Part shown: in pieces, positions 1 through 64,000 of the stretch
How positions within the stretch are numbered: position 1 is the stretch's first letter
How the letters are laid out: each line of letters starts with the position of its first letter
Source of the DNA: Planctomycetota bacterium
GTDB taxonomy: Bacteria > Planctomycetota > UBA8108 > UBA1146
Length of the DNA stretch: 64,000 bases
Assembly (NCBI GenBank): GCA_018694835.1
Contig: JABHOG010000004.1
Coordinates: 1 to 64,000 of the forward strand
Direction of reading: 5' to 3'
Notes under the pieces: model-generated
Databases searched by the model: none
What the model saw: only the letters and a program-made list of their open reading frames with translations
Told to the model about the DNA's origin: nothing
Translations under genes and position numbers: made by a program

Positions 1-2
1 GA

Positions 3-3000
3 GAACTGAAGAAGGGCGACACCGTTCCGGGTCGACGATCCAATGTGGTGTGGATCCTCGCCGAGGATATCGGTCCCGATCTGTCCTGCTACGGCTGTCC
101 GGCGGTCGAGACGCCAAATCTCGATCAACTGGCGGCAGCGGGAACCCGTTTCTTGCGCGCCTTCACCACCTCACCGGTCTGCTCTACATCCCGCTCGGCG
201 ATGATCACCGGTCGCCACCAATCCTCGGTTGGAGCTCATCAGCACCGCACCCGGCCACGCCAGGATTTGCCGCAGGGGGTCGAGACGTTGCCGCAATTGC
301 TGAGTAAGGCCGGCTGGTACTGTGCCCTCGGCTGTGGTTACTCGGCCAAGACCGATTTCAACTTCAAGACCGCGCCAGGTCTCTTCGATGGCAAGGATTG
401 GTCGGGGCGCGCCGAGGGGCAGCCCTTCTTCGCTCAGATCACCATCGCCAACACCCATCGCTCCTGGAAGGGCGATCCGCAAAACCCGGTCGATCCTGCC
501 AAGGTCGAGATTCCGCCCTACTATCCCGATGAGCCGCTGGTACGTGCCGACTGGGCCCGTGGTCTCGGCGAGATCCAGGTGATGGACCGCAAGGTCGGCA
601 AGATCCTCGAGCGACTCGACCGGGAGGGCCTCGCCGATGATACGGTGGTCGTCTTCATCGGTGATAACGGGCGCTGTCATCCACGCGGCAAGCAGTTTCT
701 CTACGACGGCGGCGTCCACGTGCCGCTGATCATCCGCTGGCCCGGTACCATCGGTGCCGCCACTGTCCGCGCCGAACTGGTCTCGACCATCGATATCACC
801 GCCACCATCCTGGAGATGGTCGGAGTTGCGGTGCCCGATGGGATGCAGGGGAGATCGCTGCTCGATGCCACGACGCCGGCTCGAAACGCAGTGTTTGCCT
901 CACGGAGCAAGATGGATGACACCCACGACGCCATGACGATGATGCGGACAGCCACCCACAAGTACATCCTCAACCGGATGCCGGAACGTCCCTGGTGTCA
1001 GTTCAACAACTACAAGGAACAGCAGTACCCGGTGCTGGCGCTGCTGCAATTGCGGGCGCTGGAGGGCAGGTTGACACCAGAGCAGGCGCAGTTTGTCGCC
1101 GCATCGAAGCCGCCAGAAGAGTTGTACGATCTGCGCAGTGATCCCCATGAGTTGCACAACCTGGCGACAGATCCAGCCCAGGCCGATCTGCTGATGGCGA
1201 TGCGTAGCGCCACCGGGCAGTTTTCGAAGCGTGTCGGCGATGAGGATCCCGACGATGGCTGGCGTTTCGGCGGCTGGCCCGCTACCTATCCGACCCGTTC
1301 CATCGAAGATTGGCGCCGGATCGTCGAGGAGTGGAGTGCCCATCTGCTCGAGGGTGCCCCGAGACCGAAGATTCCCGCAGGAGTTCCGGCGGCGAAGGCG
1401 GGAACGGCCCCTGGTCAGACGATGCAGATCAGCGACTACGTACGTGAGGTGCTCCAGGATCGGGATGGTGTCTTCTGGTTCGGCACCAATGGCGATGGGG
1501 TCTGCCGCTACGATGCGAAGTCGCTGCCGTTACCCCCTTTGTCCTACCTCAGTTTGGAGCAGGGCTTTGGCGGCCGAGCGGTGCGCGGCATCGTGCAGCA
1601 GCCGGATGGCGCCATCTGGTTCGCCACCGATGGGGGAGTCAGCCGTCTACAGGATGGCAAGTTCACCAACTACACGATGGCACATGGCCTCGTCGACAAC
1701 CAGGTGTGGAGCCTGATGTGCGATAGTGCCGGCACCATCTGGGCCGGCACACACGGCGGCGTCTGTCGTTTCGACGGCGACTCCTTCCTCCCCTTCCCGC
1801 TTCCGAGGGTCGAGATCGCAAACCCCGAGTCTCGCTTCTCGCCGCTGGTGACGTTTGCCATCTTCGAGGACCCGGCCGGCAACATCTGGTTTGGTACCGA
1901 CGGTGAGGGGGTGCACCGGTACGACGGCGAGTCCTTCACCAGTTACACGAAGAAGGATGGCCTCGCCGGAAATGTGGTGCGATGCATCGAGGGAGATCGT
2001 CATGGGGGTATCTGGATCGGTACCAATGGGGGTGGTGCCAGTCGCTACGACGGTCAGGCGTTTCGCACATTCACATCCAAGGACGGACTGAGCAACGACC
2101 GCGTCTATGAAATCCTCGAGGACAGCCGCGGTGACCTGTGGTTCTCGACCCTCGGTGCCGGTATCTGTCGCTACGACGGCACCTCCTTCACGGCCTTCGG
2201 AGTGGCCCAGGGTCTGCAGAACCTCCATCCCCTCGGGGGGAATCCAGCCAATATCCATGTCCAGGAATTCTTCGAGGACAGCGACGGGATCCTCTGGCTC
2301 GGCTGTTCCGGCGGTCTGTTTCGAATGGACGGCGAGTCCTTCATCAATGTGACCCGCAACGGGCCGTGGCCGCCACCCGCGACCGCTCGGTCCTCCAACC
2401 GGATGGCGAGCTTCGCACGGATGGTACCGGGGCAGTGGCAGGTGACCTATCAGAGTGGCACCAGCATGTTCGACAGCTGGATCTGGGGCCCGGGCCAGCA
2501 CTCGATGCGCGTAGAGACCGATGGTTCCGGCGCGGCCGGCGAGCCGTGGCGCGCGCTGCAGCTCTTCTACTGGCATCCGGGTCGCCAGCAGGTATGCCTG
2601 CTGGGGGTGAGCCCTTTCGCCAGGGGCGTGAGTGCGGGCACGATGCGATTCGAGGGCGAGTCCGCTGACGCGGTCTTCGACCTCAACCAGACACCCGGTC
2701 TCCGGAAGATGAGCCTTCATTGGGACTTCTCCGGTCGAGACCGATACTTCGAGACGCTGCTGGAGGCGAGCGGCTCCTCCGAGTATTCGCTGCTCAATGG
2801 ACCTCTCGAATACAACCGCATCAGGACCCGCACCCCCTCGGTCAGGCGCACCGACGTTGAGGCACCGAAACCCTCGAAGCAGATGCAGCTTCTCGAATCA
2901 CTCCTGGGCCACACCTGGGAAACAAAGGGCGAGTGGACCGATGGAGATGCCTTCCATCTCCACACCACTTTCGAGTGGGTCCCGTACGCGGATTACATCC

Positions 3001-3338
3001 ACGGCCGCACTTTCGCGCTCACTCCAGGGGTCGAGCCGATCATCCTGTTCGATGTGTTCCTCTACCACCACACAGGAACCGACACCTTGCGTTGCCTGGC
3101 GCTGTCGAAGTGGGGGGGCGTACACGAGGGCGACATTACTGGACTCGCTGTGCACCAGGAGGTCGCCCTGCAGGTCGATCTGAAGAGCCACGAAGGTGAC
3201 CAGGTCGTCGAGCAAGTCATGCGCTTCGAGTTCGAGGAGGAGGGGACTCTGCGCCATCGCATCTGGGCCGTCGAGGGTGCCGAGGGCGTGCCACTGCTGG
3301 ATGTTCAGCACAGGAAGCTCGTGCTGAACCAGCACTGA
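3..3338 (+). CDS. Sulfatase fused to two-component-regulator propeller repeats (Reg_prop) and a C-terminal DUF1579-like region; 5' end lies outside the window
   Basis: Reading frame is open from base 3 (ELKKGDTVPGRRSNVVWILAED...). Sulfatase motifs: VWILAEDIGPDLSCYG, PVCSTSRSAMITGRH, VVFIGDNGR. Then repeated GxIWxGTxGGVxRxDGxxF units. Confidence 0.85.
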   Translation, partial: ELKKGDTVPGRRSNVVWILAEDIGPDLSCYGCPAVETPNLDQLAAAGTRFLRAFTTSPVCSTSRSAMITGRHQSSVGAHQHRTRPRQDLPQGVETLPQLLSKAGWYCALGCGYSAKTDFNFKTAPGLFDGKDWSGRAEGQPFFAQITIANTHRSWKGDPQNPVDPAKVEIPPYYPDEPLVRADWARGLGEIQVMDRKVGKILERLDREGLADDTVVVFIGDNGRCHPRGKQFLYDGGVHVPLIIRWPGTIGAATVRAELVSTIDITATILEMVGVAVPDGMQGRSLLDATTPARNAVFASRSKMDDTHDAMTMMRTATHKYILNRMPERPWCQFNNYKEQQYPVLALLQLRALEGRLTPEQAQFVAASKPPEELYDLRSDPHELHNLATDPAQADLLMAMRSATGQFSKRVGDEDPDDGWRFGGWPATYPTRSIEDWRRIVEEWSAHLLEGAPRPKIPAGVPAAKAGTAPGQTMQISDYVREVLQDRDGVFWFGTNGDGVCRYDAKSLPLPPLSYLSLEQGFGGRAVRGIVQQPDGAIWFATDGGVSRLQDGKFTNYTMAHGLVDNQVWSLMCDSAGTIWAGTHGGVCRFDGDSFLPFPLPRVEIANPESRFSPLVTFAIFEDPAGNIWFGTDGEGVHRYDGESFTSYTKKDGLAGNVVRCIEGDRHGGIWIGTNGGGASRYDGQAFRTFTSKDGLSNDRVYEILEDSRGDLWFSTLGAGICRYDGTSFTAFGVAQGLQNLHPLGGNPANIHVQEFFEDSDGILWLGCSGGLFRMDGESFINVTRNGPWPPPATARSSNRMASFARMVPGQWQVTYQSGTSMFDSWIWGPGQHSMRVETDGSGAAGEPWRALQLFYWHPGRQQVCLLGVSPFARGVSAGTMRFEGESADAVFDLNQTPGLRKMSLHWDFSGRDRYFETLLEASGSSEYSLLNGPLEYNRIRTRTPSVRRTDVEAPKPSKQMQLLESLLGHTWETKGEWTDGDAFHLHTTFEWVPYADYIHGRTFALTPGVEPIILFDVFLYHHTGTDTLRCLALSKWGGVHEGDITGLAVHQEVALQVDLKSHEGDQVVEQVMRFEFEEEGTLRHRIWAVEGAEGVPLLDVQHRKLVLNQH

Positions 3339-3415
3339 ACCTCAGATGAACTGAAGAGCACGTTGCAGCGAATCAGCTGGGGTCAAGTGGCGATCGATAG
3401 CAGGCCTGCTGAGGA

Positions 3416-4108
3416 GTGGACTCGGTTTTGAATCAATACAGTCCCAAAGTTATTTTGCTGGATTTAGTCGTCTATATTTCCGTCATGTTTTTGATCCGAG
3501 AAGTAGTTATCTCGGATGTTGGATTCATCGCAAATGGTCTCTTTCATTCACTGACTACCCTGGTCGTCGCCACCTGGATATTGAAATCCAGAGCAGTGAC
3601 ATGGAATGACCTCGGCTTGAACCGCGCCCAGAGTTTCAAGAAAACAATACTCGTCACTGGATTCATCCTGCTGTGCACTCCTCTCTCGATCATGCTCTTT
3701 CAACTCGTGAAAGACCTGTTGCCAATTGTGCTGGCACCAGACACATCCGAGCAGAGTTCTGTTTCCAGGTTCGGAGACCTCGAGGGGAACTGGCTACTTT
3801 TATTTTCGATCCTTCCATTCATCTGGCTCGAATCATTTCTTGAAGAATTACTGGATCGCGGGTTCTTGTTGAACTGGTTTGAACGACTCTTCTCGAAGAC
3901 TTCGATGGCGACCATCCTGGCAGTGATCTTTCAGGCGATGATCTTCGGTTTCAGACACTCGTATGATCTATCAGAAAGATCCATCAACGTGGGCCTGATT
4001 GGTCTGGTCATGGGAATCGCCTATGTGACTTTTGGTCGAAAACTATGGCCACTGATCCTTGCGCATTGCATTTTCAACACGATGTCGATGCTGGAGAGAG
4101 TCTTGTAG
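3416..4108 (+). CDS. CPBP family intramembrane metalloprotease (CAAX protease-like)
   Basis: Multi-TM; EELLDRGFLLNW, FGFRHS and LAHCIFNTM motifs in CPBP order. Confidence 0.7.
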   Translation: MDSVLNQYSPKVILLDLVVYISVMFLIREVVISDVGFIANGLFHSLTTLVVATWILKSRAVTWNDLGLNRAQSFKKTILVTGFILLCTPLSIMLFQLVKDLLPIVLAPDTSEQSSVSRFGDLEGNWLLLFSILPFIWLESFLEELLDRGFLLNWFERLFSKTSMATILAVIFQAMIFGFRHSYDLSERSINVGLIGLVMGIAYVTFGRKLWPLILAHCIFNTMSMLERVL

Positions 4109-4310
4109 ATGACGGCCAGCGAAGTGACGAATAACACCGAATAACACCGAATAACACTGGCTAGCACTCTGTTCAAAATATCCAGGAGATGGAATGGAAG
4201 AGTGAGTTTATTGAATCGCTCCGCTATCTTGTCGAGTCCAAACAAATGGGCAGCCGGATCGGGGCAGGGTGTCGGATGGTATTCTCGCAGATGACCCGGG
4301 TAGATCAGTT

Positions 4311-5075
4311 CTATCCCTCGCCCTCTACATCTCCTTGGTTTCCGTTGTTGACGATTCCCTGGCCGACACGAGGGTCGACTTCTTCGATGTAGATCTGACC
4401 GAGCTGGACCATCTGTGCGGGATTGAGCACCTCATCGAGCTCGCCGATCAGCGCGCCCACTTCTTCTCTGAGCTCACCTTGAATCTCGCTGATCATCTCC
4501 AGTTCTTCTCCCTCGGGGAAATCGCCTTCGAGGATTTCGTTGGAGAGAATCGTCATGATTTCAAAACTGGTCTCGAGGATCTCCTCGACCGTTTCTTCTG
4601 TATCGGGATCCAGCTCCATCTTTTGGGTGATTTTTTCGTACAGGTTTGGCAACTTGCCGCGAGCCGTGCCGATCCACTTTGTCATGCGGCCACCGACTTC
4701 ATCTCTCTTGGCCTGACGTTGCGCATGTTGTGCCATCTCGATGCCGCGCTTATCCATCGCGGCTTCGACGGTTGCGGTGATTCGCTCGGCTTCTATCGCA
4801 CGCAATTGGATACGTTTTTGTTCGCGTTCGGGCTCGGTCAATGCCGCAGGTTTTATCGACACAGTTTTCTCCATCGAATCCAGTTTGGACTGGAGGCCCG
4901 TCACTTCCTCGCGCATGGCGGAGATGCTTTCCTCCAGCCCACGGGGATCAAAGGAAGCCTGGGTCTGGACAGGTACCGGTTCTGGTTTTTGTTGCGCGAT
5001 GTAAACCGCTGACCCGGCCAGTATCACGGCGACAAAAGAGAGAGCAGGAAACAGAGGGGAACCGGAGACGGCCAT
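4311..5075 (-). CDS. Hypothetical membrane-anchored coiled-coil protein
   Basis: ORF with N-terminal hydrophobic segment (FPALSFVAVILAGSAVYIA) and helical charged body; AAGGAG upstream of ATG at 5075. Confidence 0.55.
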   Translation of the reverse strand: MAVSGSPLFPALSFVAVILAGSAVYIAQQKPEPVPVQTQASFDPRGLEESISAMREEVTGLQSKLDSMEKTVSIKPAALTEPEREQKRIQLRAIEAERITATVEAAMDKRGIEMAQHAQRQAKRDEVGGRMTKWIGTARGKLPNLYEKITQKMELDPDTEETVEEILETSFEIMTILSNEILEGDFPEGEELEMISEIQGELREEVGALIGELDEVLNPAQMVQLGQIYIEEVDPRVGQGIVNNGNQGDVEGEG

Positions 5076-5278
5076 GAGCACTCCTTATTCATCGGACTTC
5101 ATCGGAAACAAACGCTACAGTTATTCGAAACCCCAGAAATCAGCAGGAGATGCAGTATCCATCTGTTTTGGGAAGCGGAACATCCAATTGTCGGGAAGAC
5201 CAGTTCCGCCCCTCGGGCTGGCGAACTCTCGACCGAGCCGTAGGTTGCGATTGAGCAGGTGGAACTTGCCAGTGGCCG

Positions 5279-6523
5279 CTAGGCGTCCGGCTGAATGATC
5301 CAGTCGGCGTTGTAGACATCGATGAAGGCAGGAGCGAGACGATCGCGAGGATCGTCGTCGACGAGCTCGAAGTACCAACCGATGGCAGCCGGTTTTTCTT
5401 TGGTCACACCACGTCTGCCATTGAGGCCACTACCGCCCCAGGCTTTGCCATGGGCGGCGGCGCGGAAGGCGCTGAAGCGTCCCTGCTCGATGTTCCAGGT
5501 CGCCTCACCGCGTAGTGTCGCATCGACGCCGCGGGTACGACTGGGGAAGTGACGCCAGTCGGTTTCACCGAGCTTGTAGACTCCATCGCTTTTGCAGCGG
5601 AACAGACCGCTGATCTGGATGGTCGCATCGTTCCCATCGACTGCGGTGACTTCGATCTCAACTTCAGCGTGCAGGATGTCGGCCTTGGCGTAGGGACCTT
5701 CCTGGCCCGAGACGTTGTCGACGACATGGAAGCGCGCCAGTCGCAATGCCAGAACTTCGGGCAAGGTTTGCTTTTGTCTGACCGAAATCTCTTTCGGCAG
5801 CCAGCTTCGTGCTTCGTCGCGGTTGAACCAGGCATGATCTCGGTTCCAGCGTCCGCGGCCTTCCGGACCGATGCCCTTTTGCGGAAGATCCCGCAAGGTA
5901 CTGCGCAGCACCAGTCCATCGCTGGGCATCGAGTTCTCCCAGCGGTGTTCGGGTAAGTAGTCGGCGGGATCGGCAGCTTTTCTCTCTTCTTTTGCGAGAG
6001 AACTCCACTTCTCGAGTCCAGAATCCATCAGTTCCATCGCGGCATCCGGATTCAAGGTGTTTCGCCTCGCCAGCAGCGTGCCATCGGGGGCGAAGATGTA
6101 GAGACCTTGCCACGATCCGCCGATCGGCGCCGGATTGCCCCGCACCTTCTGACGAAAGAAGCGGCATTCCCGATCCTGATGCCTCTGTAATCGCCACACT
6201 TCATCGGTGGCGGGGACGAAGGCTTTGACCTTGTCGATCACTCGCGGGTCATTCCAGACGGACCGCCGGCCCGCCACGCCATTGCCTCAGGTGCAGCCGA
6301 GCGGGTGTCCATTCATCAGCCACAACAGCAGTGGTTTCTGTTCGAGACCGGCAGCGCGCAGTCCTTCATGGAGAGTGGCGTGCCACGGGATGGTCAGCCA
6401 CGCTTCCTCGGCCCCCGGCAGCACCGCCTGCGCCCAGGCATCGAGATCGTGTCCATCGAGTTGGATACGATCTGCAGCGGTCGGCAACGAAAGAGCCAGA
6501 ATCAACGTAGTGGTCAGGAACAA
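5279..6523 (-). CDS. Secreted thioredoxin-like protein with in-frame TGA (candidate selenoprotein, motif HPLGCT-U-GNG)
   Basis: ORFs 6287..6541 and 5279..6277 are in the same minus-strand frame, separated only by TGA (6287-6289) and three sense codons. Continuous product: ...KPLLLWLMNGHPLGCT[U]GNGVAGRRSVWNDPRVIDKVKAFVPATDEVWRLQ... A TTG start at 6523 has AGGAGG upstream; the ATG at 6541 is an alternative. Confidence 0.65.
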
Positions 6524-6641
6524 GTGGCCTCCTGGGACCATCGTGTGCTCTGGAAGGATGGTGCGCTAGCGATATTCATCTGCCAAGATGAGAAACAGAT
6601 TTTCAATCCAGACCTTCAAAGATAAGAATCAGGAGGAAGAT

Positions 6642-6812
6642 ATGTTGAAGTACTACAGTGTTGTGGTGGTGATCGCGATGATTTCGTCGGTGTTGACGGT
6701 CATCATCTCCAAGTGGTTGGGAGTCAGTGAACCTGCTGTAATGGGCGGCGCAGTGGCAGGTGTGGTTTCGGCAGTGGTTGCGGTGAAGTTTGCTGACAAG
6801 CAGAAAGAATGA
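6642..6812 (+). CDS. Small hydrophobic membrane protein
   Basis: MLKYYSVVVVIAMISSVLTVIISKW...; AGGAGG upstream; stop overlaps next start (ATGA). Confidence 0.6.
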   Translation: MLKYYSVVVVIAMISSVLTVIISKWLGVSEPAVMGGAVAGVVSAVVAVKFADKQKE

Positions 6813-7285
6813 GCGAGTTCGAGATCAGTTCCGCTGACCCACGCGCACCCGATGTGGCCCGGCTTCTGGCGGCTCACCTGGCCTTCGCCCGGGAGTGGTC
6901 ATTACCCGAGGACGTGCATGTTCTGGATGCCGATCAACTGGTGGCCGACGGCGTGTTCTTCTTTACTGCTCGTCGATCGGGCCAACTGGTTGCTGTTGGC
7001 GCGTTGCGGCACCTCGATGCGGAGCACGCAGAGATCAAGTCGATGCATACTGCAGAGACAACTCGTGGCCAGGGGGTGGGCAAGGCGATGCTCGATCATC
7101 TGGTGGCGACTGCAGGAGTTCGAGGCTGTCTGCGCATCAGCCTTGAAACCGGACTACAGGAGGTCTTTGCCCCGGCCCGCAGGCTCTACAAGAACTGCGG
7201 CTTTGAAGTCTGTCAGCCCTTTGGCGACTATCAACTCAGCGCCGATAGCGTTTGCATGACGATGAACCTTCCAGGGGGAGAGTGA
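6809..7285 (+). CDS. GNAT family N-acetyltransferase
   Basis: TTRGQGVGKAMLDHL acetyl-CoA loop and RRLYKNCGFE. Confidence 0.85.
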   Translation: MSEFEISSADPRAPDVARLLAAHLAFAREWSLPEDVHVLDADQLVADGVFFFTARRSGQLVAVGALRHLDAEHAEIKSMHTAETTRGQGVGKAMLDHLVATAGVRGCLRISLETGLQEVFAPARRLYKNCGFEVCQPFGDYQLSADSVCMTMNLPGGE

Positions 7286-7288
7286 CCG

Positions 7289-7537
7289 ATGGAGAATGAA
7301 CCTCAAAATCCAACAGAATTCGCACTGAAGCTGGCGCAAGTCTCCTAGTTTGTCGGCCTGATCTTCTGTGTGTTGGGAGGTCTGGCCGGATTTACAATAC
7401 TGAACAGCGGTATGTTGGAGGGCGCCATGGGAATGGCGATGGCGTCGCAGATGTTCCTTCCGGCCGTGGCCGGAGGGTTAGTACTGATCGTTACGGGACG
7501 AATCTTACGAGTGGTGATCGACAATTCCGGAGCATGA
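7289..7537 (+). pseudogene. Small two-TM membrane protein interrupted by an in-frame TAG (7346-7348)
   Basis: Manual translation: MENEPQNPTEFALKLAQVS*FVGLIFCVLGGLAGFTILNSGMLEGAMGMAMASQMFLPAVAGGLVLIVTGRILRVVIDNSGA*. Confidence 0.5.
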
Positions 7538-7551
7538 GGAGCAACGAAGTC

Positions 7552-8115
7552 ATGACCACACCTATCGAGGAAGCGGTTATCGAGACGGATCGTTTACGGC
7601 TGAGGCCGATGCGAGAATCGGATGCCCAGCGGGTGCAGCAGTTTGCCAGTGAACGGGAGGTTGCGGTCCGTACCGGCGGAATTCCTCACCCCTATCCGGA
7701 AGGGGAGGCGCTGAGATGGATCGGCAGCCAGCCGACTCTGCGAGCCGAAGAGAAGGCAGAGGTCTATGCCATCGCAGAACGAGGCAGCGATCTGCTGGTC
7801 GGCGCCATCGATCTGCGCAGAACCGATTTCATTCACATCTACGAGGTCGGATTCTGGATGGCGAGGGAACGCTGGGGTGAAGGGATCTGTACCGAGGCGC
7901 TGATCGCACTGGTCGATTTTGCCTTCCACCGAGATGCATATCTGATGCGAATCTTTGCCTATTCCTTCCCCGAGAATCCCGCCTCGGGACGGGTACAGGA
8001 GAAAGCTGGATTTCGCCAGGAGGGCCTGCTCCGTCAGGGGCTCTCGCGGCTGGCAGAACCACGCGATGCGGTGCTCTATGCGGTGGTTCGAGAGGACTGG
8101 GAGGGGCGGCTCTGA
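7552..8115 (+). CDS. GNAT family N-acetyltransferase (RimJ/RimL-like)
   Basis: IETDRLRLRPMRESDAQ, VGFWMARERWGEGICTEAL, NPASGRVQEKAGF. Confidence 0.85.
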   Translation: MTTPIEEAVIETDRLRLRPMRESDAQRVQQFASEREVAVRTGGIPHPYPEGEALRWIGSQPTLRAEEKAEVYAIAERGSDLLVGAIDLRRTDFIHIYEVGFWMARERWGEGICTEALIALVDFAFHRDAYLMRIFAYSFPENPASGRVQEKAGFRQEGLLRQGLSRLAEPRDAVLYAVVREDWEGRL

Positions 8116-8249
8116 AGGATGCGGGTGGTCGCATTTACTGCAGAAAAGGGTGAATTCTGCGCTGGTGATCGACACTGCGCGGGTGAGCGACATACTGGGG
8201 AACGGTACCGTGGGGCACTTCGTTGAATCGGATGCAAGGAGGAGATGTC

Positions 8250-8975
8250 ATGATCAGTTTCCCGGAGTTCTTTCCCCTGGCCTTCATCTTCTTCGATCCG
8301 ATGTACTTTCTCTTCGTCGGGCCCGCTTTCTTGCTGGCGATGTGGGCCCAGGCTCGGGTCAAGAGTTCCTTCAGTAAGTGGTCCGATGTTCCCCTTCGTA
8401 GCGGTTGGACCGGTGCCCAGGTGGCCGCTCGCGTCTGTCAACTGGGTGGTGCCGAGGGGGTTCAGATCGAGATGATCCCGGGCCAACTCAGCGATCATTA
8501 CGACCCGAGGGAGCGGGTGTTGAGGCTCTCGGCAGAAAATTACAACGGTCGAAGCGTCGCTGCCGCGGCGATCGCGGCTCACGAGGCGGGGCATGCCATC
8601 CAGCACGCTACTCGCTATCCGATGCTGGTGCTGCGCAGTGCCTATGTTCCGGCGGCAAGCATCGGATCCGGGCTGGCCTTCCCGATGCTGTTTGCCGGAA
8701 TGATTTTTCGATACCCACCACTGATCTTCATCGGCATCGCGCTCTTCAGTGCGGTCGTGTTGTTCCAGTTCATCACCTTGCCGGTCGAGTTCGATGCCAG
8801 TGCTCGTGCCAAGCGAGTCCTCGCCGATAGCGGAATCATCTCGGATGAAGAGGAGATGAGTGGGGTGCGAAGTGTCCTCGGTGCTGCAGCATTGACCTAC
8901 GTTGCAGCGACCATCCAGTCGGTGTTGACGCTACTGTACTATCTGTGGCGAAGTGGATTGCTCGGTCGTCGCTAA
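8250..8975 (+). CDS. Zinc metallopeptidase, YugP-like membrane family
   Basis: AHEAGHAIQH zinc motif, multi-TM, VRSVLGAAALTYVAA C-terminus; AAGGAGGAG upstream of ATG. Confidence 0.85.
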   Translation: MISFPEFFPLAFIFFDPMYFLFVGPAFLLAMWAQARVKSSFSKWSDVPLRSGWTGAQVAARVCQLGGAEGVQIEMIPGQLSDHYDPRERVLRLSAENYNGRSVAAAAIAAHEAGHAIQHATRYPMLVLRSAYVPAASIGSGLAFPMLFAGMIFRYPPLIFIGIALFSAVVLFQFITLPVEFDASARAKRVLADSGIISDEEEMSGVRSVLGAAALTYVAATIQSVLTLLYYLWRSGLLGRR

Positions 8976-9021
8976 CGAGAAACAGGCGGCCAATTGGCGG
9001 CCCGAGGGTAGCGGTGTCGCT

Positions 9022-9265
9022 TCACTTCCACGGTGGGATCTGATTCAACGTGTAGTAGGCGACAGGATGCAGCACCTTTTCTCCCTCGCTGGTCTGGATT
9101 CCGGGCAGGTGCAGTTCGTGCACGTGCCCCTTCTGCAAGCCGTCGACCACCAGTTCGACTCGTAATCCATCTTCGGAAACACGAGCCTCGGTGATGGTCG
9201 GAGTCGTCTTGTCGATTTCCGAGCTGCCATAGAAGCGCCAGTAGTGATGGGTGTTGGTTTTCATC
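9022..9265 (-). repeat. Copy A of ~244 bp direct duplication (truncated C-terminus of the gene at 12534..14039)
   Basis: Ungapped alignment to 12534..12777 with 8 mismatches counted by eye (~97%). Encodes ...HHYWRFYGSSEIDKTTPTITEARVSEDGLRVELVVDGLQKGHVHELHLPGIQTSEGEKVLHPVAYYTLNQIPPWK*. Confidence 0.93.
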
Positions 9266-9556
9266 ATGAGGGAGTGAGAGCGATTACAGCGACGGAAAGC
9301 GCCCATTGTACAAGCGTTGACTTTAGAACCAGTGAGTAGGCGACAGTCACGAACTTAGTTCACGAGCAGAGATAACGGTCATGTGGTATGCGCCTGCCTC
9401 CATGAACTCAATCTGTATGAAGGAGTTACTGCGATAAATCCAGGCTCAATGGTAATCGATGGTATTCTCTGTGTGTTATCATATTGGTGTTCTAACAAAT
9501 GCCTGATAGGGGGGTGTTGAACGTGTTGTTCTGATTATTTTACATGGCAGGTCACG

Positions 9557-10375
9557 GTGGGGGTTTCGTTGCCAAGTTCAACCCGTGTTATTATTACAGC
9601 GTACAATAATCTGCCACTGCTTCGCATGGCATTGCGGGGTTATTTACGACAGACAACGCAAGATTTTACACTCGTCATTGCAGACGATGGGTCTACTCCA
9701 GAGATCAAGAATTGGCTAGACAGTTTTGCTCGTGAAACCAGTGCGCAGGGAATTGAATTGGAGCATGTCTGGCACGAGGATCTCGGGTTTCGGCGATCAA
9801 TGATCCTCAATGAAGCGGTTCGACAGGCTTCGGATGAATCGTTACTGATCTTCTCGGATGGGGACTGTATTCCCCCTGCTGATTTCGTCGAAAAACACAA
9901 CCGAGCCCATGTGCCAGAGAGTTTTCATGTGGGAGGTGCATACCGCCTCGACCAGGCTATTTCGGAAGAGCTTACGGAAAAGGATATAGACTCGGGCGCG
10001 TTCGAATCCCTCGGCAGCGAAGTTCACCGCAAGGATCTCTCGAGAAGGAGATTCAAGTCCAGATGGGGAACTTTTCTGCGTCTGAAAAATCGACCCAAGG
10101 TTCTGGGGCTGAACATGGCGATGGATAGGGACCTCTTCGAGGATGTGAATGGATTCGATGAGAAATTTGTCGGATATGGCCTTGAAGACAGCGATCTCAG
10201 AGATCGTGTCATGCGAAGATCACCTCGCCCACGAGTGGTGAATTTCTACGGAGATAACGACGTCTACCACCTCTGGCACCCTGTTAACAATACGGTAGAA
10301 CGCCGACAACTTCCTACCTGGGGTTATTACCAGCAACGGCGGCCGGTGCGATGCGAAACGGGACTCTCTCGCTAA
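9557..10375 (+). CDS. Glycosyltransferase family 2 (galactosyltransferase-like C-terminus)
   Basis: VIITAYNNLPLLRMAL, VIADDGST, IFSDGDCIPP, NMAMDRDLFEDVNGFDEKFVGYGLEDSDL. Confidence 0.88.
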   Translation: MGVSLPSSTRVIITAYNNLPLLRMALRGYLRQTTQDFTLVIADDGSTPEIKNWLDSFARETSAQGIELEHVWHEDLGFRRSMILNEAVRQASDESLLIFSDGDCIPPADFVEKHNRAHVPESFHVGGAYRLDQAISEELTEKDIDSGAFESLGSEVHRKDLSRRRFKSRWGTFLRLKNRPKVLGLNMAMDRDLFEDVNGFDEKFVGYGLEDSDLRDRVMRRSPRPRVVNFYGDNDVYHLWHPVNNTVERRQLPTWGYYQQRRPVRCETGLSR

Positions 10376-10429
10376 ACTCTAGCGATGGAGCCACGATGAG
10401 AGAGAAGCAGTTCATCCATGGAAACTGAG

Positions 10430-10733
10430 GTGTGGTCATCGCCCTGTCCATACCGATTTCGCTCTGGTGGGGTGATCTTTTTCCATCCGCCTCGCTTTTC
10501 AACGCGGTAGCGCTTTTCAGTCTCATTCCATGGGTGTCAATTTCGTTACAAGCACAGGTGTATCACGAGTGCATTCCGGCAGAGGTGAATTAGTTGATGA
10601 GGATGAGATGTTAGAATCGCAAAGTGTACTCGGGGTTGCGGCTGTAACCACTGTTGCCGAGCCCAATCAGACAGCGCAAGCACTGCTCGAATATCTGTGG
10701 TGGAGTAGAATCCTTGATGGCAATCCCAAGTAG
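10430..10733 (+). pseudogene. Decayed C-terminal copy of the YugP-like zinc metallopeptidase (8250..8975)
   Basis: Two frames match: SLFNAVALFSLI (vs ALFSAVVLFQFI), then after a frame change DEDEMLESQSVLGVAAVTTVA...ALLEYLWWSRIL (vs DEEEMSGVRSVLGAAALTYVA...LLYYLWRSGLL). Confidence 0.65.
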
Positions 10734-10757
10734 CCTTCACTGGATCACTTCGCTCGA

Positions 10758-11539
10758 TCAATCGAGATAGCGACGCTTCAGTTTTTCAAAGATCGAATCT
10801 GGATGGAACTCTGCATTCTTGTCAAATCCAGGGGATCTACTGATCATCTCATTCCACAGGTGGATGCAGTAACTGCCAGAAAAGAAATCGTCGTTATTCT
10901 GAAACGTATCGTCGAAGATGCTCATCCAGCAACCCTGTGTCACTGGATAGAAGTACGTGAATGGCTTCGCCAGTTCAAACAGTTCCAGGTGTTTCAGCGC
11001 AGCCGTAAATCCCTTGGGCCCTGCCGATTCCCCCCAACGAACTCGGTCACGTCGATTTCCCAGTAAATATTTCCTAACAAATTTCTTCACTCTCATTTTT
11101 GGAGTGTCATAAGGTAAGGGTGTATTGGGAGCCTGGCATAGATCCGCAAGAGATCGTGACAACGGGTGCCCGACAGGGAATCGAAGTACTCCAATGGCTG
11201 CAGATATTGAGGAATGCAGTCCGAAGATGATCGGTTCTTCAAATGTGAACGGCTTGAGGCAGATCACATCTGTATCCACCCAATATCCACCCTTTTCGAA
11301 CAACAACTCCCAGCGAAACCAATCAGCGAAAATTGCGTAGCTGTTTCGGACGGTGAAAATTTCGTGGGCAGGGATCACTTCATTGGCATCCAGGACAGTT
11401 ATACCATCCGGTACACCTTGAACATCTTCGTATGCAAACAGATGAACATCGTGGCCATTTTTAGAAACGAATGCAGGCATAACCGTTCAACCTGAGAGAG
11501 AGTTGATCCGATCCACAAGGTCTGGATGGTGCCGTTCAT
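10758..11539 (-). pseudogene. GT32/capsular polysaccharide-type glycosyltransferase with apparent 1-nt frameshift in an A5 run (plus-strand T5 at 11458-11462)
   Basis: 5' frame from ATG at 11539 (GGAGG upstream) gives MNGTIQTLWIGSTLSQVERLCLHSFLK; downstream frame continues NGHDVHLFAYEDVQGVPDG...FRWELLFEKGGYWVDTDVICLKPF (DXD). Confidence 0.7.
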
Positions 11540-11650
11540 ACTTTGCCTCCGTTTAATCTCGTGCTTTTCAAGCCTGTATCCTCATCAATCAGATGGGACG
11601 ACAAAAAAAACGGGTTCACGCTGCTAGCAACGGGGCCTTCAAGTGATCCT

Positions 11651-12475
11651 CTATTTCTTCCGGGTGGGAGTATTGACGACTTCTTTTCGGGTTATGTAGA
11701 ACCACTCCATGATGGCTTCTCTTCCTTCTGCCAGAAGGACTTTTCTGGTCTCCAGGTTGAAGCTATTTAGTTCTGGGAAGTTATAGTCCCTTGCCTTGAA
11801 AATGTCATCAATACTTTGAATCACCTTTATCTGGTATCCGGATTCGAAAACGCTGCGTAGATGTGTTGATACGTTGATGTCGAATACATCATGAACTTCG
11901 ATCAGGAAATCGTGCTTGTCGAGTTTCTTGACACTGCTCGAAGTGAATAGTTGCTTTTCATAACCTTCGCAATCAGAAATGATCAGGGCACGTTCTGACA
12001 CGGGTATGTTTTCTAGTGTATTGCTGTCGCAGTACCCATTCACGGCGTAACGAGAGGCCTCGATCCCATTCAGTTGCATCATCTCCCGACATAACTGAAT
12101 TGCCCTAGTGTTGGTATCAAACGCGAACACCTTCGCACTGGGGCATCTCATGGCAAGCCCGACGGCGTAATAGCCTTCAGCGCATCCGATATCGACAATT
12201 TCAGTGTATTGATTGCCTACAACCTGTTCGACGATTCCATTGAGTTCATATTCATAGGAGCCGAGTAATTTGGGATACAGGGCACTCCCAACCGAATCCA
12301 GTTCCGGATATTGCATGCCCTTGAAGGGGCCGTGCAGCACTGTTTGTGTCGGTTGTAGAGTCTGCAATGCGGTTGCGATAATTCTGCGGCGGTTTTTTCT
12401 ATTCTTTCGGCGAAGGAAGTAACGCCGAAATTGCGTCAATATTCTCACCAGGACTCCTCTGTCTGTCCGCTCCAC
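11651..12475 (-). CDS. FkbM-like / class I SAM-dependent methyltransferase
   Basis: VDIGCAEGYYAVGLAMRCPSAKVFAFDTN, IISDCEGYE, DFLIEVHD. Confidence 0.7.
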   Translation of the reverse strand: MERTDRGVLVRILTQFRRYFLRRKNRKNRRRIIATALQTLQPTQTVLHGPFKGMQYPELDSVGSALYPKLLGSYEYELNGIVEQVVGNQYTEIVDIGCAEGYYAVGLAMRCPSAKVFAFDTNTRAIQLCREMMQLNGIEASRYAVNGYCDSNTLENIPVSERALIISDCEGYEKQLFTSSSVKKLDKHDFLIEVHDVFDINVSTHLRSVFESGYQIKVIQSIDDIFKARDYNFPELNSFNLETRKVLLAEGREAIMEWFYITRKEVVNTPTRKK

Positions 12476-12533
12476 ATTTCTCGAAACGGATGTAGTTGGC
12501 TAGTTTCCGATGCCCTTGGGCATTGTAGCCGAA

Positions 12534-12777
12534 TCACTTCCACGGTGGGATCTGATTCAACGTGTAGTAGGCGACAGGATGCAGCACCTTTTCTCCCTCG
12601 CTGGTCTGGATGCCGGGCAGGTGCAGTTCGTGCACGTGCCCCTTCTGTAAGCCGTCGACCACCAGTTCGACTTGTAATCCATCTTCGGAAACATGAGCCT
12701 CGGTGATGGTCGGAGTCGTCTGGTCGATTTCCGGGCTGCCATAGAAGCGCCAGTAGTGATGGGTGTAGGTTTCCATC
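12534..12777 (-). repeat. Copy B of ~244 bp direct duplication (3' end of the intact gene)
   Basis: See 9022..9265; constant offset of 3512 bp, no indels seen. Confidence 0.93.
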
Positions 12778-14039
12778 CGGTAGCTGGCAGGGTCGGCGGC
12801 GCTGGTCCGATCGACGGGCTTGGTGAAGGAAACCGAAAAACCATCCGGTCTCGCCTTCATCTCGAGGATCTCGAGGGGGGTCTTGCCACTCCAGCGCAAT
12901 CTTTGCAGTGCATACGGTTCGCGACTACGAGTCGGCCAGCCACGACAGCAGCCACCGACGATCAATTGACCATTCGATGACAGCAGTCCACCGAGCAAGC
13001 CGGTACTGAATCCCTCACGAAAGGGATAGCAGGCACCCTGCCACACTCCGGCGACCTGCTCCGTCGTCACGCGCATGACGACACTGAGTGTGTAATCGAG
13101 CACGAACAGTTGATCGGTGAAGGGGCCAAAGGCACCGTTTGATTCATCGAGCAAGATCGCGGTCGCCGATTGCCCCATCTTCTTGTAGGGGAGCACGACG
13201 CTGGTCGGGATCAACTCGGGGATTCGTGCCGCATCGATGTGAAGGCGACCATCTTCTCCGTCGGTGGGTTGGGCAGGTTGTGGTCCCATGTTGGGAGCGA
13301 GTTTGTACCAGGGAAAACTGATGGGGTGCCCGACAAATCCGCCCGGGCGCAACTCCTTGAGACCACAGGCTCCATTCCAGGGGCCCTGGTTCTCGGTGTA
13401 GAAGGGGATTCCTGAGGCGTTGAAACCGACGCCGCCAGGACTGCGCAACCCGCTACAGGTCGGGGTGGTCGTGCCATCGGCATTGACGCGCAGACACCAG
13501 CCACGATAGGGGTAGTCGGAGGTGTAGGATCCGGACAGGCACAGGGCCACCCAGATGTTCCCCTCTGGATCGAAGCGAGAGCCGAAGGTGAACTCGTGTT
13601 CCGACCCGAATCCCCATTTATCGCTGACCGTCTCGTAGATGTCAGCGCGGCCGTCTCCATCGACATCGATGAGACGTGTCACCTCGGCCTGGTGGGTGGC
13701 ATAGATGTGTCCGTCTTTTCTGGCCAATCCAAACACCTCGTGCAAGCCCTGAGCATGCAACTGGTAATCCGCAGCCAGGTCATCATCGAGCAGACCAGAG
13801 ACGATCCAGATCTCTCCACGTCGGGTTCCGATGGCCACCTGACCATCATCCAGTTCGAGCATGCTGACCGCTTCGAGATGGATTGCAGGAGGAATCTCCA
13901 GATCCTCGATGATCCACCAGCCGTTCTCATCGAAGTTGGCGAGTGGCGGTAGATTCTCCTGCTCGTTCTGAGCGAGCAGTGGAATCGTCATCGAGACGAG
14001 CATCGCGATGACGAATCGTTGGATCATGGTGGGCATCAA
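12534..14039 (-). CDS. Secreted beta-propeller dehydrogenase-like protein (PVC-type auxiliary gene)
   Basis: Signal peptide; ELDDGQVAIGTRRGEIWIVSG, AQGLHEVFGLARKDGHIYATHQAEVTRLIDVDGDGRAD; overlaps the stop of the upstream cytochrome gene. Confidence 0.75.
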   Translation of the reverse strand: MMPTMIQRFVIAMLVSMTIPLLAQNEQENLPPLANFDENGWWIIEDLEIPPAIHLEAVSMLELDDGQVAIGTRRGEIWIVSGLLDDDLAADYQLHAQGLHEVFGLARKDGHIYATHQAEVTRLIDVDGDGRADIYETVSDKWGFGSEHEFTFGSRFDPEGNIWVALCLSGSYTSDYPYRGWCLRVNADGTTTPTCSGLRSPGGVGFNASGIPFYTENQGPWNGACGLKELRPGGFVGHPISFPWYKLAPNMGPQPAQPTDGEDGRLHIDAARIPELIPTSVVLPYKKMGQSATAILLDESNGAFGPFTDQLFVLDYTLSVVMRVTTEQVAGVWQGACYPFREGFSTGLLGGLLSSNGQLIVGGCCRGWPTRSREPYALQRLRWSGKTPLEILEMKARPDGFSVSFTKPVDRTSAADPASYRMETYTHHYWRFYGSPEIDQTTPTITEAHVSEDGLQVELVVDGLQKGHVHELHLPGIQTSEGEKVLHPVAYYTLNQIPPWK

Positions 14040-16774
14040 CTCTCTTTTCCCCAGCGATATTCGATGGTGATCGAGTGCGTTTGGTTTCGTTCGGCTGGCA
14101 GCGTGGTCCAGGTTTCGTATTGCACGCTATTATGTATCTTGTGGAGAGTCGTAGGGGTGGCGCCGTGGCTCAACTTGATCTTGAGACCGTCACCGTAGAT
14201 GAAGGTGCCGTCATCGAGAACTTCCGTCGGAGGTACATCGCGGATCCGCATCCAGAAGACTCCTGGCTCCGTCGAGTCAGCATTACCCACGAAATTCACC
14301 GTGCGAGCGAGCCATGCATCGCCTGAGACATCGTGAGCCACCATCGTTTCCTCGATGTCGAGGGTCCCTGCTCGATACATCAGCGTGGGGATCTTGTTGT
14401 CGCCAATCTTGTAGCCGTGAAACTGATAGTCATCGGGACGGATACCCTCTTCGTGATCGCCGGGCCAGGGGCAGTTGACATCGGTCAGGAAAACCACATC
14501 GGGTCCATGGGCAAAGGTCATCACATCACGACCGAGCGGTCGAATCCGGCCCATCCCCTGCGACGACCAGTGAGCCCTGGCATCGAGGAATCGTCCCTTC
14601 CACAACAGCGCCAGTCGCAGTTCCTGGGCGTCGAAGGCGTAGTGGATTCCTCCCGGTAAGCCGACTGCGATGCCGCGGTATCCAGCTTCCCAGAGTTTTC
14701 CTCGATAGACGATCGCTTCACCACCGACGATCAGTTCCTGTTGCTGACGACTGAGACCCTCTGGGAAGATCGCCTGGTCCCCATCTTCGAGATAGCGCCA
14801 GAGTGCTCCGACCTGCTGATCGGCATCGCCGCCGAGTAGTTCTGGGATCATGCTGCGACCTTCGGGCCAGAAGGCGAGCATCTGGGTGCCCGGTCGAAGT
14901 GATTCGGGATCGAGCATGTAGCGATGAAACCAGTCGTGGTTGAGTCGCTCGGTGGTGGTGACCAGATCCATCGCGCGCATCCCCACCGAGTGCTTCTGAT
15001 TGAAGTCGTGACATAAAACGCACTGCAGCATTCCACTGCCAGCCATCTGCTGACCAGCAGACTTGATGGCATCTTCGCTGTGGGTCATGCGGGGTACGGC
15101 TGTGAGGTGGCGATCCACTGCGATCAAATCGGCTGCGAGTGTGCGGGTTTGTGGATGATTGAAGGTGGGCATGCGGGTGTGCATATAACTGCGCAAGGTG
15201 CGCCCCGATCGAATCACTCCATCGAGCCAATCTTGAACCAGTTTGTCTCCCACTCCGGTCAGGGGAGGGGGGAGGCGACCTTCGTCTCCGAGGAGCGGCT
15301 CGGTTCCAGTGAAGAAATCCCTTCGATCCACCGCAACGCCACCGAGATCTCCACGCGAATGGCAAGCGGTGCAGCGGAAGGTACGCAGCGTTTGATCGAC
15401 TCGTTGTGCTGCGGCGGGTGCTTGCGGATGGTCCACCAGGAAGTTCAGGGCCGATTCGAGGTCTGCCGATTGTTTTGCAGAAAGTGGGTAGCGAGGATGT
15501 TGCTGGTCAGGTGGTGGGCCAGACAACTTCTCGATGGCGGATGCGGTGGCGGGCAACCCCTCTTCGTGGCACTGAGCACAGCCGAGTTTCTGGTACAGGT
15601 CCTGACCACGTTCGGCATCGCCACTTTGATGATCCCAGCCGGGAACCGGTGGCAGTGGTTCGCTGGAGTTGCTCAAGAGGCTGGAGTCGATCGGACCACG
15701 GTCAATGCCGGGGCCCTGCCATTCCAGTTCCAAGATGGAATCTTCAACCCACTGAAAGTGAGAGACTTCGATGGGATGCAGTCCCGATTCAAGATGGATG
15801 GAGGCGTCCTTCTCCATCACCTTCTTGCGCTGGTAATTTTTCTTGCCTCCCAGATCGATGACATCCTTTTCGTCGATCCGGAGCCTGCCGATGTCATCGA
15901 CCTTCAGAAAGAAGTGGTAGTCACCGGCTTCCTCGATGCGAAGCCAACCCGAGAAGTGGGTGGTGACATCGTTTCTTCGCTGCTGATCGGGCAACTCGAG
16001 CCTGCTGGTGATCGTCGTGTTTCTCGGCCTTGAGCGAGAAGAGTCGTCGAGGCCCTTTCGATGTCCCCAGTCGATGGCCAGATCGAGCGGGGCGGCTACT
16101 TTGGTGCTGCGTAAGAGGTAGTGGGCGATGGCATCGGCTTCATCCTGCTGAAGTCGCAGAGAAGGCATCCGGCCCGATGGCCTGATCTGGTGCGGATCCT
16201 TGAGGAATCGAGTCAACCGCGGTTGTGACCAGTGTTCGACTCGACCGGTCAGTCGATTCGAATCGAGCGGCACGTTCGTGGACTCGCGCATCGGCTCATG
16301 ACAGCTGACACAACCGACCTGATGGTAGAGGCGTTCGCCCTTTTCGATGGCGACCTGGTCGGGAGCCGTCGGTTGCCAGTGTGAAGAGGGCGGCGATCGT
16401 GAGAGCAGGTACTCGACCAGGTCGACGGCCGCTTGTCGCGGGTCGGGATCGTCTGCTAGCAGCGAGGGCATCACGGTGCCCGGATGAGTCGTGGCCGGGT
16501 CGAGGATGAACTCGAGCAGATGATGCGGATCGATGCGCTGGGCCACCTGGTCGAGGCGTGGCGCTTTTCTCGGAAGGATCCAACTGGCCGAACTCTGGGC
16601 GGTCGAGTGGCACGCTGTGCAGCCCAACTCTCCCAGTAACAGCAGTCCGGCGGAGATCGATGGAGACGATTCATCCCGGTACTCCGATGCGTAGGCACCG
16701 ATGAAGGGCGGTGCCTGCTCGTCGCCGGAGATCGACCCAGAAAAGGAAGCCACCAGGAAGAGTGCTGCGATCAT
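14036..16774 (-). CDS. Multihaem c-type cytochrome with embedded PA14-like domain
   Basis: Five CxxCH motifs (CTACHS, CVSCHE, CAQCHE, CTACHS, CVLCHD); WLRIEEAGDYHFFLKVDDIGRLRIDEKDV PA14-like block between them. Start at MIAALFLVASF overlaps the ThuA stop (ATGA). Confidence 0.85.
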   Translation of the reverse strand: MIAALFLVASFSGSISGDEQAPPFIGAYASEYRDESSPSISAGLLLLGELGCTACHSTAQSSASWILPRKAPRLDQVAQRIDPHHLLEFILDPATTHPGTVMPSLLADDPDPRQAAVDLVEYLLSRSPPSSHWQPTAPDQVAIEKGERLYHQVGCVSCHEPMRESTNVPLDSNRLTGRVEHWSQPRLTRFLKDPHQIRPSGRMPSLRLQQDEADAIAHYLLRSTKVAAPLDLAIDWGHRKGLDDSSRSRPRNTTITSRLELPDQQRRNDVTTHFSGWLRIEEAGDYHFFLKVDDIGRLRIDEKDVIDLGGKKNYQRKKVMEKDASIHLESGLHPIEVSHFQWVEDSILELEWQGPGIDRGPIDSSLLSNSSEPLPPVPGWDHQSGDAERGQDLYQKLGCAQCHEEGLPATASAIEKLSGPPPDQQHPRYPLSAKQSADLESALNFLVDHPQAPAAAQRVDQTLRTFRCTACHSRGDLGGVAVDRRDFFTGTEPLLGDEGRLPPPLTGVGDKLVQDWLDGVIRSGRTLRSYMHTRMPTFNHPQTRTLAADLIAVDRHLTAVPRMTHSEDAIKSAGQQMAGSGMLQCVLCHDFNQKHSVGMRAMDLVTTTERLNHDWFHRYMLDPESLRPGTQMLAFWPEGRSMIPELLGGDADQQVGALWRYLEDGDQAIFPEGLSRQQQELIVGGEAIVYRGKLWEAGYRGIAVGLPGGIHYAFDAQELRLALLWKGRFLDARAHWSSQGMGRIRPLGRDVMTFAHGPDVVFLTDVNCPWPGDHEEGIRPDDYQFHGYKIGDNKIPTLMYRAGTLDIEETMVAHDVSGDAWLARTVNFVGNADSTEPGVFWMRIRDVPPTEVLDDGTFIYGDGLKIKLSHGATPTTLHKIHNSVQYETWTTLPAERNQTHSITIEYRWGKES

Positions 16775-17811
16775 TGAGCCTTCTTGACCATGTCCGCTGG
16801 CTTCAGATCGGGAGTGTGCTTGTTGAAACCGAACTGGGTCGGTTGATAGTCGCCGACCAGATCGACCGTGAGGTTCGGTTTGATCTGGCTCTGCATGCCG
16901 AGGCACCAGTAGCAGGCATTGACCAGTAGCCTTCGCGATCCTTCACGAGTATAGGATTGAGATGCTCCAAAGGTCGAGGAGAAGACCCTTTGCTTCTTGC
17001 CGCTTTCGGATTTGCGTACATTGGTCCAGGCGATCGGCATCATCGGATCGTTCTTGTCGAATGTGGTCTCGTCGTCTCGCTTTACCACCTCACAGGGGCC
17101 GTCAGCGGGGTCCATCCCCGACAGCACGCGCCCGTTCATCAGCGGGGTACAGCCTTTGGGGAGGGGAAGGCGTACGGTGTAGACATCGGAAGGGTCCCAC
17201 ACATCTCCATCCTTGATCCCCTGCAGGATCGGGTGCCCGCTGGCCTCCTCGACGATGATACCGCTGCTACTTTGCCAGCCATGGCCTCCATGATGATCGA
17301 TCCAGGTCTCGCCCATCACCTGGCGTCCAAACCCGCCATCCCACTGACCATTTCGCCACGACCAGCGGTGGTATTCCCGGTCACCAGGGATATCAAAAGC
17401 GTGAGTGGATGTCCTTAGTCCGATCACCGGTTTGCCCGATTGGACATGATCGACGAAGTGCTTCATCTGTGAGTCGGGTAGGTTTCGGAAGCGAGTGAAG
17501 AGCACCACCAGGTCTGCCTCATCGATCGCTTCCATGCCGGGGATGTTGTCGTTGACCTGGGGATCGATGCAGCCGGTTTCAGGGTCGATCGAGAAGAGCA
17601 CGGTGCAGCGAAAGCCGTGGTGCTTGGCGAGGATCTGGGCCATCTGGGGCATCCCTTGTTCGGAGCGGTACTCCTCGTCCCCGGTGATGAATACGATGTG
17701 CTTTCCCACTCCCGGTCCCTTGGCACCATCAAAGGTGAGCCAGGAATCTGAATCGTCCATGGTTGGGACAGAGGCGGCCAAAACGGTTGTCAATACCAGC
17801 AGGATATTCAT
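16771..17811 (-). CDS. ThuA-like domain protein (trehalose utilisation family)
   Basis: KHIVFITGDEEYRSEQGMPQMAQILAKHHGF, PVIGLRTSTHAF, WIDHHGGHG, RVFSSTFGASQSY. Confidence 0.85.
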   Translation of the reverse strand: MNILLVLTTVLAASVPTMDDSDSWLTFDGAKGPGVGKHIVFITGDEEYRSEQGMPQMAQILAKHHGFRCTVLFSIDPETGCIDPQVNDNIPGMEAIDEADLVVLFTRFRNLPDSQMKHFVDHVQSGKPVIGLRTSTHAFDIPGDREYHRWSWRNGQWDGGFGRQVMGETWIDHHGGHGWQSSSGIIVEEASGHPILQGIKDGDVWDPSDVYTVRLPLPKGCTPLMNGRVLSGMDPADGPCEVVKRDDETTFDKNDPMMPIAWTNVRKSESGKKQRVFSSTFGASQSYTREGSRRLLVNACYWCLGMQSQIKPNLTVDLVGDYQPTQFGFNKHTPDLKPADMVKKAQ

Positions 17812-18043
17812 CAGTACTCCTTTAACGAATGCTCGGTCGGTTCCAAGCAGCCAAGTTGATTTCACCGCACAGGATAGCCCATCCTCGGCTGGGAAGGGAC
17901 ATGGTTGATGTGATCGATGTCCTCGATCAGACTGGCCGATCCTCGCTCCCGCCTGCGAGATTGGGTTCTTTTGTTTTGCCCCGTCATGTGATTGCCCGGA
18001 TCTGCCGGGTTGGTTTCCGGCATCGCCGATTCAGGAGGAAGAT

Positions 18044-21000
18044 ATGTCTCGTTTGTTCTTAGCACTTTTCTTGGTGCTCATTTTTCCCCAACTTTCAAGC
18101 GCTCAGGAGACCGGACAGAAGTGGTCCTATCCCTACGGAGAAGGAAGGGCTTCCCTGGTTCAGGTGGAGGGGATCATCGCCGTCAAGATGATCGACGGGC
18201 TCGAAGATGAACTGGCTTCTCTGCGGGCCGAACTGCGATCGATCCGAGGTGTCGGCAAGGTGAGTGAGAAGAACCTGCAGGAATACCCGGGTCTGTGGTA
18301 TCTCCCTCTCGAGAAGCGTGTCGATGCGAGAATGCAGCAACAGATTCTCGCACAACTAGCGAGCGCCACTGTTGTGGAGTTTGCCGGCCCGGTTCTGGGC
18401 TACCAGGAAGCGGTCATGATTCCGCGTCCGGAAGTCATCGTGACCTTCGATGGCTCCGCCGATGATGAAGAGATTCGAAATGTGATCCGCCAGTCTGGAT
18501 TGCGATTTCTCAAGGAGTTTCCGGCCATCGACCCGACCTACATGCTCGGCTTCGAGGGGCCCACATCGATCGGTTTTGAAATCGCAGATGCCTTGACGGA
18601 ACTGGAAGAAGTCTGGGTGGCAGAGCCCAATTTCATCCACGATTTGCCAGAGATGGCGACTCCCAACGATCCACTCTTTCCAGATCAGTGGGACATGCAG
18701 AATACCGGACAAACCGGCGGCACCATCGGAGCGGACATGAAAGCCGCAGCAGCATGGGACATCTCGACCGGTTCATCGAGCATAGTGGTGGCAGTCATCG
18801 ACGAAGGGGTCGATGTGAATCATGCCGACCTGCAAGCCAACATGGTGGCTGGCTACGATGCGGTCACCGCTGATCCCACACCGGGAGGGATCCCCGGAAA
18901 TGCCAATTCCACCGACGGCCATGGAACCTGCTGCGCAGGGATCATTGCAGCGGTGGGGAACAACGGGATCGGCGTAGCGGGTGTCACATGGAACAGCAAG
19001 ATCATGCCGGTGCGTATCGGATTCGGAAATTACTGGACTCAAACCGATTGGCTCGTCGATGGACTGACCTGGCCGGTCGATCATGGAGCGGACGTGCTCT
19101 CCAACAGCTGGGGAGGAGGATCGGCCAGTTCCGCCATCCAGAATGCGATCGCCTACGGAAACACCAACGGAAGAGGCGGACTGGGGTGCCCGGTTTTCTT
19201 CGCTTCCGGTAATGACAACTCAGCGGTTTCCTATCCTGCTCTCTATCCGGAGTCTATTGCCGTGGGTGCTTCCAGCCCCTGCGATGAACGCAAGAGTCCA
19301 TCGTCGTGCGATGGAGAAACCTGGTGGGGGAGCAACTACGGATCGTCTCTCGACTTTGTTGCGCCGGGTCCGTTGACGACAACAGTCGACATCTCCGGCA
19401 GCGGTGGTTACTCCTCGACCGACTACACCTCCAGTTTCAACGGAACATCTTCGGCCACACCTCACGCTGCGGGTGCCGGAGCACTGTTGCTGGCGGTGGC
19501 TCCGGGCTTGACCCACGATCAGGTTCGAACTTACATGCGACAGACCGCCGACGACCAGGTCGGGCCGCCCTCCGAAGATACGGCGGGTTTTGATAACTAC
19601 ATGGGATACGGACGGATCAACTGCGAGACTTTGCTGCTGACGGTGGCGAGTTCGGTGGCGGCACCGACCAATCTCAGTTGCAGCAGCTCGGGTGCTGACG
19701 CCCTCCTCTCCTGGACCAATGGCGAGAGTTATTCACAGGTGCAGGTGAGCCGGGGGGGAAGCGTGATCGCCACTCTGTCCGGTTCTGCCACCTCTTACAC
19801 CGATTCCTCTGCGGGTGTCGGGAATGTCTCCTACGGTGTTCGTGGACTGGTCGGATCGGACCAGAGTCCTCAGGCCAGTTGCTCCATTTTCCTCACGGGA
19901 GGTGCCACTGATCTGGTCTGGGCGCCATCTGCTGCGGGTGGAGCGGTGGCGGGAGGCAGCGCCATCTCGGCGGCACTCACCGCCAATGGGCGTTCGCCGC
20001 TGGTGGTCACCACCCTCGATGCGGTCGCCAGCCTCGATGCTTTCGAGACGGTCTGGGTCAACCTGGGGATTTACCCCTCGGGGCATGTGCTCTCCGCTGC
20101 AGAAGGCACCACTCTCGATACCTACCTGACCAACGGTGTCGGGGGGTCCTTCCTTTACATGGAGGGAGGAGATACCTGGGCCTATGACTCGGCGACCTCG
20201 GTTCATTCTCGCTTTGGAATCAGCGGTCTGTCGGATGGAACCGGTGACCTCTCCACCGTCAACGGAGCCGCGGGTACCGGCTGTAGCCTTGCAGGTAGCA
20301 GCTGGAGTTACACCGGTGAGAACAGTTGGATCGACCACCTTGGAACCACCGGAAGTGCAGTGGTTACCCTGACCAATCCGACCGCTGCTTATGATGTCGG
20401 GGTCTTCAATGATGCGGGCGCCTATCGCACCTTTGGAACATCCTTTGAGATCGGTGGGCTGGTCGATGGCGCATCGACTCGGGCAGATCTGGTCGGCGCG
20501 ATCCTCAATTGCTTCACCGGGTCACCCCCGCCGCCTCCTCCAGCACCGGTGGCAGACTTCGTTGCATCGCCGACCAGTGGTGAAGCGCCGGTCGCGGTCT
20601 CCTTCAGCAATTCATCGACCGGAAATATCACCGGGTACTCGTGGAACTTCGGCGATGGTGGTAGTTCGACGGCGCAAAATCCGTCTCACACCTACACCAG
20701 TGCCGGCACCTACTCCGTGACCTTGACGGCGACTGGACCGGGGGGCTCTGACACGGCGAGCTGTTCTTCATGCATCGTCGTCACCGATCCTCCACCGCCA
20801 CCTCCAGTGGCTGGCTTCACCCCCGATTCAGCGGGTGGAGAAACGCCGATCGCGGTGTCCTTCAGCAATTCGTCGACCGGCGACATCACCGGTTACTCGT
20901 GGAACTTTGGCGATGGTGGCAGTTCGACGGCGGTGAATCCGTCCCACACCTACACCAGTGCAGGAACCTACACCGTGATCTTGACGGCGACCGGCCCGGG

Positions 21001-22648
21001 TGGCTCTGACACGGCGACTTGTACTTCATGCATCGTCGTCACCGACCCACCACCGCCACCACCAGTGGCTGGTTTCACGCCCGGTTCCGCCGGTGGTGAA
21101 GCCCCGGTGACCGTCTCCTTCAGTAATTCATCGACCGGCGACATCAGCGGATACGCATGGGACTTCGGTGATGGAGGCAACTCGACTGCACAGAATCCAT
21201 CTCACACCTACACCACTGCCGGCACGTACAGCGTGACGTTGACGGTGACTGGCCCGGGTGGCTCTGACACGGCCAGTTGTGGCTCTTGCATCGTGGTGAC
21301 CGATCCACCGCCACCGCCCCCAACCGCTCCGGTGGCTGGTTTCACCGCCGATTCATCCGGTGGCGAGGCTCCGGTGACCGTCTCCTTCAGCAATTCTTCG
21401 ACCGGAGATATCACCGGGTACTCGTGGAACTTCGGCGATGGCGGCAGTTCGACGGCACAAAACCCGTCTCACACCTACAACAGTGCCGGCACCTACTCCG
21501 TGAGCTTGACGGCGACCGGTCCGGGGGGCTCCGACACGGCGGTTTGCAGCTCGTGCATCGTAGTGACCGATCCACCGCCACCGCCTCCACCAACGCCGGT
21601 GGCGGGTTTCATCCCGAATTCATCCGGTGGCGAGGCTCCGGTGACCGTCTCCTTCAGCAACTCGTCGATCGGCGACATCACCGGGTACTCGTGGAACTTC
21701 GGCGATGGCGGCAGTTCGACGGCACAGAACCCGTCCCACACCTACAGCAGTGCCGGTACCTACACCGTGACGTTGACGGCGACCGGCCCGGGAGGTTCTG
21801 ATACGGCAACTTGTGGATCATGTATCGTCGTGACCGATCCGCCGCCGCCACCGCCACCGCCTCCATCCACCTCCCTCTACTACATCTCGTTCCTGTCGAC
21901 CACCACGGTCCCTGGGCTGGGAAATGTCCGGGATGAAGATATCGTGACCTACGATCCGGCGACCGATTCCTGGGACTGGTATCTGGACGGCAGCGATGTG
22001 GGGATCGGTGGTACCGACATCAATGCTCTCAGTGTTCTTGCCGATGGCAGTGTGCTGGTTTCCTTCAACTCCGGTTCATTTTCATTGCCGGGTCTCACTG
22101 GTGGACCCTCCGGAACCACGGTGGAAGACAGCGATCTGGTGCTGTTCACGCCGACCACCACCGGCTCCAGCAGTGCGGGCTCCTGGTCCTTCTATCTCGA
22201 TGGATCGGACTGTGCGCTCACGACCAACGGCGAAGATATCGATGGGGTTTGTTATCTGGATGATGGCACCTTGCTGATATCGACGCTGGGAACGGCTCGT
22301 GGCGGTGGGCCGACCAACCGCGATGAAGATGTGATGTTATTCACCCCCACATCCGTCGGCTCTGCCAGCGGCGGATCCTGGACCACCTTCTTCGATGGAA
22401 GCGATGTCGGATTCTCCAACAGCGGTGGTGAAGATCTCAATGCCATCAGTCTCGATTTCGATGGGTCCGTGCTCTTCTCGACCCAGGGCACATACTCCGC
22501 CTCGGGATCATCCGGTGCCGACGAGGATGTTTCGCGCTTCACCGGTAGTTTTGGCAGTTCTACATCGGGAATCGCAGAACTGATTTTCGACATGAGTGCC
22601 CTCGGCATCTCAACCAGCGCAGATATCGACGGAATTTCGATCCGCTGA
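18044..22648 (+). CDS. Secreted subtilisin-like S8 serine protease with five C-terminal PKD domains
   Basis: VVAVIDEGVDVNHADL, DGHGTCCAGI, FNGTSSATPHAAGAGAL catalytic motifs; five PKD units SFSNSSTGxITGYSWNFGDGGSSTAxNPSHTY; AGGAGG upstream of ATG. Confidence 0.95.
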   Translation: MSRLFLALFLVLIFPQLSSAQETGQKWSYPYGEGRASLVQVEGIIAVKMIDGLEDELASLRAELRSIRGVGKVSEKNLQEYPGLWYLPLEKRVDARMQQQILAQLASATVVEFAGPVLGYQEAVMIPRPEVIVTFDGSADDEEIRNVIRQSGLRFLKEFPAIDPTYMLGFEGPTSIGFEIADALTELEEVWVAEPNFIHDLPEMATPNDPLFPDQWDMQNTGQTGGTIGADMKAAAAWDISTGSSSIVVAVIDEGVDVNHADLQANMVAGYDAVTADPTPGGIPGNANSTDGHGTCCAGIIAAVGNNGIGVAGVTWNSKIMPVRIGFGNYWTQTDWLVDGLTWPVDHGADVLSNSWGGGSASSAIQNAIAYGNTNGRGGLGCPVFFASGNDNSAVSYPALYPESIAVGASSPCDERKSPSSCDGETWWGSNYGSSLDFVAPGPLTTTVDISGSGGYSSTDYTSSFNGTSSATPHAAGAGALLLAVAPGLTHDQVRTYMRQTADDQVGPPSEDTAGFDNYMGYGRINCETLLLTVASSVAAPTNLSCSSSGADALLSWTNGESYSQVQVSRGGSVIATLSGSATSYTDSSAGVGNVSYGVRGLVGSDQSPQASCSIFLTGGATDLVWAPSAAGGAVAGGSAISAALTANGRSPLVVTTLDAVASLDAFETVWVNLGIYPSGHVLSAAEGTTLDTYLTNGVGGSFLYMEGGDTWAYDSATSVHSRFGISGLSDGTGDLSTVNGAAGTGCSLAGSSWSYTGENSWIDHLGTTGSAVVTLTNPTAAYDVGVFNDAGAYRTFGTSFEIGGLVDGASTRADLVGAILNCFTGSPPPPPPAPVADFVASPTSGEAPVAVSFSNSSTGNITGYSWNFGDGGSSTAQNPSHTYTSAGTYSVTLTATGPGGSDTASCSSCIVVTDPPPPPPVAGFTPDSAGGETPIAVSFSNSSTGDITGYSWNFGDGGSSTAVNPSHTYTSAGTYTVILTATGPGGSDTATCTSCIVVTDPPPPPPVAGFTPGSAGGEAPVTVSFSNSSTGDISGYAWDFGDGGNSTAQNPSHTYTTAGTYSVTLTVTGPGGSDTASCGSCIVVTDPPPPPPTAPVAGFTADSSGGEAPVTVSFSNSSTGDITGYSWNFGDGGSSTAQNPSHTYNSAGTYSVSLTATGPGGSDTAVCSSCIVVTDPPPPPPPTPVAGFIPNSSGGEAPVTVSFSNSSIGDITGYSWNFGDGGSSTAQNPSHTYSSAGTYTVTLTATGPGGSDTATCGSCIVVTDPPPPPPPPPSTSLYYISFLSTTTVPGLGNVRDEDIVTYDPATDSWDWYLDGSDVGIGGTDINALSVLADGSVLVSFNSGSFSLPGLTGGPSGTTVEDSDLVLFTPTTTGSSSAGSWSFYLDGSDCALTTNGEDIDGVCYLDDGTLLISTLGTARGGGPTNRDEDVMLFTPTSVGSASGGSWTTFFDGSDVGFSNSGGEDLNAISLDFDGSVLFSTQGTYSASGSSGADEDVSRFTGSFGSSTSGIAELIFDMSALGISTSADIDGISIR
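20540..21862 (+). repeat. Five near-identical tandem PKD-domain coding repeats (~260-270 bp each) with polyproline linkers
   Basis: Unit ends all read (T/A)(A/S/V)C(S/T/G)SCIVVTDPPPPPP; highly similar at DNA level. Confidence 0.93.
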
Positions 22649-22674
22649 TATCGACTCGACGGTAACGTTGGATT

Positions 22675-22709
22675 GCGGCCCCGCTGTGGACACAGCGGGG
22701 CCGCTTTTT
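22675..22709 (+). terminator. Rho-independent terminator
   Basis: GCGGCCCCGCTG-TGGACA-CAGCGGGGCCGC followed by TTTTT, shortly after the S8 protease stop. Confidence 0.92.
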
Positions 22710-22786
22710 CATCATTGGGGGTTCTGTTTTTTGCTTAAACTGGTGTCGTTTTCATCGCGCGGGGATAGCCTCAGGGGGTGTGCTGG

Positions 22787-23566
22787 ATGAGGAAATTGGC
22801 AGATAGGATGGGTCCGATGAAATCCGCTTCAAGTGAAGGTCAACTTTCCGATGATGGCGATGCTGATCTACTACTGAAGTGGTTCGAGAATCACGGTGAA
22901 GATCGAACTGAACTTGCGGGCGAGATCCTCATGTCTGCCGGAGAAACCCCGCGCTGGATGGCCAGGATCGACAGCGGAATCGCCGCTGTTCTCGATGGCG
23001 ACGGAGCCGAATCGCATACGCTCACCGTCGGTGACCTCTTCGGAGAACTGGGGCTGGTGGGGAAGCGAGTTCGTACGGCAACAGTCCAGGCAGTTTGTCA
23101 GGTCTCCTTGAAGGTGCTCTCCTATCCGACGATCGATCGCCTTCGTGGTGAGAGCCTGGAGCAGCGCAGTTCATTTGACCAAACTCTCTCGGAGTTGATC
23201 GCATCTCGGGTACCCGGTCCACTCGGGCCCGATGGTGGTTGGATCGCTCTGGTCGCACACGATCAGAAAAAGGACCAGCTGGAGAAGTTGGTCTGTCAAT
23301 ACCAGCAGACTCTCTCGAGTTACAAGATCGTCACCACCAGGACCACCGGTTCGAGGCTGTCGTCGCAGTGTCAGTTGCCGGTGCGGAAGTTGGTCTGTTC
23401 CGGACCTCTCGGGGGAGACCTGGAGATCGGTGCGATGGCCGCTCGTGGTCCACTGGAAGCGGTGATCTTTCTGCGCGACGGGCTCTTCAGTCATGCCCAT
23501 GGATCGGACATCGATGCTCTGGTCCGGGCTTGTGAGATCGCTGAAGTCCCCTGTGCGACCAACTGA
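22787..23566 (+). CDS. Cyclic-nucleotide-binding domain fused to methylglyoxal-synthase-like domain
   Basis: N-terminal FGELGLVGKRVRTATVQA (cNMP phosphate-binding cassette pattern). C-terminal WIALVAHDQKKDQL...TRTTGSRLS...CSGPLGGDLEIGAMAARGPLEAVIFLRD...HAHGSDIDALVRACEIAEVPCATN matches MgsA-type motifs. Confidence 0.8.
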   Translation: MRKLADRMGPMKSASSEGQLSDDGDADLLLKWFENHGEDRTELAGEILMSAGETPRWMARIDSGIAAVLDGDGAESHTLTVGDLFGELGLVGKRVRTATVQAVCQVSLKVLSYPTIDRLRGESLEQRSSFDQTLSELIASRVPGPLGPDGGWIALVAHDQKKDQLEKLVCQYQQTLSSYKIVTTRTTGSRLSSQCQLPVRKLVCSGPLGGDLEIGAMAARGPLEAVIFLRDGLFSHAHGSDIDALVRACEIAEVPCATN

Positions 23567-23716
23567 GCTACCGCCCAGATGGTCCTCCAGTCGCTGCCAA
23601 ACGGCAACTCTGAGGGATCCTCGCCTTGTTGAAGTTACCGGTTCCAGATACCTTGGTGAAGGTTGCGGCTCCGGGTTCGGAGTCACCATGAGCCACTATC
23701 CTGGAAGAGGAGCCTG

Positions 23717-25477
23717 ATGAAGACGGGAATCGAGGTCAAGGATCCGATCACGACCGGAATTCTCGATCGCCTGATGGACCAGCCTGCTCCGTTCCTCGAG
23801 GTACTCCATGCGATCCAGGATCACCACGGATATCTGTCAGAACCCGCACTACGCCTGGTCGCCGAGCGATTCAAGATCCCCATCAGCGAGCTCTACGGCA
23901 CCGTGACCTTCTACCACTTCTTCCAGCTGGAGCCGAAACCACTGCCCGATATCCGCATCTGCGAGAACTCGGCTTGCTGTCTTCACGATCTGGATGCCAT
24001 CTCCAAGGAGGTGGTCGATGCCGATCTGGGAGTCGCTCATTCGGGACAGATTGAGAAGATCTCCTGTCCGGGACGATGTGATATGCCGGTTCCAATCCTG
24101 ATCGGGGAGAAGTTTTTCCATCATGCCCGGGCCGGTGCCATCGACAACATGACTGCAGCGACGATGCCTCTTCCGCCGGAAACAGGACTGGAAGAGTGCA
24201 TCTTCAGAGACATCCGGGATGGAATCGGCTCCCTCGAAGGCGCGCGAGCTCACGGAGCCTGGCAGAGCCCCAAACTGGCGGCCTCCGATCCTCAAGAGGT
24301 GCTTTCGCAGTTGAAGGAGAGTGGCCTGACCGGCAGAGGCGGAGCAGGGTTTCCCACCGGAATCAAGTGGGAGGCGGTTCGTAACGAGAGCCGTGGACCC
24401 AAGTACATCGTATGCAATGCAGATGAGAGTGAGGTGGGTTGCTTCAAGGACCGCCTCCTGATGGCGCACAGTCCCCATGCCATGCTCGAGGGAATGGCCT
24501 GCGCAGGTCTGGTGACCGGTGCCGAGATCGGCATCGTCTACCTCCGTTGGGAATACCCGGAGATCCTCGAATCGCTGCAGGTCGCTATCGATGAAGCGAC
24601 CGAGGCGGGCTTACTCGGAGAAGATGCCTGTGGAACCGGCAGGCCCTTTCGGATTGTCATCCGACGGGGAGCCGGAGCCTACATCTGTGGTGAAGAGACC
24701 TCGCTGTTGAACTCGCTGGAGGGGAAGCATCCGTTCCCCAGGGAAAAACCACCTTTTCCCACCACTCATGGACTGTTCGATTTACCGACGGTGGTCAATA
24801 ACGTCGAGACCTTCTGCGCAGTCCCGGCGATTCTTGAAAAGGGTGGAGCGTGGTTCAACGGCCTCGGGCTGGGGGATCATGCCGGAACCCGTGTCTTCAG
24901 CGTTTCAGGAGACATTTCCCGCCCCGGAAATTACGAGGTTCCTATCGGCACCTCACTGCGACAACTGCTGGAAACTCATGCTGGGGGTACACCCGATGGA
25001 AAAACGATCCAGGGTGTGACGATGGCGGGAATCAGTGGTGGATTCGTTGGAGCCGTAGATCTTGATGTGGCCCTCGATCCAGCATCGCTCACCGATCTGG
25101 GAGCGATGCTCGGAGCGGGCGGAATCATCGTGCACGATGAGACACGATGCATGATCCAGGCCGCTCGCGAGAGTATGCACTTCCTCGCACAGGAATCTTG
25201 CGGGAAGTGTTTTCCCTGTCGGATCGGAACCGTACGAGTCACCGAGTTGCTCGACGAGTTGATCGCGCACTCCTCCGGGAGTTCGGAGATTCGGAGCCAT
25301 CCACTCGAAGAACTGGCGGATCTGGAAGATGTTCTGGGAGAAACAAGCGCCTGCGGACTGGGGCTGGCTGCCCCCTTCATCACCAGAACGATGAAGAAGT
25401 ACTGGCCGGATGTCGTGCAATCCTACATCGATGGACAGCGAGCCACTAAACCGGCAAAAGGAGATTCAATTGAGTGA
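23717..25477 (+). CDS. NuoE-NuoF fusion, NAD-binding/flavoprotein subunit of NAD-dependent formate dehydrogenase
   Basis: NuoE part: ELYGTVTFYHFFQLEPKP, CENSACC, CPGRCD. NuoF part: GLTGRGGAGFPTGIKW, GAGAYICGEETSLLNSLEG, ESCGKCFPCRIGT. AGAGGAG upstream of ATG. Confidence 0.92.
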   Translation: MKTGIEVKDPITTGILDRLMDQPAPFLEVLHAIQDHHGYLSEPALRLVAERFKIPISELYGTVTFYHFFQLEPKPLPDIRICENSACCLHDLDAISKEVVDADLGVAHSGQIEKISCPGRCDMPVPILIGEKFFHHARAGAIDNMTAATMPLPPETGLEECIFRDIRDGIGSLEGARAHGAWQSPKLAASDPQEVLSQLKESGLTGRGGAGFPTGIKWEAVRNESRGPKYIVCNADESEVGCFKDRLLMAHSPHAMLEGMACAGLVTGAEIGIVYLRWEYPEILESLQVAIDEATEAGLLGEDACGTGRPFRIVIRRGAGAYICGEETSLLNSLEGKHPFPREKPPFPTTHGLFDLPTVVNNVETFCAVPAILEKGGAWFNGLGLGDHAGTRVFSVSGDISRPGNYEVPIGTSLRQLLETHAGGTPDGKTIQGVTMAGISGGFVGAVDLDVALDPASLTDLGAMLGAGGIIVHDETRCMIQAARESMHFLAQESCGKCFPCRIGTVRVTELLDELIAHSSGSSEIRSHPLEELADLEDVLGETSACGLGLAAPFITRTMKKYWPDVVQSYIDGQRATKPAKGDSIE

Positions 25478-28229
25478 GTTGATGATGAATCTCGATGGCC
25501 AAGAGGTCTCGTTCCAGAGGGATGAGACAGTACTCGAGGTGGCAAAGCGTCATGGAACATTTGTTCCGACCCTTTGCTGGGATGAGCGGCTCGATCCATT
25601 CGGATCGTGCAGACTCTGTGTAGTGGAGGTGGAAGGTCGGCGGATGCCCGCATCTTCCTGCACCCTCAAGGCGGCAGAGGGAATGGTGGTTCGCACCGGC
25701 AGTGAAAAACTGCGAAAGATGCAGAGCACCCTGGTAGAGATGGTCCTTTCAGAAAACCCTGACGATGAGTGTCCCCGGTGCAGGGATCTTGGAAGTTGTG
25801 AAGTCCACGACCTCGCTTCCGAGTTCAAGGTCGGTCGAGATCGCTTTCTTGGAGCGACCAGCAATGCCTCCAAAGACGACTCCAATCCCTTCCTGCTTCG
25901 TGATTACGACCGATGCATATCTTGCTATCGCTGTGTTCGAATCTGCGATGAGGTGGAAGCAGACCATGCCATCACCATGACAGGTCGTGGCTGGAACAAG
26001 GGCATCGCCACCGCGTTTGATGGCCTCCTGATGGGTAGCGAATGTACCTTGTGTGGCCAGTGTATCTACACCTGCCCAACGGGAGCTCTCGCCGACAAGA
26101 AGATGGTCGGTCAGGGAGCAGTCCCTGGCGAGATCGAGGTCACTCGAAGTGTCTGTCCATACTGTGGTACCGGTTGTTCCATCAACCTCCATTCAAGAGA
26201 TGGAAAGATGATCGGAGTTACGCCGGTCCTCGACGGCCCGGTTAACGAGGGCGCTCTGTGTGTGAAGGGTCAGTTCGGGTTTGATTTCGTCAACTCCGAA
26301 GATCGGCTGACGATGCCGCTGATTCGAAAAGAGGGCGAGTTGACTCCCGTCTCCTGGGACGAAGCCCTCGACTACACCTCCGCACGTTTCAAGAGTATTC
26401 GCGCGGACCATGGCCCAAAGGCGTTCTACGCCATCGCCAGTGGCAGAGCTCCTGGCGAAGGGGCCTACATGTTACAGAAGTTCACTCGAGCAGTGATGAA
26501 CTCGAATCAGGTCGATAACTGTTCGCGTGGCTGACACAGTCCAACGGTCGCCGGTCTGGTGGCCTCGATTGGACGCGGAGCAATGTCGAACTCGATCCCC
26601 GAGATCGAGGATTGCCCGATGATGCTGTGCGTGGGAACCAACATGACCGAATGCCATCCGATCATCGCGGTACGAGTGAAGAAGGCGGTTCGTAAGGGCG
26701 CAAAGCTATATGTGGTCGACCCACGGAAGATTCCCCTGACCGAGTACGCTACCGGTCATCTTCCTCTGCAGTTGGGTTCCGATGTTGCGCTCTTCAACGC
26801 GATGGCCAACGTGATCATCCAGGAAGGGCTCGCAGACCTGGACTACATCGAGAATCGCACGGAAGGCTTTGAGCAGTTGAAGACGCATCTCGAGTCTTTC
26901 ACGCTCGAATACGCCGAGGGCGTGACCGGTGTTCCGGCAGAGTTGATTCGTGAATGCGCCATCGCATATGGATCAGCAGAGCGCGCTGGAATCTATTACA
27001 CCCTTGGAATCACCGAACACATCTGCGGAGTTGCCAATGTCCAGAGCCTCTGCAATCTGGCACTGATCACCGGCAACCTGGGGAAAACTAGTGCAGGGAT
27101 CAACCCGTTGCGTGGCCAGAACAACATCCAGGGTGCCGGAGATTGTGGCGCCTTGCCCAACAACTACCCGGGATTTCAGCCGGTCGAAGATCCGGCCAGT
27201 CAGGCCAAGTTCGAAAAGGCCTATGGCGTTCCGATGGACCCGGTCAAGGGGATCACCAAGATCGCAGCGCTCGATCATGCCGTCGATGGTCGAGTCAAAG
27301 CGATGTGGATCTGTGGTGAGAACACACTGGTCACCGATCCGGATGTCAAGCACACGACCAGAGCCCTCGAGTCGCTGGATTTCCTGGTGGTTCAGGACAT
27401 GTTTCTCACCGACACGGCGAAGAAAGCAGATGTGGTCTTTCCGGCAGCGGCATTCACCGAGGTCGATGGTTTCTTCACCAACTCCGATCGAAGAGTGCAA
27501 CGCCTACGGCAGGCATCCGTTGCGCCGGGAGAAGCAAAGCCGGACTGGTGGATCATCGCCGAAGTGGCCAAGAGGATGGATACCGAAGTCGATTTTGAAT
27601 ATGCCAGCAGTGAAGAGGTGTTTGACGAACTGGCTTCCCTGTCTCCCATCTATGAGGGACTCAACTACGATCGGATTGAAAGTGGAGATCTGATATGGCC
27701 AGTCCCTCACCTCGAGCACCCGGGAACTCCTGTACTGCACGAGGATGAGTTCCTCAATGGTAAGGGCAAGTTGCAGTTGCTGGAGTACAAGGCGCCCTCT
27801 GAGAATCCCGATGAAGAGTATCCATATTACCTGACCACGGGACGTCGATTGCCGACCTATCACAGCAACACCATGACAGGTAGGTCGGAAGGATTCAGGA
27901 TCCTGGTACCCAATGAATGGCTCGAAGTTCATCCAGCGGATGCGGAGAAACTAGAACTCGAAGATGGCGACTGGGCAAAGGTTCGCTCGCGGCGGGGTGA
28001 CGTGACGACTCGCGTGGCCATCACCAAGACATCTCCGCGCGGGACCATGTTCATGAGTTTCGCCTTCCCTGAGGATACGATGACCAACGACATCACCAAT
28101 CCAGATGTGGACCCCATCACGGAAACTCCCGAGTTCAAGGTGGCTGCGGTAGAGGTGACTCGTGTAGATGCTCCGGTAGGATTTGGCGCAGAGCCTGCAT
28201 TGAGAGCTAGCCCCGGACGGGAGCACTAG
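25470..28229 (+). CDS. Formate dehydrogenase catalytic (molybdopterin) subunit with in-frame TGA = selenocysteine at 26532-26534 and N-terminal Fe-S domains
   Basis: ORFs 25410..26534 and 26559..28229 are in the same frame. Junction reads NSNQVDNCSRG-U-HSPTVAGLVASIGRGAMSNSIPEIED, matching FdhF-type ARVUHGPSVAGL...GAMSN. TTG start at 25470 preceded by AAAGGAG. Confidence 0.95.
26532..26572 (+). promoter_or_regulatory. Bacterial SECIS element immediately downstream of UGA
   Basis: UGA CACAGU CCAA C GGUCGCC GGUCU GGUGGCC UCGA UUGG: 7-bp apical stem (with GU pairs), GGUCU loop starting 21 nt after the U of UGA, plus CCAA/UUGG lower stem. Confidence 0.9.
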
Positions 28230-28232
28230 GCG

Positions 28233-29336
28233 ATGGTCGGCGAATCACTCGGTTTCTCGGTCACCGCCCATGGCGGTGGGTTCGGTGTCAGTGGCACTGC
28301 AAACCTCAGGATCCAGCAGAGCCAGGCGCTGTTGAGTGGTCCGGACGGCCAGCGTGGGACCATCGATCTTCATACTGCTCGTGCTGAAATCCTCGGCAGT
28401 TGTATCAGTGTTCGATCTGCGCAGGGAGACCTCGCCTTTTCGATGAGGGATTCCGCTGTGTTTGCCGAGGTGCACTCTTGCGCCCCTCTGGAACTCTCCG
28501 ATCAACTGGAAGAAATGGCCAGGACTCTGAGAAAGCGACGGTGGGGACCGGGCAAGATCTTGTGGGTCTCTCTGGCGATCCTCTCCAGCATCGCCATCTT
28601 GTTGTATTTTGGTATCGTTCTGGCGGTCGGACTGTTGATCCCTCTGGTTCCCATCTCCTTCGACCAGAGTCTCGGGAAAGCCGCACACCAATCGATGCTA
28701 GGCGATCAAATCGTCTGTAGCGACGAGGTGGTCAATTCTGCGATGACCCGGATCCTTGATTCCCTCAGCCCCCATCTCGCGATCGAAGGACTCGATCCAG
28801 AACTTGTGGTGGTGGAGAGCGAACTGGTCAATGCCTACTGTCTGCCGGGTGGATATGTCACGGTCTTCACCGGGCTACTGCTGGCCGCGGACAGCCCCGA
28901 TGAGGTGGCGGGAGTGATCGCGCATGAACTCGCCCATGCCACCGGGCGCCACGGACTCCGTCAGTTGATCCAGTCGCTTTCGGTGGCAGCGTTGGTTCAG
29001 GCGGGCTTCGGGGATTTGTCCGGGGCTGCGGCTCTGGGCGGAGGAATGGAGTATCTGATCGTGCAGGGATACAGCAGGGATCATGAAGCCGATGCAGATC
29101 AAGTAGGGCTCAAGATGATTCAAGCGGCGGGCTGGGATGGCTTGGCGATGGCGTCCTTCTTTGACAAGTTGAGTGGGGAAGAGTTGCAATCATCGGTGCC
29201 GGCGTGGCTCTCGTCCCACCCCGACCCAGGAAGTCGCGCAGACTCGATCCGGGAGCGATTGGAGGGGGCCCCCTCGCTCTCCACAGATGCGCCGCAGATC
29301 GACTGGGATCAGGTTCGAGAAGCTCTCCAGCGATGA
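28233..29336 (+). CDS. M48 family metalloprotease, membrane-associated
   Basis: GVIAHELAHATGRHGLRQ (HExxH), SRDHEADADQVGLKMI. Confidence 0.88.
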   Translation: MVGESLGFSVTAHGGGFGVSGTANLRIQQSQALLSGPDGQRGTIDLHTARAEILGSCISVRSAQGDLAFSMRDSAVFAEVHSCAPLELSDQLEEMARTLRKRRWGPGKILWVSLAILSSIAILLYFGIVLAVGLLIPLVPISFDQSLGKAAHQSMLGDQIVCSDEVVNSAMTRILDSLSPHLAIEGLDPELVVVESELVNAYCLPGGYVTVFTGLLLAADSPDEVAGVIAHELAHATGRHGLRQLIQSLSVAALVQAGFGDLSGAAALGGGMEYLIVQGYSRDHEADADQVGLKMIQAAGWDGLAMASFFDKLSGEELQSSVPAWLSSHPDPGSRADSIRERLEGAPSLSTDAPQIDWDQVREALQR

Positions 29337-29361
29337 TGGTCTCCGTTGGGATGGATAGGAT

Positions 29362-31053
29362 TTGAAGTCGCAAGGCTTCCCCATCTCTCTATTGTTGATC
29401 GTGTTGTTTGTCAGCGGAATCCAGCTCGCGTCGTCGACCATGTTGTGGGATAGAGACGAACCTCGATTTGGTCGGGCGGCGGTGGAGATGCTCCGGACTG
29501 GAGATCTTCTGGTTCCAAGATTTGATGGCCAACTTCGCCCTGACAAGCCTCCCCTGGTGTACTGGTGGATGTTGCCATCCATCGGTTGGCTGGGTGCGAC
29601 CGATCTGGCCGTACGAATTCCATCGATTCTGGTATCTCTCATCACTGCACTGGCGACCTTTCACATCGGTAGGAATCTCGGTGGTCGTGAAGTGGGTGTG
29701 AATGCGGCGGTAGTGGGGGCGTGGATGCCGTTGCCGTTGGTACTGGGAACCGCTGCCACTGCCGATGCCACGATGATGGCGGGGATCTCCGTGTCGCTGG
29801 CGATTCTCGTCGACCAGGCGATTCATGGAGCGCGTCGAAAACACCTCCCTTTGCTGACGCTGGCTCTCTCCTGGGCGTGGTTGGCCAAGGGGCCGGTGGG
29901 ACCGCTCATCTTCTTGCTGGCATCGACCTGGGCATCGATCGCCGGCAGGCAAAGCCTGCAACTGGGTCGAAGATGGTGGCGGACGGTCGCCATCGCATCG
30001 CTGATCGCGGTGGTGGTTTTCCTCGGCTGGGCGATCCCTGCTAACGATGCCACCGGGGGACAACTGGCCGAGATCGGCATCCAGCATCACCTGATCGAAC
30101 GGAGTACCTCGGCCATCGAGAGCCATGGCGTGAGTGGTTGGATCGGTTGGATCCTCGGGTTGCCCTTCTACTTGCCGGTGATTCTGCTGGGCGCGGTACC
30201 GCTCTCGGCATTGCTGTTTCCCATCGTGGTACACCGGCACCAACTATTTGATGCGCAAGGAAAGGGAGTGCTCCTGTCCGCTCTGGTGCTTCCTGTTCTT
30301 CTGTTGATGACGCTGGTGGCGACCAAGCTACCTCATTACATCCTTGCGGCGTTCCCAGGAATCGCCGTGATGGTTGTGCTGGCCTCTTCTCGGCTGGAGA
30401 GGGGGGAAGTGGAGCCTCAACTTTTCGAAGGGGTCGCCGGAATAGTGGGTCGGTGGATCTCCGTCTTTTTGTTGCTAATTCTGTCGATCGCTTTCGCCAT
30501 GGTGATGAACCATCATGGAGGAAGTTCTTCGGTGATGATCACCGCCACCGCAACTCTCCTCTGTGCGGCGATGCTGGTGTTGAGGATGAAACCAGCGACG
30601 AACTTCTGGGGCTGGCGAGGTCCAGGGTTGTCGTTGATCACGACCTGGATCGGTTTTCAGCTGATATTCGTCGGTCTCGGAGAGATCCAGAGTCGATTGC
30701 AACTGGCTCCACAGATCGTCAATGCCATCGCTGCGAGCGATGCTCCGGAGGCGCCGTTGGTGGTCCATGGTTTCAACGAGCCATCTCTGGTCTTCGATCT
30801 GGATCGCGACCCGAAACAGGGGCAAAAAACTGTGCCATCGCTGAGCGATCAATTTCCGCAGGGGTATTCGCAGTGGCTCCAGACTGCCGGACCCGCCTGG
30901 TTGCTTCTTTCAAGTCAGGCGCGGGAGAGAGATGGAATTGATCCGCAAGGCTCGGGTTGCCTGAAGGTGTGGAGTAACGGAGATGCGGGAACCCTCAACT
31001 ACTCGACAGGTAGGACGGTTTCCCTGGAACTCTGGTATCTGCCAGCTTCTTGA
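29362..31053 (+). CDS. GT39/ArnT-like glycosyltransferase, multi-TM
   Basis: WDRDEPRFGRAAVEML, PRFDGQLRPDKPPLVYWWM, many TM segments. Confidence 0.85.
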   Translation: MKSQGFPISLLLIVLFVSGIQLASSTMLWDRDEPRFGRAAVEMLRTGDLLVPRFDGQLRPDKPPLVYWWMLPSIGWLGATDLAVRIPSILVSLITALATFHIGRNLGGREVGVNAAVVGAWMPLPLVLGTAATADATMMAGISVSLAILVDQAIHGARRKHLPLLTLALSWAWLAKGPVGPLIFLLASTWASIAGRQSLQLGRRWWRTVAIASLIAVVVFLGWAIPANDATGGQLAEIGIQHHLIERSTSAIESHGVSGWIGWILGLPFYLPVILLGAVPLSALLFPIVVHRHQLFDAQGKGVLLSALVLPVLLLMTLVATKLPHYILAAFPGIAVMVVLASSRLERGEVEPQLFEGVAGIVGRWISVFLLLILSIAFAMVMNHHGGSSSVMITATATLLCAAMLVLRMKPATNFWGWRGPGLSLITTWIGFQLIFVGLGEIQSRLQLAPQIVNAIAASDAPEAPLVVHGFNEPSLVFDLDRDPKQGQKTVPSLSDQFPQGYSQWLQTAGPAWLLLSSQARERDGIDPQGSGCLKVWSNGDAGTLNYSTGRTVSLELWYLPAS

Positions 31054-31874
31054 GCGGGGAGTTCTCTTCGCGACTGTGTGATCGAACTGACCAGTGCAAC
31101 GCTGAAGGCGCCGATCAGCAAGCCCATCCAGGTATCTGTCGGCCAGTGATTGAGTGTCAGCACTCGAGTGGTACAGATCCACAGCGCTGCCGCGATCCAC
31201 AAGAACCAGAGTCGCGAAAAGTTGAAGAGGAACACCATCATCAGTGCACCCGCTGCTGTGGCGTGCCCCGATGGAAAACTGTGATGAAGATTTTCCAGCG
31301 AGAAGGGGATCCAGTCGAGATCTTCACGATAGAACAGTCCATTGGGCCTGGCGCGACCGGCACCGATCTTGCTCAACCAGGTCAAGGTCGCCGCCAGTAG
31401 CATCCCGACCAGCCCCGTGTTGGCCCTCACTGCGATCTCCCCTGAGAGCCCCTTGAATCTGGAAAAGAGAGCCGCCAGTAGCATCAGTGCCAGTACCACC
31501 TCTCCCTTGGCAAGATCGGTGGTGTACTTCGAGATCAGCATCAGTGTTCTACCCCACTCCTGTAGAGAGAAGTGTTGCACTGCGATGGCACGGGTACCTC
31601 GAAGTTGGTGGAGGTATAGCATTGTCTGAACATCGTAGGAGAGATGCTGCTTCTCTCCAGTCGACTGAAGCCACGACAACTGAAGTCCAGGTTTCTCGAC
31701 GAATTCTGGCTGGAGAAGTGATTCGAGAGTGGCGTTGTCGTGGACCGGATAGGCCGGCCAGAATGCACCGAGATAGATCATCAGCAGGGAGAGGAGCCAG
31801 ATGGTCGCCCAGGTGGCTTGTCCCCGGGGTTGCCGAAGATCGAATCTCCGCGGAAGAATGGGGGTCGGGCTCAT
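30999..31874 (-). CDS. PAP2 superfamily phosphatase, membrane
   Basis: KIGAGRARP, HHSFPSGHATAAGAL, LTLNHWPTDTWMGLLIG. Confidence 0.85.
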   Translation of the reverse strand: MSPTPILPRRFDLRQPRGQATWATIWLLSLLMIYLGAFWPAYPVHDNATLESLLQPEFVEKPGLQLSWLQSTGEKQHLSYDVQTMLYLHQLRGTRAIAVQHFSLQEWGRTLMLISKYTTDLAKGEVVLALMLLAALFSRFKGLSGEIAVRANTGLVGMLLAATLTWLSKIGAGRARPNGLFYREDLDWIPFSLENLHHSFPSGHATAAGALMMVFLFNFSRLWFLWIAAALWICTTRVLTLNHWPTDTWMGLLIGAFSVALVSSITQSRRELPAQEAGRYQSSRETVLPVE

Positions 31875-33232
31875 TGGACGAACCTGGCCGCCAGCGTCTG
31901 GAGTTCTTCAGTCTCGTGGATTCGCATCCCTTCAGGACCTGAACCGTCGATGCTTCCGGGGGCGACGCACGCCGAATGAAAGCCGAGGCGACTCGCTTCC
32001 TCCAGTCGTTGACGAGTTCCAGGAACCGGCCGCACTTCCCCGAGTAGACCCACTTCGCCAGCAAAGATCACATCCTTGGGCAACGAGCGGTCGTGGAAGG
32101 ATGACAGGATGGCGGCGGCCAGAGCCAGATCCGCGGCAGTCCCCTTCAGTTTCACGCCACCGACGACATTTGCGTGAATGTCGCAGTCACCGAGGGGAAT
32201 CCCGAGACGTTTTTCGAGCACTGCGGCGAGCATCGACAATCGACCGGCATCGATACCCGATGGTTTTCGAGCCGGTGCGCCGTGAGCCGCCGGGGTGACT
32301 AGCGCCTGGATCTCCACCAGTAGTGGTCTGGTTCCCTCGAGAATCGCAGCGGTCGCTGAACCGGGAGAAGAACCGTGACGGCTGGAGAGGAGGAGCCCCG
32401 ACGGGTTGTCGACTTCATTCAATCCATCGGCACACATCTCGAAGATCCCGACCTCTTCGGTCGAGCCGAAGCGGTTCTTCAGGGCGCGCAGGATGCGCAG
32501 GCTGTGCCCACGCTCGCCCTCGAATTGAAGCACTGCATCGACCATGTGTTCGAGGGTTCGCGGCCCGGCAACGGTGCCGTCCTTGGTGACATGTCCGACC
32601 ATCAAGATGGGGAATCCGACATCGCGAGCCATGGCCAGCAGCCGGGAAGCCACTTCTCGTACCTGTGTCACCCCACCCGCACCGGCGGGGATCTGGTCCC
32701 AGCAGATGGTCTGGATGCTGTCGATTCCCACCACCACCGGTTGATTCTGATCGATCAACTCCTCGATGGAGCTGAGATCACACCCGGAGTGGAGCCACAA
32801 CTCAGATCCGGCGGCTCCGATTCGATCGGAGCGAAGCCGAACCTGCGCCGCGGATTCCTCACCGGTCACGTAGAGAAATCTCTTTCCCTGGCGAGAGACG
32901 GTCTGGGCAATCTGCAGCAGCAAGGTCGATTTTCCGATTCCCGGCTCGCCTGAGATCAATAATCCACAGCCGGGAACCAATCCACCTCCGAGAACTCGAT
33001 CCACCTCCGAGAGACCGGTGACGATTCGATCCCCTTCGTTCGCATCGACCTGTTCGATGGGTACCGCCACCGGCGGTGAACTTTGCCGTACAGATCGTGG
33101 CTGGCTCGGTTGCGGCGAGAGTCGGTGTTCTTTCAGTGAGTTGAAGGTCCCGCAATCGGGGCAGCGACCCATGTGACGTTCGTGGGCGGTGCCACATTCG
33201 AGGCACATGAATTGAGTTCGTGTTTTCGCCAA
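31871..33232 (-). CDS. radA: DNA repair protein RadA
   Basis: Zn finger CLECGTAHERHMGRCPDCGTFNS, Walker A GEPGIGKSTLLLQIA, KNRFGSTEEVGIFEM; probable TTG start LAKTRTQF. Confidence 0.92.
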   Translation of the reverse strand: MAKTRTQFMCLECGTAHERHMGRCPDCGTFNSLKEHRLSPQPSQPRSVRQSSPPVAVPIEQVDANEGDRIVTGLSEVDRVLGGGLVPGCGLLISGEPGIGKSTLLLQIAQTVSRQGKRFLYVTGEESAAQVRLRSDRIGAAGSELWLHSGCDLSSIEELIDQNQPVVVGIDSIQTICWDQIPAGAGGVTQVREVASRLLAMARDVGFPILMVGHVTKDGTVAGPRTLEHMVDAVLQFEGERGHSLRILRALKNRFGSTEEVGIFEMCADGLNEVDNPSGLLLSSRHGSSPGSATAAILEGTRPLLVEIQALVTPAAHGAPARKPSGIDAGRLSMLAAVLEKRLGIPLGDCDIHANVVGGVKLKGTAADLALAAAILSSFHDRSLPKDVIFAGEVGLLGEVRPVPGTRQRLEEASRLGFHSACVAPGSIDGSGPEGMRIHETEELQTLAARFVQ

Positions 33233-33347
33233 GAATCCTCCAGCACGAGTGGGCCCGATTGCAATGATCTTGGACCATCGTGACATCGCAGTATCGGGGA
33301 TCCAGAGATTTCAGAAAAATATGACCCAGTCCAGGCGACCGGGAGCC

Positions 33348-34823
33348 TCAACTGGCTGCGGTGTTAAAATACTGCCGGATCAACTCTTGGAAGTGCATTC
33401 CTCGATCTTCTGCAGAATCAAAGTGATCAAAGGATGTGCCCCCAGGACTCAACAGCACCGTTTCCCCGGGGTGGGCACGGCTGACCGCGCTGGATACGGC
33501 ATCTTCGAGCTTCGCGTGACCCTCGATCGGAGTGGTGACCAGTGAGGAGAGGGCATCTTGCCACAGTGAGGCATGAGCGCCGAAGCAATAGACATGGCAC
33601 TGACGCTGTTGCAACGGCGATTGTAGTGCGCTGGCATCGATGGGGTCGCTCTTCGGTTTACCACCACAGAGCCAGTGGACCGGGGATGGGCTGCGTCCGA
33701 GGGCCGAAGCCACCGCCTCCGGAGTGGTCGCCTTGGAATCGTCGATGAATTGAACCTGCTGGTACTCGCCGACTTGCTGGTACCTGTGAGGCAGGCCGCC
33801 GTACTGGCGGATCGCAGTGGCGATTCCGTCCTCGGTGGCTCCTAGCGCCGCCGCAAGGGTGGCGGATTGAAGTGCGTTGGCGAGCCCAGTGGGACCCTCC
33901 AGCGCAGCAGTGGGACGATACGGAATCGTCAGCGTCTTCTCGTCTCGGGTTCGGATCTCCAACTGATCTCCGACGCTGCGAGAGTGCTGCTCGGTGCCAT
34001 CGGCGCAGCAGCGAATCACCATCCTCGCTTGGTTCGAAGTTACTTGCTGGAAGGGGCCATGGTCGGGCAGGATCGTTAGCGAATCTGGCCCACTAGTGCA
34101 GTCGAGCAGGCGCAACTTGGCCTCGTGGTAGGCCTGGCGGCTGCCATGCCAGTCGAGGTGATCTTCGGTCAGATTGGTGATCATCACCACAGCCGCAGTG
34201 TCTTGTCGGAGGGCGAGTCTTTGCGCCTGGAAGGAAGAGACCTCGACCACCAGTCGTAGTTGTTCCAGGTCTTCATCGTCGAGGTGCGAGAGCAAACTTC
34301 CGCCGAGGTTTCCGCCGGCCACCGCTGTCAGGCCCGACTCTTTCAACATCTGGCTGGCGAGTTGACAGGTGGTGCTCTTGCCGTGAGTGCCGGTCACCAG
34401 AGCCAGTTGCCGGGTGGGCAACCAGCAGAGTGCCAATCCCAACTCGGTGACGGGCAAGATGTCCCTGCTGGCGATCTGTTCGAGGATCGGTGTTCCAGGA
34501 GGAATGGCAGGATTCACCACCACCCAGTCGCATCGATCGAGATGGTCAGGGTGGTGGGGTTCACCGATGTGTGTCGGTCCTTTTACCCACGGCTGGACCA
34601 TATCGAGCGACCGACCCAGGGTCTCCCGGGATGCCGGATCCGAGATGGAGACCTCGGCCCCTCGCTTGGCGAGGAATTGAACCAGACCGGTGCCGCCACC
34701 ATGCCTTCCGAGACCCAGTACCAGCACCTTCAACCCCTCGAGTTGATCCGGTTCCCGATCTGGTGGCTGAAAGGAAAGGTCCGACACCATTTCCGTGTTC
34801 ACAGCAGGCTCATCTCTGATCAT
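33348..34823 (-). CDS. murD: UDP-N-acetylmuramoylalanine--D-glutamate ligase
   Basis: VLGLGRHGGGTGLVQFLAKRGAEVSISD, VTGTHGKSTTCQLASQML, FIDDSKATTPEAVASAL; upstream part of the ORF overlaps another gene, so start placed at MIRDEP. Confidence 0.9.
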   Translation of the reverse strand: MIRDEPAVNTEMVSDLSFQPPDREPDQLEGLKVLVLGLGRHGGGTGLVQFLAKRGAEVSISDPASRETLGRSLDMVQPWVKGPTHIGEPHHPDHLDRCDWVVVNPAIPPGTPILEQIASRDILPVTELGLALCWLPTRQLALVTGTHGKSTTCQLASQMLKESGLTAVAGGNLGGSLLSHLDDEDLEQLRLVVEVSSFQAQRLALRQDTAAVVMITNLTEDHLDWHGSRQAYHEAKLRLLDCTSGPDSLTILPDHGPFQQVTSNQARMVIRCCADGTEQHSRSVGDQLEIRTRDEKTLTIPYRPTAALEGPTGLANALQSATLAAALGATEDGIATAIRQYGGLPHRYQQVGEYQQVQFIDDSKATTPEAVASALGRSPSPVHWLCGGKPKSDPIDASALQSPLQQRQCHVYCFGAHASLWQDALSSLVTTPIEGHAKLEDAVSSAVSRAHPGETVLLSPGGTSFDHFDSAEDRGMHFQELIRQYFNTAAS

Positions 34824-35280
34824 CTTCCGGTGGATCGAGGGGGCCGATGACTCCGTGCTCACGGGCAGTGGCACGGAATTTCTCCGACAGTGCGTCGAGG
34901 TCCTGTGGCTGCAGTACGAATCGCTCCTCGTAGGAAATCTTGATGGTCCCTGGCCACAGTAGTTCGGAAACGATGTCGATGGGGAATCTTTGATACCAGG
35001 GGGGAGAGAGGTGGACCAGGCGATGCTGGGGAGCGAGTGATCTTTCCCCTCGTTGATCATCTTCTTCCATCCGGACCAGCACCTCTCTCGTTCCATAATG
35101 AGAGAAGGGCAGGGTGACCGGTGATTCTCCGACGTCGACGCCATCGATGAAGACTTGAGCACCGGTAGGATCGGTACGGATCGACAGCGATCGATCGACG
35201 CAGCCAGGCACGATGGATAGGGCCGAGAAGAGCAGAAGGATGGCGATTCGATCGATCGGCTTGGCGGATATCAGGGGCAT
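34810..35280 (-). CDS. PEGA-domain lipoprotein
   Basis: LSIVPGC lipobox, LSIRTDPTGAQVFIDGVDVGESPVTLPFSHYGTREVLVR. Confidence 0.82.
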   Translation of the reverse strand: MPLISAKPIDRIAILLLFSALSIVPGCVDRSLSIRTDPTGAQVFIDGVDVGESPVTLPFSHYGTREVLVRMEEDDQRGERSLAPQHRLVHLSPPWYQRFPIDIVSELLWPGTIKISYEERFVLQPQDLDALSEKFRATAREHGVIGPLDPPEDDQR

Positions 35281-35328
35281 GTTTTCCTCCGGACGAATCG
35301 TAACCAGCCGGCGTCAGCACCGCCACGG

Positions 35329-35407
35329 GCACTGCCAGGAACATGGGTACAGCCATAAAGAGCAAAGGCACTGCCAGGAAGCGCAAGGGCACTGCCCAGA
35401 AGAGGAG
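35329..35407. repeat. Imperfect ~18-21 bp tandem repeat (GGCACTGCCAGGAA... x4) in divergent intergenic region
   Basis: GGCACTGCCAGGAACAT / GGGTACAGCCATAAAGAGCAAA / GGCACTGCCAGGAAGCGCAAG / GGCACTGCCCAGAAGAGGA. Confidence 0.7.
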
Positions 35408-35463
35408 GTACCATTCCCTCCTGTCCGCTTCCAGGTTACGGTTTCTCGCAGAAAGGTCGTGTC

Positions 35464-35880
35464 ATGGATGGCAAGTGGTGGGATGCAGGATTGCCCTTCC
35501 AGTGCACCCAGTGTGGCAAATGCTGCCGGGTGGAAGGGTATGTATGGGTTCGAAGAGATGACATCCGCGAGATGGCAGCGTTTCTCGAGATCACTCCTAC
35601 AGAGTTCGAGAAGAAGTATGTCAGGACCGTCGGTCGCCAGCTCAGTCTGATCGAGAAGCCGAACCGGGAGTGCATCTTCTGGGACAATGGCTGCACCGTC
35701 TATCCCGTCCGCCCGCCACAGTGCAAGACTTTCCCCTTCTGGCACCAAAATCTCTCGTCGATCGACGAGTGGCAGGAAGTGGTAGAGGATTGTCCAGGAA
35801 CAGGAACTGGAGTGGTCTACTCGAAGGAAGAAATCGAGGAACTGCTCCGGGGTCACGGCGAGACCAACAAGAAGGAATGA
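35464..35880 (+). CDS. YkgJ family cysteine-cluster protein
   Basis: FQCTQCGKCCRVEGYVW, CIFWDNGCTVYPVRPPQCKTFPFW. Confidence 0.88.
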   Translation: MDGKWWDAGLPFQCTQCGKCCRVEGYVWVRRDDIREMAAFLEITPTEFEKKYVRTVGRQLSLIEKPNRECIFWDNGCTVYPVRPPQCKTFPFWHQNLSSIDEWQEVVEDCPGTGTGVVYSKEEIEELLRGHGETNKKE

Positions 35881-35885
35881 GCCCG

Positions 35886-37958
35886 ATGAAATTTGATTCG
35901 ATGTTCTTCACCGCCCTGTTGATCTTGCCATGGCTACTGGGTTCTTGTCAGGGGCCAGGGGATCGCTCGGAGACATCTACGTCTGCAGAAACCGCCAGAG
36001 ATAGAGTCGAGTCATTGTCGATCGAACTCCTCGACAAGGCAGAGGATGAGCGCAGCCTCGAACGGGTGTTCCTGGAGCGGATGCTGAGAAAGAAATCGCC
36101 TGTAGTCCGCCAGAAAGCGGCGGACGTGGCGGGAAGATCGAGGTTCAAGGAGGGAGCTGCGGCATTGATCGCGGCGGGAAGAACCGAACAAGATCCGCGA
36201 GTGCTCTCTTCCATCGCATTTTCGCTGGGCCAGTTGGGTGACCCTCAGGCACTCGACTCATTGCTGCAATGGAGTGACTTGCCGTGGCCGGTCACCGTTC
36301 GCAAGGCGGCCATCACTGCTCTCGGCAGGATCGTTTTTCACGAAGATGACCGGGCGAGTCGAGCCCCGGTTGCCGTGGCGAGATTGATCGAGATCCTCGA
36401 CACCGAGACCGATGATGCACTCAGCCAGGAGGCGGCGTTGGCATTGTGGCGCCATGGAATCGAAGCGGTGGCGGGGATCCCGCTGCTGACACGACGACTG
36501 GAGCAGGAGAGCCCATCGGAGCACTGGCCTTACGCCTATGCCCTGATGAAGATCGATCATGCCGAGACATCGGCACCTCTTCGTCAGGCGCTGACTCATC
36601 CTTCGGGACTGGTGCGGACCTATGCGGCGTGGGGTTGTCGGCAGCCGCTCGACCCCCTGTGCGTGGATGGCATCGATGCACTGCTGCTCGATCGGGCCAG
36701 TCCCTGGACCGCCCGGGTCGAGGCGTTGCGTACCCTCGGCAAACTGCGTGAACTGGAGTGGGATCGAAGTGATCAGGTCAGAGACCTGTTGTTGAGGCAC
36801 TTGATCCAGGAGCAGCATCCTCTGGTCGCTCCGGTGGTGGTGGAGAGTCTCGGCATCGGAGCGACTGCAGTGGAACTACCCTTCATCTTCGGAGCGCTCG
36901 ATCCTGAGCGATCGGAATCGGTTCAATCGGCAGCGATCGGGGCACTCGCCTCTGCAGCGCTGCTCGGGCTGCTGACTCCGATTCGATGTGCGGAGATCCT
37001 GGCGGATTTCAGTCGGGATGACTCCGTTTCGATCCGAACTGCTTCGGCGACCGCCATCGCAAGCCTCGGAGCAGTGGGCCTCCCTTCGCTGGAGAAGTTT
37101 CTCAACGATCCCGATCGGCGGGTTCGTGCGGCAGCGGTCTCGGCACTTGAATCGATCGAGGACCCGGCGGTCGAGCGGTTGATCCTGCGGGCCCTCAGAG
37201 ATGTAGATGTGTCGGTGAAGATGCCCGCAGCGCAGTTGGCGGCGAGCAGGGAGATCGAAGACTGGCAGCAGCAGTTGAAGAGCCTGTGGGCGAGATCGCT
37301 CGATGTCGAGAGCTGGGAGTTGCGAGTGCAACTGCTCGGTCAACTCGCCGAGACCGATGTCGGGGAGTTGCTGGCTCGTCAGGCACTCAAGGATCCGTTT
37401 CGCACCGTCAGGAGTGCGGGAGCGAGGGTGCTGAAGGTGCCGACTCCTCCCCTTGCGGGGCGTTCTCCCGCCGAGATGATCACTTCTCGCCAGCTGACTG
37501 GAGAAGGTCCTCCGCGGGTCTTTCTCCAGCTGGAGTCGGGAACGATGGTGATCGAACTCGATCTGGCAGCGGCTCCGCGCCATGTCAGTGCCTTCATCGA
37601 TGGGGTCCGCCGCCACGCCTATGATGGTCGGATCTTTCACAGGGTCGTTCCTTCTTTTGTTGCCCAGGGTGGTGGTCCTCGCGGAGACGGATGGGGAGAC
37701 GAGGGCTGGCACCTGATCGACGAGATCCATCCCAGGATCTACCGGCGCGGTACTGTCGGCATGCCGAAGGCAGGGGATGACACCGGAGGTTCCCAGATCT
37801 TCATCACTCACCTCCCGACTCCCCATCTCGATGGTCGTTACACGGTGTTTGGTCAGGTGGTGGAAGGGTTGGACCTGCTCGACCAGATCGAGGTGGGCAG
37901 CCGGATCGTCAAGATCACCGTCGATGAAAGTCGCTTCCGTAAGCGCGTCGCGTTCTGA
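35886..37958 (+). CDS. HEAT-repeat lipoprotein fused to cyclophilin-type peptidyl-prolyl isomerase
   Basis: LLGSCQ lipobox; multiple HEAT units; PPIase: YDGRIFHRVVPSFVAQGG, RGTVGMPKAGDDTGGSQIFITHLPTPHLDGRYTVFGQVVEGLDLLDQIE. Confidence 0.9.
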   Translation: MKFDSMFFTALLILPWLLGSCQGPGDRSETSTSAETARDRVESLSIELLDKAEDERSLERVFLERMLRKKSPVVRQKAADVAGRSRFKEGAAALIAAGRTEQDPRVLSSIAFSLGQLGDPQALDSLLQWSDLPWPVTVRKAAITALGRIVFHEDDRASRAPVAVARLIEILDTETDDALSQEAALALWRHGIEAVAGIPLLTRRLEQESPSEHWPYAYALMKIDHAETSAPLRQALTHPSGLVRTYAAWGCRQPLDPLCVDGIDALLLDRASPWTARVEALRTLGKLRELEWDRSDQVRDLLLRHLIQEQHPLVAPVVVESLGIGATAVELPFIFGALDPERSESVQSAAIGALASAALLGLLTPIRCAEILADFSRDDSVSIRTASATAIASLGAVGLPSLEKFLNDPDRRVRAAAVSALESIEDPAVERLILRALRDVDVSVKMPAAQLAASREIEDWQQQLKSLWARSLDVESWELRVQLLGQLAETDVGELLARQALKDPFRTVRSAGARVLKVPTPPLAGRSPAEMITSRQLTGEGPPRVFLQLESGTMVIELDLAAAPRHVSAFIDGVRRHAYDGRIFHRVVPSFVAQGGGPRGDGWGDEGWHLIDEIHPRIYRRGTVGMPKAGDDTGGSQIFITHLPTPHLDGRYTVFGQVVEGLDLLDQIEVGSRIVKITVDESRFRKRVAF

Positions 37959-38028
37959 GACGGACGGATGGCTTCCTCGGAATCGTACTGTGGCCACACT
38001 CCTTTGCTGGTACAGGAAGGGGGATCCG

Positions 38029-39354
38029 ATGCTTCCACCGGATTATTCACTGTTGACTCGAACAGACCTCGAGATGACGGCCGTCGATGGTGTGGTGGAT
38101 TCACTGGAGTCTTGTATCCAGGTGAGCTCACCAGAAAACCCAGGTTATTACTGGGGCAATTACCTGCTACTGCCGGGGGCACCGGAAGCGGATCGCCTGC
38201 AGTCCTGGGTTGACCTGTTTCGTGATCGGTTCCAGTCCTATTGTGAGGTGGAACATATACTGCTGCGCTGGGACGGTGCGGCCCTGGCGCCGCAGGCGCA
38301 GGCGCGTGCCCGTGCCCTGGGTATGACTGAAGATTCAGGACCCGGGATGGTCGCGACTCAACTGATCGACCCCCAGCTGATCGAACCCGGGAATCAGCAT
38401 GTAGAGATCCGACCACTCGATTTCGAGCGTGAGTTCGATCAGATCGAGCAACTCAACCAGCAGTGTGATCCCAACGAAAGCAGTGGCTCTCCGGAGTACC
38501 GACTCTTCAAGGAACGAATGCGTCAGTCGTGGCGCAAGCGACAGCGGGCGGGGATGGTTACCTGGTGGGGGGTATTCTTCGATGAGGTGCTGGTCGGACA
38601 GTGCGGCTTTGTCTTCTGCTCCGATCGACTGGGAAGATATCAGGCGGTCGAGACTCACCCTGATTTTCGTCGGCGCGGGGTTTGCTCGGCGCTGATTTCG
38701 ACGGTGGGTCAGGACGCACTGGGCCGCGGTGGATGCCGCGCGCTGTTGCTGGGGGCCGATGGGGAGGGACCGGCACTGGGGTTGTATCGGCGACTGGGAT
38801 TCAAGACCGATACTAACCAGAGGGCGCTACTGCTGGGCGGGGACTCGATGGTGGTTCGCCTGGAAGTGGCGGCGGATCATGCCGAGGTGCGATCGCTGGT
38901 ACAGGCAGCATTCGAGGGAGTGGAGGAAGTACAACTGATCGATCAGATGAGGGATCAGCCGGGAGTGCTGTCGTTGGTGGCGGTCCGATCGGGTTCGATT
39001 CTCGGGCATGCACTCTTCACACCTGTCACCAGTGACGCCGCTGGATCGAACTTCCAGCCTGCGGTGGCCCTGGGACCGATCGCAGTGCGTCCATCGCAGC
39101 AGCGGCAAGGATGTGGCAGCGCATTGATCCGGGGCGGACTCGACCGATGCCGGGATCAGGGAATGGGTGCAGCTTTTGTGCTGGGCGACCCAGAGTACTA
39201 CAGCCGTTTTGGTTGGCGGCCCGCCCAGCAGCGTCAACTTCATTGCCAGTGGCCCTTGGCGAGGGATGCTTTTCAGGTGCTCGAGTTGAGCGAGGGCGGC
39301 CTCGATGGCTGGCAAGGAAAGGTCAACTATGCCCCCGCCTTTGATCGATTCTGA
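38029..39354 (+). CDS. Tandem double-GNAT acetyltransferase
   Basis: First GNAT: VETHPDFRRRGVCSALISTV...LGLYRRLGFK. Second (YhbS-like): LGPIAVRPSQQRQGCGSALIRGGL...VLGDPEYYSRFGW. Confidence 0.82.
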   Translation: MLPPDYSLLTRTDLEMTAVDGVVDSLESCIQVSSPENPGYYWGNYLLLPGAPEADRLQSWVDLFRDRFQSYCEVEHILLRWDGAALAPQAQARARALGMTEDSGPGMVATQLIDPQLIEPGNQHVEIRPLDFEREFDQIEQLNQQCDPNESSGSPEYRLFKERMRQSWRKRQRAGMVTWWGVFFDEVLVGQCGFVFCSDRLGRYQAVETHPDFRRRGVCSALISTVGQDALGRGGCRALLLGADGEGPALGLYRRLGFKTDTNQRALLLGGDSMVVRLEVAADHAEVRSLVQAAFEGVEEVQLIDQMRDQPGVLSLVAVRSGSILGHALFTPVTSDAAGSNFQPAVALGPIAVRPSQQRQGCGSALIRGGLDRCRDQGMGAAFVLGDPEYYSRFGWRPAQQRQLHCQWPLARDAFQVLELSEGGLDGWQGKVNYAPAFDRF

Positions 39355-39657
39355 TCGGTGCTGGGGAGGGCACGGCATAAACGGGTCGGAATTGGTTTCC
39401 CTGCGGTGGCCCAGCACCCGCGTGGGCTCCGACGGAGGAGAGGGGAGAGGGTGGTCACGAAGAGGAGGATACGGGTGAATTGAGAAGCACCAGGGGAGCA
39501 GAAGTCCCGAATGGGTGTTCCCGGATGGGGGGCTGACAGCGGTCCTACGGGTGAAATCCTACAATTCCCTCAAGAGTCCACGCGTCAGATCCGATCAATT
39601 CCTCACGGAGATAGGTCACCCTCCACGGGAGCCGCTTCGTCGAGAGGATTAGAAAAC

Positions 39658-40329
39658 ATGAATCATCGCATCTTCGGGGCTCTCTTCATCTTGCCCCTGT
39701 TATTCCTGGTCTCGGGTTGTACGACCCAGACGATTCGCCCCATCTCCCAGCAAGTGGTCATCGAGGACGAGGAAAATCGTTCCACCATCATCGATGTGAA
39801 GCTGGAGAAATACATCGAGTTGGCGAAGGACTTTCCCAAGGAAGCGAGATACCAGGAGAAACTGGCGAAGCTGTACTGGGAAAAAACAGACCACAAGAAT
39901 GCACTGAAGGCATTGGCACGCGCCAAGAAACTGGACTCCGATAATCCGCGTTACAATTATCTGGAAGCTCAGATCTTGGAGGGCCTCGGCAGTTACTCTG
40001 CTGCAGAAAAAGCCTACCTGGCAGTGATCGAGGGTACTGAAAACGGCAGAGAATATTCGGGACCTTTGATGCAACTGGGTAATCTCTACATGCAGATGGA
40101 ACGAAGCGATAAGGCTCTCATTTGCTTCAAGGATGCTCTCGAAGCCGATCCGACATTTTCTGAACCCCATTACTGGATCGGCCGAGTGCAGTTAATGCAC
40201 AAGAATCGCAAGGCAGCGATTCAGAGTTTCGAGCGTTACCTCCGAGTCGGAGGTCAGCAGCGCTACAAGGAAGTACTGCAAACCCTGCAAGCTTTGCAGC
40301 CCGATCTGCGGATTCACGACATCCGCTGA
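39658..40329 (+). CDS. TPR-repeat lipoprotein
   Basis: LLFLVSGCTT lipobox; TPR units ending HYWIGRVQLMHKNRKAAIQSFERYL. Confidence 0.82.
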   Translation: MNHRIFGALFILPLLFLVSGCTTQTIRPISQQVVIEDEENRSTIIDVKLEKYIELAKDFPKEARYQEKLAKLYWEKTDHKNALKALARAKKLDSDNPRYNYLEAQILEGLGSYSAAEKAYLAVIEGTENGREYSGPLMQLGNLYMQMERSDKALICFKDALEADPTFSEPHYWIGRVQLMHKNRKAAIQSFERYLRVGGQQRYKEVLQTLQALQPDLRIHDIR

Positions 40330-40348
40330 ACACTTGCCCTCTCTTCTT

Positions 40349-40385
40349 CGGCGGAGGTTCGGTTTCAAACACCGTGCCTCCGCCG
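40349..40385. terminator. Possible intrinsic hairpin terminator (no clear U-tract)
   Basis: CGGCGGAGG...CCTCCGCCG inverted repeat just after the TPR gene stop. Confidence 0.4.
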
Positions 40386-40691
40386 ATTCTAATTCCACAT
40401 CTGCAAGATCAGTATCCGTGCATGAGCGCGGATGTGATGCACGTTGCCCCGGTATTCACCGGGCATGAATGGGATCTGTGTGGGGGAGGGGCTTGGATCG
40501 GCTGAACTGAGCTGACAAGATCGACGCCACCCTCTGGAATTGAAATAGAGCCGGAGGGAACGAATTCCCTCCGACCCGTGAGGAGGTGTGTCTGGTGAAT
40601 TAACGGCTCAGGGGACAGATCTGTTCCCGGGCACCCAAAAAAAACGTAACGGTCGTAAACTCTTTAATGCTAATGACTTGGGTAGGCAAGT

Positions 40692-41654
40692 TTAGGGATG
40701 GAAACCAGGTCCAGCAGGATTTCGCAGGTGGAGAAGCACCTTCCAGGCGCGTTCCACCTCTGCTGTTGGAAGTATGTATGGAGGGTTCTCGGAGCGTAAG
40801 AATTGTAATCGGATCGCTTCGTCGTCGTCATCAAAATAGCGACAGAACAGTGTCCTGGAGGTTTCATGTGGCTCTTCAGGATTTTCCCACAATGTTCTCA
40901 CCAGCGCAAAGGAGCCGCTGGTGACGATTTCATCCAGCCCCAACACGATCACATCGCCTCGACGAAAGCAGTTCTCTCCCGGCCCGGTCATGGCATCTCC
41001 GTCGACTCGAACCGCGAAGGACCGATCCGGATCGATTCCCGGTAACTGCAGCCACTGCTCGACGACTCCCGCAGGCTGACCCTCTTCATCGAGTTCTTCC
41101 GGGTATGCGCTCATCTCTGCCACCAGTAGAGGAGTTCCATTGCCGTCGCTGGAGGTGGGAACTACGACCTGAAGCGATTCCGGCTCGGTGACGTCCAGTT
41201 TCTCTTCGGCAGCGGCCAGCAGGTCGATGGGAGTGAAGCCGAGTAGGCGGCACGCCTTCTTGATGAAATCGTTTTCGATGCCACTTCTTCGCCCTTCCTC
41301 AACCGACAGGCAAAAGGCGCGGGAGGTGAGGGTCTTCCGTGCCAGATCCTCGACGGTCCAGTGCTTCTGGCGGCGCGCAGAACGGATGATCTTCCCTATC
41401 GCCACCCGCAGGGGGGTCGCCGATGAGCTGGCAAGTGGCCGAACGGGAGCCACTTCTCCATCTTCAAAGAATTCGGATGGCGTTACCTGTAACGCTCTTG
41501 CGATCCGCGCCAGGACCTCGCTATTGACCCGTCGCTGGCCACTTTCGAGCCGGCTCATCTGGGATGCGGAGAGCCCGATCTGTTCGGCCAGATCCTTGGC
41601 TGCGATTCCCTTCTCTTCCCGAAGGGTGCGAATCAGAGTTCCAATCTTGGCCAT
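40692..41654 (-). CDS. XRE-family regulator with two HTH domains and a S24/LexA-like C-terminal domain
   Basis: LIRTLREEKGIAAKDLAEQIGLSASQMSRLESGQRRVNSEVL; second HTH RSARRQKHWTVEDLARKTLTSRAFCLSVEEGRR; FAVRVDGDAMTG...RRGDVIVLG. Confidence 0.82.
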   Translation of the reverse strand: MAKIGTLIRTLREEKGIAAKDLAEQIGLSASQMSRLESGQRRVNSEVLARIARALQVTPSEFFEDGEVAPVRPLASSSATPLRVAIGKIIRSARRQKHWTVEDLARKTLTSRAFCLSVEEGRRSGIENDFIKKACRLLGFTPIDLLAAAEEKLDVTEPESLQVVVPTSSDGNGTPLLVAEMSAYPEELDEEGQPAGVVEQWLQLPGIDPDRSFAVRVDGDAMTGPGENCFRRGDVIVLGLDEIVTSGSFALVRTLWENPEEPHETSRTLFCRYFDDDDEAIRLQFLRSENPPYILPTAEVERAWKVLLHLRNPAGPGFHP

Positions 41655-41655
41655 C

Positions 41656-42567
41656 TCAGTTGCTCCATCCGAAGAACTCGGTCAAGAACAGGAGGCTGAT
41701 CATCATCGAATTGAACATGGCATGAAGGAGGATGCTCAGCCACAGGTTGCCACTTCGTTGATAGAGCCATGCGAGCAGGAAGCCAAGTACTGCCACCGGG
41801 CCCGAGTTGGAATCATGCATCAGGCCAAAGAGCATCGATGAAATCAGAGCCGCAGGAATGAAACCATTGCGATCACGAAGGTATCGAAAGAGCAATCCTC
41901 GAAATAGAACTTCCTCGGCGCAGGGAGCGATGACCATCGCCGTCACTGTCATCGCCAACAGGAATCCCCAGTTCTGCTGCTGGATCGCTTCCTGAATCAG
42001 CACGATTCCGTGCTGCAAATCATTGTCGAAATTGAGCATGCGTAAGAGTGAATCCCAGAGTGCGGAAACTCCGATGTGAGCCGGCACGTAGCACAGTAGA
42101 GCCAGCGAAGTGATTCCGATCGACTTTAGCGCGCTGCTACCGGTCCCGAAGAAGGACTCATCCGATCGATTCTGCTCGCGACATCGCTTTTGGTGCACCT
42201 GGATCGTCAGTTTCATCGCCAAGAGGCTGATGGTGGCGGATCCGGCGATCTCCACCGCCGCATTGTCAAACAGGCTCCGCATCAAGCTGACGGCCCCTAC
42301 GCTGGAGAAGATCATCAAGCCGAAGATAATCAGCAAGTCTTCGATTCTGAAGAGGGGCTGGATCGTTGGCGGCGCAGGTTTGGCAAAGAAGTGAGATTCT
42401 ATCTTTCGCAGGGTGACCAGCGAGATGGTGATCAGCCCGAAGGCGAACAGCAAGACGGCCCAGAGCTCTGGTTCATAGGCCGCAGCATCTGCGGTGGCGG
42501 AGTCGATCAGATCGGACCCGACCGGTGAGTCTGCGCTTCCGTTTCCCACCGCAGTCTGGAACATCAC
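41656..42567 (-). CDS. CPBP family intramembrane metalloprotease
   Basis: [37 protein letters not shown]. Confidence 0.88.
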
Positions 42568-43367
42568 TCTCCCAGCACGCCCTCGGTGGGACTGGATGCC
42601 TGGGCATATCGACGCTTCTGAATCCGTCCGGCACGAGCGGCGAACCAGCCGGCATCGAGAGCGTTTCGCATCGCATGGGCCATCGTCACTGGATCCCTGG
42701 CTCCGGCGATGCCGGTGTTGAGAAGCACCCCTTCGGCTCCCAGTTCCATTGCGATGGTGACATCGCTAGCAGTTCCCACTCCAGCATCGATGATCACAGG
42801 AACCTCGAGTTGCTCGAGGATGATGGAGAGATTGTTTCGATTGAGAATCCCCTGGCCGCTGCCGATGGGGGAGCCCGCAGGCATCACCGAGGTCGCTCCA
42901 GCATCCTGCAATCGAAGAGCCAGCACCGGATCATCGCTGGTGTAGACCATCACCTTGAAGCCTTCCGAGACGAGGGATTGGCAAGCTTCGAGGGTTCCGA
43001 TCGGATCGGGCAGTAGCGTTTTTTTGTCGCCCAGAACCTCCAGTTTGACCCAGTCTCCCAGACCCAACTCACGAGACAGGTGGCAAACTCGGATGGCGTC
43101 CTCGGCATTGAAGCACCCGGCGGTGTTGGGAAGCAGGAAGTAACGATCCCGGTCGAGGTGGGAGAGCAAGTTGTCGGAACTGGAGAGATCGACACGTCGA
43201 ATCGCCACCGTGACCATCTCACATCCGGAGGCTTCCAGCGCAGCATTCATTGTCTGGTGATCGGCGTACTTGCCGGTTCCCACCAGCAGCCGCGAGCGAA
43301 AAGTCTTGCCGCCCAGTTTGAGGGGTGTGGGCTTGGTTTCGGTGATACAGGTCGGTTCAATATTCAA
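42564..43367 (-). CDS. thiG: Thiazole synthase
   Basis: [82 protein letters not shown]. Confidence 0.95.
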
Positions 43368-43370
43368 CGA

Positions 43371-43607
43371 TCAACCTCCTCCGACGATGGTGACCACTTC
43401 TAATTCATCTCCGGCTTCAATGACGGTCGATGTGTGAAGTGAGCGAGGGACGATCTTACGATTGCGTTCGACTGCCACCGCCGTCGGTTCTATGGCGAGT
43501 CCCTCGATGAGTGTGGCTACCGTGGTTCCCGGTTGGACGGGGTGCGACTCGCCATTGAGTCGCACCTCGAACACCGATGTCGAATCGTTCATCTGGACCA
43601 CGCCCAT
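43371..43607 (-). CDS. thiS: Sulfur carrier protein ThiS
   Basis: [22 protein letters not shown]...[13 protein letters not shown] with terminal GG, adjacent to thiG. Confidence 0.9.
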
Positions 43608-45172
43608 CAGTTTCCGGCCCTGGCGAAGCGGTAGTAGACTTCGAGGGTCATCGCTCCGATGGCGGTGTTGTAGACGCGGCCACCTGCGATACCCCATTCT
43701 CCGACAGGGTCCCAGGAACCATCCTCACAACCACCGACTCTCTGGTTGCGAACCAGTGCTTCGATCATTGCTTCGTTCCATTCGCGCCACTTGCTGCCGC
43801 CGATCTGGAACATCGCATAGGTTGCGTAATACCAGTAGTAGAGGTTGATCTTCGACTTGCGCTTGCCCTCTTGCGGGCGCCAGCGAGGAATCTCTTCCAT
43901 CAATACCGCGGCTCCGGACTTGATCGCATTGGAGCTGGTTTTTTCGCCGGCGAAAATGCGACACAACACCGAAACGGCAGTCATGCAGGAGAGGTCCTTG
44001 GAGTACGGATAAGGTTCGGGGTAGCGACCTTGAAGACGGGAACCTTCGTCTCCTGGAGTCTCGTATCCGCAGATTCCACTGCGTTCAGAGGTACAGGATT
44101 CGAACCACTTGAGTGCACCGTCGAAGGCGGGCTGGAAGTCCTTGGACTTGATCTTGATGTAGCGTGACAGAGCGCACACCTTGGAGGTCTTCAACGCCAG
44201 CACCATCCACCCGGTGACCGAGGTATCGTTGCGGCCTGCCTGGTATCCATACTTCCAGCCGTAACCGGGATTTTGTGCCCGCAGGCACCACTTGGTCGAG
44301 TTCTCGACCGGCTTGGCCAGCTTGATCTTGTCGTGAGAGAGAAGCAGTAACTCACTCATCGCCATCGTTGCGATGGCATGGTTGTAGATCCACTCGTCGG
44401 AATCCTCGAGAGGCAACCCATACAGGCCATTGAGCTTGGGGTCGGCATCCTTGATCTGCTGCTGGAGCATCCAGTCCATCGCCTTGCGCATCACCACCAC
44501 GAACTCAGGGAATTCGCCACTCTCATGTGTGTGGCCAAATCCGAGATAGGCGAGCATCGCCATGGCGGTGCAGCCCACATCGTAGCCATCGAATCCATCC
44601 CCATCTTCCTTCTCGCACCCATCGGGGCGGAGGAAACCATTTGAGGACCAGTGGCCGTCGGGGTGTTGATGCCGTTCGAGCCACTTGAGTGCCGCGAGCA
44701 CAGCACTTTCAGTGGCTTCGGAGCCGCCCTCACGAGAAAGGGAACCCTTGCCGAAACGATCTCCGTAGGCACCGGCTCCTGCGCCGGTCATTCCGAAGGC
44801 GTCATTGAGCTGGTTCTTGATGTTCTTGTTGGTCTTGTTGTTCTTGCTGGTTCCCTTGGGAGTTCGGCTGATCTTGTCGGGTTTGAGGATCTTCACCGGA
44901 TCCTTCTTTTGCTTCTCCAGGATCTCTGGCTTGCGCTCGATGTCTCGCTTCTTCGTAGGGTCGTACTTGGGCGGCTTGATCTCCTTCTTGACCACCGTTC
45001 TGCGCTGCTCCTCCTCCTCGACAATCTCGAGGACGACGACGCTGCCGAGGACGAACAAGACGATCGCATGAAGAGCGATGGAGATGAGCCAGTACGGTGT
45101 ATCGGTGAGCCAGCCACCGGTATCACTTTCTTCCTCTTCGAAATCTTCTTCTTCTTCGTATTCTTGGTTCAA
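43607..45172 (-). CDS. Prenyltransferase/squalene-oxidase-repeat protein with N-terminal TM segment
   Basis: [80 protein letters not shown]. Confidence 0.85.
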
Positions 45173-45380
45173 GGGTCTACCTCTCTGTACGACGAACTGA
45201 AACTCGAACTGAACTAGATCTGAACTAGATCTGAACTCTATGGCACTTCAAAGGCCTCACTGACGAGAATATCCTCAGTTGTCAGAATGGCAAGTCCAGA
45301 GTTGCCGAAATGGCAATTCGTGACCTGGGGACTCCGGTGTGGCAGTCTTAAACTGTTCTATAATTGTAACTTAGGGGAGA

Positions 45381-46295
45381 TTACTGGGATTCCAGCCAAT
45401 CCCTGGGTTTCAGGAAACCAGACAACTGATCCTCATCGCTGCCCTTTTCAGGGCTCCAGCCGCTCTGCCAGCGAACCACCGGGGGGAGCGACATCAAGAT
45501 CGCCTCGGTCCGCCCGCCACTCTGGATTCCGAACAGGGTTCCTCGATCGAACAACAGGTTGAACTCGACGTAACGGCCGCGCCGGTACAACTGGAACTGA
45601 CGTTCTCGATCGCCGAAAGGATGTTGTCGACGCCGCTCGATGATGGGCAGGTATCCGTCGAGGAATGAATCTCCCACCGATTGGGTGATGGACATCGCCT
45701 CGCTGAATCCGCCGTCATCAAGATCGTCGAAAAAGATGCCTCCGACTCCGCGAGTTTCATCACGATGCGGAAGGAAGAAGTAGCGATCGCACCACTCCTT
45801 GAAGCGCGGGTAATAGTCGGCGCCATGCTTCTCCAGAGCGGTCCGGGCATTGCGATGCCAATGCTGTGCATCCTCGAGGAATGGGTAGTAGGGGGTCAGG
45901 TCGTAGCCGCCTCCAAACCACCAGATCGGTTCCTTGCCTGCGGCTTCCGCGTGAAACAATCGGACGTTCATATGAGTGGTGGGAATGAATGGATTGCGTG
46001 GATGGAGAACCAGTGAGAGTCCCATCGCGCGGAAGCTACGTCCTTCGAGTTGTGGTCTTGCGGCACTGGCACTGGCAGGAAGTGAATCCCCTTCGATGAT
46101 CGAGATATTGACTCCCGCTTGTTCGAACAGTTCCCCGTCTCGAAGTAGTCGGCTTTCTCCTCCACCCCCTTCCGGCCGCTGCCAGGAAGTGGTCTGAAAG
46201 CGGGCAGTCGGCTCCAACTGTTCCAGGGTGGAACAGATCTGTTGTTGCAGATGAAGGAGCCAGTCCTGGAAGACCTGGGGGTGATTGTTGTTCAT
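45381..46295 (-). CDS. hemF: Oxygen-dependent coproporphyrinogen-III oxidase
   Basis: [93 protein letters not shown]. Confidence 0.97.
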
Positions 46296-46742
46296 CGGGC
46301 CTCCGGAATGAGTTTCCAGCAGTGTTTGGTTCCAGGCAAGACCTGCTCTTGTGATTCTGTTGAGTTGTAATCTCTACACCAAGAGGGAGTTATGAAAGTA
46401 GTGAAAAATGTACTTTACATTTTATATGGTGCAAAGTATGTTTGGCAGCGGTTCGACGGCCGGAGAGAGTTGGGGAGTTGTCGAACCCGTGGAGTGGTTT
46501 TTCCCCGAAGTTGACGCGGCGTACCTCTCTCCGGCCCACCTTTTCTCTTTCCTGCCCCACGAGGGAAAGAGCAGCCGAATTGGCCTTCCAAATCGGCCCC
46601 CTCCGGGATCGACCCAATTTCGGAGGGGGTTCATGCCTTCTCCAGGGGACCCGCATTTTGATCCAGACTGCCTCAGATTCGCGTGAGGGGAAATCTCTCC
46701 AGATGTACAATAGTGGCCGTTTGCAGATCCTGAAGGGACCTC

Positions 46743-47075
46743 ATGAACCGATCCACCCAGATCCGAGCTGAAGTCGTGGAACTGTTGCAGCCTGCGACTC
46801 TGCTAATCGTTTGGGGTGACGGGCATGAGAGCCTCTTCCCTCATCGATCGCTGCGGGAAAGTTGTGAGTGCGCGGCCTGTGTCGATGAGTGGTCGAGGGA
46901 ACCGATTCTCAACCCGAACGATCTTCCGGCGGGTCTCCACTGCACCGGATTTGAACGAACCGGAAGGTACGGGTTGAATCTGACTTTTTCTGACGGTCAT
47001 GGCACAGGCATCTGGTCACTGGATCGACTGAGAGACTCTTGCCCATGCCCGGAATGTGAAGGAAGCCGCTCATGA
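46743..47075 (+). CDS. DUF971 domain protein
   Basis: LIVWGDGHESLFPHRSLRESCECAACVDEWS, YGLNLTFSDGHGTGIWSLDRLRDSCPCPEC. Confidence 0.82.
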   Translation: MNRSTQIRAEVVELLQPATLLIVWGDGHESLFPHRSLRESCECAACVDEWSREPILNPNDLPAGLHCTGFERTGRYGLNLTFSDGHGTGIWSLDRLRDSCPCPECEGSRS

Positions 47076-48493
47076 AACTCAGGATGCCGCAATTGATCAT
47101 TTCGATCGCCCTGCTGTCCATCGGTTGGTTCTCTCATGGTGCTTTCCCGGGAGGGAGTGATGCTCCCGGATCCGGCCAGATGGGGCGACCGGGATCCTCG
47201 GGAGGACGAGGCTCCGGTGGCTATCAGTACGGAGCCCAGGGATCGAGCCAGCGCCAGGAAGAAGTGGTGCCGGTCGAGGTGACCTCCTCGATGCTGGCGG
47301 TGATCCGAGAGCGAGTTCGTGGCAGTGGAATCCTCGAACCAGAGCGTCAGGTCTCCTTACTCTCCAGGGTCGAAGGAAGTGTCGACGTCGTCCACGTGGT
47401 CGAGGGTCAGCAGGTCGGAGAGGGTTTGGTCCTCTGTACCATCGATCAGGAGGAACTGCGGATCTCTGAACAACTCGCTCGAATCGAGATGGAACAGGCC
47501 AGTGCAACTCTCCAACGATTGCAGGGATTGTCTGAAATTCGAGGTGTCGCCACGCAGGAACTGGAAGATTCACGATTTTCCCTGCAGAAAGCTGAAGCGA
47601 ACCACGCTCGTTCACTGATCGACTTGGGACACTCGCAACCGGAAGCATTGTTCGACGGCATCATCATCCGCCGTCGGATAGAACCGGGGCAATATGTTCG
47701 AATCGGCGACGAACTGTTCGCTTTCGCTGACTTCGAGCCACTTCGGGTGCGGCTGTACCTGCCAGAGAGTGAAGTGGGAGAAGTCTCCCTGGGGCAGCGG
47801 TGTGTGTTGCGTGCAGAGAGCGACGGTCCGGTGCTGTCAGAAGGTATCGTGGAGCGAATCAATCCAGTGGTCGATCGCGAGAGCTTGACGGTAGAGGTGT
47901 TGACCACCTTTCCGGATGCCGCTGTGACATTGAGACCCGGTTCCTTTGCCCACATCGATATCATCACCAGGACCTTGAAGAATCGCATCGTGATACCGCG
48001 CAAGGCGGTATTGAAAGGGGATGGTCGATCTCGCGTTTTTCGTCTCCTCGAAGATGGCGAAACGGTTCAGGAGATCGATGTGGTGACCGGATACGAGAAC
48101 GAGACGATCATCGTCTGCGAGGAAGGACTGGGCCTGGGGGACCGGGTCGTGGTACAGGGACTGGATGATCTTGAGGATCGAGATCAGGTCAGTGTCTACA
48201 GGGAGATTCCTGTACAGGTCGACTCACTCACCGTCGAGCGACAGGATGATGGTACCGCCACTCGGGAACCGCTGCAGAAGGAACCGAGAAGAGGTTTGGA
48301 ACCCTCCGCAGGTGAGCGCGGTTCAAGGGGTGCGGGTAAGGCGCCCGGACGGCGCCCGGGAAAAGGTTCACCGCCGTCTGCGGCAGTGCTCCCCACCGGT
48401 GCGACTCCGGCCGATCCTTCAGGATCACCACAGGTCGAGCCACAAACCAAGCCGACCAGTGACGCAAGCGGAGCCAACAACTCGGGAGGTTGA
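47072..48493 (+). CDS. RND efflux periplasmic adaptor (HlyD/MFP family)
   Basis: VVEGQQVGEGLVLCTIDQEELRISEQLAR, coiled-coil, FDGIIIRRRIEPGQYVRIGDELFAFADFEPLRV, VIPRKAVLKGDGRSRVF. Confidence 0.92.
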   Translation: MKLRMPQLIISIALLSIGWFSHGAFPGGSDAPGSGQMGRPGSSGGRGSGGYQYGAQGSSQRQEEVVPVEVTSSMLAVIRERVRGSGILEPERQVSLLSRVEGSVDVVHVVEGQQVGEGLVLCTIDQEELRISEQLARIEMEQASATLQRLQGLSEIRGVATQELEDSRFSLQKAEANHARSLIDLGHSQPEALFDGIIIRRRIEPGQYVRIGDELFAFADFEPLRVRLYLPESEVGEVSLGQRCVLRAESDGPVLSEGIVERINPVVDRESLTVEVLTTFPDAAVTLRPGSFAHIDIITRTLKNRIVIPRKAVLKGDGRSRVFRLLEDGETVQEIDVVTGYENETIIVCEEGLGLGDRVVVQGLDDLEDRDQVSVYREIPVQVDSLTVERQDDGTATREPLQKEPRRGLEPSAGERGSRGAGKAPGRRPGKGSPPSAAVLPTGATPADPSGSPQVEPQTKPTSDASGANNSGG

Positions 48494-48517
48494 TCTACCG
48501 TAGTTGAGGAGGGATCG

Positions 48518-51500
48518 ATGGAGAACTGGCTACAGGGAATCATCCGAAGACCGGTGACGGTGGGAATGATCACCATCGCTGCGTTTACCTTCGGAGTCCT
48601 TTCGCTCGGGCGTCTCCCCATCGAACTGCTTCCAGATATCACCTACCCGACCCTGACGGTTCAAACGGAACTGCCGGATGCATCACCTCAAGAGGTGGAG
48701 CAACTGGTCACCGAGCCGATCGAAGATGTGGTCGGAGTCGTGCAGGGCTTGCGCAGATACATCAGCGAATCTCGTGCCGGCGTCTCCGAAGTGGTGCTGG
48801 AGTTCAGCTGGGATACTGACATGCAGCGAGCCAGCCTCGATGTGCGGGAGAAACTCGATCTCGTCAATCTCCCCGACGATGCGCGCGCACCGCTGGTGTT
48901 CCGCTTCGACCCTTCTCTCGATCCGATGATGCGATTGGCGCTGACCGGATCGCGTTCCGTTGCTGATCTTCGGAAGCTGGCAGAATTGAGGGTCAAGCGT
49001 TCGCTGGAAACCCTCGATGGAGTGGCAGCAGCGAGGGTCATCGGAGGTGCCGAGGACGAGGTGCTGGTCAATCTCGATTCGAAGAAACTCGACATACTCG
49101 GGATTTCGGTTCAGAACGTCGCCCAGCGCCTGGCGCAGGAAAACGTCAATCGATCTGGCGGAGAGATCCGTGATCAGCAGACCGCCTACAGGCTGCGAAC
49201 GGTGAATGAATTTCAGTCCCTCGAGGACATCGAAGATGTGATCGTCCGTCACGGTGAATCGGGCACTCTGCGGGTCCGGGATATCGGCACTGCGGCCATC
49301 GTTCCGAAAGATGAAGAGATCTTGGTACGCGTCAACGGGAAGCCTGCGGTTCAGATCGACCTCTACAAGGAGGGCGATGCCAATGCCGTTTCCGTGGCCA
49401 AGGGAGTTCGGGCACGGCTGGAGACGATCGTGAAGGATCGAAGCCTTTCAGGTTGTGAGATGGAAATCCTCGCGGACCAGGCTCGCTTCATCGAGGATTC
49501 GATCGCCAGTGTCGAATCCACCGCCATGGTGGGAGCGATGTTGGCGGCGCTGGTACTATTCTTGTTCCTGCGAAACATGATCAGCACTCTGACCATCGCA
49601 CTCTCCATTCCGATCTCAGTGGCGGTCACTTTTCTGCTGATGGAATTGACTGGCGTCAGCATCAATGTGCTGTCTCTGGGAGGGCTGGCGCTGGGTATCG
49701 GAATGCTGGTCGACAACAGTGTGGTGGTGTTGGAGTCGATTCAGCGCCTGCGAGACGATGGCGTGGAGATGCGCACTGCCGTGACCCAGGGAACCAGTCA
49801 GGTGATGGGGGGGATCATCGCCTCGACCCTCACGACCATCGCGGTCTTCTTGCCGTTGATCTTTGTTCAGGGCATCGGTGGAGAGATCTTCCGCGATCAG
49901 GCGCTGACGGTGACCTATTCCCTGCTGGCGAGCTTATTCGTGGCCATCACAGTCATTCCAACCATCATCGCCAACGGCTCGAGTGGCGGCAAGATGTCAA
50001 AGGTATTCGAGTGGATCGATCGCTGTTTGAGCCCCATCTCCAGCGTGTTTGCTGCTGGAATGAAAGCGGCTCAGAACAGTTACGCGAGGATGCTCGATCG
50101 GGTCCTCGAGGTTTCCTGGGTGCCGCCGGTTCTCGCACTTGGGCTGTGCTTTGCGATTCTTCCTCGGGCCACCGAACTGGGTTCGGAACTGGTGCCGGAC
50201 CTGTTCCAGGGGCAGTTTTACTTCGATGTTGAACTGTCGGAAGGGACTCCACTGGAGGAGACCGATCGCAAGGTGGCGGCACTGGAGCATGCGATCGACA
50301 GGCTTCGCGAGGAGGGATTGCCGATTGGCATGACCACTTCCATCGTGGGAGACGCTCCTGTGCTGGGTGAAGTGCAAGCGGGAGATCGTAGAGAACATGT
50401 GGCGAGGGTCTCAGTTTCGCTGAATCCCGAGGCGACTCGTGTCGATGAGGAACAGGTGATCGCTCGCATCATCGGTGAGTTCAACAAGGTGCCCGATTGC
50501 CCTTATACCCTGGGGAGACCATCACTGTTCACCTTCAGGGATCCCATCGAGATCGAGGTCTTCGATGAAGATCTGGATCTACTGAGGTTCTCTGCCCTGG
50601 CCATCGAGGATCGTTTAGAACTGGTTCCCGGACTACTCGATGTACAGGCACAGGTTGCCGATCAGGTGCCAGAGGTTCACGTTCGACTCGATCCCGTGAA
50701 GATCTCTGCATATGGCCTCTCCCTGGAGCAGATTGCCAACGGCCTCAGGGCCAAGGGCATCGGAGAAGTCGCCACGCAGTATCGATTTGCCGAGAAGCCC
50801 ATCGATATTCGGGTGCGAATGAGCGGCGCTCTGGACAAGACTCTATCCGATGTCGAGATGGACTCCGTGACCCTTGTTGGAGATGGAATCGCCGCGCCCC
50901 TGAGGGTCGCTTCTCTCGGTCGCCTGGAGCAAGCGCTGGGACCGGTGGAGATTCGCCGAATCGGTGGAGAGCGATCTGTTCTGGTCACCGCAAGAACCGA
51001 TGGCATCGATCTGGGAACCGCGACCGAGAGAGCGGAGTCAGTGATCCACGGCAATTACTTGCCGCCCAGCTCGTCCGCTCAGATGTCGGGTCAAAATCAG
51101 GAGATGAAGGAGTCCCTCACCAGCCTGGCAGAGGCGCTGGCGCTGGCGGTGTTTGTGGTTTACCTGGTGCTCGCCAGCACTTTTGAATCGTTGCTCCTTC
51201 CCTTCATCGTCATCTTCACGGTGCCGCTAGGAATCTGCGGAGCGATCATTGCGATGTTCATCACCGGGATTCCTCTCGGAGTTCTTTCGATGATCGGGGT
51301 GATCTTGCTGTGCGGCATCGTGGTCAATAACGGAATCATCTTCGTCGCCCGGATTCAGCAGTTGCGTCAGCAGGGCCACGATCCGTCGATGGCAGCGAGG
51401 ACAGCAGGAAGCGAGCGGTTACGTCCGATCCTCATCACCAGTGCCACCACGATTCTCGGATTAATGCCCTTGGCACTGGGTCTTGGTCCGGGGGCGGAAC

Positions 51501-51625
51501 TCCGTAAGCCGCTCGCCATTACCGTCGTCTGGGGCCTGGCCATGGCCACCGTGATGACACTGGCGGTGATTCCAACCGGCTACCGATTACTCCAGAGATC
51601 GAACCGCTCGGGAGATGTTTCATGA
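48518..51625 (+). CDS. RND (AcrB/HAE1) efflux permease, first
   Basis: RRPVTVGMITIAAFTFGVLSLGRLPIELLPDITYPTLTVQTELPDASPQEVEQLVTEPIE; GGLALGIGMLVDNSVVVLESI; SERLRPILITSATTILGLMPLALG. Confidence 0.97.
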   Translation: MENWLQGIIRRPVTVGMITIAAFTFGVLSLGRLPIELLPDITYPTLTVQTELPDASPQEVEQLVTEPIEDVVGVVQGLRRYISESRAGVSEVVLEFSWDTDMQRASLDVREKLDLVNLPDDARAPLVFRFDPSLDPMMRLALTGSRSVADLRKLAELRVKRSLETLDGVAAARVIGGAEDEVLVNLDSKKLDILGISVQNVAQRLAQENVNRSGGEIRDQQTAYRLRTVNEFQSLEDIEDVIVRHGESGTLRVRDIGTAAIVPKDEEILVRVNGKPAVQIDLYKEGDANAVSVAKGVRARLETIVKDRSLSGCEMEILADQARFIEDSIASVESTAMVGAMLAALVLFLFLRNMISTLTIALSIPISVAVTFLLMELTGVSINVLSLGGLALGIGMLVDNSVVVLESIQRLRDDGVEMRTAVTQGTSQVMGGIIASTLTTIAVFLPLIFVQGIGGEIFRDQALTVTYSLLASLFVAITVIPTIIANGSSGGKMSKVFEWIDRCLSPISSVFAAGMKAAQNSYARMLDRVLEVSWVPPVLALGLCFAILPRATELGSELVPDLFQGQFYFDVELSEGTPLEETDRKVAALEHAIDRLREEGLPIGMTTSIVGDAPVLGEVQAGDRREHVARVSVSLNPEATRVDEEQVIARIIGEFNKVPDCPYTLGRPSLFTFRDPIEIEVFDEDLDLLRFSALAIEDRLELVPGLLDVQAQVADQVPEVHVRLDPVKISAYGLSLEQIANGLRAKGIGEVATQYRFAEKPIDIRVRMSGALDKTLSDVEMDSVTLVGDGIAAPLRVASLGRLEQALGPVEIRRIGGERSVLVTARTDGIDLGTATERAESVIHGNYLPPSSSAQMSGQNQEMKESLTSLAEALALAVFVVYLVLASTFESLLLPFIVIFTVPLGICGAIIAMFITGIPLGVLSMIGVILLCGIVVNNGIIFVARIQQLRQQGHDPSMAARTAGSERLRPILITSATTILGLMPLALGLGPGAELRKPLAITVVWGLAMATVMTLAVIPTGYRLLQRSNRSGDVS

Positions 51626-54600
51626 AGCCATTTGTACGCTTCTGCCTCAGTCGACCCATCACTACCTTGACCGTGCACATCCTGCTGGTGCTCGGCGGAA
51701 TCCTGTCCATCGACAGGATTCCTCTCAGCGCCACACCGAACCTCGGCAGGATGAGCGTCAATATCAACATTCCCTATCCCAATGCGTCTCCGATACAGGT
51801 CGAAAACGAGGTGGTGAGACCACTGGAGGAAGCTCTGGCGACCCTCCGCAGGGTGCGCGGATTCAATAGCGAATCGCGAGAGGGAAATGGTCGAGTGACC
51901 CTTCGTTTTGATTACGGAGAGGATCTTGATCAGGTCAAGGTCGAGATTCGAGAGCGACTGGCAAGGGCGATGGACCAGCTTCCGGTGGAAGATCTGGACC
52001 GGATCCGGTTGAGCACCGGAGGCTGGGGGGCGGATGCAGATGCCATCATGGAGGCTCGCATCAGTGCGGTGGGTATCAACCTGTCGGAAAATTATGATCT
52101 TCTGGTCAATCGGATCCAGCGGCCTCTCGAGCGACTCGATGGTGTTGGGCAGGTAAAGCTCGATGGTGTGACTCCCAAGGAGATTCGCATTTCCTTCACC
52201 AAGGGAGAGTTGGAACGACATGGTCTGACCCTCGGCCGGGTCGCCCAGGAGATCCGAAACTCCAATGTCGATGCGACCATCGGAAGAGTCTGGAGCGATG
52301 GTAAGACTCGTCGGCTCCGTCTGATCAATGCACTTTCCGATGTGGAAGCGATGCGCCAGATGCCGATCAATCGCAATGGGTTGCGGCTGGGTCAGGTGGC
52401 GACCATCGAGAAAAAAGAGGGAGAACTGCGCTGGGGGCGTCATCTCAATGGCTCCTATGCGGTCTCCCTCGAGATCTCCCAGGAGGCTGGCGCCAATACG
52501 GTAGAGGTTTGCAAGAAGGTCAGGGAAGAGGTGGCCAGGATCGCCCTCGATCCTCAACTGGCCGGGATCAACTTGTTGGTCTGGCAGGATCAAGGCCAGA
52601 TGATCGTCAGTTCGCTGGCGCGTCTTCGAGACGCTGGAATCATCGGCGGCGGCCTGGCCCTGATGATCCTGCTGATCTTCTTGCGAAGATTCTCGGCCAC
52701 CTTGCTGGTGGGAATGGCGATTCCGATCTCGGTGCTCGCTGCATTGTCGGTACTTCATTTCCTTGACCAGGAACTGAACATCATCACCATCATGGCTCTG
52801 ATGCTCGGTGTCGGCATGCTGGTCGATACTGCCGTCGTGGTGGTGGAGTCGATCGTCCGACGTGCAGGTCTCGGGGATGACCCGATGACAGCAGCCACCA
52901 CCGGTACGCTGGAAGTCGCAACTCCGGTGTTCGCAGCCACCCTGACGACGATGGTGGTGTTCTTGCCGGTCTTCATCTCGGAACGTAACGGGTTCTCAGA
53001 TGCTCTGGCCAGCGTCGGACTGGTGATCTCACTGACCATCGGGGCGAGTTTGTTCGTTTCCTTGACCCTCGTACCGATGGTGGCCGCCAGAATCTATAGC
53101 GGAGGTGATCCAGGGCTTTCCTCCTGGTTCATGAAGTTCAGGGATGGCTACGAGAATCTATTGAAATCGGCGATGGCCCATCGATCCGTGACCTTGACCG
53201 TCGCAGTGGCTGCAACCCTGAGTGTCGTGATTCCATTCGAGAACGGATTCCGGATGGACTTGTCCGATGCGGACTGGAAATCCAATTATGCCAACATCTC
53301 ATACCGACCGGTCGAGGGCCTCGACTACAGGGAGATGGAAAAGACGGTCACTGACATCGAGAACTTCCTCGCCAGCCATCGGGAAGTCATCGGGGAAGGC
53401 GACATCTATTCCTGGTACAAGGACGGCTACGCCCTGACGAGGATCTATCCACCGCCAGCGATGGCGACGGAGGATTACATCGCAGAGTTGAGAGGCCGGA
53501 TCGATGAGGTACTTCCCAAGGTGCCTGGCTTCAGGATCCGGACCGACGAAGGATGGGGTTGGGGTGGTCGAGGCCACGGCGGCGGCTCGCGATCTTCCGC
53601 AGGCTCCTTTCGAATTCGTCTCGCTGGCGACTCCAGCTCCTATCTGGATGATCTGGGAATCAAGGTAGCGTCCTACTTGAGCGGGATCGTTGGGATCATC
53701 GAAGCGGAAGTTGTTGGAGATGAAGAGGTCGATGAGCTGCGACTGGAACCGGACCAAGACCTGCTCGGTCGCTTGCAGGTTTCGGGAGATACAGTAGCTC
53801 GAAGCATCAGTTCAGCCTTTTCTGGAAATCGCCTTAGCCAACTGCGAACTCAATCGGGCGACCTCGACATCACTCTCGGGCTTGACGAGGAAGAGACTGA
53901 TTCTGTCGAGGAACTGAACTTCATGAGATTCCCACTCACCGACACTCTGGAACTACCCATCGAGGAGATCGGAGTGGTGAAACAGGTCGAGGCTCCCAAT
54001 CGACGCCGCCGTGATCAGCGACTGGCCAACTTGACCGTGTCGGTGCAATACGATCCCAGCAGCAAGGAGCAGATCCAGCAGCGGCTGGAGACGGCACTGG
54101 AGAAATATCCCTGGCCAGTCGGGTATAGCTGGGATCTGGGAGAAGGTTGGTCCGGACGCTGGAGGAATCGAAGTTCCTTCGGAGAGGGCCTGTACCTTTC
54201 GGTGTTCCTGGTCTACCTGGTTCTCGCCTGCCTGTTCGAGTCTCTGCGGACACCGTTGGTATTGATGGTCACCGTGTTGCTGGCGGTTCCCGGAGTGATC
54301 TGGACGCTGTGGCTCCAGGGAGATGCTCTCGATACACCCGCAGCGGTTGGCTTGATCTTGCTCTGTGGCATCGTCGTCAATAATGGCATCGTGTTGATCG
54401 ATCAGGTGCGTCGAAGGCTCGAGGAGGGCCTGGATCCCATCACCGCGATCCGCAAGGGAGCCAGTGACCGACTACGGCCGATTCTGATCACGGCTCTGAC
54501 GACGGTACTGGGGTTGATTCCGATGGCCTACGGCACCCAGATGTTGACCGGGCCGCAGTTCAATACCCTGGGGAAGGCGATTGTCGGTGGTCTGTCCGCC

Positions 54601-54708
54601 TCGACCCTGCTGACCCTGATCGTGTTACCGGTGGTGCTCTCCTTCATCCTGAAGGCGAAGAAGCCAGATCTCGCACCAGAAACGGGAGCCGAACAGGCTT
54701 CGATGTAG
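51622..54708 (+). CDS. RND (AcrB/HAE1) efflux permease, second
   Basis: LSRPITTLTVHILLVLGGILSIDRIPLSATPNLGRMSVNINIPYPNASPIQVENEVVRPLEE; MLGVGMLVDTAVVVVESI; SDRLRPILITALTTVLGLIPMAYG; 4-bp overlap with the preceding gene. Confidence 0.97.
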   Translation: MKPFVRFCLSRPITTLTVHILLVLGGILSIDRIPLSATPNLGRMSVNINIPYPNASPIQVENEVVRPLEEALATLRRVRGFNSESREGNGRVTLRFDYGEDLDQVKVEIRERLARAMDQLPVEDLDRIRLSTGGWGADADAIMEARISAVGINLSENYDLLVNRIQRPLERLDGVGQVKLDGVTPKEIRISFTKGELERHGLTLGRVAQEIRNSNVDATIGRVWSDGKTRRLRLINALSDVEAMRQMPINRNGLRLGQVATIEKKEGELRWGRHLNGSYAVSLEISQEAGANTVEVCKKVREEVARIALDPQLAGINLLVWQDQGQMIVSSLARLRDAGIIGGGLALMILLIFLRRFSATLLVGMAIPISVLAALSVLHFLDQELNIITIMALMLGVGMLVDTAVVVVESIVRRAGLGDDPMTAATTGTLEVATPVFAATLTTMVVFLPVFISERNGFSDALASVGLVISLTIGASLFVSLTLVPMVAARIYSGGDPGLSSWFMKFRDGYENLLKSAMAHRSVTLTVAVAATLSVVIPFENGFRMDLSDADWKSNYANISYRPVEGLDYREMEKTVTDIENFLASHREVIGEGDIYSWYKDGYALTRIYPPPAMATEDYIAELRGRIDEVLPKVPGFRIRTDEGWGWGGRGHGGGSRSSAGSFRIRLAGDSSSYLDDLGIKVASYLSGIVGIIEAEVVGDEEVDELRLEPDQDLLGRLQVSGDTVARSISSAFSGNRLSQLRTQSGDLDITLGLDEEETDSVEELNFMRFPLTDTLELPIEEIGVVKQVEAPNRRRRDQRLANLTVSVQYDPSSKEQIQQRLETALEKYPWPVGYSWDLGEGWSGRWRNRSSFGEGLYLSVFLVYLVLACLFESLRTPLVLMVTVLLAVPGVIWTLWLQGDALDTPAAVGLILLCGIVVNNGIVLIDQVRRRLEEGLDPITAIRKGASDRLRPILITALTTVLGLIPMAYGTQMLTGPQFNTLGKAIVGGLSASTLLTLIVLPVVLSFILKAKKPDLAPETGAEQASM

Positions 54709-54939
54709 CGATTCCGAACACTCATTACCCGGAAACGGGTATTGTGCGAGGGGTCGCTCCTCATGATTTTCGGAGCATGGTCATAAACTATGTTCTTGAA
54801 GTGGCTTACAGGATCACAGTAGATCTGAGTGGAAGCATCAAGAGCCTTTAGAATGGCATGAGTTCTGCCGATCAATAGGCAGTGAGTCCTCACCGATGAG
54901 GGACCTCTTTGTCGAGCCGCCAGATGAGCCGGAGATCCG

Positions 54940-56454
54940 ATGAATCAGTTACCGCGAGCCCACGAGAATGCGCCACGATCCCCCGAGGGGGGAATTGCGC
55001 TGTTCGTCGTGTTGATCCTGGTACTGGTCCTGACCGTCGTCATCACCCAGTTGATCTTCGTCACCAAGATCGAGGAGCGAATCTCGCGCAATCGACAGGG
55101 TCGAACCGCTCTCTCCTACGCCTTGCAGGCCTCTGGACGCCAGGTGCTGCTGAATCTCTCCTCTGATTTGATGGAAGATCTCGGCTATCTGGAAGATTTA
55201 GAGGAGGAAGATATGAACGGAATGGAGACCGGAGGGGAGGGGGTGGATACCCAGCTTCCCGGAGGTCTTCCAATTCCAGGATCGGGTGGAGGCGGGGGCG
55301 ATGGCTCCAGAGGATCGGAAGACGACCCGGTCGACACCCACCACGACCTGTGGGCACGCCCGATTCAGGATTCCATCAACGGTGTCGAGGTCGTTGGAAT
55401 GGTCGTCGATGGAGAATCCTGCATCGACCTCAATCACATCTTCTCGCTCGCTGCACTGCCCGAGGATGAGGAGAGTGAACTCGATGCTCTCGAAGAAGCG
55501 GCTGCTGGAAACGCTGCGATTGATGGGCTGCTACAAGAAACGGGACTACTGGAAGAATTCGTGCCTCCAGAGCAAGAAGAAGTCGAAGAAGCCCAGGTGA
55601 TCCTTGAACGGTTGATCGAGGGCGTCATCGATTTCAACACTGAAAATGGCTTCGATTACATCGAAACTCCGGATCCACGAGATACCGCAGAGGCGATCGT
55701 TTCGTTGGTTCACCAGCGTGTCCTCGATGAAAATCTGCGCAGAATCCGTAGCCTGGATTCGATCCGTCAGCTGGAAGAAGTCACCTGGGAGTTGTTCTAC
55801 GGACCCATCGACCCGGCGACACTGGAAGAAGATGATGAGTTTGACCAGGAAGATACCGGCGGAATGATGGAGGACCTCCAGGCGCTGGCCCCCGGATCCT
55901 TCGACGATCTCGAGGCATCCGGGTTCGAACTTCTCGATGGGGGAGTGGATCAGATTCCGACTCCCATCGGGCTTCGACATGTCATGACCGCAAACTCGTC
56001 GGGCAAGATCAACCTCAACACCGCAAGGCCTGAGGTGCTGGTCGCCATGCTTCGATCCTTCGAGGATTTCGATGAGGCGAAGGAGATCGCATGGCAGATT
56101 CGAGACCATTGCAATAGTTACCAGGAGGAGATCGACGAGGTGACCGGGGAGATCATCGACGATCTGCTCAGCGAATTTGGTGTCGAGGATGAGGAAATCC
56201 AGCAATTCGAGTACTTCACCAGTTTCGAGCAGTTGAAACAGGTCGATGAGGCCTGGGAAGACACCAGTGGCTCGGAGGGCTCCGTATTCGAACTCCTGCA
56301 GCAGGACCTCGAGGATCATGTTGTTTTTTCTAGCAATTTTTTCACCACAACCATCGAAGGAACGAGCGAGGATCGCTCTCTCTCGGGTAGAATGGTTTGT
56401 GCCAGGAAAGGACAGCACGTGGTTGTAATTTCCTGGAAGGAAGTGCGCCGATGA
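54940..56454 (+). CDS. Type II secretion minor pseudopilin GspK-like
   Basis: GGIALFVVLILVLVLTVVITQLIFVTKIEERISRNRQGRTALSYALQA; DGESCIDLNHIF; SSGKINLNTARPEVLVAML. Confidence 0.82.
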   Translation: MNQLPRAHENAPRSPEGGIALFVVLILVLVLTVVITQLIFVTKIEERISRNRQGRTALSYALQASGRQVLLNLSSDLMEDLGYLEDLEEEDMNGMETGGEGVDTQLPGGLPIPGSGGGGGDGSRGSEDDPVDTHHDLWARPIQDSINGVEVVGMVVDGESCIDLNHIFSLAALPEDEESELDALEEAAAGNAAIDGLLQETGLLEEFVPPEQEEVEEAQVILERLIEGVIDFNTENGFDYIETPDPRDTAEAIVSLVHQRVLDENLRRIRSLDSIRQLEEVTWELFYGPIDPATLEEDDEFDQEDTGGMMEDLQALAPGSFDDLEASGFELLDGGVDQIPTPIGLRHVMTANSSGKINLNTARPEVLVAMLRSFEDFDEAKEIAWQIRDHCNSYQEEIDEVTGEIIDDLLSEFGVEDEEIQQFEYFTSFEQLKQVDEAWEDTSGSEGSVFELLQQDLEDHVVFSSNFFTTTIEGTSEDRSLSGRMVCARKGQHVVVISWKEVRR

Positions 56455-56476
56455 AGGTTTCGTGGAGGATTAATCG

Positions 56477-57637
56477 ATGCCAAAAGTGAGCATCCAACTA
56501 CTACGGAGCGGAATTCTGCTCTTCAATATTTCAGCGATGACCCTGCTCGGGTTCGTGATGTACGACCTGCTGCTCGAATCTCCGCAGGATGTGCCGGTTC
56601 GCCTGGTCGATCCGCAAGACTTCGAGTTGAAGGAGCAGGCTGCTCGTCCGGTTCCCAACCAGTACCGGGAGATCATCGGAGAACTTTACCGCACTGCGCC
56701 ACAGGCTCCTGTCGCGCAGATCAAGCCGGTCGAATCGACGCTACCGTTGCTCGATTCGGGCCCCATCGGAGAATGGGAAATCGTTGGAGTCATCTACTCT
56801 CCTGAGGGACAGCGATTTGCATCCATCCAGGAGAAGGGGCAGACCAATGTCCTCAAATCGTCGAGTCGTAGCGGGCGCCCCGTCAACACGAGCCGTGTTC
56901 GCGGTAGAAGCACCAGGGGTGGTGGAGCATCCGCCATCAATAGGGCGAGTTCCAGAACCTCGGGCCGTTCCCCGACCTCGAATCAACGGGTGCGATACCT
57001 GGAGCAGGGCAAAGAGTTCAGGATCGATGAGAACAGTTACATGGTGGTCGAGATCAAGGACCAACCCAAACAGGTGATCTACGAGCACAACGGACGCAGT
57101 TACACCCTTCGTCAGGAGTCGATCATCGATCCGGTGATCCATGAGGAAGGCGAGACGCTGGTACTGCGGGGATTCAGTCCGGAAGAACTGGAACTTCTCA
57201 CAGGTGGCCAGACAGGAGCCAGTGCTGTAGGTCGGTTGTCCGCGATCCCTGAAGATGTGAGGGGCTCGATTCGCGGCAATGACGGCAAGCCGATGCGCGG
57301 AACCGAAGTTCCCAAGTCACCTACCACCCGTCCTACCGGAGTCGTTCCACCCAGAGGTGTTTCGCCGAGGACTCCCACGACCAAGCCCAATTCCAGAACC
57401 AATAGTCGTAGTTTTGGTGATCCCAGGTCAGACCAGAGAGGGAGAGTTGCACCTCCGAACAAGGCCAAGCCGAAACTTCGTGGCGGAACATCCACCCAGA
57501 CACCCAGCTCAAGGGTGGGGCAGGCGACTCTTGAAGCGACGCTCGGAGTGGATGTCGAGTCAAACCCTCAGGAAGCGATTCGTCGTCTCGAAGAACTTCA
57601 GCGAGCCCGTCAACAAAACCAGCCAAATCAGACCTGA
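56477..57637 (+). CDS. GspC-like inner-membrane protein (probable T2SS component)
   Basis: Single N-terminal TM then GEWEIVGVIYSPEGQRFASIQEKGQ HR-like segment; operonic with gspK and gspL-like genes. Confidence 0.5.
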   Translation: MPKVSIQLLRSGILLFNISAMTLLGFVMYDLLLESPQDVPVRLVDPQDFELKEQAARPVPNQYREIIGELYRTAPQAPVAQIKPVESTLPLLDSGPIGEWEIVGVIYSPEGQRFASIQEKGQTNVLKSSSRSGRPVNTSRVRGRSTRGGGASAINRASSRTSGRSPTSNQRVRYLEQGKEFRIDENSYMVVEIKDQPKQVIYEHNGRSYTLRQESIIDPVIHEEGETLVLRGFSPEELELLTGGQTGASAVGRLSAIPEDVRGSIRGNDGKPMRGTEVPKSPTTRPTGVVPPRGVSPRTPTTKPNSRTNSRSFGDPRSDQRGRVAPPNKAKPKLRGGTSTQTPSSRVGQATLEATLGVDVESNPQEAIRRLEELQRARQQNQPNQT

Positions 57638-57673
57638 TTCCCATCCCGAGGATGATTTGAGAGGAGCCCTGTC

Positions 57674-59416
57674 GTGGCCCTGCACGCAGGAATAGAAATC
57701 GATGGATCTGACGTCTCGATCGCAGTGGTGGATTCCACTGCGAAACAGACCGTCATCATCGACTACATCGAGGCCAAGATTATCGGAGAAAGTAGCGAGG
57801 AGCGCCTCGCGTCTCTGGAGTCCATCCTTCATGGAGCACTGGAAAATCACGGGAGCAAGACCATCGAGGTGGTCAGTTCCATTCCGACTCGGATGTCGAC
57901 CTTGAGAGAGATCTCGGTTCCATTCACCAATGAAGATGTCATTTCCAAGACGATTCGGTATGAGAGCGAAGGGCATCTCCCATCCGCCTCCATCGATGAT
58001 CTGATCATCGAGTTCATCAAGTGTTCAGAAACTGAAGATTCGAGCCGGCTGCTGATCAGCGCAGTGCAAAAGAAAATCGTCGGTGCTCATCTGGAAATGC
58101 TTCGTGAAGGCGGGGTGGATCCAGTCCAGGTCGAGGTCGATGCCACCGCCCTGGCGACTTCACTCCATGTATCTCGACCAGATCTCAGGGGTGGACGCAC
58201 TCTTCTCATCGGCATGGAAGCGGGTCATACGACCTTCGTTCTGCTCGAGGAGGGAAGAGTCATGAGGATTCGATCGACCTCGAATCATCTCCAGCCATCC
58301 GCGATACCGTCGCTGGCGACCTCCGCGACCGGCAGCTCAAGTGGGGCCGTGGAAGGGTTCGAAACGACTCCTTCAGAATCTGCGGTGGAGTTTGCAGACC
58401 TGATGCAAGGAAGCGAATCGGATGAGGACCTTGGTGGTGAGGAAGAACTCGCCATCGCAGTGGTCTCGGATGAAGACTTCGAGCGATTGAACGCGGAAAT
58501 GACATCGTCTCCAGCGCTGCCTCCAGCCGACCCGGAAGAGGTGATTGGGCGACTATTCACCGAGATCGAGCGGACTTTTGCCGGGATCTTGATGAGATCA
58601 CCGCTGGACCGAATCGTTGTTTCCGGAAGCGCCGCTTGCGACCTGGGAATTTCGGATCGTCTGGCAGAAGAGTATGAGGTGCCCGCTCAGCAACTTCGTG
58701 TCTGCGACGGGGTCGAAACTGGAATGCCGATAGCCTTGATCGATCGCTGCAACAGATCGGGTGGTGTGTCCGTTGGGCTGGCGCTTCAGTCAGCAGGGCA
58801 AGGGCTGACTCGATTTGACTTCCGTAAGGAAGAATTTCGGTATGAGCGAAGATTTGCCAAGTTGTTGCCTGGACTGATGCTGATGGGATTAATCCTCTGC
58901 TTCATGTCCGTGACCTGGCTGGTCGAAAGCCACCGTGAGAAGCAATACCGCAAAGCAGAGTACGAGACGGTGAGATCCAACGAAGAAGCAGTGTACATGG
59001 CCAGGTTTGGCGAGAGTCCGAAGAGTTCCAAGCCCAATTATTTGAGAAGTGCAGAAAATAAGATCGCTGCATTGAAGGGGGTTGGATCCGGGTCGACCAG
59101 GCAGAAACTGGTGCAGTACTTGCCAGGAATGGATTTGATCAAGGATGTGACCGGAGGAGTCTCTTCAGCGAATCCAAAGGTCTATCCGATCTGGAAATCG
59201 ATCGAGATCAACGGCGCCAAGAAAAAAAACGGGGTCTCGACGGTGATCTTCGAGGTGCCAGATGCCGCTTCAGGAGAGCGAGTGATTACAGCTCTGGAGC
59301 AGAGGTCCAAGTACTTTAATATCGAGGATGACATCAAGCCTGCTGGCGATCGGAAAAAGGTCACCCTGAAACTGAAGTTGAAGTCCTCAATTACAGAAAC
59401 TGACGGGAGGAGGTAA
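57674..59416 (+). CDS. GspL/PilM-like T2SS assembly ATPase-fold protein
   Basis: ALHAGIEIDGSDVSIAVVD actin-like start, PFTNEDVISKTIRYESEGHLP, FTEIERTFAGILMRSPLDRIVVSGSAA, C-terminal TM. Confidence 0.65.
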   Translation: MALHAGIEIDGSDVSIAVVDSTAKQTVIIDYIEAKIIGESSEERLASLESILHGALENHGSKTIEVVSSIPTRMSTLREISVPFTNEDVISKTIRYESEGHLPSASIDDLIIEFIKCSETEDSSRLLISAVQKKIVGAHLEMLREGGVDPVQVEVDATALATSLHVSRPDLRGGRTLLIGMEAGHTTFVLLEEGRVMRIRSTSNHLQPSAIPSLATSATGSSSGAVEGFETTPSESAVEFADLMQGSESDEDLGGEEELAIAVVSDEDFERLNAEMTSSPALPPADPEEVIGRLFTEIERTFAGILMRSPLDRIVVSGSAACDLGISDRLAEEYEVPAQQLRVCDGVETGMPIALIDRCNRSGGVSVGLALQSAGQGLTRFDFRKEEFRYERRFAKLLPGLMLMGLILCFMSVTWLVESHREKQYRKAEYETVRSNEEAVYMARFGESPKSSKPNYLRSAENKIAALKGVGSGSTRQKLVQYLPGMDLIKDVTGGVSSANPKVYPIWKSIEINGAKKKNGVSTVIFEVPDAASGERVITALEQRSKYFNIEDDIKPAGDRKKVTLKLKLKSSITETDGRR

Positions 59417-59418
59417 CG

Positions 59419-59967
59419 ATGGCGGATCATGGCAAAACCAGTGATTTGACACAGATCATTCTCCTGACCTTGTTCCTGTGCTCCGGGGTGTTCGGTGCCT
59501 GGGGATACTGGTTACACACCAGTGCTGAGGAGTATCGCGCTGCAACCGAAAGTGAGAGTCGCACGTTGACGAATCTCAAGGAACTGCTCAACTCTGCTGA
59601 GAGTAAAGAAGTGGTTCTGGATCATCTACGTCGCGAGGAAAGTAAGAAAAACTCTGGCAAGATCAGCACCACCATCGCCGAGATCATCGAGTCGATGAAA
59701 AACAGTGCTTCCAAGCCCGAGATCAAGAGTCAAAGTAATGATGCGGAACCAAAACAAGGGATCACCAAGCATAGTTATGCTGCGACTTTTGAGAACAGGC
59801 CTCTGCGCGAGCAGATCACCTTCTTGGCTCATATTCAGACTCGTGCACCTCACCTTGGATTTGAAAAGGTGAAGCTCACCAACAGGGCCAAGAAAGATTC
59901 CGAGGCGGAGTTATGGGAGCTCTATCTGGTGCTGGTGAATTACAGTGGCGAATCGCCCACTCGGTAG
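59419..59967 (+). CDS. GspM-like small inner-membrane protein
   Basis: Single TM (LTLFLCSGVFGAWGYWLHT) then coiled coil; follows gspL-like gene by 2 nt. Confidence 0.45.
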   Translation: MADHGKTSDLTQIILLTLFLCSGVFGAWGYWLHTSAEEYRAATESESRTLTNLKELLNSAESKEVVLDHLRREESKKNSGKISTTIAEIIESMKNSASKPEIKSQSNDAEPKQGITKHSYAATFENRPLREQITFLAHIQTRAPHLGFEKVKLTNRAKKDSEAELWELYLVLVNYSGESPTR

Positions 59968-60013
59968 TAATCCAAACGCGGTAATCCAAACGTGGTTTGG
60001 CGAGGGCGGCGGA

Positions 60014-62149
60014 TCAGTTTCCTGACGTGAACAGTAGCGCTCGACAGGTTCGGCTCTCTGGCGAGGCGGCCACGATCAGCGCACCACCCCACAAAGCGAC
60101 CGCCCGCGGGGCCAGCAGTAACTCTTCGCCATCGGCGGATGCCCTGCTGAGAGGCTTGCACACCCGCTCCACGACTCCTGAGAAGGGGTCGTAGATCGCC
60201 GCTTCCGATGTCGGAAGTCCACCACGGTCAAAGCCACCTGCGATGAGAATCCTACCACCGGGAAGTTCCACGATGCTGGGCTGATAGAGCTCGACGGGAA
60301 GTCTCCCTGCCGGGATCCAGCGCAACTGGATGCGCCCGAATCTCGTATCCTGCTGCTCGAGCAGGAAACTAGTCCGGCATTCAGTCGGCTGGAAGGGGGT
60401 CAATGCATCCGGGTTCGGTTCCCGGCGAGTTCCGGCGACCAGCAAGGCTCGATTTCCCTGGGCAGTACTATCTCCGATCGATTGCAGTCGCAATCCGCGA
60501 CGGGGTCCGGGTAAGTTCGATCCTGGTTTATCGATCAGCAATGTCCGGCTGGTCCTCGATTCTGCACGGATCCTGAACGCTTCCGGATGATCCAGTACTC
60601 GGCAGTGCTCGGTGTCGAACGGCACGTGAGGAGCACCCAGTGACCCTCCGTAGCCACCATAGAGCAGCAACAACGGTTGCTCAGAATCCTCGAACAGGAT
60701 CGAGCCATGCTGGTGCCTCGGATGGCGCAACTCACCGATCTGGTAGGTCGTGCTGATCGCTTTCGGTCCACGATCCCCGTCGAGGATCTCGATCTCGATC
60801 TGTTCGATGAGTCCGTTCAGATGTCCATCGAGACGACCCGCCACCACGATCACTGTGTTTCTCTGGGCGATCGGATGGGCGGAATGCTCGAATCTAGCAC
60901 TGGATGGTGACTCGCTCTCGACCGGAATGAAGCGGCTCATTTCAGCGGACAGAATCAGCACCTCGGCATCGTTACGGGCTCGGGAGCCATCCCAGCCTCC
61001 AGTGATCAGGACCAGATCGTCTTCGGTTTCGAGCAAGCCGTCGACACCGGGGAGGAGCGTCGCGCAGTGATCAGCACGGGCCGCTTGCATCGGAATCGGG
61101 CCCTGGTGATTTCCCATCGGGTCGATGATCCATGCGCTGGAGAGAACCCTTCCAGAAGATCCGACCATCATCGTCCTGCCACCAGCGATCAGAACCTTCC
61201 CCCCCGGCAATCGGGTCAGGGAGTGACCCGCAAGGGCGGGCAAGCCTGGAGGTAACTCGAGATCTTGCCAGGGGGCACAATCTCCTTCCAGGTCGACCAC
61301 CAGCGGCGATGCCACACCACCGCCTTGATCGGTGATCAGTTCCTGTGAGGGCAAGATGGTGGTGCCGGCTACAGCGATGCCACTGGGGGACCCTTCAAAT
61401 CGTGATCGGCTGTGCTCATGCATCCCATCGATGGTGAGGAAGGGGAGTTCTCCCAGGAGGATGCTGGTTTCACGCGAGGGGGGACCATCGAGAAATCGCG
61501 CAGGAACCTTGCTGGAACCGAGTTGATCCCCTTTCACCGAGAGCCGGATCAAGCTCGATGAAATCTGCAGTCTTCGATCGAGAAGGATCTGGGAGAAGTG
61601 GACCGGTCGATTCCAGCGAAGCACCACCAGGTCTTCCCGATTGACGGTGGAACTGCGATCTGAATCGACCCATCTGGCATCCTCGAGAATCGCCGGTTCA
61701 GGCGCCGGAAGTTCCAGCAACACCGGTCCGACCACACCCTCGATCGGCTGACCCAGGTCATCCTTGAGACCCATCAATCCCAGGTCGAGGGAAACCATAA
61801 CCGAGTGTTCGGAACCGATCTGGTCGAGATGGTCAAATCCCGATTCTAGTTCAGCGATGAGCACATTGAGATGGTCAGTACGTTGGAATGAGTACTGCTC
61901 CGCACCCGTGGCTCCCTCGATCATCAGGCCGACGCGAGGGTTCGAGGGCAGTTCCAGGGAGGCATCGAGGACCAAGATGATCTGGTCGCCCTCGCCCAGT
62001 CCATCTTCAAGGAGGCCTTCGATCCGGGCAGAGATCAATTCCGGGTGAGTCGTCGGTTGGCAGCCGATGCATCCGAGCAACAGCAATAGCAGGAGCAACA
62101 GTCCCGATCGAGACGGAGATGATTGTGGCTGCTGAACTGGCCAGATCAT
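60014..62149 (-). CDS. Kelch-like repeat lipoprotein
   Basis: LLLLLLLGCIGC lipobox; repeated HSLTRLPGGKVLIAGGR / PSIVELPGGRILIAGGFDRGGLPTSEAAIYDPFSG kelch-type units. Confidence 0.72.
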   Translation of the reverse strand: MIWPVQQPQSSPSRSGLLLLLLLLLGCIGCQPTTHPELISARIEGLLEDGLGEGDQIILVLDASLELPSNPRVGLMIEGATGAEQYSFQRTDHLNVLIAELESGFDHLDQIGSEHSVMVSLDLGLMGLKDDLGQPIEGVVGPVLLELPAPEPAILEDARWVDSDRSSTVNREDLVVLRWNRPVHFSQILLDRRLQISSSLIRLSVKGDQLGSSKVPARFLDGPPSRETSILLGELPFLTIDGMHEHSRSRFEGSPSGIAVAGTTILPSQELITDQGGGVASPLVVDLEGDCAPWQDLELPPGLPALAGHSLTRLPGGKVLIAGGRTMMVGSSGRVLSSAWIIDPMGNHQGPIPMQAARADHCATLLPGVDGLLETEDDLVLITGGWDGSRARNDAEVLILSAEMSRFIPVESESPSSARFEHSAHPIAQRNTVIVVAGRLDGHLNGLIEQIEIEILDGDRGPKAISTTYQIGELRHPRHQHGSILFEDSEQPLLLLYGGYGGSLGAPHVPFDTEHCRVLDHPEAFRIRAESRTSRTLLIDKPGSNLPGPRRGLRLQSIGDSTAQGNRALLVAGTRREPNPDALTPFQPTECRTSFLLEQQDTRFGRIQLRWIPAGRLPVELYQPSIVELPGGRILIAGGFDRGGLPTSEAAIYDPFSGVVERVCKPLSRASADGEELLLAPRAVALWGGALIVAASPESRTCRALLFTSGN

Positions 62150-62264
62150 CGAGCCTCTTCCTCTATCTTCTGTGGATGGGGTCCTGTACCGAAGGCAATG
62201 CTGTACTGCCCTGAGATAGATCGTGACATCGCGGAGGCCCACTCTCAAGCGGGCCGCGGAACAG

Positions 62265-63410
62265 TTAGCCGGAGATTCCCAGAGAATCGAGTGCTCGGAT
62301 CACTTCTTCGCGAACCCTTAGGGGCTGAGAACTGTCATCGCGGGCTGTCCTCAAGGCCTCCACCACTGCATCGCCTTCGATACGTAGCAATGCCCTCACT
62401 GCAGAGATGCGTGTGGCTAGAACCTCGTCTTCTTGCAGGATGCGGGTGACCAGGGGAACCGAGCGTACATCGCGGATACCGCCCAGGGCCCCGAGGATCG
62501 ATTGGCGTACATATGGATTCCTCTCCTCCACGAGAGCGGATTCCACCGGCTGAGCCTGTGCGATTCCTCCCGAGAGTTTCATCCCGTATGCCGCCCGCTG
62601 GCGAACTCTGAAGTGTGAGTTGTCGGTGAGCAATTCCTCGTAAATCCCCAGCGCATCGGCGGATCTCGAATGCTGGGTGAGAGCCCCGACAAAGCGATAG
62701 CGATGAGTTTGGGTGTCTTCTGCGAGGGCACATTCGCTCAAGATCTGGAACGATCGGTCATTGTCGGCTGCCGCGAGGGCCGCCACGGTGTGCTTCACTT
62801 CGCTTTCCTTGGAGTTTCCGGCAGCCCAGTCGTAATGATCGAGCAGTCCTGCGAGAGCTTCATCACTTCCGATCGTACCGAGTGCTCGAAGGAGGAAGCG
62901 GCGGTTGATGAAATCGGGTTCCTCCGCCAGCAAGCCCAGCAGCAGCGGGACATGTTCCTCTGCCAGAGAGTCGAGATAGGCTTCGAGGTCTTGACGAGCA
63001 CGGTCGACCCTATGAGCGGTGGAAGCGTCGAGCGCTTGATCCCATTGTGTCTTGAGGAACAGGCTGTCCAGCTGCTCGCGAATGGCTCTCATCTGTGGCG
63101 TCAGGGAGTCGAGTGGGGAGACCGTTGCCGAAGCGGTGGCTTCGCCAGTGTTGGTGGGCAGTGGTCCCGATCGATTCTCGTCGATCTGTTCTGCCACTCT
63201 CGTCGGAGGATTTCCGATTTCCGGTGAGCGGGTCGGGATCCACAGGTATGCCAGCACCCAGCCGAGGGCCACAAGGGCGAGTACTGCGGGGATGGAACTG
63301 TGGATGCGACCGGATTGCTCGCACCCTCGAATTCCCCGGGGGGATACTGCCGACAGGCGATGAAGCGAAGGATCTACAAGGTTCGAATTACGGAGTCGGA
63401 TCTGGCGCAT
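62265..63410 (-). CDS. HEAT-repeat membrane-anchored protein
   Basis: TM LALVALGWVLAYLWIP; HEAT units FLLRALGTIGSDEALAGLLDHYD, RQSILGALGGIRDVRSVPLVTRILQEDEVLATRISAVRALLRIEGDAVVEALR. Confidence 0.75.
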   Translation of the reverse strand: MRQIRLRNSNLVDPSLHRLSAVSPRGIRGCEQSGRIHSSIPAVLALVALGWVLAYLWIPTRSPEIGNPPTRVAEQIDENRSGPLPTNTGEATASATVSPLDSLTPQMRAIREQLDSLFLKTQWDQALDASTAHRVDRARQDLEAYLDSLAEEHVPLLLGLLAEEPDFINRRFLLRALGTIGSDEALAGLLDHYDWAAGNSKESEVKHTVAALAAADNDRSFQILSECALAEDTQTHRYRFVGALTQHSRSADALGIYEELLTDNSHFRVRQRAAYGMKLSGGIAQAQPVESALVEERNPYVRQSILGALGGIRDVRSVPLVTRILQEDEVLATRISAVRALLRIEGDAVVEALRTARDDSSQPLRVREEVIRALDSLGISG

Positions 63411-64000
63411 TGGTTCCTGGCAGCATGATGACTTCGCAGTTGATGGTGGCAGGCTCATCGCCAAAGTTCGGGAAGTAACTGACTCCGCCGCCGATCGACA
63501 CGACCCGGTCATCGACACTATTGAGCACGCCATCTTCACCTGGAACAACACTCAAGGTGTGAAGCACCTTTGGCTGTGCCAGGGCTAGCAGAAGGCTACC
63601 GTCGGCAAACCCATCGAGGACGTCATCTGCGATCAATCCGTCGACATTGATGAAGGTGCCGAAGATTCCTGTCGGGTGAGTGATCGGATTGATGTCGCCG
63701 GTGGGATCCCAGGGGGGGTCATTCGCCGCATTGTAGAACGGATCGTAGATGCTCACGCCGACGATTCCATTGGCACAGGTGCCCTGCATCAACTCGACAC
63801 AGCCAGTGGGCGTGGGAAGTTCGAAAGCTCCTCCTGCGGTTAATCCAACGGTCGTGGCGATCGTCACCCCGTTGTAAGTCCGACGAGTTTGCACTTGAAC
63901 CAGGTCTGCCTCACTACGAGAAAAGGATGCACAATTCATCGGATCGAAGACGACCAGTTCGATGTTGTTGAAGAGTGTCGCCTCACCTCCAAAGAGGGAG
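63388..64000 (-). CDS. Hypothetical secreted protein, 5' end beyond window
   Basis: Frame remains open to the right edge (SLFGGEATLFNNIELVVFDPMNCASFS...). Confidence 0.6.
   Translation of the reverse strand, partial: SLFGGEATLFNNIELVVFDPMNCASFSRSEADLVQVQTRRTYNGVTIATTVGLTAGGAFELPTPTGCVELMQGTCANGIVGVSIYDPFYNAANDPPWDPTGDINPITHPTGIFGTFINVDGLIADDVLDGFADGSLLLALAQPKVLHTLSVVPGEDGVLNSVDDRVVSIGGGVSYFPNFGDEPATINCEVIMLPGTNAPDPTP

Follow-up and report, generated by a model that had tools for sequence, protein, structure and literature searches.

Substrate and phosphate are known regulators of methylglyoxal synthase (MGS). The gene described here encodes an MGS domain preceded by a cyclic nucleotide-binding domain (CNBD), and both halves have well-described relatives. 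The short form of MgsA (EC 4.2.3.3) found in Thermus (PDB entry 1wo8, 126 aa) and Dehalococcoidia has the same fold and the same catalytic and phosphate-site residues, and intact orthologues of the fusion likewise carry a C-terminal tail of about 20 residues past the ATN motif; the fusion differs in having a CNBD in front, and the copy analyzed here breaks off at a position matching residue 109 of the 126 in Thermus. The cassette of the fusion contains Gly-Glu and Arg-Thr-Ala in register with those of PKA-type domains, but, unlike the CRP/PKA-type CNBDs (PF00027), the protein has neither a DNA-binding nor a kinase partner domain, and in one genus the arginine is lost.

Two other proteins offer a parallel in architecture. 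The mycobacterial acetyltransferase Pat (NF058543) likewise consists of an N-terminal CNBD joined to an enzyme (the CNBD match is weak, 2.3e-5), but its catalytic domain belongs to the GNAT family, whereas that of the present fusion is MGS. In Pat, cAMP activates the enzyme via the fused N-terminal CNBD (PMC5861322), which provides a precedent for the mechanism proposed below. A protein from Nostoc (L032, 4345-6366, 674 aa) likewise combines a signal-recognition domain with an MGS-fold domain, but the former is FHA rather than CNBD, the long acidic linker spans about 450 residues, and the MGS site is degenerate (HE in place of HD, and SGGYQ at the site of the catalytic Asp); this protein is possibly an MGS-fold sensor. 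Literature searches, in which subscription journals were little covered, found no paper that pairs methylglyoxal synthase with a cyclic nucleotide-binding domain, cyclic nucleotides (cNMP) or FHA.

The window, i.e., the whole stretch of 64,000 nucleotides that was analyzed, comes from a planctomycete genome (GCA_018694835.1, contig JABHOG010000004.1) and contains the fusion gene with the following features:

22773-22778, forward strand: likely ribosome-binding site AGGGGG for the ATG at 22787, read from the sequence and present also in both orthologues
22787-23563, forward strand: CNBD-MGS fusion ORF in a shortened form, 259 aa, from ATG 22787 to the stop codon TGA 23564-23566
22916-23143, forward strand: cNMP-binding domain PF00027 (3.9e-10), with PDB profile matches to PKA regulatory subunits and HCN channels
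23039-23086, forward strand: phosphate-binding cassette FGELGLVGKRVRTATV, from the sequence and the alignment with orthologues
23243-23563, forward strand: methylglyoxal synthase domain, whole as far as PCATN (NF003559, 6.9e-34; predicted fold of an orthologue with TM 0.93 against 1wo8)

The spacing between AGGGGG and the start codon is eight bases. The two orthologues, L011 from genome G004 (93% identical) and L012 from genome G002 (84-87% identical), belong to the same genus as the window genome (hereinafter g1). The PF00027 profile matches residues 44-119 with 40 bits (gathering score 27.5), and among proteins of solved structure, those closest to the N-terminal half are for the most part PKA regulatory subunits, cGMP-dependent kinases and nucleotide-gated channels. 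In the cassette FGELGLVGKRVRTATV, the Glu that contacts ribose and the Arg that contacts phosphate are both present, and L011 and L012 keep them too. The C-terminal half (residues 153-259) matches the NCBIfam methylglyoxal synthase family NF003559 with 116.7 bits (equivalog cut-off 84) and PF02142 with 30.2 bits (cut-off 24.1). The score for TIGR00160 is below the cut-off (100.6 vs 146.9 bits), as it is, slightly, for one tested copy from a second genus, g5 (144.1 bits). The best matches of this half among solved structures are without exception methylglyoxal synthases (1wo8, 8u2v, 2xw6 and E. coli 1b93), the last of which was aligned independently over 155-262 by a phmmer search against PDB.

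The sequence-only reading had proposed exactly these two domains, together with retention of the equivalents of MgsA His19/Asp20, Asp71, His98 and Asp101, and each of these proposals is borne out. In the alignment, the window protein keeps the equivalents of His19, Asp20, Lys23, Thr45, Thr47, Thr48, Ser65, Gly66, Asp71, His98 and Asp101, and the phosphate-site stretch Thr45-Gly49 is retained; these equivalences rest on the MgsA row of the alignment, which we take to be the E. coli sequence. All the residues to which a catalytic or phosphate-binding role is assigned in PMC7843640 are present in the window copy. A profile search of the genome identifies the fusion as its sole MGS; the same genome encodes three class III cyclase domains. 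As judged from sequence comparison, the two domains were correctly assigned, and their fusion is an architecture that the relatives conserve under selection.

The gene is under purifying selection between same-genus copies: dN/dS is 0.18-0.33 for the whole gene and 0.14-0.28 for each domain, the values for the short linker and tail being unstable. Searches with the fusion profile identify CNBD-MGS proteins in 8 of the 17 genomes of the family, namely 3 of the 5 genomes of the window genus and 5 of the 7 of g5. Two genome draws, 395 planctomycetes and 398 genomes from the class of G377 (about 750 distinct genomes altogether), put this distribution in perspective: the fusion is absent from about 740 planctomycete genomes outside the family, where MGS stands alone. 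Every MGS outside the family in either draw starts its match at profile position 100 or later, i.e., within the linker or the MGS portion, in open frames of 73-340 residues, so that an occurrence elsewhere in the phylum is ruled out within these draws. Among plasmid records, none reaches a coverage of 80% of the fusion query, and a scan of the genome collection with exact 8-residue patterns, which reaches close relatives only, finds no further CNBD fusions. Among the solitary enzymes, the 340-aa frame L055 (G374) has an N-terminal half that resembles a degenerate MGS copy, followed by a conventional MGS half, which suggests an internal duplication with subsequent decay of one half.

The g5 fusions are 26-30% identical to L011 and share with the g1 proteins the invariant linker residues L134, L137 and R141. 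In the tree, the g1 MGS domains are placed near those of Dehalococcoidia (94/85), with g5 apart; holding g1 and g5 together gives a p-AU of 0.467, so that a single origin of the fusion is unrejected. All five g5 fusions have Ala in place of the cassette Arg (ILGEISFVAGGLATASV and similar), the PF00027 match still being above the cut-off in the two copies tested, and Thr/Leu or Thr/Val replace Ser65/Pro67. Because of these changes, it cannot be taken for granted that the whole group binds cNMP or has full MGS activity. The g5 fusion gene adjoins tig-clpP-clpX, with formate dehydrogenase on other contigs. In three g5 loci (L034 5968-7160, L035 8298-10039 and L036 3-1114), it is arranged tail-to-tail, with a 16-base overlap, with a gene of the VOC/glyoxalase superfamily (PF13669, 2.9e-10); the best NCBIfam match of the latter is methylmalonyl-CoA epimerase, below the cut-off.

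In the window, the fusion gene is flanked as follows:

22675-22710, forward strand: terminator-like hairpin and T run of the upstream subtilase/PKD gene (14-nt perfect inverted repeat, terminator scan)
23720-25474, forward strand: NuoE/NuoF-like fused NADH-binding subunit of formate dehydrogenase (domain matches; found in all 17 family genomes)
25410-28229, forward strand: FdhA, split at UGA 26532-26534 by mechanical ORF calling, with Fdh-alpha matches on both sides

The fusion gene begins 3' of the strong hairpin (22675-22704). The upstream gene, 18044-22648, encodes a secreted subtilase that contains several PKD repeats of near-identical sequence and is present upstream in all same-genus genomes; in G002, two additional genes separate it from the fusion (L012 3564-5155). 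The protein encoded at 23720-25474 unites a NuoE-like thioredoxin [2Fe-2S] domain and a NuoF-like subunit. It has full-length matches in 5 of 5 genomes of the window genus and matches in 17 of 17 family genomes (16 near full length; in G005 only the NuoF part, with 42% identity). Thus, the fusion was correctly described as lying directly before a formate dehydrogenase operon, which starts with this gene and continues with FdhA. As a clue to function, the neighborhood fails: the adjacency occurs in three genomes of one genus and is not conserved among the relatives, since the g5 fusion lies elsewhere, and in two same-genus genomes, G001 (L090) and G003 (L091), the subtilase and formate dehydrogenase flanks meet without the fusion gene. 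The g5 location and these empty sites, along with an operon that is present in 17 of 17 genomes, argue also against a general functional coupling to formate dehydrogenase. In G001, the sites matching window positions 22709 and 23609 are only about 40 bases apart, and the stretch before formate dehydrogenase, TCTGAAGAACCCTCGCCTTGTTGA, reads SEEPSPC-stop and resembles the final eight codons of the fusion gene; this hints at an empty site produced by deletion, but the resemblance may also reflect intergenic sequence of ancestral origin. The fusion gene is an accessory element of the locus, and the pattern of presence, absence and truncation within a single genus suggests that its function is dispensable.

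The end of the window ORF involves two further features:

23564-23566, forward strand: in-frame TGA, with CGA (Arg) at the same place in the orthologues L011 and L012 in the DNA alignment
23567-23632, forward strand: remainder of the gene past the stop, ATAQMVLQSLPNGNSEGSSPC and then TGA, which encodes the last MGS helix (frame reading, alignment)

The ORF does end immediately after ATN, as had been observed, but that reading overlooked that the same frame stays open for 21 codons beyond the TGA, reading ATAQMVLQSLPNGNSEGSSPC up to the next stop. This tail agrees with those of L011 (RATALMVLQSLPNGDSEGSSPC) and L012 (RATAQMVLQSLSNGNSEGSLPC), in which the frames are open and encode 281 aa. The stop results from a single CGA/TGA difference within DNA that is otherwise near-identical among the three copies (97% mean column identity), and both the A1 fusion profile and NF003559 run across the TGA in the window genome. 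Hence the missing MgsA tail, which had been taken for a property of the protein, is caused by a TGA private to the window genome.

The structural role of the lost segment can be gauged from AlphaFold2 models. In intact L011, the MGS domain is predicted with pLDDT 93-96 over the core and superimposes on 1wo8 with TM 0.93, so that the MGS fold is recovered by structure prediction, the check that had been named for it; CPS1 is also among the structure matches. The final helix of the MGS fold, H260-269 in the L011 model, is absent from the window ORF. The MGS domain of the truncated copy reaches pLDDT 82-89, and this lower value agrees with, rather than proves, the view that the final helix belongs to the MGS fold. 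The CNBD half of the models is poor (pLDDT below 50), since no more than three fused sequences were usable.

The window copy is shortened either by a nonsense change or by a consensus error. The latter explanation, which we regard as possible but rather doubtful, attributes the TGA to sequencing or assembly and has the organism producing all 281 aa; it is compatible with a cNMP-gated MGS. Only one base is concerned, in a draft assembly of 149 contigs, and the tail is without visible decay, given that its 21 codons are near-identical to those of the orthologues. However, C-to-T in a CGA codon is an ordinary mutation, and errors of such kind appear to be infrequent here because, in a comparison with 60 kb of G002, the fusion gene is the only well-conserved window gene with a late internal stop, the remaining stops being, in our reading, over-extended 5' ends or spurious ORFs. 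Read-through as selenocysteine is worth asking about because the neighboring FdhA has a UGA with a SECIS element about 3 kb downstream, at 26532, and the genome encodes tRNA-Sec (67.5 bits; G000, C79, 63949-64042). In FdhA, the UGA context is NCSRG-U-HSPTVAGL and SECIS_3 matches at 26529-26587 (E 9.1e-9, 47.3 bits, under the 63-bit gathering score), so that, judging from these features, FdhA is very likely a selenoprotein with UGA 26532-26534 as the selenocysteine codon; gene callers would make two ORFs of 25410-28229. For the fusion, the probability of read-through is practically negligible: the same sensitive search that scored the FdhA UGA matched no SECIS just 3' of TGA 23564, the relatives have Arg rather than Cys at this position, and the DNA 3' of the TGA is near-unchanged from theirs. 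If the base is correct in the consensus, the window copy, which lacks the last helix and the tail (22 codons), is probably impaired.

For the two intact g1 orthologues, we lean, with somewhat better than even confidence, toward a cNMP-gated MGS, where gating, ligand and activity are all predicted. The gene would then be an accessory planctomycete MGS with an N-terminal cyclic nucleotide-binding regulatory domain: a cyclic nucleotide produced by the class III cyclases would most likely bind the CNBD, the bound CNBD would change the activity of the MGS domain in one direction or the other, and this domain would, like other MGS, form methylglyoxal and phosphate from dihydroxyacetone phosphate. 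In the window genome, the CGA-to-TGA change removes the last helix and the tail, and the copy would probably be impaired. Several observations count against a cNMP-gated MGS, namely Gln at the Thr47 position in L012, Gly at the Pro92 position in all g1 copies, and the lack of any glyoxalase I above the cut-off in the genus. It is unlikely, but consistent with the replacement of Arg by Ala in 5 of 5 g5 fusions despite PF00027 scores above the cut-off in both copies tested, that the CNBD has ceased to sense cNMP and serves as an oligomerization or protein-contact module, the enzyme being constitutive or otherwise gated; the three g1 copies, however, keep the cassette Glu and Arg, and the window genome has its three cyclase domains. 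It appears still less probable that the MGS domain lacks catalytic activity and senses phosphorylated metabolites, in the manner of the regulatory MGS-like domain in carbamoyl phosphate synthetase. Such regulatory domains with the MGS fold exist, as the CPS1 matches indicate, and the cyanobacterial FHA protein L032 ends in a domain with HE for HD and the catalytic Asp gone, but the catalytic Asp and His are retained in the g1 copies along with the phosphate-site residues, and these copies score above the NF003559 equivalog cut-off.

With the cNMP-gated MGS as the preferred reading, the system can tentatively, and with less assurance than the gating itself, be viewed as a second-messenger switch, in which a cyclic nucleotide on the fused CNBD would turn a glycolytic overflow enzyme on or off, and which was later lost in some lineages by deletion or nonsense mutation. 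The literature searched contains no description of such control for any MGS. Known domains here form an unusual combination of narrow distribution, of which the window copy is a truncated example; this copy illustrates that the lack of a tail in one genome can be a single-base event. In the genomes with an intact gene, the fused CNBD would give methylglyoxal production a direct signalling input.
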